A DNA stretch of 64,000 bases from Omphalotus guepiniiformis (taxonomy: Eukaryota; Basidiomycota; Agaricomycetes; Agaricales; Omphalotaceae), in NCBI GenBank assembly GCA_028554645.1, contig JAQOOI010000079.1, positions 1,736,001-1,800,000 of the forward strand, in the 5' to 3' direction. Positions 1 to 64,000 of the stretch are shown here, piece after piece (position 1 is the stretch's first letter; the number at the start of each line of letters is the position of its first letter). Position numbers and translations under genes: made by a program. The notes under the pieces are model-generated. The model ran no database searches. It saw only the letters and a program-made list of their open reading frames with translations, and had not been told where the DNA came from.

Positions 1-1554
1 TTATTGTTTGCGGTAAATGACCGTTTTCTCGTTTCTCGTTTCTCGTTCATTAGTTTCAATAACCTCTCTTTCGTTAGGGTCGGTCTGTCAGCAAATTGCC
101 TATATACTACAGGCACCACAACTACCTTTTCCCGTTTTTGTTTTGTCGTTTACGATCAACGGGATAGGAATGGCGTTACAGGTATGTAACTAAGCTTTTC
201 AACCTGACTTGTGTTCTTGACGTTACCGTAAATCACAGGACGCACAATCTAATGGTTTCGTCGCAGCATTGAAAGATAATGCCGAAACGAAGATGGGGTT
301 ACTTCACGCGGCTTATGGTGAGTTGAGGAATATATATATCTGTGTTATACCGGGTGTACAGTAGATTCATACGATACAGGTGCTGGCGCTCTTTGTGCTC
401 CACTAGTGGCTACACAGTTCTCTCAACTCAGACACTGGTCGTATTACTATATCGTTTCTGTTGGCGTGGCCACGATAAACACGATAGGGCTCATCCTAGT
501 TTTTCGATTCAAGACTCAAGACGGTAGGCTGTATCAAGTGTGCACCCGTCCCTAGCAGCCTTTTCTCATATCATTGTCGTTTGACAGAGTGTCTTGCTCA
601 GATAGGTCAAGGTCCGGGAGAGAAAGGCGCCAGTGAACATAGCCAGTTTCGACAGATACTCTCACAGAAGACGCTGCACTTGTTGGCTCTGTTTATTCTC
701 ATTCTTGTTGGTGTCGAAGTAACGATAGGAGGTGAGTTTTTCAGGGTGTTTTTTTTTGTGTCTGCCTTGAACCTTGATTAATACTTTCTGTTTGAAAGGA
801 TGGATTGTGACGTATATCATTCAAGTTAGAAAGGGTGGTACGTCTTCTGGGTATATCTCAGCGGGATTCTTTGGAGGTTGTTATTCATTTCGTTGATGTA
901 TGACTGGGCATATACTAATTCATATTCATCGCCGTAGGACTAATGGTCGGTCGGGTCGCACTGCTCTGGGTCAACTCAAAAGTACGTCCGAATCAACCCA
1001 TGCCCTCGTCGTAGCTGTATAACCGAACAATCGACCCTACAGGTCGGCGAACGACGAGTTCTCTACATTTACGCTCTCCTAGCCATAGGGTAACCACCCA
1101 ATCTCCTCTCCTTTCCCCAACTCTTCTCTTCTGACCTCACACCCCCCTCTCTCTCCCAGCCTCGAACTAATAATCTGGCTCGTCCCATCCCTCATAGGCG
1201 ACGGCGTAGCAATATCCATAATCGGAATCCTCCTCGGTCCAATGTACCCAATCACAATGAACCACACAAGTCGCGTATTACCCCGATGGCTACTCACTGG
1301 ATCTATAGGTTGGATTGCTGGGTTCGGACAAGCAGGAAGTGCTGTGTTTCCGTTTTTGACGGGAGCTTTGGCGTCGGAGTTTGGTATTAGGAGTTTACAG
1401 CCGCTGTGAGTTTCTTTTTTGGGTTCGTTGGGTGTTCTTGATAGAGCTAAGATGATTTGGTTTGTGTGGGTGGGTGGTTAGGTTGGTGGCTATGATAGGG
1501 TCTATGACTGTGTTGTGGGCTTTTGTGCCTGGTGCACCGAGGAGGCATGATTAA
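1..1554 (+). CDS. MFS transporter, FucP/BSC6-like, copy A (5' end outside window)
   Basis: This is the 3' part of a multi-exon major facilitator superfamily transporter of the fungal FucP/BSC6-like type, an integral membrane permease of unknown substrate. Readable exon pieces include FPVFVLSFTINGIG, a stretch with AQSNGFVAALKDNAETKMG, then QFSQLRHWSYYYIVSVGV and LILVFRFKTQD, all typical of this family. Exon 1-12 is followed by an intron at about 13-53 (GTAAAT...TTAG). The gene ends in GAPRRHD and a TAA at 1552-1554. Every exon seen is open, so the copy looks functional. It is almost identical to the minus-strand gene at 16221-18385; the differences are scattered substitutions plus small indels in introns, for example an extra TCTCGTTT-like unit in the intron at 13-53. 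The two genes point toward each other across about 14.5 kb. Confidence 0.85.
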
Positions 1555-1610
1555 TTGACGAAGAGCGTAGGAACTAGTTTGTCGGGTCTAGTACCGGCCT
1601 GGTGTGCACT
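1..1610 (+). repeat. Inverted repeat, arm A (MFS gene copy)
   Basis: Base 1 pairs with base 17749 and the match to the reverse complement continues past the MFS stop codon. It is last recognisable near GGCCTGGTGTG at about 1600, matching the complement at about 16165. Identity is very high in exons and lower in introns and in the 3' flank. The true outer end lies to the left of the window. Confidence 0.9.
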
Positions 1611-1892
1611 AAACGTTGGTGGTATGGATGAAGTTACACTCCCGGCCTGCAAAATATCACGTCACGCAACACACAGAGAATACAATTTGGGTTCCGATTT
1701 GTATGCACACGATATCTCGCTTTTGCTGTGCATTATTTTTCTTCAGCTTATGATAAAAGGATGATGAATACAAAATGGCTGAGATAACGTGAATATTTCG
1801 AAAGCTTTTAGCTGATTTATTGCCTTTCTATTACGGAATTTTGGTTAATGAGCACAACATAGAAGTTGACAACAAAAATGTCCATGAAAATT

Positions 1893-2903
1893 TCAATATC
1901 TGTATGTATACAAAATGACTAACAAATAGATAGATATCGATAAATTGAAGAAGAATAAACAGCCAAAGATAAAGTAGAAAGAAAAAGCTTTTTTGATGGG
2001 AACCACGGCTGTTGATTCTGGGAAACAATTGTCCATGAAGGCATAGCAAACATCCGAGTTTATAGTCTCGACCACATCCTCATTCACTTCATATGTCTCC
2101 GAATCACAATCATCACCCTCCTCATTTGTTTCGTCTGTAACCGAATCATATTCATCCTCCTCACATCCTTCGTCTGTCTCCGAATCACAATCATCGTCAA
2201 ACATCCAATTTTCCTCTATCACAACAAAATCTTCCACATTCGGGCACGCCATCGCCAATTCGCTGATAACGCCGTCGCTTACCCCAGTTACTTGCAGCCT
2301 CCGAACACTCTTCATGGTTCCGGGTACTAATCCCACCGACTTCTGGCTCGACATCATCGCTTCCAATACATGCGGAGGTGTGTTCTGATGATAATTGAAC
2401 TCGAGCTCGAGGTCTGTGATCTGAGGTGGGAACCCGATGAATTTATTCCGAGTGAACAAGTCTTCCTGTAAGCAGTTGTTGTATTGGATAGAAACCCGAC
2501 GAAGTTCGGGGAGGGTGAAAGGTGAGTGAAACAACTGTTGAAAGACTGCGTAGATGGCCATCGACATTGGATGCTCCTTTGAATTATGAGGTTCAGGGTA
2601 GAGTGAGTTATTGTCGCGTTGGAATGAGATTGAACGGCAATGACTGTCCAGGAATTCTGTTCCTTGGGTAAAGTGGTTATAAAAAGGAGATTCGCCACGG
2701 AGGATTGAGAGAAAGTAAAGCGCGTAGCCTGCACTGGGAATGTGCACGTCTTTGCAGGATACACCCAGGAAGATGTTCGCCCAAGTAGTGTTAACGAGGA
2801 CGGAGGATTTCATGAACGTGGCGCGATCATGAGTAGAAAGATCTTGAGACCAAAGGTCACTGATGATTTGCTCGACAAGTTCGGCTGGTAATGAAGCAGG
2901 CAT
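1893..2903 (-). CDS. F-box-like protein with acidic tail
   Basis: This is a single open frame of 336 residues from the ATG at 2903. An upstream extension would need a GTG start. The N-terminus MPASLPAELVEQIISDLW fits the short helical F-box of basidiomycete orphan F-box proteins, which recruit substrates to SCF ubiquitin ligases. The middle part has leucine-spaced segments such as PELRRVSIQYN, ITDLELEFNY and VRRLQVTGVSDG, like the degenerate LRR region of these proteins. Residues about 235-285 form a very acidic tract in which DDDCDSETDE-like units recur. The last 30 residues are strongly hydrophobic (FYFIFGCLFFFNLSISIYLL), which is odd for an F-box protein: either a tail anchor or read-through of a lost intron or stop. 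The substrate is unknown. Confidence 0.6.
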   Translation of the reverse strand: MPASLPAELVEQIISDLWSQDLSTHDRATFMKSSVLVNTTWANIFLGVSCKDVHIPSAGYALYFLSILRGESPFYNHFTQGTEFLDSHCRSISFQRDNNSLYPEPHNSKEHPMSMAIYAVFQQLFHSPFTLPELRRVSIQYNNCLQEDLFTRNKFIGFPPQITDLELEFNYHQNTPPHVLEAMMSSQKSVGLVPGTMKSVRRLQVTGVSDGVISELAMACPNVEDFVVIEENWMFDDDCDSETDEGCEEDEYDSVTDETNEEGDDCDSETYEVNEDVVETINSDVCYAFMDNCFPESTAVVPIKKAFSFYFIFGCLFFFNLSISIYLLVILYTYRY

Positions 2904-3926
2904 TTGTATTGGAGACACTACTGTCGAATGCTTGCTGTTATATACTATCGACAGTGGCGATGCACAGACTCGGAGGGGTCAGTTTCAGCCTCTGCTTTTT
3001 GAGTCGTTGACTACAAGCGCCACAAAAGGAGGTAGGAGGATAGACAGACAGGAACAACGAGCGCGGCGAGCAAAAGATGTCGAGTTGATCTATATACCGG
3101 AACAATATATAGAGAATCACAACGGCATGCCGATTCTGCACATCTGAGCGCGTGTATGCACGTTTTCTGTCGATTCCCTATCGTCTCTAGTGGGGAATTT
3201 GGAGATTTTAGCCCCTAGAGAGAGAGAGAGAAAGGGGTCAGCGAGTCTCATCCCATGGTCTCCTTCTTCCCTGACTCACCTAATGAAACTGCGAGAGCTA
3301 TGATACCAGTTTGAGGTACCAACAACTACACAGTCAGTCCCTAGTCCATCCCAAACGTCGTAAATCTCTCCTACACTCCTCAGTCTCCTTCTGCACCCTG
3401 ATCCACTCCTGGACAATCTGTCTAACACCTGGATAAGTGAATCCCGTCCACAAGTTGCATGAGCTTCCAATAATGTTCAAGCCGTACGTCCTACGCGCGT
3501 TCCTCGCCCCGTAAATTGTTTTCTTCGTCTTTCAGTTTCTCCGGTAGGCGGTAGACAACGCATTAGATATCGGAATGGAGAACGACGTGGACCGTAGAGA
3601 GACTTATGTCATCGAGTCCTCGAGGGAGAGCTTGCTTGACGAGAGATGGCTCGATGCTGGTACATTTTACCGCCAACTTGAACAGGGTCGCGTCGACGCC
3701 ATTGAGCGCTTGGACCATGTGACCGTGCACGTGCCAATACGTAGCAATGTGACTCCGTGACATTTCCATACCAGTCCTCTGTCAGTACTGTGCGTGGCAG
3801 TGACGCCAGCACAACGCTTTTTCACTTCGACACTTTGTCGCGGTTTTGACCGCTTAACGTTCTTTCTTCTTACCCTTTCTTCCAAACTTATAGCTCTTAT
3901 AGTCGCATTCAGCCAGCTCTCACAAA
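2904..3926. other. Intergenic, F-box gene to SEC62
   Basis: About 1 kb separates two divergent genes. It contains a (GA)n run near 3220-3236. A 61-residue open frame on the plus strand at 3575-3760 starts at an ATG but has no recognisable family; it could be a leader of the SEC62 transcript or chance. No RNA gene or repeat was recognised. Confidence 0.5.
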
Positions 3927-4864
3927 ATGTCGATGGAGCAACAAGCAAAGGCACCACCGGACTTGAAGAAGGTGGCTCAGTTTTTACGGAGCGGTGGTGC
4001 AGGAATCAAAGTTCGCGTGGGTGCTTTGAATGGAAAACGAATTGACTATTTTAAAGGGAAGTTGATACATCTTTGACAAAGGTATCATTTGTACAATGAT
4101 CTGTTGTTTGTTCTATCAGGGAAGTCTGCTGTGAAAGCACTGCTGTCACCAGCGTACCAGAAACAAAAGAACTTGCCAAAAATCACAAACGAAGCTGAAG
4201 CGCAGACTGTTCTGCATGCAGTGAATGCGTTTACGTTTTTCCTTCGAGTTCAACGTGGTGGACCATCGGGGTCGTCGTCATCATCTCCAAAAAGCTTGCA
4301 GATCATCCAGGAGCAGAAATTTGCTCCTGATGAGTATTACGCGTGGTTTTATGATGGTTCGCAGTGGACGACGTATGCTGGCGGTATTTTAATGGTAGCG
4401 ATCATGTTGGGAGGCGTGATGTTCCCGTTGTGGCCGCCAACCATGCGTTTGGGCGTTTGGTATTTGAGTATGGGAATGCTCGGTCTTATTGGGTTGTTCT
4501 TCGCCATTGCAATCGTACGACTGATATTCTACGTTATCACTGTTGTCGTCGCGAGCCCTGGTATTTGGATATTCCCGCAATTGTTCGCGGATGTTGGATT
4601 TGTGAGAGCTATTCTTTTATTGGCATTGAAACACGGCTGAGCTTATATTTTCTGTTTCAGGTGGAGTCGTTCATACCGCTATGGGAGTGGGATATTCCGA
4701 AGAAGAAATCGAAGAAGAGAAAGGGAGACAAAGACAAGTCTGCGGAGAAGCACAAGAAGAATGGCGGGGCATTCATAGAGGAGGTGGAGGTGGAGGAGTC
4801 TGGGGATTCTCGACCTCAGAGTCGAAATGCGCGGCTTGAAGAGGTTGAGGACGAGGATGCATAG
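3927..4864 (+). CDS. SEC62: Sec62, ER post-translational translocation subunit
   Basis: Sec62 works with Sec63 and the Sec61 channel in post-translational protein import into the ER. The start ATG at 3927 gives MSMEQQAKAPPDLKKVAQFL, followed by the conserved LNGKRIDYFKGKSAVKALL block. Exon 2 carries EYYAWFYDGSQW and two close transmembrane segments (GGILMVAIMLGGVMFPLWPP and a second helix near MGMLGLIGLFFAIAIVRL), the family layout. Exon 2 ends at 4601 (canonical GTGAGA donor). Exon 3 runs 4661-4864 with VESFIPLWEWDIP and a Lys-rich then acidic cytosolic tail (KKKSKKRKG... EEVEVEE), as expected for ribosome and Sec63 contacts. The first intron, of 63 nt near 4057-4119, has no GT-AG solution that keeps the conserved frame; see findings. 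Confidence 0.93.
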
Positions 4865-5422
4865 ATATCTATTTTTTTGCGGGGTTTATGTATATTCTCA
4901 CATGTCTGACCCTTTCTCTCTACCAGCTGGCTGAAACCATAAAACCCATTCTGAACGAAGCTGAATGAGTGTATGTATTGGGTAGAATGGGAATTCATTG
5001 ATTGCGCGAGCAGGTCTGCTGTTAACCTCGAATGCCCTCAGAACATCTAACCGATAAAGGTACTTCGAATGTATGGGCTGACTAGCTATTTGAGACTGGA
5101 GAGATCATTATCTGTCAGCTGTCGGCCAGTTTCAACGGAATATTTTGTAACTTGACAGTGTTCCAAAACATTTCCTTCGTATTTCCGGTCAGATTCTGTC
5201 GTGGAAATTTTAAAGTGTACCTGGGGGATTGCTATTTTGGTGACCGGCTGGTAAGCTTTCGGGCGAGGCTGTAGTTTGCCCGAGCCTTGTTTGGTCAGAG
5301 ACGCCGCGGACGATTTGTGATGTCTGCCAAATTGCATCGAGAACTTTCTCATTAAAGGCATGGAAGGAAACATATAAAAGAGATGAACATCAATGTAAGT
5401 TCGCAATCATATTTCACGAATC
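4865..5422. other. Intergenic, SEC62 3' side to reductase promoter
   Basis: This 558-nt region holds the SEC62 3' end and the promoter of the reductase gene. A minus-strand open frame of about 95 residues at 5086-5373 (MFPSMPLMRKFSMQFG...) has ordinary composition, but no family was recognised and it overlaps the presumed promoter. It is kept only as a weak candidate. Confidence 0.4.
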
Positions 5423-6919
5423 ATGACATCTACTAAACAGACTGTCCTCGTATGTTTCAGGTTTTTCACTTGTACTCGTCGGAATGCTAAACTTTGAACT
5501 CTGGGATAGGTTACAGGAGCCTCAGGCTTTGTAGCTTCGCATATTGTCGCTGAGCTTCTTAGCAAAGGATACGCTGTCAAAGGGTAAGCCCAGCCTTGGC
5601 CTTGAACAACTTGAAGAGTTATCGATTGAACTTAACCCTCTTTTCTGTTCTTGCCGCTGATCGCAGAACTGTACGTCCCGCCCGACTAGAAAGCTTGACA
5701 TCCACTGTTAGCGTCAAATTCCCCGACTTCACCCCGGTGTCCATCGCTGATATCGTCAATGATGATTTATCGGATGTTTTGAAAGGTTTGTGGGGTTTTC
5801 ACCCTCGTCTGACCTGTGTATCATAACGTGAAGATTCTGATAAGAAAGTTCATTTAGGTGTTGATGCTGTCATTCATACTGCGTCCCCTCTACCTACCAA
5901 GGCATCTCCCGATAAGGTTATTGAGGTGATTATGATCTTGTACAAGCAATTCACCTCGCGCTAACTTCTTTTTTGTTTCAAGGGTGCAATTGATGGAACG
6001 GTCAATGTCATTAAACAAGCTGTTGATGCTGGTATCAAGAATATCGTTCTTACTAGTAGCTTCGCTGCTGTTTCGGACCGTGAGTGGTCTATCGAATAGT
6101 TTTTTGTCTCCGTTACACAAGTCATGGTCTTTTTTTGCAGCGGATCACAGTGCTAACTACACTGGGACCACGTTCACGGCGTCGAGTAAGTATTCTATTA
6201 CTTGTGGTAGCAGGGTCGACAATCTCATCATCCTTCTTCTAAGACTGGGGTGAAACCACTCGCGAGGAGGTCTTGAAAGAGAGCGGTAACAAGAATCCCT
6301 TCTGGACTTACTGCGCAACGAAGGCTTTAGCTGAGAAAGCTGCATGGGAATACGTAGAAAAGCACCCGGACGTAAACTTCAGCACGAGTAAGCCACTATT
6401 CTCCTTGAATTCTCATTCATATCCCCGCCCACTGATATATGCTACTACAAAGTTCTCCCTCCTTTCATCTACGGTCCATTCAGAGAAGAGTTCCCTACTC
6501 CCAAAGTCACCGACATCTCCACCGACGGATTCATCTACAGTCTTATCCGTGGCGAAGCAGGTCACGCTCTCCCAGCCCAAGGATCACCTTACTTCTGCGA
6601 CGTTCGAGATGTCGCTAAAGCTCACGTTGCGGCTCTTAGTGTTCCTCAAGTTCCTCCGAGTGGGTTGAAACGCAAGAGGTATCTCATTTCTGGAGGTGAC
6701 TTCACGTGGCAACAGGTAGCGAAATATTTAGAGGAGACTAGGCCGGAATTGAAAAGTCGTCTTGCGTCTAGTGAGGAGGTGTATGAATATCCTGGGAGGT
6801 TGAGTATTATTGATGTGGGGCCTGCCAAGAGGGATTTGGGTATAGAGTTTATAGAGTGGAAGCAGACTGTTATGGACGCCCTTGAGTCTTTGCTCAAGGC
6901 TGAGAAGACCTGGGTCTAA
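5423..6919 (+). CDS. NAD(P)-dependent epimerase/reductase, GRE2-like
   Basis: An extended short-chain dehydrogenase of the fungal GRE2/methylglyoxal reductase and dihydroflavonol-reductase-like group, a cytosolic carbonyl reductase. The start ATG at 5423 reads MTSTKQTVL, and after an intron VTGASGFVASHIVAELL gives the TGxxGxxx Rossmann loop. TVRP follows, where NADP-preferring enzymes carry the basic residue. Later exons give DAVIHTASP, NIVLTSSFAAVSD, the catalytic YCATK (YxxxK) in FWTYCATKALAEKAAW, and FIYGPFREEFPTP. The C-terminus KRKRYLISGGDFTWQQVAKYL is also family-typical. At least seven exons are needed and no disruption was seen. The substrate cannot be assigned from sequence. Confidence 0.85.
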
Positions 6920-7276
6920 ATAATATGTATAATGTTATCGTATTTAGGGTGATGGGTATAATGGAGTTGAATTTGCGGCTTGAAACGTTACAATCTTGAC
7001 ATTGTTGTTTACACCCTGCTTGCGTAATTTGTAGCTTTCTTCCATTCTTCTATTGGGTATCAGTTTTGTTGTAGAAAACTCTTCTATGTAGGAGACATGT
7101 CAAGCATGGAAACCATGTAACGAAGTAACGTTCGACTAGAACGGAGGAAAACTTCAAAAGATCGGATTTGATATCGCAAGTGTACGCCATAGGATATTCA
7201 AGATCCAGGAAATCTAAGCCTATTTCACTTTCATATCCAGTTCATATATCAAATCATCCTCCACCTTTCTCTTCCC
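6920..7276. other. Convergent 3' flank
   Basis: This 357-nt stretch lies between two convergent genes. It is AT-rich 3' flanking sequence with no gene or repeat recognised. Confidence 0.5.
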
Positions 7277-9926
7277 TCACTTACCCCTCCTCTTACTCAC
7301 ACCCGAAGACCTCGTCTTAACACCAGCCTCCTTATCACCCCCAGCCCCAGCTACACTCTTCCTCGTCCGTCCCTTCCCTTCACCCTTCCCCTTCGCACCC
7401 GCAACCCCACTAACAGGAGTACCCAAAAGCCTCGAAGACCTCCTCCTCCCTCCCGCCCCAACATCATCCCCATCCGCAGCAGACGCCAAAGAAGCTCTCG
7501 TCTTGCGCGCGCCCGTTCCAGTAGCCCTCCTACTTGAAGTGCGTAAAGGAGGCACCATATCCTCCGTCTCAGTCCCATCATCCTGTTCATTCTCAGAACC
7601 ATTATATCTCCCCTCATCCTCACCATCCTCTTCATCATAATCATCCTCTGATCCAGATAACGAAAGAGAAGGGTACATCCCACCAGGTACACTCCTCTTC
7701 AACGCAGAGGACGAAGAAGTCGACGTCGACTCGCGTTTTGAGCTCGTTTTTGGTTTCGTACGAGTTTTTGAAGATTTCGAGGTTGATTTTGATTTTGAAC
7801 TTGGTTGAGGTTCCCCGTATGACAAGCTCGATGTTGTTCTGCTCGTTTTGGTTTTTGGTTCGCCTCGCGAAGATGGGGTTGTCCTACTAGCAATTGCCTC
7901 TCCCGGCCCATCGTCGTCGTCGTCGTCATCATCATCACCATCATCAAAAGCTCCAGGAGGCCGTTTCCTACTCGACGTAGATAAATTCAAACTCGCTCCC
8001 TGCTGATTGACCGATCCAGACAACGATTTCTTCGGGAACATCGACCCGAAACTCGTCCTTGATCGAGCTTGAGAGTGATTAAGCTCAGATGAGCTCGTAT
8101 TCGCGAAAAGCGAGTAATTCAACCCTCCGCCACCACTTCCACCAAACTCGTCTAGAGTAGAATCAACATCCATCCCTTTATCTTTCTCCTCTCCTGCATC
8201 TTCATTTTCACCTTCGCCTGCATACTCATTTTTACCTTCATTAGAAACACGCCTCTTCTCCCCCGCCCGCTCGGGACTCTTGTTAGACGTAGGCTTGAAC
8301 CCAGCGGAGGAAGCCCCGAGGGTGGCAGGAGGCTTATAAAACGCGTTCTGCTTCCTTCCTGAAGTCGAGAACGGCAAAGATTGCCTCGGTGTACGTGTTT
8401 CCTTGGACTGTGCTTGCGACTGCGTCTGAGATTGGGAGAGCAGTGGCGGTGGATTAATCATCGTTACACTCCCGCTCCCAATGCCGCTCCCATTCAAACC
8501 GCCTACAACGAACCCAGTACCCGTCTGCATACCGAATGCATTAGTCGTAGCAGGCGTAGACGTAGATGCCGAGCTAGGTAAAACCGAAGGTGCACCACCA
8601 AACCTTGTCGCACTTGCACCCGGTCTGGAGGAAACCACACCCGCACCTGCTAAGGATGCACCGAGAGAGAACGAAGCGGGTACTCTGGGTGTAGCGGTGC
8701 CGGAGTGAGGTTGGGTGCTACCCGCAGTAACAGTAGTGGCTGCAGAGGGAGTATCCACCCCATTCGGTTGCGCGGGTGGCATGCCCAAGTCTTCCCAGCT
8801 CTGTGAAACAGACATTTGTACGTCCTCTCCTACTTCGCGTGTGTTTGCGTTCATACGACCCTGAGTCGATGACATAGGTACATCTCGGTCACCTTGCTCA
8901 ATCTCGTCATCTAACAGCGCGCGCTCAAACGCGGGTAACGCGGCGTAAAGGGATTGAATCATCACCGCACGGTCTTGGATCGAGTTTTTTGCTTGTGGGT
9001 GCGAAAGGAGGGCTGTCGATGCACTTTCGAATTTTCTGTGCAGAGTGATAGCTGCGGCGTAGGCACCTGTTTGAATGAGGCGGGTGCAAGAGAGGGATTG
9101 AAGGGTTGCAAGGGCAAATGCGGAAGAAGAGGAAGTGGGGGATGAGGCGTAGGTGTGTAAGGCAGATTGCTCGAAAGCCGTTAGAGGTAGGGAGAGCAAG
9201 TGGGTCAGATGGGTTATCCGTGGGGTAGCTAATGTAAATTCTTGTCAGTAATAGAAAACAATATGAAGACAACAGGCACGTAGGAGAGACACACCACTCA
9301 AATAGTTTATGAAGCAGCAATGTGCGTGTAGGGTCAGATTCAGAGAATGAGCGCTGAAACTGCCAGGCTTCGAAAAGAGATGTCGATTGTGCTAAAGAGA
9401 GCGCGTAAAGCACGCTGTCGTCCGGTTCCGTCAACAGTGGCTTTGCCGTCCTAACATATCTGACAACCAGCGCGTGCGAGTCCGGGCTGTCTATCGTAGA
9501 TATTGCTTGAAGTATCTTGGTCGCATAGTCCCTGTTTAACCTCGAGTCGGACAAAATGGAAACGGCGCGCGAAACGCTCAAACCAGCGTCCAAAAACCAG
9601 TACGCATCGGCGAGTAAAGCAAATTGGGGTGGTATGCACCGGTCGGCTTTAAATCGATTTTCTCGGCCATCCTGGTACCACTTGAGAAGAAAGTAGACGA
9701 GACAATCTCTTTTGAGTGAATCATAGGTCGAAGACGCAATGGCTGCAAGTAGACGAGAAAGAGCATCAGGGTCGTGGGGCGGGTAAAGCGTGTCGGGGTC
9801 GCGTATGCCACCTAGGCTGAGCAGTATGTCGTACAAGAGAGTGTCCCCAAGCACTGCTCGACGTCGTTCGATCTCTGAAGACGGGAAAACGGCCGCATCC
9901 AGGTCAAAGTAGCCTTCGAACTCCAT
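7277..9926 (-). CDS. ELYS-like nuclear pore complex assembly protein
   Basis: Two exons. Exon 1 is 9293-9926, starting MEFEGYFDLDAAVFP. Exon 2 is 7277-9228. Splicing joins ...KLFEW to STPRITHLTHLL with a canonical GTGTCT donor and TTAG acceptor. The first about 300 residues are an alpha-helical solenoid (DTLLYDILLSLGGI, LKRDCLVYFLLKWYQD, FALLADAYWFLDAGLS) matching the ELYS-type domain of fungal Ely5-like and metazoan ELYS/Mel-28 proteins, which help place Nup107-type scaffold complexes on chromatin and the pore. The rest is a disordered Ser/Thr/Gly-rich tail with an Asp run near the GDDDDDDDDDDG stretch, basic stretches and RTRKS/SSGVSKRRGK ends suited to DNA binding or nuclear import. Total length is about 860 residues. 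The head assignment is good; the tail function is inferred. Confidence 0.8.
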
Positions 9927-10098
9927 TTAGGTCACGTGTTCTCTTCAAAGTTCGTAACTCGTTCGTTTGGTTCTGTTATCTACAGAAGCTATTGCAGGCT
10001 ATTGCTCGTATTTGTCTCTGTTGTCCAAAGAACTTGTCATCTGACGTGGCGAACTGCTTTTCTTCCTGTGAATCTCTTTCCTGTACGTATCTAGTGTT
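9927..10098. promoter_or_regulatory. Divergent promoter, ELYS-like / SEC24, with TCACGTG
   Basis: Only 172 nt separate the two start codons. The sequence GGTCACGTGTT places a CACGTG core at 9933-9938. TCACGTG is the known site of Cbf1-type bHLH factors in fungi. Use of the site here is inferred from position. Confidence 0.55.
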
Positions 10099-13000
10099 AT
10101 GGCGTCCCCAGCTGAGCAGCTTCCTCCCGGATGGGCAGCAGAATGGTGTGAACTTTGTATCTCGTTATGCTTTATTTTCTGACAATATTACAGGGATGCA
10201 AATAACCAGCGATATCTCTTTATCCGTTAGTAATTGGATGTACGTGTTCATACAGCCTATTTACTTTTCTTGCAGAAACCGCGACTGGACACACGCAATG
10301 GGAGCCTCCAGTGGCTGAACAGGATCCTGGAGCAGGACAAGCTGGTCATCACACGAAACGACGCCAATATGCTGCAGGACAGACGCAGGCGTACTACGGG
10401 AACATCGAGGAACTCCAACCACAGCCTCAGCCAGGAATGACCGCCGCGCCAGGTCTTGCTGCTGCAGCACCAGTCGCACCGCAGTACTTCACCCCAGGTC
10501 TCGCTGCGCCGAATCAGTTTGCAATGCAGCAAGCTCAGCCTCCCCAACCAGAGTACATCAATGCACCAGACCAATACACGAATCCTTCCGTGCTCGCAGA
10601 ACAGTTCGGTCAAATGGGGCTTGGTTCACAACAAAAACCTTACCAGTTGCATACTGCTAATCTGCTTACCTCTCCTCCGGATCCACGTGAACTTTTGCTA
10701 CCCCCGCCAGAGATTCGTCTCCCACCTAACGCTACGATTTCACCAAATTCTCAATTCGCCAATGCCGATCCGTCATACCAGCGTTGTACCCTTACAGCTA
10801 TTCCTACGACCTCGTCACTACTTTCCAAATCGAAAATTCCTTTGGCTCTCGTCCTCGCGCCCTATCGTACCGTGTCAGAGAACGAGCCCCAAGTACCGCT
10901 TGTTACAGACACTGTCATCGCCCGCTGCAGGCGCTGCAGGACGTACATAAACCCATTTGTACAGTTCATTGATGGCGGCAATCGCTGGAGGTGTTGTATG
11001 TGTAATCTCAGCAATGAGGTCCCTCAGATGTTTGATTGGGATCAGACTAGGAACCAGCCTGGTGATAGATGGGCTAGGCCGGAATTGAGTCATGGCGTTG
11101 TGGAGTTCGTCGCTCCTACAGAGTACATGGTTAGGCCGCCTCAGCCTGCGGTTTATGTCTTCCTGATTGATGTCAGTCACGCTGCCGTTCAGTCTGGTAT
11201 GTCTCTTTACTCCCTTTGTATGTACAGCGCTAATATCGTGTAAATCTTTTTAGGTATGGTCGCAACTGCAACACGCACCATCCTCGAAAACCTTGATCGA
11301 ATTCCAGACGAAGACTCGCGCACGAAGATCAGCATCGTCTGCTTCGACACTTCCCTCTACTTCTTCTCTCTAGCACCTGACTCGACCGAGCCTTCCATGC
11401 TCGTCGTCTCAGACATCGACGACGTCTTCCTTCCCAAACCCACCGACCTCCTCCTTAACCTTGCCGAGTCACGCGCGAACGGCGGGCTAGAGGCCCTCCT
11501 TGGCAGAATTGACGGCATGTTCAGAGACAACGGTGTTGTGGGCAGTGCGCTTGGACCGGCGCTACAGGCTGGATTCAAGTTGATGGTGCCGATTGGGGGT
11601 AAAATGGTCGTGCTTAGCGCGAGTTTGCCAAGTTTGGGTGTTGGAGCTGTGAAGAACAGGGAGGATCCGAAGGTTTTGGGGACCCCGAAGGAGAGCGGGT
11701 TGTTGCAGGCTGCCTCGCCGTTTTATAAGACGTTTGCGATTGAGTGTTCGAGGGCGCAGGTTTCGGTTGATATGTTCTTGTTTAGCAGTGGGTATCAGGA
11801 TGTGGCTAGTTTGGCGTGAGTGCAATTTTCTTCATGCGTTGTTTGATCCCTGTATACTTAAATTACTCGTCGCTCGTAGCGTGCCTCCCTCACTATACTT
11901 CCGGCCAGACGTACTACTATCCTGCATTCAATGCTGCGAGGTCCGAGGACGCGATCAAGTTTGCGCATGAGTTTGGGGAAGTGTTGGCTATGCCGATTAT
12001 GTTGGAGGCCATTATGCGGGTTAGGGCTTCTAGGGGTATGGGTTTTCTGCATAGTACTCTTTCTATGTGTTGAACTAAGTGCCTCCACACACGCACAGGT
12101 CTCCGGATGTCTTCCTTCCACGGCAACTTTTTCGTGCGCTCTACGGACCTTCTGGCGATGCCTACTGTCGCTACGAACCAGGGCTACGCCATCGAGGTAC
12201 AAATTGAGGAGACGATCACGGCTCCTTTCGTTGTACTGCAGACGGCTATTTTGCATACGACTTGTTACGGTACGTGTTTCCTTCCTACAATATGCACTCA
12301 TATTGTCCTCAATCCCTCCTTCTCCTACCTTTTCTAAACCGCATGTTTACACAACCCAGGTGAACGCCGCATAAGAGTCGTGACAACCGCTTACCCGACC
12401 ACCTCCAACCTCTCTGAAGTCTTCGCCTCCGCAGACCAAATCGCCATCGCTGCTCTCCTAGCGAACAAAGCCGTCGAGAGATCGCTCTCGCACAAACTCG
12501 AAGACGCGAGAGATGCAGTGTTCAACAAGCTCGTGGAAATTTTGCAGACGTATAAGGGGAGTATGACGGCTGGTGGGGCTGGTGCGAGCGCTCAGGTTGC
12601 AGTTGGGGAGAATATGAAGATGTTGCCGGTGTTGGTGTTGGGGTTGTTGAAGAATGTGAGTTTTATAGTTGGTATCAAGGGTTGGTGACTGACGAATGGT
12701 TTCGGTGACAACAGGTCGGAATAAGGCAGAGCGCACAGATCCCACCTGATATCAGGGCTTATTCACAAGCGTTGTTGACATCGTTACCTGCGCAGTTGTT
12801 GATTCCTTATATTTATCCAAGTTTCTATTCGTTGCATAATATGCCGCCAGAGGTGGGTATTTTTCACCTAGGCTTCAGTAGGAGATTTCATTGACGTCAC
12901 CTCTCTCGCTGATACCAGGCAGGAACCATTGGCCCCGAAGGTGTTATCATGCCCCCTCCTCTTCCGCTAACGTCCGAGAGACTCGAACGACACGGTCTGT

Positions 13001-13482
13001 TCCTCATCGAGGACGGCCAGACGATCTTCCTGTGGGTCGGACGTGACGCTGTACCTCAGCTAGTCAAGGACGTGTTTGATTTACCAAACTACGAGGTTTT
13101 GCGGGGTGGCAAGGTACGTGAAACCTCTCAGTGTGATGACTTGTCAACTAACTGGATTGCCTTAAACAGACGACACTCCCAATTCTCGAAAACTCTTTCT
13201 CGCAACGAGTAAACGCGATTGTGCAGAAAACACGCGAGATGCGAAGGGGGGCGTATTACCCTCACTTGTATATCGTGAAGGAGGACGGAGAACCTCCGTT
13301 GAGGCTTTGGGCTCTTTCGGCGCTCGTTCAGGATAGAGCGGATGTCTTGCCTAGTTATCAACAGTTCATTGGGAATTTGAGAGAGAAGGTTAATGGGTGT
13401 TTGATGCGGTTTCCGTCGAGATCTTGCTGATTGTGTTTCTTGCTTTCTGGTGTTTTAGGTTAATGGGAGTGGCGGATATTGA
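10099..13482 (+). CDS. SEC24: Sec24, COPII coat cargo-binding subunit, with N-terminal WW-like module
   Basis: Sec24 pairs with Sec23 on ER membranes and selects cargo for COPII vesicles. The N-terminal exons (10099-10145, 10194-10225, then from 10276) join to [18 protein letters not shown] then [13 protein letters not shown], a WW-domain-like module with both tryptophans. A Gln/Pro-rich linker follows. Next are the zinc finger [14 protein letters not shown]...WRCCMCN, the trunk ([18 protein letters not shown]), the beta-sandwich and helical regions ([29 protein letters not shown]) and the gelsolin-like end ([17 protein letters not shown]). The final short exon reads VNGSGGY and a stop at 13480-13482. 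About ten exons, all joinable with canonical sites. It shares a 172-nt promoter with the ELYS-like gene. Confidence 0.93.
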
Positions 13483-13966
13483 GTTGATTGCATGAAACCA
13501 GTTTTTTGAATTCGTCACCGTAGATGTGTGGAAAGGGGTTTGAGTCTGGTTTTGCGAGTGCGGGCGCGGGTTCTTTCTCCTTGTTTCTGAATAAGTATAA
13601 TTCCATGTTTTTATGTTGTCTGTGGAAGGGTATAAAAGTATGAAACTCAAAAGCTGGTGCTTTGGTATTTCTCATTTGTATAGTTGGAAATAAGCGCCTG
13701 TGTTTCGGTTATGTAAGACCATTAGACGCTCAATCGATCGAGTCAACGCGACCAGATCTTTTCGAAAAATAAAAAAAGCCAGTACCCCTTGCCAACTCAT
13801 ACTCTTCTTCATCGATAGCCAGGGCCTTCTTGTATTACTTCTCACCTTCATCCCATAATCGCTACAGGATATAGCTTACAAGACAACAAGGAGCTAGAAA
13901 CTACAGACAGGATCCCGTCGTGAAAGATACCAGATACCTGACATATAGAGCGGAACACCAAACACC
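13483..13966. other. Intergenic, SEC24 3' end and seryl-tRNA synthetase promoter
   Basis: This 484-nt region sits between tandem genes. It is AT-rich with an A-run near 13768-13777 and holds no recognisable gene or repeat. Confidence 0.5.
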
Positions 13967-15711
13967 ATGACGCTCGATCTGTTACATTTCATTGATAACA
14001 AGGGCGGTAATGCGGAGGAGATTCGAGAGTCGCAGAGGAAGAGAGGACATCCCGTGGAGATTGTGGATGAGATTATTGCGATGTATGCAGAGTGGGTGAA
14101 GAGTAAGTGTTTGCTGAGAAAAACGAGAAACGGTTCTGATTTTGTTGGGTCCGTTTGATAACTTTTGTAGTGGATTTTGAAGCGAATGGACTCAGTAAAC
14201 AAGTGAATGCAGTACAGAAAGAGATTTCGGCGAAGAAAAAGGTGTGTGTGTGGTCATTCATTATCGAGGCGGAAGTTGGGTGTATGTTTTACTGAATGTA
14301 TTTGGTTTGGTAGGCGAAAGAGTCTGCAGACGATCTTGTAGCGAAGAAGAAAGACCTTGATGCACAGGTTGAAGCTAAACGGAAGGAGGTGAAAGACTTT
14401 GAGGTTGTCATGCGCAAGAAGGCTTCGACGGTAGGGAATATCGTTGGGAAGAATGTGCCTGTTAGCGAAACAGAGGTGTGTTCTCGTCGATACTACTCAC
14501 AACTTTAATATCGCAAATCTCAATATCATTCGATTACTAGGACGATAACGCGATTTTGCGTACATGGCACCCCGCTGCCGAGAGCGACTCGCCACCTGAT
14601 CGGACAGGAATCATGCCTCATCATGAAGTTCTACTCAGACTAGACGCTATGGACCTCGATCGGGGTGCCAAGGTTGCTGGACATAGAGGGTACTACCTCA
14701 CCAATGACGGGATTGACCTCAACCAAGCTCTTATCTCATACGGCCTCGACTTTCTCCGAAAGAGGGGTTACAAGAAGATTCAGCCTCCGTTCATGATGAA
14801 CAAGGATTGGATGGCAAAGACTGCTCAACTAGATCAGTTCGATGAAGAGTTGTATAAAGTCAGTCAATCTGCTTCTCCCGCCCTTCAAGTTGTGTGTTCT
14901 TAACATAAACATAAATCAGGTCATCGCTTCGGAAGACGAGAAATACTTGATCGCAACCTCCGAACAACCCATTTCGGTATTCCACGCCGACGAATGGTTA
15001 GAAAAAAGTCAACTACCGATCCGGTACGCAGGATACTCGACTTGTTTCCGAAAAGAAGCAGGATCAGCTGGGAGGGATATGTGGGGTATCTTCCGTGTGC
15101 ACCAGTTTGAGAAAGTGGAGCAGTTCATCGTTGAAGACCCTGAGAAGAGCTGGGAGACGCTCGAGACTATGATCTTGAACAGTGAAGACTTTTATCAGAG
15201 CCTTGGGTTGAGGTATCAAGTCGTTGCGATTGTTTCGAGCGCGTTGAATTTGGCGGCGGCGCAGAAGTATGATTTGGAGGCGTGGTTCCCGTTTCAGAAG
15301 GGTTATAAGGAGCTTGTTTCGTGCTCGAATTGTACAGATTATCGTGCGTGCTTTTTGTTGTTAACCCCCCAAGACTCATTGAACTATCGCTAATTGGCTC
15401 GAGTTATGCAGAGGCCCGGCGATTGGAGGTCAGATGCGGTCTGAAGAATAAAGACCAGACGCGCAAGGTTTACTGTCATATGCTTAATGGTACTCTCTGT
15501 GCGACCGAGCGTACACTCTGCTGTCTTGTCGAAAACTATCAGACTCCCGATGTATGTCCTTGTTAAAGCCTTCTGGGATGTGTTCTAATCTGTTGTCGGT
15601 TATGTTTAGGGTCTTGCTATTCCTGAGGTTCTACAGCCTTATATGCAAGGTCGGACCTTCTTGCCTTGGGTCAAGGAATTGCCCAAGGGTTTACAGAGGA
15701 AGACCGCGTGA
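13967..15711 (+). CDS. SES1: Seryl-tRNA synthetase, cytosolic
   Basis: This class II enzyme charges tRNA-Ser with serine. The start [20 protein letters not shown] opens the N-terminal domain, and exons 2-3 form the coiled-coil tRNA-binding arm ([28 protein letters not shown]). The catalytic core follows with [16 protein letters not shown], motif 1 region [29 protein letters not shown], motif 2 [20 protein letters not shown] and motif 3 [20 protein letters not shown]. The C-terminus is [10 protein letters not shown] and TGA at 15709-15711. No mitochondrial leader is seen, so this is the cytosolic form. Seven or eight exons, no damage. Confidence 0.95.
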
Positions 15712-16220
15712 GGAGTGGCGGCGACTCGGCTCGGAAGATGTTGATGTGTTCATTCTGTCTTGCGGGTATGCGATATTGCATTAATTTATAGAGTGTAGTA
15801 AGCCAGTTCGATCTGGGCAATCTGGATGTTATTTAAATCCTATTGAAGACCATTTATTCCATTCAATTGTACTGAAAGTGAAAGTGTATAAATTGTTATT
15901 CTCGGAGGCATAAACAAACCACAGTGTCGTGATCATTACGGACATTACTATCGTCTCAAGGTCTACGCGGGGCGGAGTTCATGATGTGTGGATAGGACTG
16001 CCTCTCTCAGCGTTACCTGCCCTGTCCCAGTCAACAAACTACATATACTGTCCATCATGTTTTCGTAACACCATATAAATTGAAGTTCGCTGTTAGCTCT
16101 ATCAAGCATTGCAATTGCGTTTGTTAAAATTCCGGCGAGATTCAGACATACTTAGTCTCCAGTACACACCAGGCCGAGTAAAACTAAACCTGTCAAACTA
16201 GTGCTTATGTTCTTCGTCCA
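15712..16220. other. Convergent intergenic, seryl-tRNA synthetase to MFS copy B
   Basis: About 0.5 kb between convergent genes. The right end (from about 16161) belongs to the inverted-repeat arm. Nothing else was recognised. Confidence 0.5.
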
Positions 16221-17749
16221 TTAATCAGGCTTCCTCGGTGCTCCAGGCACAAATGCCCACAACACAGTCATGAACCCCATCATAGCCACCAACCTAACCA
16301 CCCACACAAAACAAAACAATTTAGCTTGGCTCCATTAAGAACACCCCAACGAACCAAAAACTCACAGCGGCTGTAAACTCTTGATACCAAACTTCGACGC
16401 CAAAGCTCCCGTGATAAACGGAAACACAGCACTTCCTGCTTGTCCGAACCCAGCGATCCAACCTATAGATCCAGTGAGGAGCCATCGGGGTAAGACGCGA
16501 CTTGTGTGATTCATTGTGATTGGATACATTGGACCGAGGAGGATTCCGATGATGGAGATTGCTACGCCGTCGCCTATGAGGGATGGGACGAGCCAGATTA
16601 TTAGTTCGAGGCTGGGAGAGAGTGTGTTTGTGAGGTTAGAGAAGAGAGGGAGAGAGAGAGAGAGAGGAGGGTTTTAGTTACCCTATGGCTAGGAGAGCGT
16701 AGATGTAGAGAACTCGTCGTTCGCCGACCTGTAGGTTCGGTTGTTCGGTTGTTCGGTTATACGGTTACGATGAGGGTATGGGTTGATTCGGACGTACTTT
16801 CGAGTTGACCCAGAGCAGCGCGACCCGACCGACCATTAGTCCTACGGAGATGAATGATTTAGTATATGCCCAGTCATACGTCGGAATCAGTGCAAACCTC
16901 CAAAGAATCCCGCTGAGATATACCCAGAAGATGTACCACCCTTTCTAACTTGAATGATATACGTCACAATCCATCCTCCAAAAAAGATATTCATTGTTCA
17001 AGGGGCAAACACAAAAACATCTCGAAAAACTCACCTCCAATCGTTACTTCGACACCAACATAAACGAGGATGAACACAGCCAGCAAGTGCAGCGTCTTCT
17101 GTGAAAGAATCTGTCGGAATTGGCTATGTTCGCTGACACCTTTCTCTCCTGGTCCTTGTCCAATCTGTGCGAGACACTCTGTGTAACTGATAATGAGAAA
17201 AAGGCCGCTAGGACGGGTGCGCGCCTAATACAGCCTACCGTCTTGAGTCTTGAATCGAAAAACTAGGATGAGCCCTATCGTGTTTATAGCGGCCACACCA
17301 ACAGAAACGATATAGTAATATGACCAGTGTTCGAGCTGAGAGAACTGTGTAGCCACTAGCGGGGCACAAAGAGCACCGGCACCTGTATCGTATGAATTAC
17401 TACTGTACCCGGTATAGTACAGATATTTATCAACTCACCATAAGCCGCGTGAAGCAACCCCATCTTCGTCTCGGCATTATCTTTCAATGCTGCGACGAAA
17501 CCATTAGCTTGTGCGTCCTGTGATTTACCGTAACATCAAGAACACAAGTTGAGTTGGAAGCTCAGAGTTACATACTTGTAAAGCCATTCCTATCCCGTTG
17601 ATCGTAAACGACAAAACAAAAACGGGAAAAGGTAGTTGTGGTGCCTGTAGTATATAGGCAATTTGCTGACAGACCGACCCTAACGAAAGAGAGGTTGTTG
17701 AGGCTAATGAACGAGAGACAAGAAAACGGTCATTTACCGCAAACAATAA
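16161..17749 (-). repeat. Inverted repeat, arm B (MFS gene copy)
   Basis: This is the reverse complement of 1-1610 at high identity. The match covers the 3' two-thirds of the MFS gene and about 55 nt past its stop. The right-hand limit is unknown because arm A is cut at the window edge. Confidence 0.9.
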
Positions 17750-18385
17750 CCTGTACATGTCGAATACAGTCAGACACCGTCCTGAACACATTCAAGAAAC
17801 CGACGAACGATTCCGAACCCGTATTTCTCCGTGAGTGGGACATTGAGGCAGGCACCTAATACAAAGCCCTTTTTGAAAAAAGTTCTCATCGTATCGCGAA
17901 GAACGAGATATTGCGAGATAGGTGCATACCACGCAAGCAAGCACGAAGATTAAAGAAACAATGATGAATCCAACCTAGATGAATTAGATGCTGATTTAGC
18001 TCTTTCGTTCGTATCATGAATTGTTCGGAATGCTACGCACATTATATACTTCCTGAATCCGAGGTAGCAGGGGACCAGTAGATCCATCGTTCCATCCAGC
18101 CAAGAACAAACACCAATAAAGTGCAGCAAGTTGAAGACGAGCTCTCAGGGCGTGTCGTTTTTTATCCATCGAATCGTCATCATCGCGGTGGTTCTGAGTC
18201 GAGTCTCCTGCTCTCGGAATACTGGTACCAGTAGCCTCCAGAGTATTCATTGAATCCTCAGGTATCGTTCCACTAGATTTAGGGTCAGCGAGGATAGTTT
18301 CCTTGATAACATCTTGATCTATGTTTCTGTTGTGTGTCTGATGCAGAGATTGAACAGACGAATGTGGAAGAGGATGAAGTTCCAT
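16221..18385 (-). CDS. MFS transporter, FucP/BSC6-like, copy B (complete)
   Basis: This is a complete multi-exon membrane permease of the FucP/BSC6-like MFS group. The start ATG at 18385 gives MELHPLPHSSVQSLHQ, a polar cytosolic N-terminus of about 85 residues, then the first helix LYWCLFLAGWNDGSTGPLLP (diagnostic of the family). Further exons give FVLGACLNVPLTEKYGFG, LGSVCQQIAYILQAP, FPVFVLSFTINGIGMALQ, AQANGFVAALKDNAETKMG and FRFKTQD. The end is GAPRKPD with TAA at 16221-16223. The substrate is unknown; relatives are loosely linked to sugar uptake or stress. It starts 302 nt from the divergent PITH gene. Confidence 0.88.
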
Positions 18386-18687
18386 GACTATCACTTCAAT
18401 ATTGAAGTTATCGTCAATGTGAACTCGCGATTTCCAGAGTCTTATATAGATATGAGAGAGTACGACTAGTGGAGATACGTCGAAACCGGCATGTCAAAAC
18501 CTGCGAGAATTTCAAGGTTATTTTGCCAAGTCTCTGACACAATTTGGAGGGACGAAAACCTAAGCTGCATTTCCGAAGTTTCGCCGCAGAAACTCTCATG
18601 TTACATAATCCGCGAACTGGCCACGCAACGCCACGCACGCGCCACGCTTCCTTCAAAACAGCATACAGTCACTCTTGGGCCTTGGCC
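18386..18687. promoter_or_regulatory. Divergent promoter, MFS copy B / PITH gene
   Basis: A 302-nt spacer between two divergent start codons. A CACGC-rich stretch lies around 18622-18650 (GCCACGCAACGCCACGCACG), where three to four CCACGC units recur. No specific factor is assigned. Confidence 0.4.
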
Positions 18688-19566
18688 ATGTCTTCAAGTG
18701 AAATAGACTCTTCCAATTCAGTATCCGCTGATTTATCACTCGGGAACCATTCAAATTTATACCAGTGCATAGACAGAGACAAGTGAGCTCTTCAGTGAAT
18801 ATCTACTCAAATCGCGATCCGATAATTGACCCCTCAATTGAGCTAAGCGTACATGGCCTGAATTTGACTGTGCCAGAAGATGCGAAAGAGGTAATCAAGC
18901 CTTGGGACCAGAGAGAGGATACTTCAAAGTTTGCGGATTCTGGTGTAGATGATCAGGTCAGTCAATACTTCGCGTTGAGGGCCTCAGCGGAAGCCCGTCT
19001 TCGATGAGTCTATTGATTTGAATCTACTCAGGTTATCATACATATACCCTTCTCGCAGAATGTACGGTTGAGATCCGTGATATTGAAATTAGGTGAGTGT
19101 TACGTGTATCACATTTCGCTCGCTTTTGATCATCGTCCTAACCCTCAGGAAGAGGAGATTCCGCTCCAAGGCATCTCAAAGTGTTCGCTAATCACCCTAC
19201 AATCGTCGATTTCAGCGATGCAGAAACAACGAAAGCACAGCTTGATATCAGTCTCTTAGAAGGTGCAACAACTGTCGTTGAGTACCCACTCCGCGTAGCT
19301 GCATTCGCCAGCATCAATTCCCTATCTTTGTTCTTCGTATGTCTCTACCCTCTTTCATTCTGGGGTCGTCATCATGTTCCCTTTAGAGCGAGTCCGTGGG
19401 TGGCGATATATCACGCATATACTACATCGGGTTCAAAGGCGACGTTCGAGAGCTCAAGAAAGATAAAGATTCGCAGATGGATGTCCCTGCTGCCAATGCA
19501 GCAGACGCAACACTTTTTGATAGGTTATCGGAGAAAGCTGGTGGGCAGCAGACGACTGCAAGATAG
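18688..19566 (+). CDS. PITH-domain protein (PITHD1-like)
   Basis: A small cytosolic/nuclear protein built mainly of the PITH beta-sandwich first described at the C-terminus of a thioredoxin-like protein and linked to proteasome binding. The start at 18688 reads MSSSEIDSSNSVSADLSLG. Family signatures after splicing are SLYQCIDRDK-type N-terminus (here NLYQCIDRDK), EVIKPWDQREDTSKFADS, IIHIPFSQNVRLRSVILK, LKVFANHPTIVDFSDAETTK and the end motif DISRIYYIGFKGDVREL. The last exon begins after the CTTTAG acceptor at about 19386 and ends with TAG at 19564-19566. Five exons, intact. Confidence 0.88.
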
Positions 19567-19788
19567 AGTGAATTCGTTGGTGTAGAGCCCTACCCGGATT
19601 GTACATTATGCAGCGAAAGATCAACTCCTTAATGCGCGTGAGTTGAATGCGGGAGCAACTACCACTTCCATCGTCGTGTTACTCAGCCAATGAGACGCCA
19701 GTGTGCAGGATGTTCGGACGGAGTCAACAAAGAGATGTGTGGTCGAGGGTATATTTAAAATACCATGGTCTTATCCGCCTCTTTACTG

Positions 19789-20920
19789 TCATGAATCCAC
19801 CTTCTCCAGCTCTTGTCCAACTCGCTCCACCGCCTTCTTAAAGTTCCTATCTCTATCCTCTAACCTCTTCAACAGCACACCAGTACAAATCTCCAATGAC
19901 TTCGCTTCCTCCACATTAGCATCCGCACAGCCCGCCCAGCGAATCTTGAGATTCTCATCTACGAGATACACATATCCAACGCGGTTATTCGTCATCCCTA
20001 TAGCTTCACGTTCGTATTCCATATTTTGAGATGAGACGATGTAATTCGCGTGTTGTTCTATTGGTGTTTGTGAACGGAGGGAGGAAGTGAAGAGTGAGAC
20101 TAGAATGGATTTGAGTAGGTTTTCTTGGAGGTTTATTCGGATGTGTTGGAAGAGTGGATGGGAGCTGTAGCGCTCGACGGTGGGACTGGTGAATCCAGCA
20201 GTGTGATACTTTGAACCGAGGTTAGAAGGGATTATTCCGGTAGGAGGGAGATGGGAATGTACCTCGGATATTTTGGTGCTTAGCATGGAAAGCACGGATA
20301 TACGTCCAAAACACATTAAAGTGGTATGCCTCACTTGATCATCCGAGAGAGCCTTGCCAGAGATATTAGGAAAATATAGAGCTTTCTAAAGACTCGTGAG
20401 GGTGACGACCACGAAGCAAAGACAATTGAACGTACATCCTCCCGGATTAACATTTTTGGTGCTATCCACGTCTTTCCACCGTTCCGTCGAGTCATATTCA
20501 AGTCATGAAAGTAACCTTTCGTAACAGCTTCTTTAACACTATACAAACAAACCAATTGAGGTCGAATACGGGTGTAGCCATATCGAGAAGAACAAGAACA
20601 TACAGATGTTTCCTCTGTTCAGCAATAGCACTATCATTCGTCAAAACTTCCTTCAACCGTTCCGTCCGTGATTTCCGCTTAGAAGAAGGTTTTTCCAGTA
20701 CCCCAAGTGGCCTCGCAAGCGGTTTTATACCATCCGAAGCTGGACTTGGTGGTTTTGAGTTCGTACTAGCGGAATCGGAATCAGACGAGGTTGAGGTTGA
20801 AGCTGAAGCTTTTGGTGAAGAGGAAGAGTTCCATCTTTTATATTCCACATGAGACCAACTGGGATGTGAGACGAGTGGGCGACATTGTGAACGCCAGGAC
20901 AGAGAGACGAAGGAAGACAT
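19789..20920 (-). CDS. ATP10: ATP10, mitochondrial F1Fo ATP synthase assembly factor
   Basis: ATP10 acts in the mitochondrial matrix/inner membrane and chaperones Fo subunit 6 (Atp6) during ATP synthase assembly. The start at 20920 gives MSSFVSLSWRSQCRPLVSHP, a basic, Ser-rich leader fit for mitochondrial import, then a low-complexity Ser/Pro stretch and the conserved RKSRTERLKEVLTND. Later exons give KGYFHDLNMTRRNGGKTWIAP, and the C-terminal domain has NNRVGYVYLVDENLKIRWAG and CADANVEEAKSLEICTGVLL, the family hallmark. About four exons, intact. It is divergent from the histone gene. Confidence 0.88.
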
Positions 20921-21154
20921 TTCTCTTTTGATTCTGAATTCTTGAGTGGGAAAATTCCGCTCTGGAGTTGTTGGTCCATGGACCAAGTGCCACCACGGCA
21001 CACAGCGGCACACCCGCGAGGGTCACGTGATAGTCACATGCAGGTATATTTCGCGCGCGATTCACGATTTGTTGATTAATTCTTACTTGCTTTCTACCTT
21101 CACGATCTCTCGTCCCTTGCTCTCAAACGCCTCGTAACCTAACACAATATCAAG
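20921..21154. promoter_or_regulatory. Divergent promoter, ATP10 / histone H2A, with TCACGTGA
   Basis: A 234-nt spacer. GGTCACGTGATAGTCACATG carries a CACGTG core at 21024-21029, and a CGCGCGCG stretch follows near 21051. The flanking GGTCACGTG is the same as in the ELYS/SEC24 spacer. Confidence 0.55.
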
Positions 21155-21880
<726 letters not shown>

Positions 21881-22157
21881 AGATGATTTAGAATTTATTT
21901 CGCGTATCTATTCTCTATCTTATTTACTTATCGATGTATACAATACTGTAACGTTGTATTTGTCGCTTCGAAACTGTGTGGATAGTGCAAATATCATTCT
22001 TAGTTTTCCATGTAAAAAGGTCGATGTTCTTAGTTGAACGCGGGTTGAACGCTCTTGAGCGTCGCGTTCGGCTAAGTTGAAGCTCTCCGCCTTCTACCGT
22101 CATCAGCACTTTTCTCAAATACTCTCCGGAGCTATCATCCTTCGATGAAAAATCTCA

Positions 22158-23199
22158 ATGCTGTCCTTTGTGGAACAACTCATCAAGCTCTTCATGTCGC
22201 AAATCTTTGAAACTCCCAAACAATACAAGGCCTACGACATGTACAGAACTTTTGGCGCCACCAAGTCTCTACATGTTCCAACATTCCAACGTGCAGGGGA
22301 CGAACAGCTGTTGATTGAAGATTCCTCGAGTGGATTATTTGTTAGATGGAATTGGGTTGAATGCTCTCCAGTCGTATGGTGTGTTCGAGTTAGCGGGCTT
22401 TCTGGCAAACAATAGGGCTGAAATTACGGTTTCACGGTTTTCTAGGTATGCACGCGTCAACACAGGGATGTCGCCACCACTTGAATTTCCAATCTGAAGG
22501 AAGAGTTGATTGTTCGGGGATTACATTTGTTGGCTGGTTTGAATGCGTCATCTTTCGACCGTACGGTATGCGAGTCAGTGGGCTTGCAAAAATATCGCTG
22601 AACTTACGGTTTGCAGATCATCACATGAATGTCTCCAACGATTCTTTTGCTAGCTGGGATGAATGCGACCGTACGGTATGTTTCGAGTTAGTAGGCTTTT
22701 GCAAAAGATATGGCTGAACTCACGGGTTTCAGTGTACGCACGACTCAGCGCATGGTTGGTTTGGACCACTGCTGTTTATAACGTGAAGGAAGAGTTGGTC
22801 CTCGAGTGGGACGTTTGTGAGCTTGGGTTGAATGCGACTTTTTTCGACAGTACGGTATGCGAGTCAGTAGGCTTTTGCAAAGATATTGCTGAACTCACGG
22901 TTTTTACAGTACGCACGACTCATCACATGGATATCTTGAATTCTATGCATCTTCTACTCTTCTTTGAGCGCGCTCGCTAGACGGTGGATCAGAGGTCACA
23001 CCACACCATGTTTATGGGCTTATACATGCATTTCGAAGATGTTCGATCTTTTCATCTCTCACTCGCCTCAAATGCGATACGTTATCAGTCCCCCTTCTCT
23101 GCATTTATTGAGGCGGATCATCTCTGTCGCAACGTTCATACTACAAATTCTTCGCTGATGCTCCGGTTATCACCCCGAACGGCTGTTGTTGCTCGATGA
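22158..23199 (+). pseudogene. Decayed coding region of unknown family with internal repeats
   Basis: A start-like ATG at 22158 opens MLSFVEQLIKLFMSQIFETP and the following QYKAYDMYRTFGATKSLHVP, which reads like genuine protein, but I do not recognise the family. Downstream, similar phrases recur in shifting frames (LNALQSYGVFELAGFL, then MRVSGLAKISLNL, then TVCESVGFCKDIAELTV) with stops between them. Either the region is a decayed gene built of repeats, or the repeats are introns of a live gene. The intron-like units are listed separately. Confidence 0.35.
22376..22917 (+). repeat. Four degenerate intron-like repeat units
   Basis: Units begin near 22376, 22564, 22676 and 22855. Each starts GTATG, carries CGAGT(C/T)AGT(A/G)GGCTT, then GCTGAA(C/A)TTACGG or CTGAACTCACGG (branch-site-like), and ends in TTTGCAG, TTTCAG, TTTTACAG or TTCTAG. 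Units are about 51-72 nt, the size of local introns, and three are followed by ACGCACGACTC- or CATCACATG-like sequence. Spacing is irregular (about 190, 110 and 180 nt). Confidence 0.6.
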
Positions 23200-23971
23200 T
23201 TAATTCCCCCAGCTATACGATTATCAACTCAGTCTCCCTTGCCGTACCGGTCGAAAACTCGGAAGGAATTATTGTCACCCTTGATGTCGATGGTGTTTAC
23301 TGCGGTTGCTATTACCATCTCTCCATCGTTTGAATTATCAGCACAGTATCGCTCGACACCGTGAGCACACGCAAGATTCCCCTGGGAAGCACCGCCTTGG
23401 ACGTTGGGAAAGAGAGGGAAAAGGACCTTGAGAGGACTGCTTCGCAGTGCCTCGGTATGACACCTCCAGAGTGATACTGTCGTGCTCGATGTTAAGCTGT
23501 GCTTCGTGTCAGTCACCGGCATCAGTGCCTCTGGGGACGCACTTGCGGCCCATTTACTTGTACACGTACAGGCATGAAGCCACCAGATTCCCAGGAGTAT
23601 TGAATCTGATGCTGATTTGATGGTGCGACTCTGGATGAAAATGCCTAGGGTTTTGCAGATCCTAGCTTTCTCGTCGGCTGGATTATCCCTTCATCTAAGC
23701 TGCGTGGCGTTCATCGTCGGAATGTGTTGCTCTTTCTGGCGCCGGGAATACTTGCGATATCATTTGGCTTATTTTAACCAGTTTCTTTTCGTGAGACATT
23801 GGATTCGATCTTTGATCATCATCTTTGATTGGGTCAGTACGAGGCATTCTTCTTGCTCATTTTTAGTAGCGACCCCATCAATGCACTGGTATCTTAACAT
23901 TCTATGATGATGTTCAGCTGCGAGAGTATCTTCCAACATCCCCCCATTCCTCTCCCATTCTGTTTCTCAGA
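23200..23971. other. Intergenic, no gene recognised
   Basis: About 770 nt before the membrane-protein gene. Short open frames exist on both strands but none has recognisable motifs. It may include more of the decayed region to its left. Confidence 0.4.
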
Positions 23972-26900
23972 ATGTTGGACCTCCCTCTGTCGCTTCAGCT
24001 ACTCATTCTAACATTCCTGTTCCCAGAACTTCCTCAGGTCAAAGCAGTGACTATCACTAATATAACAGTTGACGACAATGATTACTCTGCAATTTCGTAC
24101 TCACCGGGATGGACTAATTCTAATTCAAGTAATTCTCTCGATTATGGGGGTTACCACCACTTGAGCGATCAAGAATCTGCCTTTGCAGAGTTCCATTTTA
24201 CAGGTGAGCATGCGGTCTGACACTATGAATGCGTGTCCATCTGAGACTGATGATTTCCCCATTTCTGGTGCAACTTTCAGGTGTCGGAGTGTTCTTCCTT
24301 TCCCCACTCTGGCCATACTCTGTGAAAGCACTATTAACACTCGACGAACAAACGCCTCCCGTTCTAGTGGACCTACAGGACTATTCGAGGCCGGTTAGTC
24401 CTGACGGAGGTTCGGAGACAGTTGCGTCGGAAGTTGTTTGGGGGAGGCAGAACTTGACCGCTGGGAATCACAGTCTGCTTGTGCAGTTTGCTCAGGGGCA
24501 AGGACAATATGTGGTTCTTGACGCTCTGATGTGAGGTCTCTTGGTTCTTCCCGCTGCAGAACGCACTGATTTTTCTTCTAGGTACACATCAATCGAGTCT
24601 AACTCTTCAACGCAAACCACTCCCTTTCCTCTTGGTTCTTCTGCCTTGCCGACTCCTAGCCAATCTTTCGCTCCTAGCCAAGCCCAAACTTCATCATCGC
24701 CTAGCCAAACATCGTCCTCTGTATCTGGTATTGTTGGGGGTGTGATTGGAGGCGTACTGTCGCTTGTTGGTATTGGGCTGGTATTTCTCTACGTCCGCTA
24801 CCGACGACCTATAATGGCTCGTTTTCCGCGTCTATTTGGAATAAACAGAGAGGACGAAGAGTCGGGTCATCCTGACCGAAATATTCTCCTTGCTACACCG
24901 AGCGCGATATCCCACGTTTCATCAAACAGCCTTGGCCATCAGACAGGTTCTCAGGGGATCTTACGCCAACCGAGTCAAATTTCTCATCACTATACACCCC
25001 CCTCTGCCGCCACACTTTCGACACCCTTGCTACTATTACGGCCTGTCCCGACTCCTCGTGTGACTCACAAGGAGTTACCTGACGTCCCTCCAGAACCTGT
25101 ACCCAAATCTCCTCATCTAAGGCCCTCCAAGTCGATCTTCCGGACGCTCGCTAGGGCTCCCCCAGTTGTACCTGTGAACACTGAACCTAAAAGTTCACAG
25201 TCTGGCGGGTCTTCATCCGCTACTTCTTCCTTCTTTCCGTCGCCCATCCATGAAGAGGATAAAATTCTGTTGAAGAAGATGCCAACAGGCAAGTCTGATG
25301 TCTCCGGGGAAAGGGATGAGGGCCGGAAGAAGAAAGCTGCAGGTTTAGGGTTACAGCTTTTCGCCAACGAATCGGACGCAGAAGAGTCTGATAACTACCC
25401 GCTGTTCTCATCGAACTATACAATGAGTCAGATGGGGTCTCGTAAGATTTCCTTATCTGCTGTTAGTCCAAAAACGCCTCGTATTCAGACAGCTGTGCCT
25501 ACAAGGTCATCCATGGCTGGCTCGCCATTGACTCCGTCTTCGGTCTCTTCGCTGAGTGCTCCTACTCGGAAGAAGGGAACAGTACCGCCTGCTTTGGACA
25601 TCATTCCAGAAGCCTCCAGTTCCAGGACGAGTTTTTTTAATAGCGCAGATAGCTTGAGGTCTAGTTCGAGGACGAAACGTCGTTCAGGAGGAGCAATACG
25701 CGTTGAAAAAGAGAAGATGAAGAGGAGGCATCATAGATCAATTGGTTCGCCCCAAGGACCTCGGACTCGCATCTCACAGAGGACCCCTTCGCCTTCCGTA
25801 GTGGTAACTCCAAGCACACGGACACCGGTACTTTCTCAAGTCAACACTCCTACAACGCCGAAGACCCCTCGTAGACGCCGTCCTCTGCCACCCAGTCCAC
25901 AAGGTCCACGAAGACCATCGCTTTCTCGGGGACCACATATTCTAGTACCACTTAATGCAATACGTCGCAGCGGTGCTCCCGTCCCAGCAACTTCGCCTGA
26001 GATACTCGCAGTGCTCCGAGCTCATTCGTCGTCGAATAGTAATGACAATGTGGACCAACGAGGAGAATCTGAGTCTGAATCAGATATGATCCACCCTCGC
26101 AGCCCTAGTTCTCTATCATTGATCCCGATGTTTCCCTCACCACCACCTCTTCCATCGCCTCACAAGACACAAGAGCCCGAATTAATCCCGATGTTTCCCT
26201 CACCTCTTCCATCGCCTCACAAGACACAAGAGCCTGAGAAAGACCCATCTTCACTGAAAGTGCCTTCTATAGGCTTGCGCCCTCGTAGTGGTCAGCCAGA
26301 ATATGTACGAAGTCTTCCGCCGGTGTCTTCGGCAGCAGATGCTTTGAGCCCAAGCGCATCCTCGTATAATTCACCAGATGGTCTTCCTATAGCACCACAC
26401 TCAGCTCCATTGTATACACCGGGAACTGCCTCACCCCGCTCTCCTCGACGTCTACCTCCCCTTCCTGTGCGCAACGTCCGAACTCCAAAGTCGGCACCTT
26501 TGGCTCCCCAAAAGGATCCTCTTCAGAGCGATTCTGCTGCAGCACAATATGCCGTTGTTCCCTCTGATTTGAATGTGGAGCCCCCTCCTTATTCAGGTCT
26601 TGCCTTTGCTGAGACATCCTTCGCTACCAAGTCAACCTCGCGACCCACACCTTCACCCCCTGCGGACAAAAGAGTGTTTGAGGCTTCTTCTCGACGGCCG
26701 CTACCACGCAGCGTACCTATAACACCCACTGAATTATCTTGGACTTCGAATTCGACAAAGCAGATGTTGGCTTCCATGATACCCAATGAGGGTTCAGTGG
26801 ACAGTACTGCTGCTAACTTGTTAATGGATCTGCTCAACGATACTGCGTCAATTGCATCATATTCTAGCACAGCGATGGGTCCGTCTCTTCGTCGGGTAAC

Positions 26901-27225
26901 TTCGTCGGGCTCTTCTGTTATACCGAACGAAACACCGAAGAACGATCGCGGAACTACAAAACCACCACTTTCTATTGCATCTACTACTCCAGCGAGCACA
27001 TTGCCATTAAGAATATCAGGTAAACAGGATCGTGTATCAAAGCCACTACCATCGCCCAGTCCTTCTTTAAGTATTCCACCTCTGCCTTCGGCTCCTCCTC
27101 CTCCCGTTCCCATACTCCCTCCGCGACAGCGGCGGAGAGGAAAAGTCTGGGACGCAAATGGTGTCAATATCCGCACCAAATCCTCAGCACCATCCATCTC
27201 TTCGTCTTCTTCGCACACTGGATAG
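23972..27225 (+). CDS. Secreted-domain single-pass membrane protein, Ser/Pro-rich cytosolic tail
   Basis: Three exons: 23972-24203, 24281-24530 and 24582-27225, all with GT-AG sites (the last join makes ATG-TAC, M-Y). The N-terminal MLDLPLSLQLLILTFLFPEL is a signal peptide. A beta-rich ectodomain of about 190 residues follows (VTITNITVDDNDYSAISYSP, then LTAGNHSLLVQFAQGQGQYV), a layout common in Agaricomycete orphan membrane proteins. Next come a Ser/Thr/Gln stalk, one transmembrane helix (GIVGGVIGGVLSLVGIGLVF) and YVRYRRP as stop-transfer. The cytosolic tail, about 780 residues, is disordered with many SPxP/TPxx and KTPRRRRPLPPSP motifs suited to SH3 binding and phosphorylation. A roughly 20-residue unit with IPMFPSP and SPHKTQEPE occurs twice in tandem near 26120-26238. 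Likely a cell-surface sensor or scaffold; function unknown. Confidence 0.8.
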
Positions 27226-27422
27226 GTTACGAAATTTGAACGACTAGTCTCATCATTATATTTAACTATTCATGACATAAAATATCACTCATTTGGACAA
27301 ACCCTAACCCCTCATTTCTCATTTCTATGTCTCGTACATATCTTATTTGGCATTTGTCTGGACATTATGAAGTAGACAACATAGTAGTTAATTTAATCCC
27401 CCCCCCTCTCCCTCGCTCGGGT

Positions 27423-30400
27423 TCAGAGCAGAACCGCGATGATTTTTTGCATTATCGTGTTTGGTGGAACAACAGGCAATTCGGTATCTTTGATTGAAGG
27501 AATCCCCTGCGTCAGAGTGTCAGTAAAGTTATAAGAACAAGCGCGAAGCTAAGCCATTGTTGTGTAGATACAGTACTCACCGTAGTAAAGTCCATCTCCA
27601 ATGGTGATTTAATCTTTGTGCGCTTAATGACTTTATAGCCGACGAACAGAACGATAAAGATGGGGATGTTGATATCTGAAAGTAAAACCCGGATTAGAGA
27701 GCAGATGGTGATCCCTGGTAACAAAACACGAACATGCTACGACAAAGTTTGAAGAGTTCCAGTTGAAGAACACAGCGTAACCATTGATGAAGATGAATAT
27801 GATCGTCCAAGTGAGACCCCAAATTGATATAAAAGGCTGAAAGCGGTTGTTATATGCGTTTTCTCGTAAATCAAACCCTTGTGCTTTCATCCCGCGATCT
27901 GCCAAAAAAAAAACAGAAAGGAATATCATCTGAGTATACTGTATAGTGATTTCGGAATCAAGGGTAACATACAAAAGAAGAGGTATGTCGTGTTCATACA
28001 TAACCACCCGAAGAATGATCCCAGAGCAACTAAAGACGTTAACCAGCTGAGTACAGACCATATCAATAAATTCCTTCTGTGTCATAGAAATAGCATGGAT
28101 GAAGACTTACCTGAACACCTTTTCCGCCCCGCTATTCACATTCAAAAACGCGAGTAGAGACAGTGCAGCCTACAAGAATGCAAATCAGCGGCTCCACACC
28201 ATCATTATAAGCTACACAGTTGAACATCTATACATACCGTAGCGCCAACCGCGAAGACCGGAAGACCATTCCGCGTACAATAACTCAGTATACCCGGTGC
28301 TTGCTTGCGCAGTGAGAGACCATAAAGAATTCGAGAAGCAAGGTATACAGCAGTATTTGAACTTGAAAACGCGCTGCTGAAAACAGCACCGTTGACGATA
28401 TGTGGAAGGACTGACGATGAGATACATGTATGTATGAGTCACTAAAATTCGGAGAGAAATGTCATGAAGATATTACCTTTGATCCCCGCGCGTTCAATTG
28501 CGATGACGAAGGGGGATTGTGCCGCGGTGCCCGAAGCTATATGCATAAGATTAAGGACATCATCGGTCAGATCATTAACAATGGGGTATATGTATATCTC
28601 GGGACGTACAGTTCAATAACTGATCATCGTCGTATGCTACAAGCATCCCAATCATCAAGATACCCAGGATCTACGGATCTTTGTAAGAAGGCATCCATCC
28701 GCTATGATGAACGAAACCTTGACGCCGAAATTAACACTCACATAAAAAAAGAATAAACGCCAAAAGACCCTTCCGACAGCTTTCTTGACGTTCCGCCGCG
28801 GACTTTCGGTTTCTGCAGAAGCTCTAAAAAATGAGTTTAGTATGTGCAGGATCTGCTTGGTGATGTTGGGGAAGAAGAGGACGTACACTGCTACAAGTTC
28901 CATCCCGTTCAAAGAAAACGCCGCTTGAACAATCGTAGAGACGATCGCCAAAAATCGATCCGTGTTAATATTACCGACGAGACCTGCGCGATTAATAGCA
29001 CCAGGATTTTTCCAGTACTAAGAGAATCAAGGTAAGTATAGATATCAGATAACAGACAAGAAAGATCAAGTCAAAGAGGTCTTGACTTGATACATACACG
29101 GAAACCAATCCTGTCTCCCTGTGGACCACCGCCGAGGTCGATGATCAAGCCCACGAGTAAGAGCCCGATAATCAAACATACTGCGGATATCAAGACATTG
29201 AGCGCGCGTATCCACGTATGACGAAATTATACTCACTTTTGACCAAGGCGAAGAAGATCTCCGCTGTGGAGATAAGTTGAGCGTTAGGGGCGATTGCACG
29301 ATTCATGCCGTATGAAGCTATATGAAGGACTTACATTCACCAAACCACCTGAGAAGAATCAACCAACCACCGTTGAGCATATAATAAATTCACATCAGAA
29401 GCCGAGTGCTGAAGCGCTGACCATCCCATACCTGATGCCAAAGAAATTGACTGCACACACAGCGACAAAGATAACCTAAAATAAAAATACATAAATTTTT
29501 TTTTCATATTAGATCAATCACGAAAGCATCACGGAAACATCACGTAGAAAAACATACCGCCGTGTATATCGGAACATGACTCGTCTAACCATGCAACTGA
29601 GGTGAGACCAGTGAAAAAAACAGGAAGAGGGAAAAACTCGTATCAGTGTCCCAGAAACTCAATAGAATGACTGCTGCGCTGATTTCTGCCGGAGCAGCTA
29701 TGCTGTATCAAACGAAGCAAGTGTAATCAGGTCTAATCCTTTTCAGAGTTGGAAGACGCCCATACGCGTATGTATAGTAATATATCTGTATGTCATACCC
29801 TTATCATTAGTACCTCGGGACGGGCATGGATAGGGAACCGTGGAACACTGTAACTCACCCATCCAGATGCGAAACCTAACGCCGGGTCAACCCAACGACT
29901 GGCTGCAACGCGACCTAAGCCTCATGGCGAGGGGAAGGCAGTGAGATAGAAACAACTTACCGAAGTAGGGAAATGACCCAGATATTGGCGCAAAAGTTGT
30001 CATTTCTGCGACCGAACATAATGTGCTAGAACAAGGAAAATTTGAATGGGAACGAGAGAAAGAAAAGAAAATCGTGACGGGCTCCTTACCAGTACACCAC
30101 GCTGCATACTAAAGCATAAGCAATCAAAGCTCCGAGAGGTCCAGCTACACGCAGTGCACTTCCTGAGCCGAGAAAAAGACCTGTACCGATGCATCCAGCA
30201 ATCTAGGTTGGGTTCGACCAGTCGGCCACTCGCAATATTAAGCATCATCAAAAAGGGGGCTTACCGCAATCCTGTCATGAACGAACGTTAGTTTTAGGCA
30301 AAATTTCGTGAATTTATAAAGGATTAGGAAAACACATACATTTGAATATGTCGCGCCTGCAGAACGCGTCGTAGTTTGCCTTCATCGTGATGCCAAGAGT

Positions 30401-30485
30401 CGACTGTATCCTCCCGCAAAGCAGGCGCATCTAAGCCTTTGTCACTGGAAACTTTTTCCTCTGACTCCAAGGAAGGATAGTTCAT
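27423..30485 (-). CDS. Amino-acid permease, YAT type (APC superfamily)
   Basis: A plasma-membrane amino-acid/H+ symporter. The start at 30485 gives MNYPSLESEEKVSSDKGLDA, then KLRRVLQARHIQM, the usual cytosolic entry to helix 1. The small exons that follow give GTGLFLGSGSALRVAGPLG-type sequence (TGLFLGSGSALRVAGPLGAL), ALGFASGW, AAPAEISAAVILLSFWDTD, GGGPQGDRIGFR, AFSLNGMELVAV, AETESPRRNVKKAVGRVFWR and AVFSSAFSSSNTAVYLASRI. GMKAQGFDLRENAYNNRFQP and INIPIFIVLFVGYKVIKRTK follow, all YAT-family landmarks. The end is IMQKIIAVLL and a stop at 27423-27425. More than ten very short exons; no damage noticed, though not every junction was checked. Substrate preference is unknown. Confidence 0.85.
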
Positions 30486-32173
30486 GGTGGGGAAGAGATA
30501 GGAAGAGATACGCAGATAGACTATGCAATAGCGGCTAGCACCACAAGAGCACTCGTGCCGAGGATCTTATAGTAAGTTATAGAAATACCCATGCGGATAT
30601 ACATCGTCAAGTAAACTGATCCCTGACTCTGACCGCGCTTGCTCTGGTAAAGCATCAGTAGGGCAAATACATGTTGAGATGTATCAGTTTGAGTAACCGC
30701 TCGAGGGTATTTTTGAGTGCGAAAGTAAATCAAGAACGCGGCCTTGGTGGAAGAAGTGTAAGGTCAATGAGCGCTCAGTTTTGTCCAAGTTTAGGTCAGG
30801 GGCTATTAGCGCGGGCGGCCATTCGGACCGGAGCGCCGGTATGATATGTAGTTCATCCGCGAAAAACAAGTTTGGCCGGCTATGAGTTTCAAGGCACCGT
30901 AGCTGGCACTGTATTCCACTCCCTGCCGTTCGTGCATCTAATTAATCAATCCTCCTTCCTTCTCATCTATCCACAGACTACCGTGAATACCGGTACATAT
31001 CATATGTTCACCTCTTGGCCTTTTTCATATATGCTTCTGTTTGATAAAGACGAAGCTCACTGCCATCCTTCATCCACCACCTGAACTCGGCGTCAACTCA
31101 GCGTTACCCGCATGAATATTCTTGCAATGTCGGCGTACTCTCTTCGAGAATGGGATCACTAGACTGTTCAGAAGTCCATCCATTAACCATCGCTCTTGTC
31201 ACCTAAGGAGATGAAGGTCCTCCCATGTTTCGCAACTGGGCGGGAGCTTGGACCAATCAATTCAACCTGTCGCCAACTGTCACGGTTCCACCGCCGTATT
31301 CGGTTCCTTATTGTTGCTGGTAGCAGCGGAATCCGTCTCGCTTCATCGACATCCTCGATCCAAGAGGTCATTCGACAAGACTTGAAACTTCGAAAAGCCG
31401 CAGTCCCAGTCGTTTTCGAAGTGATACAACTCGAGCATCCCTGTTTCTTCCGCTCTTCCGCACTCGCGCTGTTCTCCTAGCCGCCCCAAGCAATTCGAAC
31501 GTTCCGGAAGCTGCTATCAGCCTTGAAAGTATGAAATAGCTTACTTGGGTTCGGGCGCAAGGACATCAGAAGATTGCTGAATGATAGTAGGCGTATGTGG
31601 ACTGCGTTCCTCCACCTTGAGTCCGGTTGCCACTAGCTTCCAATGCCCTGAACACTTTCATACCGTTTCCCTTGCTCCTTTTCTGCTGCCACCCACTTTC
31701 TCCTGAACAAGGACTCACCGTTGTTTATTGTCAGTCGTGATCAATGATGGATTTCTCCTGTTCCCTAGTCCACTAACAAGCCGTCGTCCTCAGTCGCTGT
31801 CTTACCAGCTGAAACAATCTTCCGCATATCGCAATGGCTTGAAGAGGCCAAAGTTTGTTTCATAGTACTGCAAAGCAAGGCAAAGCTTCACATACGGTCA
31901 CATTTGATTCTCACTTGTCCCAGTCCAGGCTGCTATGACTTTGACTACTACGATGCACTCATGATTTATACCATGGTAAATACCAACTACTATATCTATC
32001 TATCATTACGAGGGCTGGCATAGTACCAAAGACTAACCTCGTGTTTCTACTCGTAATCAAAGCAAGTTTGAAAGCAAATTTGATCATTATAAACCATAAA
32101 TCGAATCGTCAACTATCAGGAAGAGAAACATCCTCCGTTCTCTTTACTATATGTAAGCTCGAGCCCAGATTCC
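30486..32173. other. Gene-poor intergenic region
   Basis: About 1.7 kb between two minus-strand transporter genes. It includes the permease promoter on its left and the 3' flank of the MFS exporter on its right. Short open frames (for example 31196-31480 on the plus strand) have no recognisable motifs. No tRNA or repeat was found. Confidence 0.45.
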
Positions 32174-34514
32174 CTACCGGTTCAGGGAACTACGAGCACG
32201 AATGCTTTCTCCCTTGTAGTAAATCCATATAGGGAACGGTATGCCTAGTACAATAGCAAGACCTTTCGAAAAAGAAAAATAGACAGATTCGAATCAGCCA
32301 CGTTATTCTCCTAATGGTGACAGTGAAAGCATAGAAGAGGGGTAAGTACGTACCACCAAGAAGAGAGTTACCGCCGCCCATGCCTAATGCATCAAACATC
32401 TGTTGTCCAAAGAGAGGAAATGCGAATCCGAGCATCGAACGGAAAACCTTGTCGAGCCAGATAAGCCTAAGACTAACGCAAATGGTAAAGTTAGAACTTA
32501 CAGAAGCCGCAGCCAACGCACTAGCGGCGAACTGGAAAGCGTCTACGAGATACAGCTGGATAGGTAAACTGAATAAGGAACACAAGGAATGGTCAGGAGG
32601 TGTCAAATGTATCAGATGAGAGTGATAGAACGCACAACGTTGTCATCATGCCTACAGTAAGTAAAAAGACGTTTCAATTGATCAGATTGAGCAAGATGTT
32701 ATGTGGCACATACCGAATCCGAAGATGCCGGTACCAATGATAGGCATAATCCAATGTATTTTAGCTTGCGCTGACCAGCCATACCAGCTTTGGAAGAACG
32801 AGGAACGAGTATTCAGTGAGGTTCAGAAACAAAGAAAGGAATCAAGAAAAACTCAGAACAATCCAACAGGAACGAACAAAGCCCCGAAGAACAGGGCAGG
32901 AATACGAAACTCAGGCTTGCCAACTCCGCCGTTCTTTTGTGACAACTGTGAAAGAAAAACGTTTCAGCGCGTCTGTTGGAAGTAAAGGAAATCTTGGGGT
33001 GCGGGGGAACACACATGATGGTATATCTGATCTGCAGTTCGAGCTCCGAACGCTGTAGCTAATAAAAACCCGAGACCTAGACCGAGATACGCTAAGCCAG
33101 AGATACCGGTGCTGAAGCCGTACGTTCCTGAGAAGAGAGCTGCAGGATGGCGGATTTAGAGAAGGCAACATAAGCGTCAATCAAAGTACACAGTACGGCA
33201 ACACGTACCAGGGAAGGTGGTGAACATCAGGTAATAGATCCCATACATGCTATAAATTCAGTCAGCTGAATTTCCCTTGTTATAGGCAGGGCTCATTGCC
33301 AAAATGACCGTACTCACAAAGCCATATACAAGCTCAACATGAAGCATATAAAGCTCCTCGTGAGCAAAATCACCGGCCTCGAGAGATTCATCCACAAATA
33401 CTCCCACTTCCCCATACTCGACAACGCTCCATGGAAATGCTTTGCCTTCTCAGGATCTCCCTGCGCCAGCGCTTTCCGAAGTCGGATGATAGGCGCATAT
33501 GTCTCCCGCAGTAACGGCACACCAATCAACAAAGACACCCCGCACAAAGCAGCGATGACTATGAAAACGTATTTTTCACCGATAGTTTCTGCGATAAAAC
33601 CTCCGGCTATTGGACCGACAGCGGGACCGATTAAAGGGCCTAGACTGTACAGTGCCATGGCAGAAGCACGCTCGCGCTCGGAGAATAGGTCGCCTACTGA
33701 TCCTCCTCCGCAGGCTATTGGGGCGCTTCCAGAAAGTCCGGCTAGATTGACGCCAGCCGTGGTTCATGTCAGAAAACAAAGAAAGGACGTCATGATCATT
33801 AACTTTTTAGACTCACCGAGAAATCGGAAGCCGAGTAGAGAGCCGGTGTTAGGTGAGAACGCACAACCCAAGCTGAATCCTAGGGAAAATAAAGTGCCAA
33901 AGTGTAAAACCTGAAGTACAAGTCAATATTTGAAAACAATGCGAACTAAAGTAACGCATATACCCAGGTTCGTCCGTACATCTCTGAAAGAGGTGCGAGA
34001 ATCAGAGGCTAGGAACAAAGAGATCAGAGTGAGATCATATTGTAACGAATATGGACTTACTCCAAGCGCAAAAGATACGAGGAAGATACTCAGGACCAAT
34101 GCGCCTAGTGTCGGGGACGTGATGTTGTACTTTATGGCAATAGATGGGAGCCCAGGAGCCAACATAGAGCTAGCTAACGGAGGAACAAAGGTATAGAGAG
34201 AAACCTGAATCGAGTGAGCGCAATCATGTAAGTCAATAACACCTTGCATTCTGCAACAGACTTTGAACACTTACGATAGCGACACAAGTCCATTTCCTCC
34301 TCGGCGACCAATTCCTAGCATTATCAGGATCATCCTCCCAATCGTCCAACACATTCTCCAAGTCCTCTTCTTTCTTGTCAGCCGGTATCGCGGATTCACC
34401 ATGACCGTCATGTTCGAGCGTATGATGATGAGCAGTGACCGACGAAGTATAAGACCCAGTTGGTGACAGAGGACGAACTTCAGTCTTCTCCGAATGTTTT
34501 TTTGTTTCTGCCAT
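32174..34514 (-). CDS. MFS exporter, DHA1 type (polyamine/drug transporter-like)
   Basis: A plasma-membrane proton antiporter of the DHA1 group. The start at 34514 gives MAETKKHSEKTEVRPLSPTG and an acidic N-terminus with DDPDNARNWSPRRKW, the usual lead-in to helix 1 in TPO-like exporters. Exons then give YTFVPPLASSMLAPGLPSIA, LSIFLVSFALGPLILAPLSE plus MYGR (motif A region), SLGPLIGPAVGPIAGGFIAE (antiporter motif C: GPxxGPxxGG), LLRETYAPIIRLRKA, and QLYLVDAFQFAASALAAASV with FRSMLGFAFPLFGQQMFDAL. The end is KIRARSSLNR-type (SIRARSSLNR) and TAG at 32174-32176. About ten exons, intact. The substrate is not determined. Confidence 0.87.
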
Positions 34515-36764
34515 TTCTGTATTATCCAGCGCGTCCACAAAGAGAAGGGCGTCCTCAGCCTAGGCCTCTGAGAATCCAACGGCGACGGCGACAAGTCGAC
34601 ATGTTATAGTTCTTCTTTTCAACGTTATAAAGCCGATGCTTAACGCGTCTTCACGCAATAGGTCATTGGTCATGGAAAGAGACATGGGAGCCGGTGATAC
34701 TCGATTTCACTTTTTGGTGTCAATGGTGCCTGCCGGCCAGCTGCCGGCTGCCGCGGCGAATACCAGCACTGTCTATTCGGATTTGCAATTGCTCTCTTCA
34801 AGCTCTTAATCTCAAGTTCAACGGCTATGAACACATTTACTACAGGGTATGTACATTCATACACAAGGGCAATGCTGAAGACCTCCAGAGGAATCCAAAG
34901 TAAGTAGTTTCCAGCTTTGTATTAAAGGTTGAACTCTTGGAAATTCAACCTCCGAGGAGAACCATACGCAGCCATACACGGTGTATTAGGGTACACCTCG
35001 AGCTCTCTCAAAAGTTCTATGAAAAAGGTGGATATCATGCTTTGAACACCCCAATCCCTCACTCCGTAAGTAACTGGCCCCTGTCAGCGCGGTTTAACGT
35101 TCAAACTGTTTAACACTTACATTGAGACTTTACTACTCAGCGTTCTGGAACATCTACGTATAGGCTTCGTCCGAGGTTTCAAGATGGTCAGCGGCCACCT
35201 TCTGCGCCGATGATTGAAGGCAAATTATACCGATTGTGAGATTACATAGTTCCGTTGCTATTTGGGTATCTCAAAACCGTCGCGTGCTCATGCAATGTGC
35301 AGTACTTCAAACTGCGGAGGCCCGCATCCTCACAGGGTAGAGGTAATAAGTTTGTATGATATATCTTCACCCCAAACAACCCTGAAGCTCAATATCGCTC
35401 TACCCGGTAGCTCACTGATCGCCGTATTTCGCGGCCAGGCGCCTGCGTCCGTCACTGCTCACGAAGGACCCTCGACCTGACCTCGCGTCCTAAGTTAAAT
35501 ATGTCAGTCCGGTCGAATAAACAATCTTGCTGCCGGATGACCAGCTATGGCCAGGTGCGCTCACGCGTGAGCCAAGCTTGTCATTTCGGGACGGAGGTTT
35601 TGAGAGGGTGTCCGGTTAACTTGTTCAATCTCGTCTATTGATTCTCAGGCTAACAAAGATTACAATCACACTGTGAGTTCACACTCACCATATAAGCTAG
35701 TTACGCTGCCTCGTGATACGACACAAAGTACAGGATGAGGCCCGGTGACGCCTTATCCTTCCACAGTTCTCCGGAGTAACTCAAGGAAGGCTCTTAGAAG
35801 TTTCGATAGGTCTGAAAGACTTCCCCGTGGAACGCCACTGAGTGGTGTAGGGTATGTAGTGCCAATAGCAGCTACTTGCGGACCTACATACAACCCTGGT
35901 CAGGGCATATGTACTCTGCAATCTGACCCGAAGGAGCATTCATAAAACCGACGGTTGACCTAAGCCCCCGTTGTACTTACGGCCTGCGTCGCTGCATGGT
36001 GGCCGTGCCGCACACTCTCTGCATGTCAACTGACTCCAGCTCATATTCTAGCCTAAAAGGCTAATCCTATGACGTTCAATGATATTATATAAGTAGCATG
36101 AGTACGGTACCTCAAATCACAAAGTATACGACTTAGCTGAGCCTGTGTACTACCGAGCCCCAAATAGATGCCTGAGGTAAACACACGGGGAACTCCAGTG
36201 CGTCACTCTACAGTACGTGTGCATATGTTAAGTAGTATGAATGCGTGCAAGTAAATGAGCCTGCGTAAATTGAAATTGAACGGAAGCGTCGATGCGAGGA
36301 CTCCGAATTTGAAAGACCGTTTAATGAAACAGCTGAAACAAAAGCAAACGCAAAAAGCAAAAACGAATGAAAAGAAAAGAGGTGAATCAGGATGAGGCTG
36401 AGACCTGAGCAAGAAGACGGATACTCGTGCGCTGTACATATGTACATTAATCGTCTGCGAGTATGAGTGTAAGTAAAGGTGCGGAATGGAAGGCTGCTAA
36501 GTAAAATCGGCGGGGCACAGGGGACAGACTCGGCCTCGTTGGGGCAGAAGCATCATTGATCCATTCGTGAGCAAGAGACAAGGAGTAGAAGCCAAAATAG
36601 AGTGGAAATGCCAAGGCCCAAATCTTAGCACGCGACCAAACCAGGCTTATTTCCAAGCGAGTTGCTAGGCATAGAGGGAAGAGGGAAGCGTATGTACACG
36701 CGCACGGACGTACGAAATCCTTGTTTCGGGGTATCCAATAAGCATCCACGGATTTGACGGGTTG
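34515..36764. other. Gene-poor region left of the LINE insertion
   Basis: About 2.2 kb with no recognisable gene. It has mixed composition and short open frames only. A perfect 14-nt palindrome, GCTCACGCGTGAGC, lies at 35559-35572. The sequence CTCGTGCGCTGTACATATGTA near 36426-36446 has a close counterpart near 38966-38986. Confidence 0.4.
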
Positions 36765-36780
36765 AAATTCGCTTCCCATT
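36765..36780. repeat. Target-site duplication, left copy
   Basis: AAATTCGCTTCCCATT, identical to 37954-37969 and directly abutting the poly(T) tract of the LINE. Confidence 0.9.
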
Positions 36781-37953
36781 TTTTTTCTTTTTTTTTTTTT
36801 TTTTTTTTTTTGGAGTAGCCTTTGTATAGCCGTTGACAGTCGCTCTCGGCGCCTTCTCCGGCTGGCGGTATTGACGAGGGATTGAACCTCATCGGGCATA
36901 TGTTCATAGAATATAGGTGCATAAATTTAATAAATTTTTTTATGTTTGATATCTCCCCGAGGAAATGCGATTACGCACTGGGTGTGGGACTCGATGTAGA
37001 CACGCGACTTGCTTGCGTCGTGTTTTGTACAGCGCTGGCTTAGGGGGTCTCCTTACCTTCTAACTTACCTCTCACGTACCCCCGTCTGCCTCCGCTGGTC
37101 TGTCTCTATACCCACTAAAACCCCGGTGTTCGTTACCCAGTCATTCGGAAGATTAGCTTCGTTAGCCAGGACATTCTTCCAGGTCGCTTTGACCAAACCT
37201 TTACTAAGGGCTTTACGTTCGTATTTCTTATTCGTCATCCGGCGGTCCAGTGTTAGCCTGTCGTTCATCGTTGCCATCCATCGGTTTGTTATTTCACGGT
37301 CCGTTTTCGTTTTATTGTCTTGGTTGATCACCCGTTCACATCTTATTCGCCAGATGAGGTGTGCCGATTCGGATATGATTATGCGCCACAATCTTGCTGC
37401 GCCTATGTCTGTCCTTTTCGTAGCAGGGTTCGTGAAGGTAGCTAGGCCAGCTCCGATTATTCCTCCTATGTTTGGTCGTTCCCAGATCGCGGAGAATTTG
37501 TTCTGCCATAGATTTCCAGCGAGGTTCCAGATGAGGTCTTGCCCTGGAGATGAACATTGGGCTAATATGTGCGTCATGGATTCTAGATCATCATTGCAGT
37601 GGGTGCAGTACGCCCTCTTTTGCAGTTCCGGAGACAGGCTATCTCGGAGCCACAGGTTTCCTACCATGTATGCGTCATGGGCGGTCATCCATAAGAATTG
37701 TCTGCACTTCCTGGAGAGGTCTCTATTCCGTATGGCCTTCCATATCGCTTCATTTGTTGGCGAGAAGCCGAAGATTTCCTGGGCTTCTTCTCGGGTTCGT
37801 TGGAGGTTTTGTGCCGTACGTGCTCGTTGTTGTGGTTCACTCTGGGGCAGGTACGTTTTTATCGCCTGATATGCCAGTGACTGTGTCATTTTGGACAACT
37901 TTGCTCCGGAAAGGCTTAGGTTCGGATCAACAGAGAGGTCGAGTTCATCCTGC
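36781..37953 (-). mobile_element. 5'-truncated non-LTR retrotransposon (LINE) insertion
   Basis: The insertion is bounded by perfect 16-bp target-site duplications (36765-36780 and 37954-37969). The minus-strand 3' end carries a poly(A) tail, seen on the plus strand as a 31-nt T tract with one C at 36781-36811. About 250 nt of 3' UTR separate the tail from the stop codon of the element's open frame. Only the C-terminal end of the ORF2-type protein remains, so reverse transcription stopped early. The 1173-bp length, intact frame and perfect duplications point to a fairly recent event. Restoring the empty site joins CGCTTCCCATT to AAAACAGC. Confidence 0.92.
37065..37953 (-). pseudogene. C-terminal fragment of LINE ORF2 (post-RNase H zinc-binding region)
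   Basis: About 295 residues are open from the truncation point to the stop at 37065. The order of motifs fits the C-terminal tail of Agaricomycete LINE ORF2 proteins: NEAIWKAIRNRDLSRKCRQF, LWMTAHDAYMVGNLWL, the zinc-knuckle-like CTHCNDDLESMTHILAQC, LWRIIISESAHLIWRIRCER, RWMATMNDRLTLDRR and a terminal WVTNTGVLVGIETD. Reverse transcriptase and endonuclease are absent. An in-frame ATG just inside the duplicated site makes it look like a small gene, but it is a dead fragment. Confidence 0.88.
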
Positions 37954-37969
37954 AAATTCGCTTCCCATT
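37954..37969. repeat. Target-site duplication, right copy
   Basis: AAATTCGCTTCCCATT, the direct repeat of 36765-36780, at the truncated 5' side of the LINE. Confidence 0.9.
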
Positions 37970-39963
37970 AAAACAGCATGAGTCAAGAACATTGGCGGGA
38001 ACTTGCGAAAATCGTGCAGGGAACCTTCCTGGGTGCGCATCTACGTAGGCTTTAGCACGATTCATTGTCCGACCAGCCCAACCAAGGAGACGATGAGTCG
38101 TATTCATCTCGCTGTCGGCCTTGTATTCGTGTTGGCGACCGAAATGAACACAACTATTCCAGCCAGATTCCAGCAACCAGAATGCATCCCAGCCACCAGA
38201 CTCTATGAATGATGTAGATCAGTTCGCCCTAGAGGTTCAATCGCGACATATAGTTCTTCATCCCAGTTCGAATATCGATCTAGAGCTATTGTATCAATAT
38301 AGACTGAGGATGACAGAGAAATGAGACGAAGAAACTCGAACTCACATCTACGACCACCCACAGTCGGGGATGATCTATGTATCCTAGCATTGTCGCGAGC
38401 TTGATGACCCTACGCAATATCGATATGTATCACCGCGCCTCCTTCCAGATTGGCAATTCTGAATTCTGAATTCTAATGGACATTCAAACAAAGAGATCCG
38501 AGAGTGCGAATCAAGACTCTTCTAATCAAGCTCAAATTCCTTCTTCATTCGCATGCCGCTATTTCCTGACAGAGTGAAGAATGAATGATGCATGAAACAT
38601 TAGTGCGAGGGAGAGGGAGGAGTAGCATATGATGACTAATACCGTAATGGCTTCCACGTGCTCTACTGTATCAGCACTCAAGCGCTCAACGGGCGCTAGT
38701 AAGCCTACCTACAGAAGGCTACTACAGTCTACAGAAAATTTGTAAGTTCTGAAAACAATTTCCCGTTCTTTTTTACGAGTTAATAATACCCAATGACGGA
38801 AGTACATGTCAATCGACTTCCAGCTCCATGTATACGGGTTGACGAATTTCGAAAGGGAAAATGCATCGAGTGTTGAACGTGACGAAAGATGAGATCGACA
38901 TTGACCATAATTCTATTCTATTCTATTCTGAAGATTGAAAGATTGAGAGATTGAGAGATTGAATGCTCGTGCGTTGTACATATGTATGTAATGTAAAAGT
39001 AAAATAAAAACGTCTAACGAATATGCAAGGTGTCAAGTATGCTGCCACTGGCAAGTACGTGAAAAGGTTGGTACTACCCAACTAATTACTAACTAACTAA
39101 CAAGGAAGGAATTCGAAGGAAGGAAGGGTATAAACGGCAATCTGGACAGGAAATAAGTAGAAGGAAAACCAGGGAATCGGGGATCCTGATAGTACTATAA
39201 GTGCAAAAAAAATAAGGCATGACGAAAGACATCCAAGAAGGTCGAAAAATCCAATGTGCATAGTATAATCCAGCGTCACAATGAATCTGAAGAGGGAAGA
39301 GAAGAATGAAAACCAGAAAAAGTATGTATGTATGTATGTATGTATGTATGTAGCCAAAACACAGTTCTGCGTGGAGGATTTAATCCGGGTTGAAATCGAA
39401 ATCATGAAGTAAAAGAGTGGAAGGAAGGAAAGAACGAAAGAAAGGAATGAAAGAAAAACCCCGAAACTCCACCACGCGAACACTGGGCCAATCCTTTTCC
39501 CAGCAACTCACATATCAACCTCGTCAAAGTGCACCAGGGTCCCCCGCGTCATCACACACACACATATACAAGTAAGGGGTGTGTGTACACTTCAACCCCA
39601 AGTCCAATCCAATCCAATCCAATCCATCCTTTTCACCTCCTACGCGTCAAACGCAGACTCCAAACCAGAACCCCCCTCATACTGCCTTTTTCAAAGGCAA
39701 ACTGAAACACAACACGACGAAAAAGATCATACAACACATCACACCCTCCTCCTCCTCCCTCCGCTCCCTCCTACTTTCATTTTGAATTCTGATACACATT
39801 TCACGGCTCACAGCGTTCTCCTGGGTCTCCTGGATCCCCGTGGATGATCGGTGTTGACGAGAGACATAGTAGAGCTTCAGGGGGAACAAGGGAGGGAGAG
39901 AGGGAGAGAGGGAGAGAGGAAGAGGAAGAGAAATCAACGAACGAACGGAGATCAAACACACGA
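37970..39963. other. Gene-poor region rich in simple repeats
   Basis: About 2 kb with no recognisable gene. It holds (TTCTA)n near 38911-38927, a GATTGAGA-like run near 38937-38962, (TATG)n at 39323-39352, (AATCC)n near 39602-39626 and a (GAGAGG)-type run near 39890-39920. The right end is the 3' flank of the glycosyltransferase gene. Confidence 0.6.
39323..39352. repeat. (TATG)n microsatellite
   Basis: Seven and a half uninterrupted TATG units. Confidence 0.95.
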
Positions 39964-41891
39964 TCATCGTTTTAACGTGTCCCAAATCGTTCGAACCAGC
40001 GTATCAGCATCCACAGATAAATCATGTCCTCGTTCATTGCTATTCGGTGAATTCATAGAAAGGTTTTCGATCTCTGTCGAGGATAGTTTTCTGTGCAGAC
40101 AAAAAGAGAGAGCGAAATTAGCACCACTGAGATATATGTACGAACCCTCAACGAAAGAGAGTTCTAACGCCGAGAAACTGTTTTGAATAATCTCACCGAT
40201 TACCAGACCAAGCGATATATGTCATCCCAAGAGACTTTGCTATAACCTGTCTTTCGTGCGAAGCAGTGTTTGGTGGGAAGAGTTCTATGACAGTCGTTTC
40301 GGGTGATGGGCGGAGGAATACTCCGTCGAGGATGTCCGGTCCTTGTGCGCTGATGATAACCTGGCAAGGCCAGATTAATTCTATGACTCACACGACCAGC
40401 AAGGAAGTGGGGATACTCACATTCGATCTGACAACAGCCCCTAGTCTCTCACCCCATTCCATATTACCATCCTTATCCACAGCCTCAACGACATTAACCT
40501 CAACCCTCTCTTCCTCCCCTTTCTTCCTCAACACCCGCACAAGATTCTCATGATCCCGCTCACTCACCGCACCCTTCCTATACACATACGTCACACCCCT
40601 CTTCTCCTCCACCCTCGTCCACCTCCTCGCATCCCTCGGCTTCGAAGAAGGTTCATCATAAACCTCAAAAAACACCGCCAAGTTCCTCCGTATGGGTTCC
40701 CACCAATACTCCGACGCCGCTTCCGCAAGCTCAAGCACACTCATCAACCCAGTCACACCACCCACTTCGTAATCAGCTACAACCACGCGTTCAAGAACGT
40801 ACGGAACCTGAAGGTCCATGTAATCAGCCCAGTCTTCTTTGTAGAGTATACCCATTTGAGGGAAAGCGGATTTAGCTAGGAACGGGTGAAACCCTGTGTC
40901 CGAGCGTTGACGTGGGAGCCAGTACTCTGGGACGTGGTTCCGATTGTAGTCGGGGTCGGAGAAGACGGGTGTATGAGGAAATACGAGGCGGGAGGGGGGT
41001 GGGAGGGAGGTACGCCCGTTTATGGGGATTGAAGGGTGAAGGGTTGAATAGAGGGACCAGAGGGTTAAGAGAGTCGTATTTTCTGTTTGAATGATGAGTG
41101 AGATATTATACTTATATACGAGCATTAGAACATACGAGGTATTGAGTTGGGGCTAATCCAGGTTACGCCTCGCATTCTACAGTAATTTTGTAAGAAACGA
41201 ATTGACATGAGAAGAATAAACTCGCATTCTTCCGCCGTATTGTCCTATTGTACTTTTGGCAGCTTCAGTTGAGATAACTTCCCACTTGCTTTCCCGAGGA
41301 ATCGATATAAGGTTGGTGCTAGGAAACGATTCTGGATGGTCCGTAACAATATATACCGTCCAGTTCGATATAATGACTTGATCTAGCATCGTATAACCTG
41401 TGAATACATTAGACACTCTATAACCAGTTTCATGTTATGATCCTGATACACATACCAGGGACATGCTTCAACAACGTCGTCTTCGGAACCTGTTCACCCC
41501 ATCTCCAAAACCCTTCCCGAACGCTAGGCTCATCAGTTGGCGGCCAAAGCGATTCTCTCTGTGCTTTTCCCATCCACATAGACATGTGTTCACCAACACC
41601 AAGCTCCTGCCCAGCATCAACATCCTCACTCGCCGCCTGACCCGGATACCAGCTCCAATTCCCAAAGATGATATCATCTACACGATCTCGCCAACCAGGC
41701 GGTCGTCTCCCATCCCTCAACAGCTCACGCGGGCTAAACCCAAGCTTCAAAAGAACCTGTCGTTGCGCAGTCACCGCATCAATACCGAAATATTCCACAG
41801 ACGTGTCGAAATTGAAGGCGAGCGTGAAGAGAACTAGAGAGAATATGAGAAGAATGAGTTCTCGCCGAGTCGGAGGGGCCGTCCACCTCAT
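39964..41891 (-). CDS. GT61-like glycosyltransferase, type II membrane protein
   Basis: Likely a Golgi glycosyltransferase of the DUF563/GT61-related group. The start at 41891 gives MRWTAPPTRRELILLIFSLV with a signal anchor (LILLIFSLVLFTLAFNF), then a stem with NWSWYPG. After introns come LLKHVPGYTMLDQ, WTVYIVTDHPESFP and EYWLPRQRSDTGFHPFLAKS. Then QMGILYKEDWADYMDLQVPY and VLERVVVADYEVGG follow, as in basidiomycete GT61-like proteins. Near the C-terminus, Q-rich exons encode the VVISAQGPDILDGV-type region (nucleotide-binding side) and the last exon ends VRTIWDTLKR with TGA at 39964-39966. About six exons. Donor and acceptor are not determined. Confidence 0.75.
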
Positions 41892-42896
41892 GAAAGTGGA
41901 AGAGAAGAGAAAGAAGAGTTTGGCGGAACTGCAGTGAAAGTCTGGAAGAATCTATTTTTGCATGACGCAAACCAGACGCAAAACGGAGTCTGATTTCTGC
42001 TTGTTTCAGACGTTGCAATTTTGCTTAAATTTCAAATAAATCATTCAATGGCAACGGTCTCTTCGTTGATTTTCTACTGAAAGATTGTATGAAGCCTTGC
42101 GTGGCAGGCACGAGCAGGCACGACGAGCCAAGCATCCCAACTGGAGCGCAACTTACATATATCAATTCAAACAGGACAGGTGCAATTGATACTAATCACG
42201 ATGAAGGTGAAACTATTCTCCCCGTATCAGCACCTATCACCTTGATAAAACTTTTCCAGAGAAACTCCGTGCGGTGGTCGGGACTTGGCGGTCGCGCAAG
42301 TCGTAAAATGGCAAGCAACGAGCGCCACATATGAATTACGTACTTTACCAGATTATCGAAGCAAGCGCACTGTGCGGCTGTTCGCCTCTGTTCGCCTGGA
42401 ACTTTTCTTTTCTATTTTCTGGAGCCTCGCTTTGAACCTTCTTCTGACCACTGTTGCCCTCGTTCGAAGGCTGTTCTCATCAAGACAAGTCTGACAAGAT
42501 GCAAGATAACACCTCGAAAACATAGCCCTTTTGTCAATCTAAAAAAACACTGATGATCGACTCAGGACGAACAACATGGACGATTCGGAGTCAGCGGTGG
42601 ATATTCTAATCTCTTCGACGCGACGGGGGTTGCTTCGAACTAATAACCGTTATGGAGCATCACTGTTCTTATACATGAAGAGTCAAAATGACATGCGTGG
42701 GACGGCATTGAAGTTCAATTCGTTCAACAAGACTCGTTTCACTCTCCCCATCATTCAGACGAGCTTCAGACTGGATTCGTCGTCTTGACTCTTCAGCAAG
42801 TATACCCGATCTCAATTCGTCTATCTCACTTCGTAGAAACGCTCAAATACACCAGGTCCTTGTAAAGCCACTTTCCTTTCAACCAACGTACCAAGT
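41892..42896. other. Divergent intergenic, GT61-like / CoA-binding gene
   Basis: About 1 kb. A 70-residue open frame at 42576-42788 on the plus strand (MDDSESAVDILISSTRRGLL...) has no recognised family and is too short to call. Confidence 0.45.
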
Positions 42897-43629
42897 ATGA
42901 TCCTCTCATTCACTCGCAATCTTTTTCTCTACACAACCGCCGCACTTTATCTCTATTCATCATCCGCATCCGTCAACGCACTATCCATTCCCTCCGAAAT
43001 CATCTTGGAGAACCTCAACCACAAGAGAGATTTGTTCCTATCTGCATCGAAATTCGCTGTGTATGGTGCTTCGGACGATGAGGACGCACTCGGGACACGA
43101 GTACGTCGAGCCAACCCGACATATCTTGTACGTCGAACTGACTCTAGGCTAATGTAATACAGGTTTTCAAGGATTTGTTAGAACACGGAAAGGATGTCGT
43201 GCCTATAAACCCGGTCAGCCATCTTCACCCGATACTAACACCCACGACACTTCGAATTTGCATTAACACCCTTCGTCCGCCCAGTTCTCATCTACCTCTC
43301 AAGGCATACACTGTCTCCAATCCTTCTCCGAACTATCCGACCCTACAAAAACAGCAATATCAATCACATCACATCCTTCCGTTCGTCCCTCTCCCTTTCA
43401 AAGTTTTTCTCCTTCGCTGACAATCAACCCACCACAGATCGCCCTCGAAATCATCCTCGAAGCCCAGAATTACGGTGTACACCTCATATGGCTTCACCCC
43501 AGCGGACCGAGCACCTCAGAGTCAGAGTCAGAGTCGAAAGACGATGACTGGGGTCGAGTACTTCAGTACTTGAATGCACATCCTGAGATGTCCGCCAAAG
43601 TCTTTTACTCTCCTACTAGGCGTCCTTGA
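42897..43629 (+). CDS. CoA-binding-domain (Rossmann) protein with N-terminal leader
   Basis: Spliced by eye into four exons. The start at 42897 gives MILSFTRNLFLYTTAALYLY, a hydrophobic leader (mitochondrial, or a signal peptide ending near SASVNA). The core fits the CoA_binding_2 fold: KFAVYGASDDEDALGTR then VFKDLLEHGKDVVPINP (the GAS loop and the second strand). An exon starting after the GCCCAG acceptor at about 43284 gives GIHCLQSFSELSDPTKTAIS plus ITSHPS. The last exon gives IALEIILEAQNYGVHLIWLH, PSGP, a Ser/Glu run and the end FYSPTRRP with TGA at 43627-43629. Relatives bind CoA or nucleotides, but the metabolic role is unknown. Confidence 0.72.
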
Positions 43630-43934
43630 CACGGAGATAAACGACCACCGACCACAACTGAGTATGGGGAATGGATATGAACAGTCAACAGAGTCGAAGT
43701 CGGTGAGAGCACGCCGTAGAGTCGGGAAGGAAGGTGTTGATGCCGGTCCTCAGCCTTCACAGCTGGTACCTGTACCATTGGACGATTAGAAGCAGGGCCT
43801 AGTCATCGTGTGGCTGGCCGTACATTGAAACGGTGTACATGCTCTTAAAGATGATGTGTACAACTTTTAATTAATTTCAGGCAAAATAGACGGTCAACAG
43901 GTTATGGCTGTGGTCACATCCCAATAAAATGTCA
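43630..43934. other. Intergenic before tRNA-Gly
   Basis: About 300 nt of 3' flank. An alternative frame stays open to 43789, but it does not follow the CoA-binding frame. Confidence 0.4.
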
Positions 43935-44022
43935 GCATTAATGGGGTAGTGGTAACCTGGGTCGTTGCCATGTGATCAACGGTCAAGCTCGACCCGCCGG
44001 GGGTTCGATTCCCTCTTAATGC
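43935..44022 (+). tRNA. tRNA-Gly(GCC) with 18-nt intron
   Basis: The acceptor stem GCATTAA/TTAATGC pairs perfectly over 7 bp. The D arm is GGG-TAGTGGTAA-CCT, the anticodon stem GGTCG/CGACC, and the T arm GGGGG-TTCGATT-CCCTC with one G-U pair. The anticodon loop reads TT-GCC-A, followed by an intron (about TGTGATCAACGGTCAAGC) at the canonical position 37/38. The internal B box GGTTCGATTCC is present, and a T-run (TTTATTTTTCTT) about 24 nt downstream could serve as the RNA polymerase III terminator. Confidence 0.9.
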
Positions 44023-44507
44023 ATGAACAGTGTTCATATTAACTTTATTTTTCTTGAATCCTCACTGATACGTTATATTAGTACCATGTACCTACTAATG
44101 AGGCTTATTGGCCACGTTGTAAAAATGGTTTCGTATTGCTAACTTCTCCAAACCATGCTCCACTGAGGCTGGGACAAACTATGAATAGAAGTCTCAGTGG
44201 ACCGCTCGGCGCTGACACCACTGTAAGTGCCCAATAAACGGCTGGAGCAGGTGGAATATTTTGTACGTATGTAGCAAGGCTTGGCGATTTTATATCGAAG
44301 CAAAAGTACTCTGCAAGCGTGCGGCTAATAAGCTCAACTCTAAGTTAAGTGCATTGAAGTGCATTTTTCTTTCATGCAATTACAGAAGTAAACCTTTCCA
44401 ATGATACGAATTCGAGGTCGACAATGCACACGCGATGTAATCAACAGTTCTCGAATTTTGTAGCGACAAGAAGCCGTGAGCCGCCGTGTCTCATTTCTGA
44501 AACAATC
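44023..44507. other. Intergenic, tRNA to SDH5
   Basis: About 485 nt with no recognised gene. It includes the 3' flank of the SDH5 gene. Confidence 0.45.
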
Positions 44508-45055
44508 TCAGAGCGCAGGCATCCGCCGGACCACCTTGCCTTCGTTCCGTGCGTGCACTCTAAGTTTCTCGAGAAGAGCGGTATTAGCCCATCGTTCAGG
44601 TGGTGTACGTTTGCCTGTTGCCCAATAGTATAAATCCCAATCTAGCTCGTCCAGAAGCTTGAAACAATCGCATGAGATTAACCCGAAAGAAGAAGATAAA
44701 CCACCCAAGCAAGCAAGCGTACCTTGTCATACTCCTTTAACTCTTCAAAGCTCATAGTTGCAAGGTGATCCCTAGCGAACGTACTAAGAAGAAGATCACT
44801 TTCTAGGGTCCCTCGTTTTCGAGATTGATAGACAAGTCGTGCACGGAGTGTATCGATTGATTCGTTGGGACGTTCCAAGGGTGTTGGAGGTGGGAGATCT
44901 CCTGGTGTTGTCGTCGAAGCGAGATGTTCTGGTGTATGTGGAAGTGGCCAGGGATCAGCTCGACGGATGGATGATGTGGAAAGGAGGTGTCGAGTGAAAT
45001 GCCCTGTGGACCGTGAGCAGCGTGAAAGTGCACGCAAGGAGGTTAAGGAGAACAT
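44508..45055 (-). CDS. SDH5: Succinate dehydrogenase assembly factor 2 (SDH5/SDHAF2)
   Basis: A mitochondrial matrix factor needed for covalent FAD attachment to Sdh1 of complex II. Exon 1 is 44723-45055, starting [20 protein letters not shown], a basic Ser-rich import leader. It continues with [35 protein letters not shown] (the conserved RARLxYxSRKRGxLExDLLL block) and [11 protein letters not shown]. Exon 2 (44508-44657) adds [20 protein letters not shown] and [11 protein letters not shown]. The intron uses GTACGC donor and TCAAG acceptor. About 161 residues in all, normal for the family. Confidence 0.93.
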
Positions 45056-45632
45056 TGCGTGGTGGTCCGTGCGCTGGTGTTCCGGCGGTAAAGGTGAGTA
45101 ATTACATCGCAGAATGAAATAGGAAGGTTATTCCCACGAACCCTATAACGATCGTTCCTGTTACTTTCCTGCTTCGTCTCCGCCGCGGCGGCGTGGAGCT
45201 GACCAAAAATTCCAGAAGCAATTGACTCTGAGGTCTATCTCAGCCTGTGCTGGGATTAAGACTCCATCTCGTATGAAGACAGTGGTCTGCCAGTGGTCTG
45301 CCCGGTCAGCGTCGCTCGGTTCGGACCTGGTTACCGCGCTAACTGGCGTCTCGGCAAGGTTTCTTCAGGGTTTCCTTGAGAGATCTCCATTCCAATGATG
45401 TGCATTATCCATCTTGCAAGGGTGCAGTAGTATTGTACTAACAATGATCATACACGTCAACGAATCTGACGCGGCAGTTCGCGAAACAAACTTGAAGACC
45501 TTTCATGTAATAAAAACGCGCCGCGGACATTCAAACTCAAACTCAACTGGGGACTTAAAATAATACTTAAGTTACTTACTGACTCGCTGACTCGAACCAT
45601 TCAGTGGCGTAACCTATAAACCTCAAGAAAAC
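45056..45632. other. Divergent intergenic, SDH5 / SR protein
   Basis: About 580 nt between divergent genes. A short CAGTGGTCTGCC tandem pair lies near 45284-45303. No gene was recognised. Confidence 0.45.
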
Positions 45633-47230
45633 ATGGACCTTAGCTCTCTGCAGCCGTCTGTAAGCTCCTTCTCTCTGTCTCTTGTGGCTCGTCCCAAGAG
45701 CCGCGGTACTTATTACATTTATCACTAGCCCAACAAAGTATACCTTGGGAGACTACCTTTATGTTCCCGAGAGGAAATATACGAGCTGTGTAAAAGTTTT
45801 GGTGGAATATACCACTTACGTGTCAAGTACGCCGTCTTCCGTTCTGCTGTATCTGTTCAAGTTGAAGACGGTTACTCACTCTGCGATGTATTTAATATGA
45901 ATATAGGGATGGGTACGCATTCGCGGTACGTGCTACTACCGACCGGCGTAGTCCCTGCCGCTATCGCGACTTACTAGACTGAATTTTGAGTAGGAATTCG
46001 CCAACCAGGTATCGGCGGATCTTTGCGTCGAGAAATTAAACGGAGCGGAATTTAAAGGAGAAAAAATCATTGTTGAGATCTCTCATGGGGGTGGTAGGTT
46101 TACGAGGTCCCCGACTGGACTTTGCTGGCGATGTGGACGCCCTGGACACTGGTCAAGGTATGATTCGTGTAAATCGATGTGATTATTTTTTGAGCTCATT
46201 CACGCTGTCGTATAGAGACTGCCCTTACCCGTGAGTTCATATGGTTTGGTTTACGAATACTCTGTTTGACGTGTTTAAGTTCGCATTATCGATGCTCGAG
46301 GTGTGGTAAGCCTGGACACCAGCCTGCGTTAGTATTCAAAAATCGTTCTTGATACCAGTACCATATCTAACATATTTTATTCAATACAGGGAATGTCCAT
46401 CCCATTACTCACCGTACGTCGTCCTACCCTTCGATAACTTCTACCCACCACTCAGCGGTTTGTCTTTGTCTAAAGCTCACCGCCCCGGAGCCGAGGCCAA
46501 TCCGTAGCTTCACGATACGAGAATCCACGATACGAGAATCCAAATGATTGGCCACCACTGACTCCTCCACATCATAGATCCTACTCTCCGAGAAGGCACC
46601 TCTACGGTGGTTCAGAATCAGGGTACACACGATATGATTACTTCCGCGATGTTCGTCACCATCGATACGAATCGCCTCCCCCCGCGAGCCCCCGGGATCG
46701 AGCTGGCCTCATAGCGAGCCGCGAGCGTTCCGCTGAACGTGCCCAGACTCGGAGTCGCTATGTCGAGGAAGTGTCTGATCCTAGGGTAGCAACACATGGA
46801 AGGAATGACTCGGAGTACAAGCGGGAGCTGCGAGCTCAGACTCCGCCGTCTAATGAACGCTACGAGGCTTTCCGGTAATAGACGTTGTTGATTCCGCCGG
46901 AGGACAGATTACTTACTCCTGTCTATTTTCAATAGGGATCATCATGACTATCGCGGCCGATACATGACCTCTCCTGCACGAGATACTGAAAGACCGCTAC
47001 GCGATGAACACCGAGACTCGAGTCTTACACGTTCTTTGGCTCGTGGTATCGCTCAACAGACAACCTCTCCGCCTACTCGATATACTCGCGGCGCTAACGA
47101 ATACAGTCCTCTTCCTCGTCGTCGCGGTCGATCTCTGTCACGCTCTGCAAGTCCCGCTCCAGCTCGTCGTCGTCGGACTTCATACTACGCAGAGGCGCCT
47201 CTGAGTCCGAGTCGTCGGCCTGTGGAATGA
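45633..47230 (+). CDS. SR-type splicing factor with RRM and two CCHC zinc knuckles
   Basis: A nuclear RNA-binding protein of the SRSF7/RSZ kind, expected to bind exonic enhancers during splicing. The start at 45633 gives MDLSSLQPS. Exon 2 carries the RRM: KVYLGRLPLCSREEIYELCK (RNP2 region), then a small exon GYAFA (RNP1) and QVSADLCVEKLNGAEFKGEK. Two knuckles follow, CWRCGRPGHWSRDC and CSRCGKPGHQPAEC. The C-terminal RS-like region gives SYSPRRHLYGGSESGYTRYD, a second block with RERSAERAQTRSRY, and finally RRRGRSLSRSASPAPARRRR to the stop at 47230. At least seven exons. A 16-nt unit (CACGATACGAGAATCC) is tandem in the intron near 46513-46543. A broken copy lies at 51586-52330. Confidence 0.85.
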
Positions 47231-47565
47231 CTTGCGTTCCTATGTGCAGCTTGCTTTTCTATCGCCTTTGCTTTGCTTGTTGATGATGCTGAATCTGTTT
47301 GACTGTACATAAGAGGTACCGTGCATATATTTAGCCTGTCTCGAGGGCCAGGGATACCCGCACGTTGCTGCATGGCGATTGAAGAGGGGAGTGGGTCCTT
47401 TGAACACCATCCCCTATCATAGGCTGTTCGCCATGTTTGCCTCGTTCATATAGTCGCCTGCCTACCTAGTCTCCCGCTGGACTCACTTCTGGGTACCAAA
47501 CCTGCTGCTTACGCTTTTGGATCTCCATGAATATCCTGTGTGTATTAGGTTTTCAATATCAGTGC

Positions 47566-47745
47566 ACATTCTGTGAACTACTATCTGAGCCTGTCAGTAC
47601 GTACATATGCTCTGCGTGTTCTTTACATTGATCTCTTGATTTCTTGATATCCGAACATTCTGTGAACAACTATCTGAATGCCTGTCAGTACATACATATG
47701 CTCTGCGCGTTCTTTACATTGATCTCTTGATCAATTGATATCCGA
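47566..47745. repeat. Two tandem 89-bp units downstream of the SR gene
   Basis: Units start with ACATTCTGTGAAC at 47566 and 47655, run through TACATATGCTCTGCG and TTCTTTACATTGATCTCTTG, and differ at only a few positions. Confidence 0.9.
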
Positions 47746-48020
47746 ATTCTTTTGTATGCCAACTTGCTGACTTGCTGACATGGTGTACAGTATCCAGTGA
47801 TTCAATACCAATGAACCGTTGTGAACTGAACCACGTCCAACGTTCGAAATTGGTTAGTGTTTAAATAACGGAACAATTGTACAATGTACGACACAAGTTA
47901 CTAGAAGATTCTCATCCTCTCATTCTGACTGCCCTGAATACGCTTGTAGTTCAAAGTCCAAGATCATTGCCGCGGCTCAAACCTGTTTGCCCTCTCCCTT
48001 TCGTTAAGTATTGGTCCGAT

Positions 48021-49572
48021 TTATTTCGTCCTAAATTGGCAAGTTGGAGTCCAGAGTCTGAATGCAGTGACGCTGCCATTAGGCATCATACGAGGATCGT
48101 CTGTCGCGGAAATCGTGTTATCAACAAGAGGGATCCCGGGAGTAAGGAAATCTCCGCTTCTCGCGATGTCGGAGGTACGGCGAAACGTCATTTCCTGGCG
48201 GTGCGTTGTCTCAATGTATCCATTATCACTTTCCCGATCTTGGCCATCGAAGCTAATGCCCAAAGCGATTCGTAGTAGGATCAGGTTTGGAGCGATGCCC
48301 TAAAGACACAGTTACTTGAATGTGATCTTCAATGATTTGACGGGGTACTTACCACAATCTGAAGAAGAACCGGCGCCATATTCGCTTTAGAGCCTGTTGC
48401 TTGTACAGCAAAACATACGATGAGAGCCACTGGATGGACCAGTCCCGACTCCAGGCTGAAAGATGGTGAGTTCGAAGTCAACACTGGACAAAAGTGACCA
48501 CCCACAGCATCGAAACGATTGCATTGTATTTCTTGTCCGATTTATTGCCACCCAAGATTAGGGTCGCAGTTTGGCTGATCCACCAAATCCGACCCGCTAT
48601 TTGTAGATAGTATTGAGTGAGGCAGCACACGACATCGACAACATTGCCTCACCGATCAACAGTGTCAACAGTACGTTCTCAAATATGTTGACCAAATATG
48701 TAAATTCAACCTTATCTCCTGTTCACAACTCATATTCGTAAGAGGTAGCGAAGAAATGATGTCATCCTGCTTTGGTGAGACCTATAGCAATAAACACAAC
48801 ACCTGCTATACACTGATTAGGTGCTACAACGGCAGAAGAATATACACACCGCAGTTACCAATGGAAATCAAGGCAGGCAACGCGACAATTCCTTTCCTTG
48901 AGCCCCAGACTATGTAGCAGCGATAGATCTGCAAGATATATTTCGGTCAAAGTTCATAATAGAGTGACAATTCGACCGACGAGGACGATGTCAGTGACGA
49001 AGCTACGAAACTCTTTGTTAGCAAGAGGCGTAGAAAAAGTTCAGCAACATACTTCGCCGTAGTATAGAGCGCCCCGATGGCACATCTATCGTTCACACGT
49101 CAGAGCAAGTCCGTCCGAAGTGAAATTTCGATACACGCACCTGTAATTCACCAGTAGCGTTTCAGATCCAGCCAGACCCAGATTACTCGCGAAATTGGCA
49201 AGGATGAAAAGTTTTGAATTCATTGATGACCTCCAACACAGACAATACTAGCCCCGCAGTTGCAAAGACGAGCACAGTCAGGTTTGCAAGCGGATAAAGA
49301 CGGATCCTCCCATTGTTTTTTGCCTGGTGCTGAGAAGAAATAGGCCACAGTGAGCACTAAATTAACGCCTAGATAACTTTTTCAGTAGGGAGTTGTCGAT
49401 ACCATTAGCGAGCTACGTACTGTAAAAAAGGAACTCGAACTGGCACACGAGTCAGTATGTTAGTTTACAGACAAAGATTTCACAAGCTAAGAGCAAGCAG
49501 GGGTGGATGCATATCCTTCAGGACTTCATCCAAGATCCGAGTTTCAAGAGCTACAGTAGAGCTGTTACTCAT
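48021..49572 (-). pseudogene. Seven-helix orphan membrane protein, copy 1 (frameshifted)
   Basis: This is clearly homologous to copy 3 (55076-56730), with the same introns. The start ATG at 49572 (MSNSSTVALETRILDEVLKD) and the C-terminal exon (GISFDGQDRESDNGYIETTH... ending CQFRTK) are kept. In the exon that copy 3 reads as GVNLVLTVAYFLLSTRQK, this copy lacks one base within TTCTTACTCAGC, gains two before GGGAGG, and has one extra A within GAATTCAAAACTTTTC. The frame therefore runs into a stop before the second half. Either it is a pseudogene or the sequence has errors. Copies 2 and 3 are open at these sites. Confidence 0.75.
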
Positions 49573-50229
49573 TCTCGTGGGGTGTTCGATCAATATAGAA
49601 TTGAGTGTGTATCGATGGGTGAGGCCAAGAGCGCAATACAACTTGCGATAGCTTGAATTTATGGAGTCAGGTCGGGCATACTCGGCTTACTGTACCGTGG
49701 TGTTCCAGATACGTGTACACCCCACGATCCTAATGGATGCTCGAGCAGGGGCTTCTGATATCACAAAAATACAAGAAAGTGGTTTCGACTATCGTTTGTA
49801 TCAGCTTTGCGAATCTGCGCATAGGTTAGAGACTCCGTGCTGATACCGCGAGAAATATACGGATAACTCACCTATTCAACTACGAGCGGACACAAAAGCT
49901 CTCGTAAACAGCAACCCGCCACCAGCCTGCCAGACCTCGTGAGTAGGCATTGTAGCCGAGTGTCGCCGGTTCCACTAGAATGCAGTCTAGTACTAATTGA
50001 CTATGTGGTGGCTTGGGGGTTGTTGACCGCGACTTCCAGCACAGCATTATGCATGATAATCAGGAAGAATCAAGTAGACTTCGAGTATCTTGGAACCCTT
50101 GAACTCCTCGATGCCCAAGGCTGCGTTGCTGCTGTAAGATGGTGATATTCACGGGGCTTATTTAGACGCCCAGCGGGCCGTGTCATTCCTCACGACGCGC
50201 GTATTGAAAATAGCAGGATGGAGGCTGGT
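49573..50229. other. Duplicated divergent promoter, 7TM copy 1 / het-C pseudogene
   Basis: Homologous to 56731-57602 but more diverged toward the het-C side. The TCACGTG site of the intact locus was not found here. Confidence 0.6.
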
Positions 50230-51585
50230 TCTATGTACACAGCTGTCACCCTGCTCGTGCCACCGAAAAAATGTTGGACAGCATCCGAGAGTACATCGTT
50301 GAAGCGGAGAAGGAAGGTCGCTCTGGTCAGGAAATATACCTTCGTGAGTGATTAGGCAATTGACTTCGATTCGGCAGTTATGTGGAATAGGTTTGCTTAT
50401 GTGGAAGGAAAAGGCTTTCGGCACGGCGATGTAGTGGGTGTTCACCTCGTATAGAGCTGGTGCTATATTCAGGCAGTTGACATTGGTATGTCGTGGTTTC
50501 CTCTGGTGCTTTAAAATCTGAACTCATTTTTGTTTCTTGTTTCCTGCAGAGAAGATCCATGGAATAGGCCCAGTATTTGAGAGAATCATGAGTTCTATCT
50601 CAGGTGAGTTCGTGGATTTCGGTTTGTGCTAGTTTAACCTAATTGTTCATCGGGATTAGCATTCGTTTCACCACTGTAGAGGTAAGCACTGCGCACTTCG
50701 CACATTCTCAGATGCTCATGGACGTCGTGTTGTAGTTTTTTGTCAAACCTTTGTTGCAAACCGCCACCAATGGTCTTCAAACCGTGTCTGGAGAAGCTAT
50801 CGACAATCTACGACCAATGTGAAGTTTTCATCAACTCGAGAGCTGTCAGTCTATAACTCCACTGGCGCTGTGGGCGTGTTAGAAGACATCACTTCGGGCC
50901 TGTACGTGCTCAGTACTCGATAGACCCAAATTTGCTGAATCAATGGTATCACAGCTTCCACCCCGAGTTCCACAATTCGTCTTCAAAAATCTAGTGAGAA
51001 ATGATGCAGTATCTGCAGACCTGGGTTCAGCAGCTTGGATTCAAAAAACACGACATGCTACGTCGTCTCACGAAGGAAGCCGTTCGCAATCATGATAATA
51101 GTAATCGCCTCGCAGGAGATGGCGGTGTTCCGGAGACCCAGGCTCGTATGCGTATAACCCAGGCGTCCGAGAACAGCACAAATTGCAAGGATATGTGAAC
51201 CAAAAATCTGGCGTCTCGCAAGCGCAGTCCTTGCTGGGCAGTTTTGGCGGCGGGAGTGGTAGGCAAAGAGATATACCTAGTCCAGGAGATTCTCCATATC
51301 CTGGAGCAACTCATGGTGAACCCCAGCATTACCATTGTCCATCACCTCCGTGAAGCAGACTACGGCTCCGGACATTCCTCATCTCCTGCACCGTCTGCAC
51401 CTTCTTTCCCTGGCGCACCCTCATGTTATGTTCCATCTATCGGAGCTCCTCGGCCAGCTCTGCGCCTTCGATTCCCGGGGTACCTGGACGTTACGCACCA
51501 CCCACTGGAGCACCACCAGGAGGCTCTGCGCCCTCATTCACTGGCGCACCGACGATGTCGTTTAAATACCGTGCAGGATATGTTA
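50230..51585 (+). pseudogene. het-C pseudogene, core deleted
   Basis: A DNA-level copy of the het-C gene at 57603-61235; introns are kept, so it is not a retrocopy. Recognisable parts are the end of exon 1 plus intron 1 (CCTTCGTGAGTGATTAG), exon 2 (GGAAGGAAAAGGCTTTCGGC), then a jump to CTTGTTTCCTGCAGAGAAGA and the 3' exons through ATGCAGTATCTGCAGACCTG and the Pro/Gly-rich tail. About 1.7 kb equal to 57830-59560, which encodes most of the Het-C domain, is missing, as is about 280 bp near 59910-60190. The start codon context is lost. The copy stops abruptly near 51585, where SR-gene sequence begins. Confidence 0.85.
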
Positions 51586-52330
51586 CCAACCACTCAGCGG
51601 TTTGTCTTAAGCTCACCGCCCCCCAAGCCGAGGCCAATCCGTAGCTTCACGATACGAGAATTCAAACGATTGGTTCACATCATCGATCCTACTCGCCGAA
51701 AAGGCGCCTCTACGGTGGTTCCGAATCAGGGTACGCACGATATGATTACTTCTGCGATGTTTGTTGCCATCAATACGAACTGCCTCCCGCCGCGAGCCCC
51801 TGGGATCGAACCGACCTCACACCGAGCCGCGCGCGTGGGTTGTTGAGCACCATCCCCCATCATAGGCTGGTCAATATTGCTTCGTTCACATTTTCGATGG
51901 TCGCCTGTCTGCTCTCGATGATTCTGGTGCCCAGCTTCATTTTTTACACCTCTGCTTTGCTTGTTGACGATGTCGAATCTGTCTGTCTCGAGGGCCAGAT
52001 CGCCTGTGCATCACATTGTAATGCCGAAGAGGAGAGTGGGTCGTTTGAACACCATCGCCTATTCTAGACGGGTCATCATTGCCTCGCTCATGTAGTAGCC
52101 TGCCTACAGACCTGCTGCCGCTACGCATTGCTTACGCTGCTCTATGGATGTTTGCAATCTACATGTCTGTGTAACATTCATTGAATAACGTTCATTAAAT
52201 TACTCTCTGAAATCTTGTTAGTGCGCGTGTTCTACAATTGACCTCTTGATTTTCTTGGCATAAAGTAAACTCCCTGGCTGGTTTCTAATTGTACGCTGAC
52301 TCACAGCGGTTCTTGCATAGTGTCTAGCAA
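51586..52330 (+). pseudogene. SR splicing-factor pseudogene, 3' part with internal deletion
   Basis: It begins inside an intron of the SR gene (CCACTCAGCGGTTTGTCTTA, matching about 46450). It continues through the next exon (GGCGCCTCTACGGTGGTTCC), then jumps near 51831-51842 to the SR 3' flank (CACCATCCCCCATCATAGG, matching about 47407), losing about 0.65 kb that includes the last exons. The 3'-flank block occurs again around 52030-52100, suggesting a further internal duplication. The tandem 16-nt unit of the parent intron is single here. Confidence 0.82.
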
Positions 52331-52469
52331 TGACACACCCAATGCCTGAGACTGGATGATGTTCACCATTGGTTCATGTCTAAATAACGGAACTATTGTG
52401 CAACACAAGCTCTGTATAATATACTGGTTTCCCTCTTCCAACAACTAGCTTATATTTCAAACCCCAAAT

Positions 52470-54198
52470 TCATTGCCGAGGCTCAAGCCTGTTTCCCCTC
52501 TTCCGTTCATTAAGCATTGGTGTCAGTATCGGTCCGATTGATTTCGTCCGAAAGTGGCTTGGAGTCCAGAACCTGAATGCAGTGATGCTGCCATTAGGCA
52601 TCACACATCTATCTTGTAAGGTAGAACCAGAAGCACTATAGTCGAGATTGCTCGCAGGAGTCGTGTTATCAACGAGAGAGGACAAGGAATCTCTGCTTCT
52701 CGCACTGTCGGGGGTACGAAACACTATTTCCTGTCGGTGCGTTGTGTCAATGTATCCGCTATCGCTTTTTGTCACTTGGCCATCGAAGCTAATGCCCAGA
52801 GCGGTTCGTAATAGGATCAGGTTTGGAGCAATGCCCTTGAAAAATGTGTCATAAGCTTGTTCATTTGGTTGAAAAATCTCTTATTGAAGGGGTACTTACC
52901 ACAATCTGAAGAAGAAGTGAATCCATATCTGCTAAGTCAATCTTGCCGGTGACTTCTAGGACCAAGCATATGATAAGAGCCACAGGATAAATCAGTCCCG
53001 ACTCGAGGCTTCAGTATTTGATCAATACATGCAATGTGAGTGGGTGACATGGGCCACTTACACCATTGCAATGATTGTATTGTACCTTGAATTGTTGCAT
53101 TGATTGCCGTCAAAAATCCTGGATGTTGTTCGGCTGATCCACCATATTCTACCAGCTTTTTGTGCAGCGCAAAATTTCAGATTCAGTAGAACAACAGCTT
53201 AGAACAGTTCTGACTTACCAATCATGAACGTCAATATCAAGTTCTCACTGAAGTTGATAGCAAGAACCGCATAACCACAATACACGTTACTGAGATGACC
53301 TTCCAATAAATACGCGTTCATCACACTATTGTAAAGAGAATTTGCCACGTTCTGGTAGTAGTGAGATAACGCTCCCTGCATGAGGCCTACAAAGGTAAAG
53401 GAGATAGCTGTTTTTGATCCATTAGATGTACGAAAGGTCAATAGAAGATGTGCCCGTCCATACCACCGTTAGCAATGGAAATGAAGGCAGGCAGGATGAC
53501 AATTCTCTTTCTTGATCCCCAAACTATGTAGCATCGGTAGATCTACCAGAATGGTTTGGTCAAATTTGTCAACAAGCTCAATGACAATTTGACTGACAAG
53601 GATTAGATCAGCAATGAAGCTAAAGAAAACTTTTGTTAGCAAGTGAGGTAGGGGAATGACAATTCAGTGGCATACTTTGTTATTGTATAAAGAGTTAAGA
53701 TAACTGTTCTCTTAGCGCCGCATTTTACAACAAGTCCATCTGAAGTCATCATTCTACGCACCTGTAATTCACTAGGAGCGTTATGCACCTAATCCACAGC
53801 ACGAAACCTTCCGAGCCCGTCACTGGAGCTGCAAGGACGAGAGATTTGATATTGTTGATGACTTGGACTACAGATATTGCTAACCCCACACTTGCGAAAA
53901 GAAATACGGTCAGGTTTGCAAGCAGATAAACACGGGTCCTCCTATCCTTTTGCTTGGTACTAAGTAAGAGATGGACCATGGTTAGCACTAGGTTGATGCC
54001 TGGATGAAGAGACAATTTCTATTCAGTAGCGGAAGTGTTGACGATTCTAGCTTTCACCTTACCGTAGAAGAGGAACACAAACTGGCACAAGAGTCAGTTA
54101 GATTCATGGAGATTAAAGGTACGTACAGCAAGGGCAAGCAGGGGTGAACGCACTGATGACTCGAATAGTTCAAGTTCATCCACCAAGCTATCACCCAT
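52470..54198 (-). CDS. Seven-helix orphan membrane protein, copy 2
   Basis: Start at 54198: MGDSLVDELELFESSVRSPL, then LLALA before the first intron. Transmembrane pieces in order include GINLVLTMVHLLLSTKQK, YLLANLTVFLFASVGLAISV, LVNYR, a segment with SFTFVGLMQGALSHYYQ, GRIWWISRTTSRIF and LESGLIYPVALIICLVLEVT, followed by ILLRTALGISFDGQ. The Ser/Thr-rich cytosolic tail ends RLEPRQ (stop 52470-52472). This is a family widespread in Agaricomycetes with no known function. It is more diverged than copies 1 and 3 are from each other, and open throughout. Confidence 0.72.
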
Positions 54199-55075
54199 TT
54201 GAGTGGTCAGTCGTTGTAGGAGTTAGCGGGTGCTGTTGGGTGAGCCGAAGAGTGTCGCATTACGAGTTGCAATTTGTCGGTATATATGCGCAGTCCTGCT
54301 ACACACATTAAAGTACTTGGGGCGGTCATATGCGGCTTCTTCTCAGCTTCTGATATCAAGCAAAGAGAATGTTGATGAGGGTGATGATTACTAGGGGATC
54401 TGAACAGCTCTGAACACAGCACTGGTATTAGAGATGGTAACCACATTAATCAAGGTGGACTTCACACACCTGTCATAGAGCCATCGCATAAATGCAGTTC
54501 TAGCCTTGTTTCCCTTCATGTATGTACTGCATTCATGTACTCATAGGCATCCTTCTTCTCTCGATGATGATATCTTTCACTTGGCAACTTGGCTGTACAA
54601 TAGATGAATGCCCGGGTACTTGAATCGAGCTCGACGACAGACGACGACGGGAGTCACGAGAGGCATATTATGATCACTGATTTGGTCAGCAACTCCAAAC
54701 CGCTGACAGCCATACAACTTCAAGTAAGTCCCGGTTTTTTCGATATAGAATCATCAACGTACTGAGCGATTCGGTGAACATACATCATGATACATGGTGG
54801 TCCGAGTCGAAGCCGATCACGCCTACTGCTAGGAGCAACGTGGGAAAAAGACGCCTTGCAATACAAAGGAAGGCAATTGGTCGTTCTAAACCTGACAGAA
54901 ACGCTGAACGTTTCCCCGAATTCCATGCATGAGCTTCAAAGATGCAGACAATAACACTCAGTAGCTAAGACCTGAGTTGCTAAACCATCAGCCCTTGTCG
55001 GCAGAAAAAGAAGATAAACTGTATTATTATAAGATGTACAGTAGCATACGGTATGTAAGGAGCATTTCTCAGAGC
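54199..55075. other. Intergenic, 7TM copy 2 to copy 3
   Basis: About 880 nt holding the promoter of copy 2 and the 3' flank of copy 3. A 68-residue minus-strand open frame at 54720-54926 has no recognised family. No het-C remnant was recognised here. Confidence 0.45.
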
Positions 55076-56730
55076 TTACTGGTTCCGCAGTGGCTCAAGC
55101 CTAACCTCCCTCTCCCCGTCATCAAGCATCGGTCTCGACTCAGTCCTGAATTGGTTTTGATTGAACGGACTAAACTCCTCGTTGATGGTGCTATCAGATA
55201 TCACACGACTGTGCCCTGTACTTCCGTTGTATCTATAGATACCTTGGAAAGTACCCCCGGGGGCATTATAATCGGAGTTACTCGTATGGTACTCTTGACT
55301 TTTCGCGGCGCTGTGAGTGCGGCGGTGTATTGTATCCTCTACACGCGTCGACTCGATATCTTTATCGTCGTGATCATGACGTTGACCATCGAAGCTCACT
55401 CCTAGAGCGGCCCGAAGTAGAATAATGTTCGGGGCAATGCCCTAAGAACGTCCAATACTTGGAATGAATAAAGTGGTGGGAGACTCACCACAATCTGAAG
55501 AAGAACCGGGGCCATAGTCGCTACAGAGCCTGTTGCTTGTACAACCAAACATATGATGAGCGCCACAGGATAGATCAGTCCTGACTCCAGGCTGAATGAT
55601 GGTAAGTTGAAGTCAACGCCGAAAAACATGGCACCCACAACATCGCAACAATTGCATTGTATCTCTTCTCGGACTTATTGCCACCAAATATTTTGGTTGC
55701 AGTTCGGCTGATCCACCAAATCCTGCCCGCTATTTGTAGATAGCATTTAGCAGATTGAAAAAGATACACAGCATCAACAGCATGGCCTCACCAATCAAGA
55801 GTGTCAACAATACATTTTCGAATATATTGATACCCAAAAACGCATAATCAAGCTTATCTCCTACGTACACTTCATCGTCGTGGGAGGTAGCAAAGAGATG
55901 ATTCGACCCTGCCTTGATGAGGCCTACAGCAGTGAACGAGATGCCTGATATTCATTCACTAGGTGTGCGACATCAGCAGAAGAACTGCATATACGTACCA
56001 CAGTTAACAAGGGAAATGAAGGCAGGCAGCGCAACGATTCTCTTCCTTGAGCCCCAAACTATGTAGCAGCGATATATCTGCGAGAAATATTTCGGTCAAA
56101 GTTCAAAGGTCATAAATGAGTGAGATTCCAACTGACGAGGACGAGGTCAGCGACGAAGCTACAAAACTTCGTATTAGCAAGCGCGGGGGAATGAGGTTCA
56201 GCGACATACTTCGCCGTGGTATAGAGTGTCCCAATGGCGGATCTATCAGTGCCACACGTTAGAGCAGGTCGTCCCGAGTTCGGCTTTCGACACACGCACC
56301 TGTAATTCACCAGTAGCGTTTCAGACCCGGTAAGACCAAGATTACTCGCGAATCCGGCAAGGATGAGAAGTTTGAATTCATTGATGACCTCCGCCACGGA
56401 TAATACCAGCCCCGCAGTTGCAAAAACGAACACAGTCAGGTTCGCAAGCGGATAAAGGCGGATCCTCCCGTCTTTTTGCCTGGTGCTGAGTAAGAAGTAG
56501 GCTACAGTAAGCACTAAGTTGACGCCTAGATAATTATTCAAAAGAGTTGTCAATACCGTTTTAGCGAGCTACGTACCGTAGAAAAGGAACTCGAACTGCC
56601 ACACGAGTCAGTATGTTAGTTTACAGGCGAACATCTCACATACGATAAGAGCGAGCAAGGGTGGATGCATATCCTTCACAACTTCATCCAAGACCTGAGC
56701 TTCGAGAGCTACAGTAGAGCTGTTATTCAT
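55076..56730 (-). CDS. Seven-helix orphan membrane protein, copy 3
   Basis: Start at 56730: MNNSSTVALEAQVLDEVVKD then MHPPLLALIFEFLFYG across two introns. Hydrophobic segments follow: VNLVLTVAYFLL, LANLTVFVFATAGLVLSVAE, SFVADLVLV, CYIVWGSRKRIVALPAFISL, FLGINIFENVLLTLLIAGRI, LESGLIYPVALIICLVVQAT and APVLLQIVGIAPNIILLR, about seven helices. The tail is polar and rich in D/H/S, ending PMLDDGEREVRLEPLRNQ with the stop at 55076-55078. About seven exons, all open. Divergent from het-C across 872 nt. The function is unknown; GPCR-like topology is only an inference from the helix count. Confidence 0.78.
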
Positions 56731-57602
56731 TCTCGTGGGGTGTTCAATCAAAGCAGGATTGAGCGGGTATCGATGGGTGAAGCCAGAAGCGCATTACAAC
56801 TTGCGATAGCTTGAATTTATGGAGTCAGGGTGGGCGTACCCAGCCTTACTGTAATTAGGCGTTCCGAAAATATACAAAACCAAAAAATCCTGATGGCCGC
56901 TCGCACTCGGGCAGTTTTGATTGTAGTTTCGATTATTATATGTATCAGCTGTGCGAAGCTACGCACAGGTGGATGTACATAGACAGCATTTAGATAATCG
57001 GAGTGTCAATGATCAGCTTTACCGCTAGAGGTATACCGATAGCTCACCTGTTCAGCTACCAGCGGACACGAAGGTTTGCTTCTCTGAATCGTGAACAACT
57101 CGTGAGTATGCGTTGGAGACCACCAGACAGGCCGAGTGCCGCCGGTTCCGCTAGACTCGTACATTCCAAGATCTACAATTGGATACTGTATGTATTATGT
57201 GGTGATTTGGGGGTTGTTGGCCGTGTAGCTTGCTCCACCAATGATTGAGCTTCAGCGCATCAGCTAGCAAGATAATCAGCAAGAAGAATGCAGGTTTCGA
57301 GGACCTTGGAGCTGTCGAACCGCCTTGAAACCCTGAGCGCTGTGTCAGAGATTGGTAGTGGAGTGGCGTATATAGAAATTTTAATAGAAACATGTAGCAC
57401 GTGACAGTGGTAGCATAGCCATACGGAAATTACCATATTTGGGATCTCGGCCAAAGCATTTCGACGCCAAGCCCGGGGCCGCAAGTCATTCACTGTCATT
57501 CATCGACTACGCGCGTGGCGAACAGCCTGTTTGTAGACAGAGCCAGGCCCCAGGATTTGACATTTATCATATCTTGAACCTATACTTTTATCACTCGCAC
57601 CC
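56731..57602. promoter_or_regulatory. Divergent promoter, 7TM copy 3 / het-C, with CACGTGAC
   Basis: 872 nt between two start codons. GCACGTGAC places a CACGTG core at 57398-57403, about 200 nt upstream of the het-C start; on the minus strand this reads GTCACGTG, as in two other divergent promoters of the window. Confidence 0.45.
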
Positions 57603-60600
57603 ATGTCTCGCACCACAAATATCTTGTTTCTTCTTGTATTCATTTTCGCCTTCTGTCTGGCAGGAAACGGTGTATATGCCTTTGGGGCAGGGAATATTCC
57701 TTCGTGAGTGATTAGACAAGATTTCGATTCGGAGCTCACAGTTATGCGGATTAGATTCGCTTATCTGGAAGGAAAAGCCTTTCGGCACGGCGACATAGTG
57801 AGTGTTGACCTTATCCGATCTCTGCATGGATCTGTTGCTCATCAGGCATTTGTGGTCAACAGGAAGATGCCCTTTCAGAATTAATGAAGAAAGGTGGTGG
57901 AGGTTTTGCTTTAGCAAGTGTATTGGGTAAAGGAGGTTCTAAATTTGGCGGACTTGATATCAAGAGAGTGTATTTTGGGTGCGTGATAGCCTATAGACAG
58001 TCTGCAAGTGCAAGGTTTCACTTCTATGTTTCTCTCAGGAACTGGCTTCGAGATTATAGTCAAGTAAGCTTTTGCTTTTCAGAAAAGCAGAGCCGTCTCG
58101 TGACAAGCTCTAATTTTTCAGGCTGTGGATATCGCGGGCTTGAAGAAGCTTCCTTTGCAGGTATGCTGCGCATATACTCCCTGCGTTTTGCGTGTATTAA
58201 ATGATTTCATAGACTATTCTCAACTTGTGTATGGTCCTCGGCTTTCTGGTGAATCAATTTGCGTGCTGTCTGAGAGCGACGAGCTTACAGTCTCCTCTTT
58301 AGGCTCACGGTTATGCAACAAATGAATTTGAGGTCACTATTGAACGATTGGGCGTGTATCTCCCTGTAGGTCGGCTGCATTTTATCACTAATTTGATCCT
58401 AATTGGTCTTAGACTGAACACATCGACAACCCGAAGGGCTATGGAGCTGGCGAAGACGCTAGGACCTATGATTCTCGGTTACGAGGGCCTGTAGATGTGA
58501 GCTCACTTTTCCTCATTCCAGTTCTCGCACTCATGTTTCCTCAGCCAAGGGAGCTTGAGGTCGACACTCGCACCGGAATGAAAAACTACATTGCGAATGG
58601 TACAGTAGGCCTCGCTGTCGGGAGAACCGTTCTGACATGCATCAACCACAGAGGCTGGTGGCTGGGATACATCCAAAGCATTGGTTCGACGGACTCTGGA
58701 ACGGTGTATTCATCTCGGCCGCCAACACCGTGCACAAGGCCGTAAACAAGATGAATACGAGGCATACCGACTCCTTGGACAAGCTGTACGGTTGGATATC
58801 ATTGTAACTAATCACCTCATACTAATTGGGTTCACGTAGATGCACACACTGGAAGATTATCCTGCACATTCCAACTTTTGCGAGCTTGCGTTGGCATCTT
58901 TAGGCTATAACGACGTATTTGTCCATGTTGGTGACCAAGTGAGGATTCAGGCTCCTAATGGAAAGCGAGTTGCGCCCATTGTCACTGGTCTGTTTTTCTG
59001 TCCTCTCGTTGCAGTATGAGCTGACAGCCAACGTGCTTGCAGGGACCTTTGGATCGAGCGACTTCATTCACTCCTTATTAGGAGGTGAGTATTGCGCTAC
59101 TGCTGTATCGATGTGTTGAGTGACTGTTGCTTCCACAGAGGCTACCGATCATCTCGTACGTGCCGTTGAGGCCGATTTCGTCACTACCTCCTCTAATTCA
59201 TGTTTTCTCAACAGAGTCAGGCTTCTGTCACTGATCTCAACAAGGAATTCGCTAAGGCACGTTCCGCCGAACGCTCCGGACCAGGTGGTTCCAATAGTCC
59301 ATCAAACGTCTTGCGTGACTTGTTCTTTTCCCTACCAGGCGGTTCTGGTGGAGAGATGTCTCGTGAGATGGAGAGCATCGAGAGAATTCGAGCTGGCCCA
59401 CAGCAAGGCGGAAAGAGACCTGAGGATATGAGCCCGCAGGAACTTCACGCCGTGTTGTGGCAAGTGTTGAGCTTCAGGGATTCGGTTGCGAAAAAGATTG
59501 AGAAGACCATTGGTACGTTGTGGATTCAGGTACAGGTGTTTCAAGATCTAGACTCAATTCTCCTGCAGAGAAGATTCCCGGACTGGGCCCATTAATTGAG
59601 AAGATCATGGATTCTATTTCAGGTGAGTTCGTGGATCTGATTTGTGCTAATTTGACCTAAACTAATTTGACCTAAATGTTCGTCGGGATTAGTTTTTGTT
59701 TTCACCACCCTGGAGGTAAGCACTCAACAACCTGTACATTTTTCTGATGCTCATGGACTTCAACTGTAGCCGTTTGTCAAGCCTTTGTTGCAGACCACCA
59801 CCAACGGTCTTCAAACCGTGTCAGGAGAAGTTATCGACAACCACGACCAGTATGAAGTTTTCAATGACCCAAGAGCTGTTAGTCTTTAACTACACTGGCG
59901 CTGTGGCGTGTTATTAACAGATTCATTAGTCAGATCCCACTCATTCGTTCTTGAGTAAAGATCATTTCGTATGTCATTGCTGCTGTCTTCATGCTGGTTG
60001 ACTTGCTCAATTCTGGTTTCAATAGAATCTCATTCTGAATGAACCTGCTGGCCACCTGGCGAAGATCATTGTCGTATGTGTTCTACTCTATCCTTGAAGT
60101 TTGTTGGGTTAACGTAACTCTAAGACACATGCGGTTACATTGGTCGTGAAAGCATGGGACGACACTTCCATGAATGTGCATCAAATCACAGAAGATATCA
60201 CTTCGTGCCTGTACGTGCTCAATACTTGATAGACCTCATTCACTCAATCAACGGTATCACAGCTTCCACCCCGATTTCCACAACTCATCCTCAAAAATCC
60301 AGCGAGAAATGATGCAGTATATGCAGACCTGGGTTCAGCAACTTGGATCCAAACAACGCGACACGCTACGTCGTCTCACTAAGGAAGCCGTTCGCAATCA
60401 TGACAATATTCGCCTCGCAGGAGATGGCGGCGTTCCAGAAACCCAGGGCTCGTATGCGTATAACCAGGGCGTCCAAGCACAGCACAACTTGCAAGGATAT
60501 GTGAGTCAAATCCCTGGCGTATCGCAAGCGCAGTCCTTGCTAGGCAGTTTTGGTGGTGGCGGGAGCGGTGGGCGAAGAGATATCCCTGGTTCAGGAGATT

Positions 60601-61235
60601 CTCCATATCCTGGAGCAACTCATGGTGCACCTCAGCATTACCATGGACCACCACCTCCAACCACAGGTGAAGCTGCGGGATACTACGGCTCTGGACATTC
60701 CTCATCTCCTGCACCGTCTGCACCTTCTTTCCCTGGCGCACCCTCCCATTATGCACCACCTTCCGGAGCTCCTCCGGTCAGCTCTGCGCCTTCAGGGCCC
60801 GGGGCACATGGACATTACGGACCACCCACTGGAGCTCCACCAGGAGGCTCTGCACCCTCGTTCCCCGGCGCACCGACGATGCCGTCTGAATACCGTGCAG
60901 GATATGCCCCTTCGTACTCTTCCCCACAGCCATCATTCCCCGGTGCGGATGTACCTCCGAATTTCCCTGACACAGGAGCGTCTGCTTATCCACAGCCACA
61001 CCACCACCATCAGCACCATTCTCCGCTACCTCCCAGCGGGTTTGCTCCGCCGCCGCTTGGAGGCGGGCCAGGTTTCCCTGAGTCTAACCCGTATGGGCCA
61101 CCTGGCGGTGGTCCTTCGTTCCCTGGTGCAGATCCTTATGAACAACAAGCACCTCCGTTTCCTGGTGCCCCACCTCGTTTCCCTGATCATCAGCAAGGTG
61201 GATATAATTCGTACGGTGGTAGTTCGGGGTGGTAA
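57603..61235 (+). CDS. het-C: HET-C heterokaryon-incompatibility-type protein
   Basis: A secreted or surface protein of the Het-C family; in Neurospora, het-c alleles act in non-self recognition after hyphal fusion. The start at 57603 gives MSRTTNILFLLVFIFAFCLA, a signal peptide ending near VYAFGAGNIPS. The Het-C core is complete: FRHGDIEDALSELMKK, IKRVYFGNWLRDYSQAVDIA, HGYATNEFEVTIERLGVYLP, EHIDNPKGYGAGEDARTYD, ELEVDTRTGMKNYIAN, AYRLLGQ with MHTLEDYPAHSNFCELAL, and VTGTFGSSDFIHSLLGEATD. Helical segments such as IPGLGPLIEKIMDSISV follow. The last about 280 residues are a Pro/Gly/Ser-rich repeat tail (PSFPGAP, GAPPG units) ending YNSYGGSSGW. Fifteen or more exons, no disruption found. The variable tail and the partial copy at 50230-51585 make the locus a candidate for diversification. 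Confidence 0.9.
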
Positions 61236-61860
61236 AAATGCCTCGGTTTTATTGTTTCCTTTTCAAAAAAACCTGTTCAATTGCGTGTACTTCTACCCCA
61301 ACAAGGCGAAAGGCATCAGTTATGGGGAAAAATGTCTTTATGTATCGTTCGTGTAGAATCTAAGGCTGTGTAGCAAGGATGTGTAGCTTCATTGAATAGG
61401 TTGGATCTCACGCCATTTGATCTGCGTACCAATTTGGATGAGACGAAATCCAAATCGGGATTCTAATTTCTGAGGATGTCTGAATATATCCGACGTTCAA
61501 CTGTCCTTCTGTCGTCGGACGGCCTAAAGTCTTACATCGCAGCGAGAGAATGAGGACATTGACAGGAAACGAGAATAGTTTTAATTGCTTTAAGATCATC
61601 AGCCTACTTGTCATTTTTAGCAAATAAAGTATGTGAATACTGAAGTGCAAAGCAAGAACTGGGAAACCAGAGCCTTCTTGGCTCTGACCGTTCCCCGCAA
61701 AAGGTAGGTCATGTCGATGTCAGATATTCGCTCTATATTGCATCATATGTCAGACAAGCCAGTCGGTTTGTGATATATAACATCGCTCTTTCAGCGCACA
61801 GTGAAACATCTTCCCATTAGCAAACAGTCAATACATCTTACCTTTTTGCATTTGAAAAGA
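61236..61860. other. Intergenic, het-C 3' flank
   Basis: About 625 nt, AT-rich, including the promoter of the small gene at 61861. Nothing else was recognised. Confidence 0.45.
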
Positions 61861-62336
61861 ATGCCCTACAAAGTAAGCATCTACTTCGTCCCTTCGTATT
61901 TTTCCTCGTCGCTGAACAAGAGCACATTCCAGGTCGGTGACTGCGTCGAGTACCGACCGATCAGTGGTGAGAGCGATAACATTTCCTCCTCTACCGGCGA
62001 GATTGTTCAAGTTTGCCGTGAGACTGGTGGTCAAGTGAGTACAACAGACCCTCCCGTGGCCTGACTCGAGTCCCCTCGGAGTCAGCGTTGCACGTTAAGC
62101 GTTGAACTCTTGCGACTACAGGCTTCTGAGGATCAACTACGCTATGTGATTCGAAATTACAACGTAAGTCGAATGAATGAGCTCTTGCGGCTTTTTTATG
62201 ATCACTCACCAGGCTATCACCTCATCTTAGACTGGCAAGGAAACTAAGTATAAAGAGTACCATATCGTAGGGAAAGCGTCCTCAGACTGGCAAGGAAACT
62301 GAATATAAAGAGTACCATATCGTAGGGAAAGCGTAA
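61861..62336 (+). CDS. Small Tudor-like (HVA1-type) protein with duplicated last exon
   Basis: Four short exons. ATG at 61861 reads MPYK. Then, after an intron with GTAAGC donor, comes VGDCVEYRPISGESDNISSS plus TGEIVQVCRETGGQ; next ASEDQLRYVIRNYN; last TGKETKYKEYHIVGKA. The VGDxVxYRPxxGxxxNxSxSxGxI pattern and the short length resemble the small fungal HVA1/DUF2945 Tudor-like proteins, about 67 residues here. Function is unknown. The terminal exon exists twice, at 62231 and 62286, each right after an AG acceptor. Use of the first gives an extended end with stop 62300-62302; use of the second gives VGKA and TAA at 62334-62336. Confidence 0.65.
62226..62333 (+). repeat. Tandem duplication of terminal exon with its 3' splice site
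   Basis: Two units of 54-55 nt: TCTTAGACTGGCAAGG... and TCCTCAGACTGGCAAGG..., each ending ATCGTAGGGAAAGCG. They differ by very few bases (for example ACTAAG versus ACTGAA), so the duplication is recent. Confidence 0.95.
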
Positions 62337-64000
62337 CTTTGTTTTTTGCGAAATCTTGTATCATAGTCATCATTCGTTGCGTGCCCGGAGGTTGTAATTC
62401 TGAATTCAATGAGATCGTTCTCCGACTCGATGTTTAGGAGTTTTTCGTGTTTCTGTACGATCGTGAGTTGACAAACGTTCCCCCTTCGCCAGGGCTTTGT
62501 TTGCTGTTTGCTTTATGATATCCACGGAGTATCGCAAGGTGCCGGTGAACCTTCACATTGTATGCTTGAACTTGTTACATTGTGGAGGGTATATACGAAG
62601 AGTCGAAGACTAATCCTTTTTCAGATCTTGTATTACTTTGTTATTGTTGGTGCATGTTTGGGAAATACGATACATCCTAACAAAGCTTCCTTTTTCGGTG
62701 GTTGTTGCTACTCTACAGTGACTTTTACATGTTGTGGATCTAATCTTCCTGTATCGTGCCCATACCGCCACTCTCGCATTATATAGCGGGCGCAAGTACT
62801 CTATCCGCAATGGAATTGTATGTTACTCCCAGCTATTAGTTAGGTGGTCTTTTCGCCTCCAATCATTGTCATCGTGCAGGAGAAGTTTTCCAAAATTCTT
62901 ACCATCGTCTGGCCAACTTTGAATGAGCCGCCTCGAATTGACGCTAAATGATCAAGGGCATCCAGGTGAGCCTAAAGGCCGAGGTTTCGTTGCCGTCAAC
63001 TGACTGGGTATTTCGTTTAGGGGGATTAGATTCCTACCCGGGTGCAAAATGACAAGATCGCTAGTGAGGGCCTACAGTAACTGCCAGAAGCGAGAGCAAG
63101 GTGTAAGGTGTAATCGAGAGAGGAGGGTCTTGAAGTTTCGCTAGAATCGTTAATGTCAGAGCCGGAACGGCACGAGCGTGAGTAGTAGTCTTCATCGTGA
63201 ACGTTCCTTCCGCGGTTGCGTGATATTTCTCGCAGATCGCACATTATTTCAACAAAGAGTTAGATGCTGCTTGAGCACTCTCACTAACGTCGATTGATGC
63301 CTGACGATACCCACTAATCATTCGTGGCAAGTTCCCAAAACCAGAACTCTTAAACCCAGCGGCATTCGGAGGGAGGTCTTGCTGCGGCGAAAGCGAAAGT
63401 TATTTGTGGTAAGAAAAAGGTCCTGCAATTCCAGATAATACATAAGATACCACGTAAAAAGACATAGGCGGTAACCGTGGATTTTCGGAGCGGTTAAAAA
63501 GTGCACAGAATCTGAGTCCGTTGCGATCCCGCGATGAACATGAGCATCAGATGAGACGATGAGAATTGCCTTTGCCTAGAGGCATGGTGCATGTAAGGCC
63601 GAGAAACAGGTCCAGTGGTGAAGTTTACCTCATGTGAACCTTGGTCTTGTTCCGCGACATACCCATTCTGCCGATTTCTCTTGTCTGTTGTCACCATAGG
63701 AGGGTCTTGTGATGGCCTATGACAGCCTAATGACTAGTTTGAGGTAATTTGACACCAAATGAACGGGGACCAGTGCGGTGAGCAACCGCTATGTTTGGAA
63801 TAGAATGAATTTTCCGAAAGATCCATCAAGAAAGACGCCATCGGACCTTGAACAAGGAACACAATTGCTTGCTTGAATGACGGAGTATGGCAAAGAATAG
63901 AGGACCACCAGGTGCACTTGACGGGAGTTAGATTTATTACACAAATATAGCCCTGTAAAGAAAGTAAGTAAGAAAAGCAACATGTGCGAACGTAGGTTTG
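62337..64000. other. No gene recognised to the window end
   Basis: About 1.66 kb. A 92-residue plus-strand open frame at 62508-62786 and several 60-70 residue minus-strand frames have no recognisable motif and cannot be joined into a family I know. A gene running off the right edge is possible. Confidence 0.4.

Follow-up and report, generated by a model that had tools for sequence, protein, structure and literature searches.

Probable tandem duplication and reciprocal decay of an SR/7TM/het-C gene block in the mushroom Omphalotus guepiniiformis

In Neurospora, het-c acts as a recognition gene (PMC11138114), and in Moniliophthora roreri it was counted among the up-regulated self/non-self recognition proteins (PMC4550789). 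Two further papers (PMC8970355 and PMC8229728) mention het-c in their references alone, and a third (PMC12411881) deals with HET proteins generally and cites a Podospora work. One comparative paper, which divides the HET-C/TINC family (PF07217) into two branches, argues that, beyond Neurospora, this het-C is perhaps not a true het gene (PMC1325252). The metal-site motifs predicted for the Het-C domain are HxD, HxxxDxxxH and Nxx[DE] (PMC3482391). The 208-aa HET-C of Podospora has a GLTP fold (PMC10197012) and is a different protein, which shares only its name with the het-C studied here. Among seven-helix proteins, candidate new GPCRs of Agaricomycotina that carry DUF6534 have been described as expanded in the mushroom lineage (PMC12842992).

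Here we analyzed a locus in O. guepiniiformis in which genes for an SR protein, a seven-helix membrane protein (7TM) and a het-C homologue recur. The window is the whole 64,000-nucleotide stretch of contig C78 that was examined. Seven copies follow one another in the order SR1(+), 7TM1(-), hetC1(+), SR2(+), 7TM2(-), 7TM3(-) and hetC2(+), and for all seven the place, order and strand given in the first-pass annotation were borne out. Its calls of one intact het-C and three broken copies also held, with hetC2 open and 7TM1, hetC1 and SR2 broken; its placement of het-C at the center of the cluster did not, as het-C instead lies at one end of the repeated unit. The gene models at the locus are predictions from sequence (Table 1).

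Table 1. Features of the duplicated locus, in window positions unless a contig is given
Feature	Position	Strand	Description
Third het-C piece	38069-38428	-	decayed; 64% DNA identity with 58418-58791
SR1	45633..47230	+	open 9-exon model, 362 aa; SR gene of copy 1, intact
7TM1	47967..49572	-	broken; 3 stops and 4 frameshifts in splice-aware alignment
7TM1 chimera breakpoint	48350..48370		537 informative sites; chi-square 155.6
hetC1	50325..51582	+	het-C relic with frameshifts and stops; joined to SR2 at its 3' end
SR2	51584..52107	+	SR fragment matching 46442-46728 and 47336-47465; RRM part absent
7TM2 (7TMa type)	52470..54198	-	open 10-exon model, 397 aa
7TM3 (7TMb type)	55076..56730	-	open 10-exon model, 392 aa
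Divergent intergenic stretch	56731..57602		872 bp between the 7TM3 and hetC2 start codons
hetC2	57603..61235	+	open 21-exon model, 843 aa; the locus's intact het-C
7TM4	C78:1810603-1812306		fourth 7TM, outside the window, 13 kb past hetC2, inverted

When the locus was compared with itself, the SR1 side matched SR2 in two blocks (46442-46728 versus 51584-51836, 78% identity; 47336-47465 versus 51983-52107, 74%), and the 7TM1 region matched those of both 7TM2 (47842-49649 versus 52361-54273, 64%) and 7TM3 (48142-50166 versus 55284-57376, 73%), which also matched each other (52776-54273 versus 55382-56807, 64%). Three further blocks joined hetC1 to hetC2 (50325-50447 versus 57685-57811, 82%; 50481-50881 versus 59508-59913, 75%; 50881-51582 versus 60190-60906, 86%). 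The top match between the two halves of the locus scored 1282 bits, compared with 32.6 bits for the best of 50 shuffles of non-overlapping dinucleotides. The collinear blocks, with scores far above the shuffled controls, agree with the earlier proposal of DNA-level tandem duplication with losses, and for 7TM1/7TM3 the homology was confirmed both in the introns and in the sequence that precedes the gene. An assembly that had joined two dikaryon haplotypes head to tail could also produce a repeat, and some redundant sequence may exist in this genome, where the STE3 matches on contigs C6 and C19 score identically. However, the copies are just 64-86% identical, several are broken in different ways and one is chimeric, and genome-wide DNA searches with 45600-52200 and 57600-61240 returned no near-identical second copy. 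We regard the chance of such an artefact as minute.

SR1 has one RRM (PF00076, 40.4 bits), two CCHC zinc knuckles (PF00098, 40.5 bits) and an RS-rich tail seen by inspection; it thus combines the RRM and RS-rich tail that mark an SR protein, and in the RRM, the two stretches of CCHC knuckles and the tail it resembles other RRM and zinc-knuckle SR proteins, with no notable difference. A search for SR homologues at E 1e-8 came back empty, hence no closest relative is named. SR2 is fused to the 3' end of hetC1, a copy without counterparts of hetC2 57812-59507 and 59914-60189, so that its core is lost. In the tree, hetC1 and hetC2 are sisters (100/99) with branches of 0.27 and 0.016, respectively. 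The third het-C piece reached a splice-aware score of 95.6; none of 15 shuffles exceeded 50.5.

7TM1 is a chimera, with a 7TM3-like body and a 7TM2-like last exon. Its informative sites are 7TM3-like in 302 of 409 before 48370 and in 15 of 128 after 48350, and none of 2000 permutations reached the observed chi-square (maximum 19.3). The 7TM2-like similarity extends beyond the gene into the SR-side flank. 7TM4, which is open except at its C-terminal end, is 78% identical to the 7TM2 region over 2.4 kb. The four 7TM copies form one lineage-specific clade (100/100), separate from the sequences of Lentinula, Collybiopsis and Rhodocollybia, in a tree where the position of 7TM1 is blurred by its own chimeric row. 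This chimera, 7TM4 and the third het-C piece are additions to the first-pass annotation.

Overall, the locus very probably arose by tandem duplication of a four-gene block in this mushroom lineage, followed by reciprocal decay. Because 7TM1 joins 7TM3-like and 7TM2-like parts, we infer an ancestral block SR(+)-7TMa(-)-7TMb(-)-hetC(+), the whole of which would have been duplicated in tandem. In copy 1, the SR gene would have remained open, 7TMa and 7TMb would have fused through a deletion or an unequal crossover to give 7TM1, and het-C would have lost its core and become joined to the following SR gene. In copy 2, the SR gene would have been truncated, while 7TMa (7TM2), 7TMb (7TM3) and het-C (hetC2) remained open. 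A 7TMa-type gene would have given rise to the additional, inverted copy 7TM4. Going by the open predicted models, about one working copy per gene is left after the decay. 7TM1 and hetC1 are both broken and 7TM3 and hetC2 both open, as a functional pair would likewise predict. We also considered several single-gene duplications with gene conversion, rather than duplication of one block and then fusion. Conversion too creates mosaics, and 7TM4 shows that a lone gene with its flanks has been copied here; however, 7TM1 has one strong breakpoint, its 7TM2-like part runs past the gene toward SR, and order and strand are preserved among the SR, 7TM and het-C copies. This alternative appears unlikely as an account of the whole locus, and within the history of block duplication that we favor, gene conversion or several duplications of smaller extent could account for part of the similarity.

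The protein encoded by hetC2 matches PF07217 with 733 bits (curated cut-off 21) over profile positions 2-558 of 561 and residues 11-569, a full-length domain match of the N. crassa het-c type; at E up to 1 the only other family was VWA7_N, below its cut-off. By inspection it has the metal-site motifs HGD, HTLEDYPAH and NFCE, whose residues vary little or not at all among 34 homologues, and the HxxxDxxxH part of hetC1 falls within its deleted stretch. Among the best 120 of 2730 matches, many Agaricomycete Het-C proteins share 63-81% identity with hetC2 over long alignments, and a sequence search of solved structures gave one weak row at chance level. hetC2 most likely acts as a conserved protein whose core is the metal-dependent, phospholipase C/S1-P1-like one described in the literature for Het-C domains. 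A second, diverged het-C paralogue on contig C22, unlinked to the locus, fits the two-branch family.

For the 7TM proteins, Pfam searches at E up to 1 gave no family for 7TM3, hence neither STE3 (PF02076) nor DUF6534, and none for the homologues P0001, P0002 and P0005. In seven predicted helices and expansion in the mushroom lineage they resemble the candidate Agaricomycotina GPCRs, and they differ from them in having no DUF6534 match. The predicted model of P0002, folded in place of the window's own protein, is a seven-helix GPCR-like bundle (mean pLDDT 72.7, pTM 0.66), and its top structural matches are GPCRs, with Ste2 (7ad3_A) the best; the likeness to this class D GPCR is in predicted fold only. 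A sequence search of solved structures with the 7TM returned one weak row at chance level. The 7TM proteins are most likely orphan GPCR-like receptors. A link to mating type was considered and set aside, as the STE3 matches above the cut-off all lie on other contigs (C6, C8, C19, C39, C55 and C61), and the one on C78, below the cut-off, is ~1.7 Mb away.

The first-pass annotation suggested that a surface receptor and a recognition effector might form a functional pair and that copy-number change could alter compatibility; on this view the two may share the divergent promoter. The divergent arrangement of 7TM3 and hetC2, the loss of 7TM and het-C together in copy 1 and retention of both in copy 2, the best match of the modeled homologue to Ste2, and the roles of het-c in Neurospora and M. 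roreri all accord with this suggestion. However, the linkage is inconsistent both within the genome and across species. With tblastn at E up to 1, no 7TM turned up in the 30 kb around the C22 het-C. The 20 kb examined for 7TM4 contain no het-C match, and neither do the other contigs with a 7TM match, C14, C65, C20 and C76, in searches that score best candidates only and in which the 7TM matches on C65, C20 and C76 are weak. The 7TM list (37 rows, 26 named species) shares 19 species with the het-C list (best 120 of 2730). After M. roreri, for which the names point to different assemblies, and Lentinula aciculospora, for which the assemblies may differ, were left out, the 17 comparable species were Collybiopsis luxurians, Rhodocollybia butyracea, Paramarasmius palmivorus, Marasmius tenuissimus and 13 Mycena species. 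The 7TM homologues of Mycena, with 30-43% identity across 41-81% of the query, may not be orthologues. In none of the 17 were a 7TM homologue and a het-C on a contig of equal listed size, an indirect measure that assumes from the names one assembly per species. Among the closest 7TMs, P0002-P0004 (two Lentinula species and Collybiopsis confluens) had no same-species het-C among the matches listed. The genome has nine HET-domain (pin-c-like) matches, of which the sole one on C78 is also the nearest, ~1 Mb from the locus; this locus thus differs from the N. crassa het-c type in having no such neighbor, and also in its relics, hetC1 and the 38-kb piece. Since a single intact het-C is present, the working number at the locus did not rise, and altered compatibility through copy number is not supported. 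Nothing here shows that the 7TMs and hetC2 interact or that compatibility has been altered, and we consider the recognition pair very improbable. Equally improbable, in our view, is a lineage-specific recognition or stress module, kept or lost together, in which an unclassified Ste2-like receptor family and a phospholipase-like HET-C share a promoter.

Local duplication and reciprocal decay, an ordinary duplication story, explains the locus. The apparent change in het-C copy number is decay after block duplication and should not be counted as an expansion of recognition genes. 7TM1 is a clear case of a tandem 7TM fusion pseudogene, and the locus points to a 7TM family of Agaricales that has no Pfam match and is predicted to adopt a GPCR-like fold.

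Self-comparison and repeat finding on the window (C78:1736001-1800000) recovered all of the homologies of the duplicated cluster that the first-pass annotation had described; that observation holds and can be made more precise. The cluster comprises genes for an RS-rich protein with an RRM and zinc knuckles (SR), for seven-helix membrane proteins (7TM), and for het-C (PF07217), in the order SR1, 7TM1, and hetC1 (copy 1) followed by SR2, 7TM2, 7TM3, and hetC2 (copy 2). The best mutual match between the two cluster halves scored 1282 bits, whereas none of 50 shuffles exceeded 32.6 bits. When 6-kb pieces starting from 0 to 42 kb were compared, only one strong pair was found elsewhere in the window (the pieces at 0 and 12 kb), and the next-best pair scored 38.3 bits. 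The strong pair is accounted for by an inverted repeat at 1-1610 and 16161-17749 (87% identical over 1.6 kb), which is possibly a transposable element.

Gene models were predicted with splice-aware scripts, and their splice sites were checked by hand. About one good copy of each gene is left, with SR retained in copy 1 and the 7TM2-type gene (7TMa), the 7TM3-type gene (7TMb), and het-C retained in copy 2. The predicted hetC2 protein matches PF07217 with 733 bits. In the other members, 7TM1 is broken by three stops and four frameshifts, SR2 is a fragment, and hetC1, whose 3′ end forms the junction with SR2, keeps a short first part, lacks the counterpart of 57812-59507 and 59914-60189 of hetC2, and carries stops and frameshifts. 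A 67-bp direct repeat (93% identical) lies at 47589-47746, a short way downstream of SR1, and 60 bp immediately upstream of hetC1 (50270-50329) match G000:C71:461860-461919 of the same genome at 88% identity.

Features of the SR/7TM/het-C cluster and related copies (positions count from the start of the window; those marked C78 are on the contig that contains it)
Feature	Position	Strand	Description
SR1	45633-47230	+	predicted model, 9 exons, 362 residues, RRM and zinc knuckles
7TM2	54198-52470	-	predicted model, 10 exons
7TM3	56730-55076	-	predicted model, 10 exons
hetC2	57603-61235	+	predicted model, 21 exons, 843 residues
7TM4	C78:1810603-1812306	+	further 7TM2-type copy; no stops, one frameshift near the C terminus
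decayed het-C fragment	38069-38428	-	found by self-comparison

The structure of 7TM1 bears on what was duplicated. In a four-way alignment read in 100-column steps, the gene body of 7TM1 was 0.73-0.91 identical to 7TM3, and the upstream stretch was 0.52-0.76 identical to 7TM3, whereas the last exon was 0.72-0.88 identical to 7TM2 and 0.49-0.63 identical to 7TM3. Of the 537 informative sites, 409 precede the switch, and 302 of these were 7TM3-like, as against 15 of the 128 that follow; the switch point lies between 48370 and 48350, with a chi-square of 155.6 against a permutation maximum of 19.3 (2000 permutations). The 7TM2-like similarity runs on into the flank of 7TM1 on the SR side. Fusion of two tandem 7TM genes on the same strand would yield such a mosaic. 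The combination of 7TMb- and 7TMa-type sequence in 7TM1 therefore implies that the original duplicated unit was SR-7TMa-7TMb-hetC.

In a tree built on the common het-C part, hetC1 and hetC2 were sisters (support 100/99), with branch lengths of 0.27 and 0.016, respectively; therefore, hetC2 stayed constrained while hetC1 decayed. 7TM1 to 7TM4 formed a single clade (support 100/100), and sequences from Lentinula, Collybiopsis, and Rhodocollybia fell outside it. In its alignment against 7TM2, the last exon of 7TM4 also shows a short gap, which was read as an intron. Over 350 codons, 7TM2 and 7TM4 differ with a dS of 0.21 and a dN of 0.14 and are therefore under weak constraint. Directly abutting the decayed het-C fragment is a 300-codon open frame on the minus strand (37065-37967), which we take to resemble the terminal part of a non-LTR reverse transcriptase.

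Nine HET-domain matches were found in the genome, on contigs C60, C67, C74, C75, C76, and C78. In this respect, the mushroom differs from the two basidiomycetes of a 2005 survey, which found no HET-domain matches in them (PMC1325252). STE3 matches at G000:C6:125752-126732 and G000:C19:1631530-1632510 have identical scores and frames and may be redundant haplotype sequence.

The first-pass annotation had further proposed that 7TM and het-C form a functional recognition pair. In its favour, copy 1 has both genes broken whereas copy 2 has both open, and 7TM3 and hetC2 are divergent and 872 bp apart; however, this amounts to a single event that may be due to chance, and linkage speaks against the proposal. 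The other het-C of the 42.5-Mb, 80-contig assembly (C22:968494-971246, 44% identical) had no 7TM match within the 30 kb fetched around it. Among the best-scoring candidates, further 7TM matches lie on C14, C65, C20, and C76, and het-C matches on C22 and C78 only; 7TM4 persists although the 20 kb retrieved past the window contain no het-C match. The nearest homologues of both genes, among the matches listed (for het-C, the best 120 of 2730), were from Collybiopsis, Lentinula, and Rhodocollybia, which suggests a mushroom close to the Omphalotaceae. The linkage expected across species was found in none of the 17 species that could be compared, out of 19 present in both homologue lists, with equal-sized contigs as a proxy for linkage and one assembly per species assumed from the names. 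A functional 7TM and het-C pair is thus unsupported and highly improbable. We conclude that the locus is an ordinary local duplication followed by reciprocal loss, and its interest is modest.
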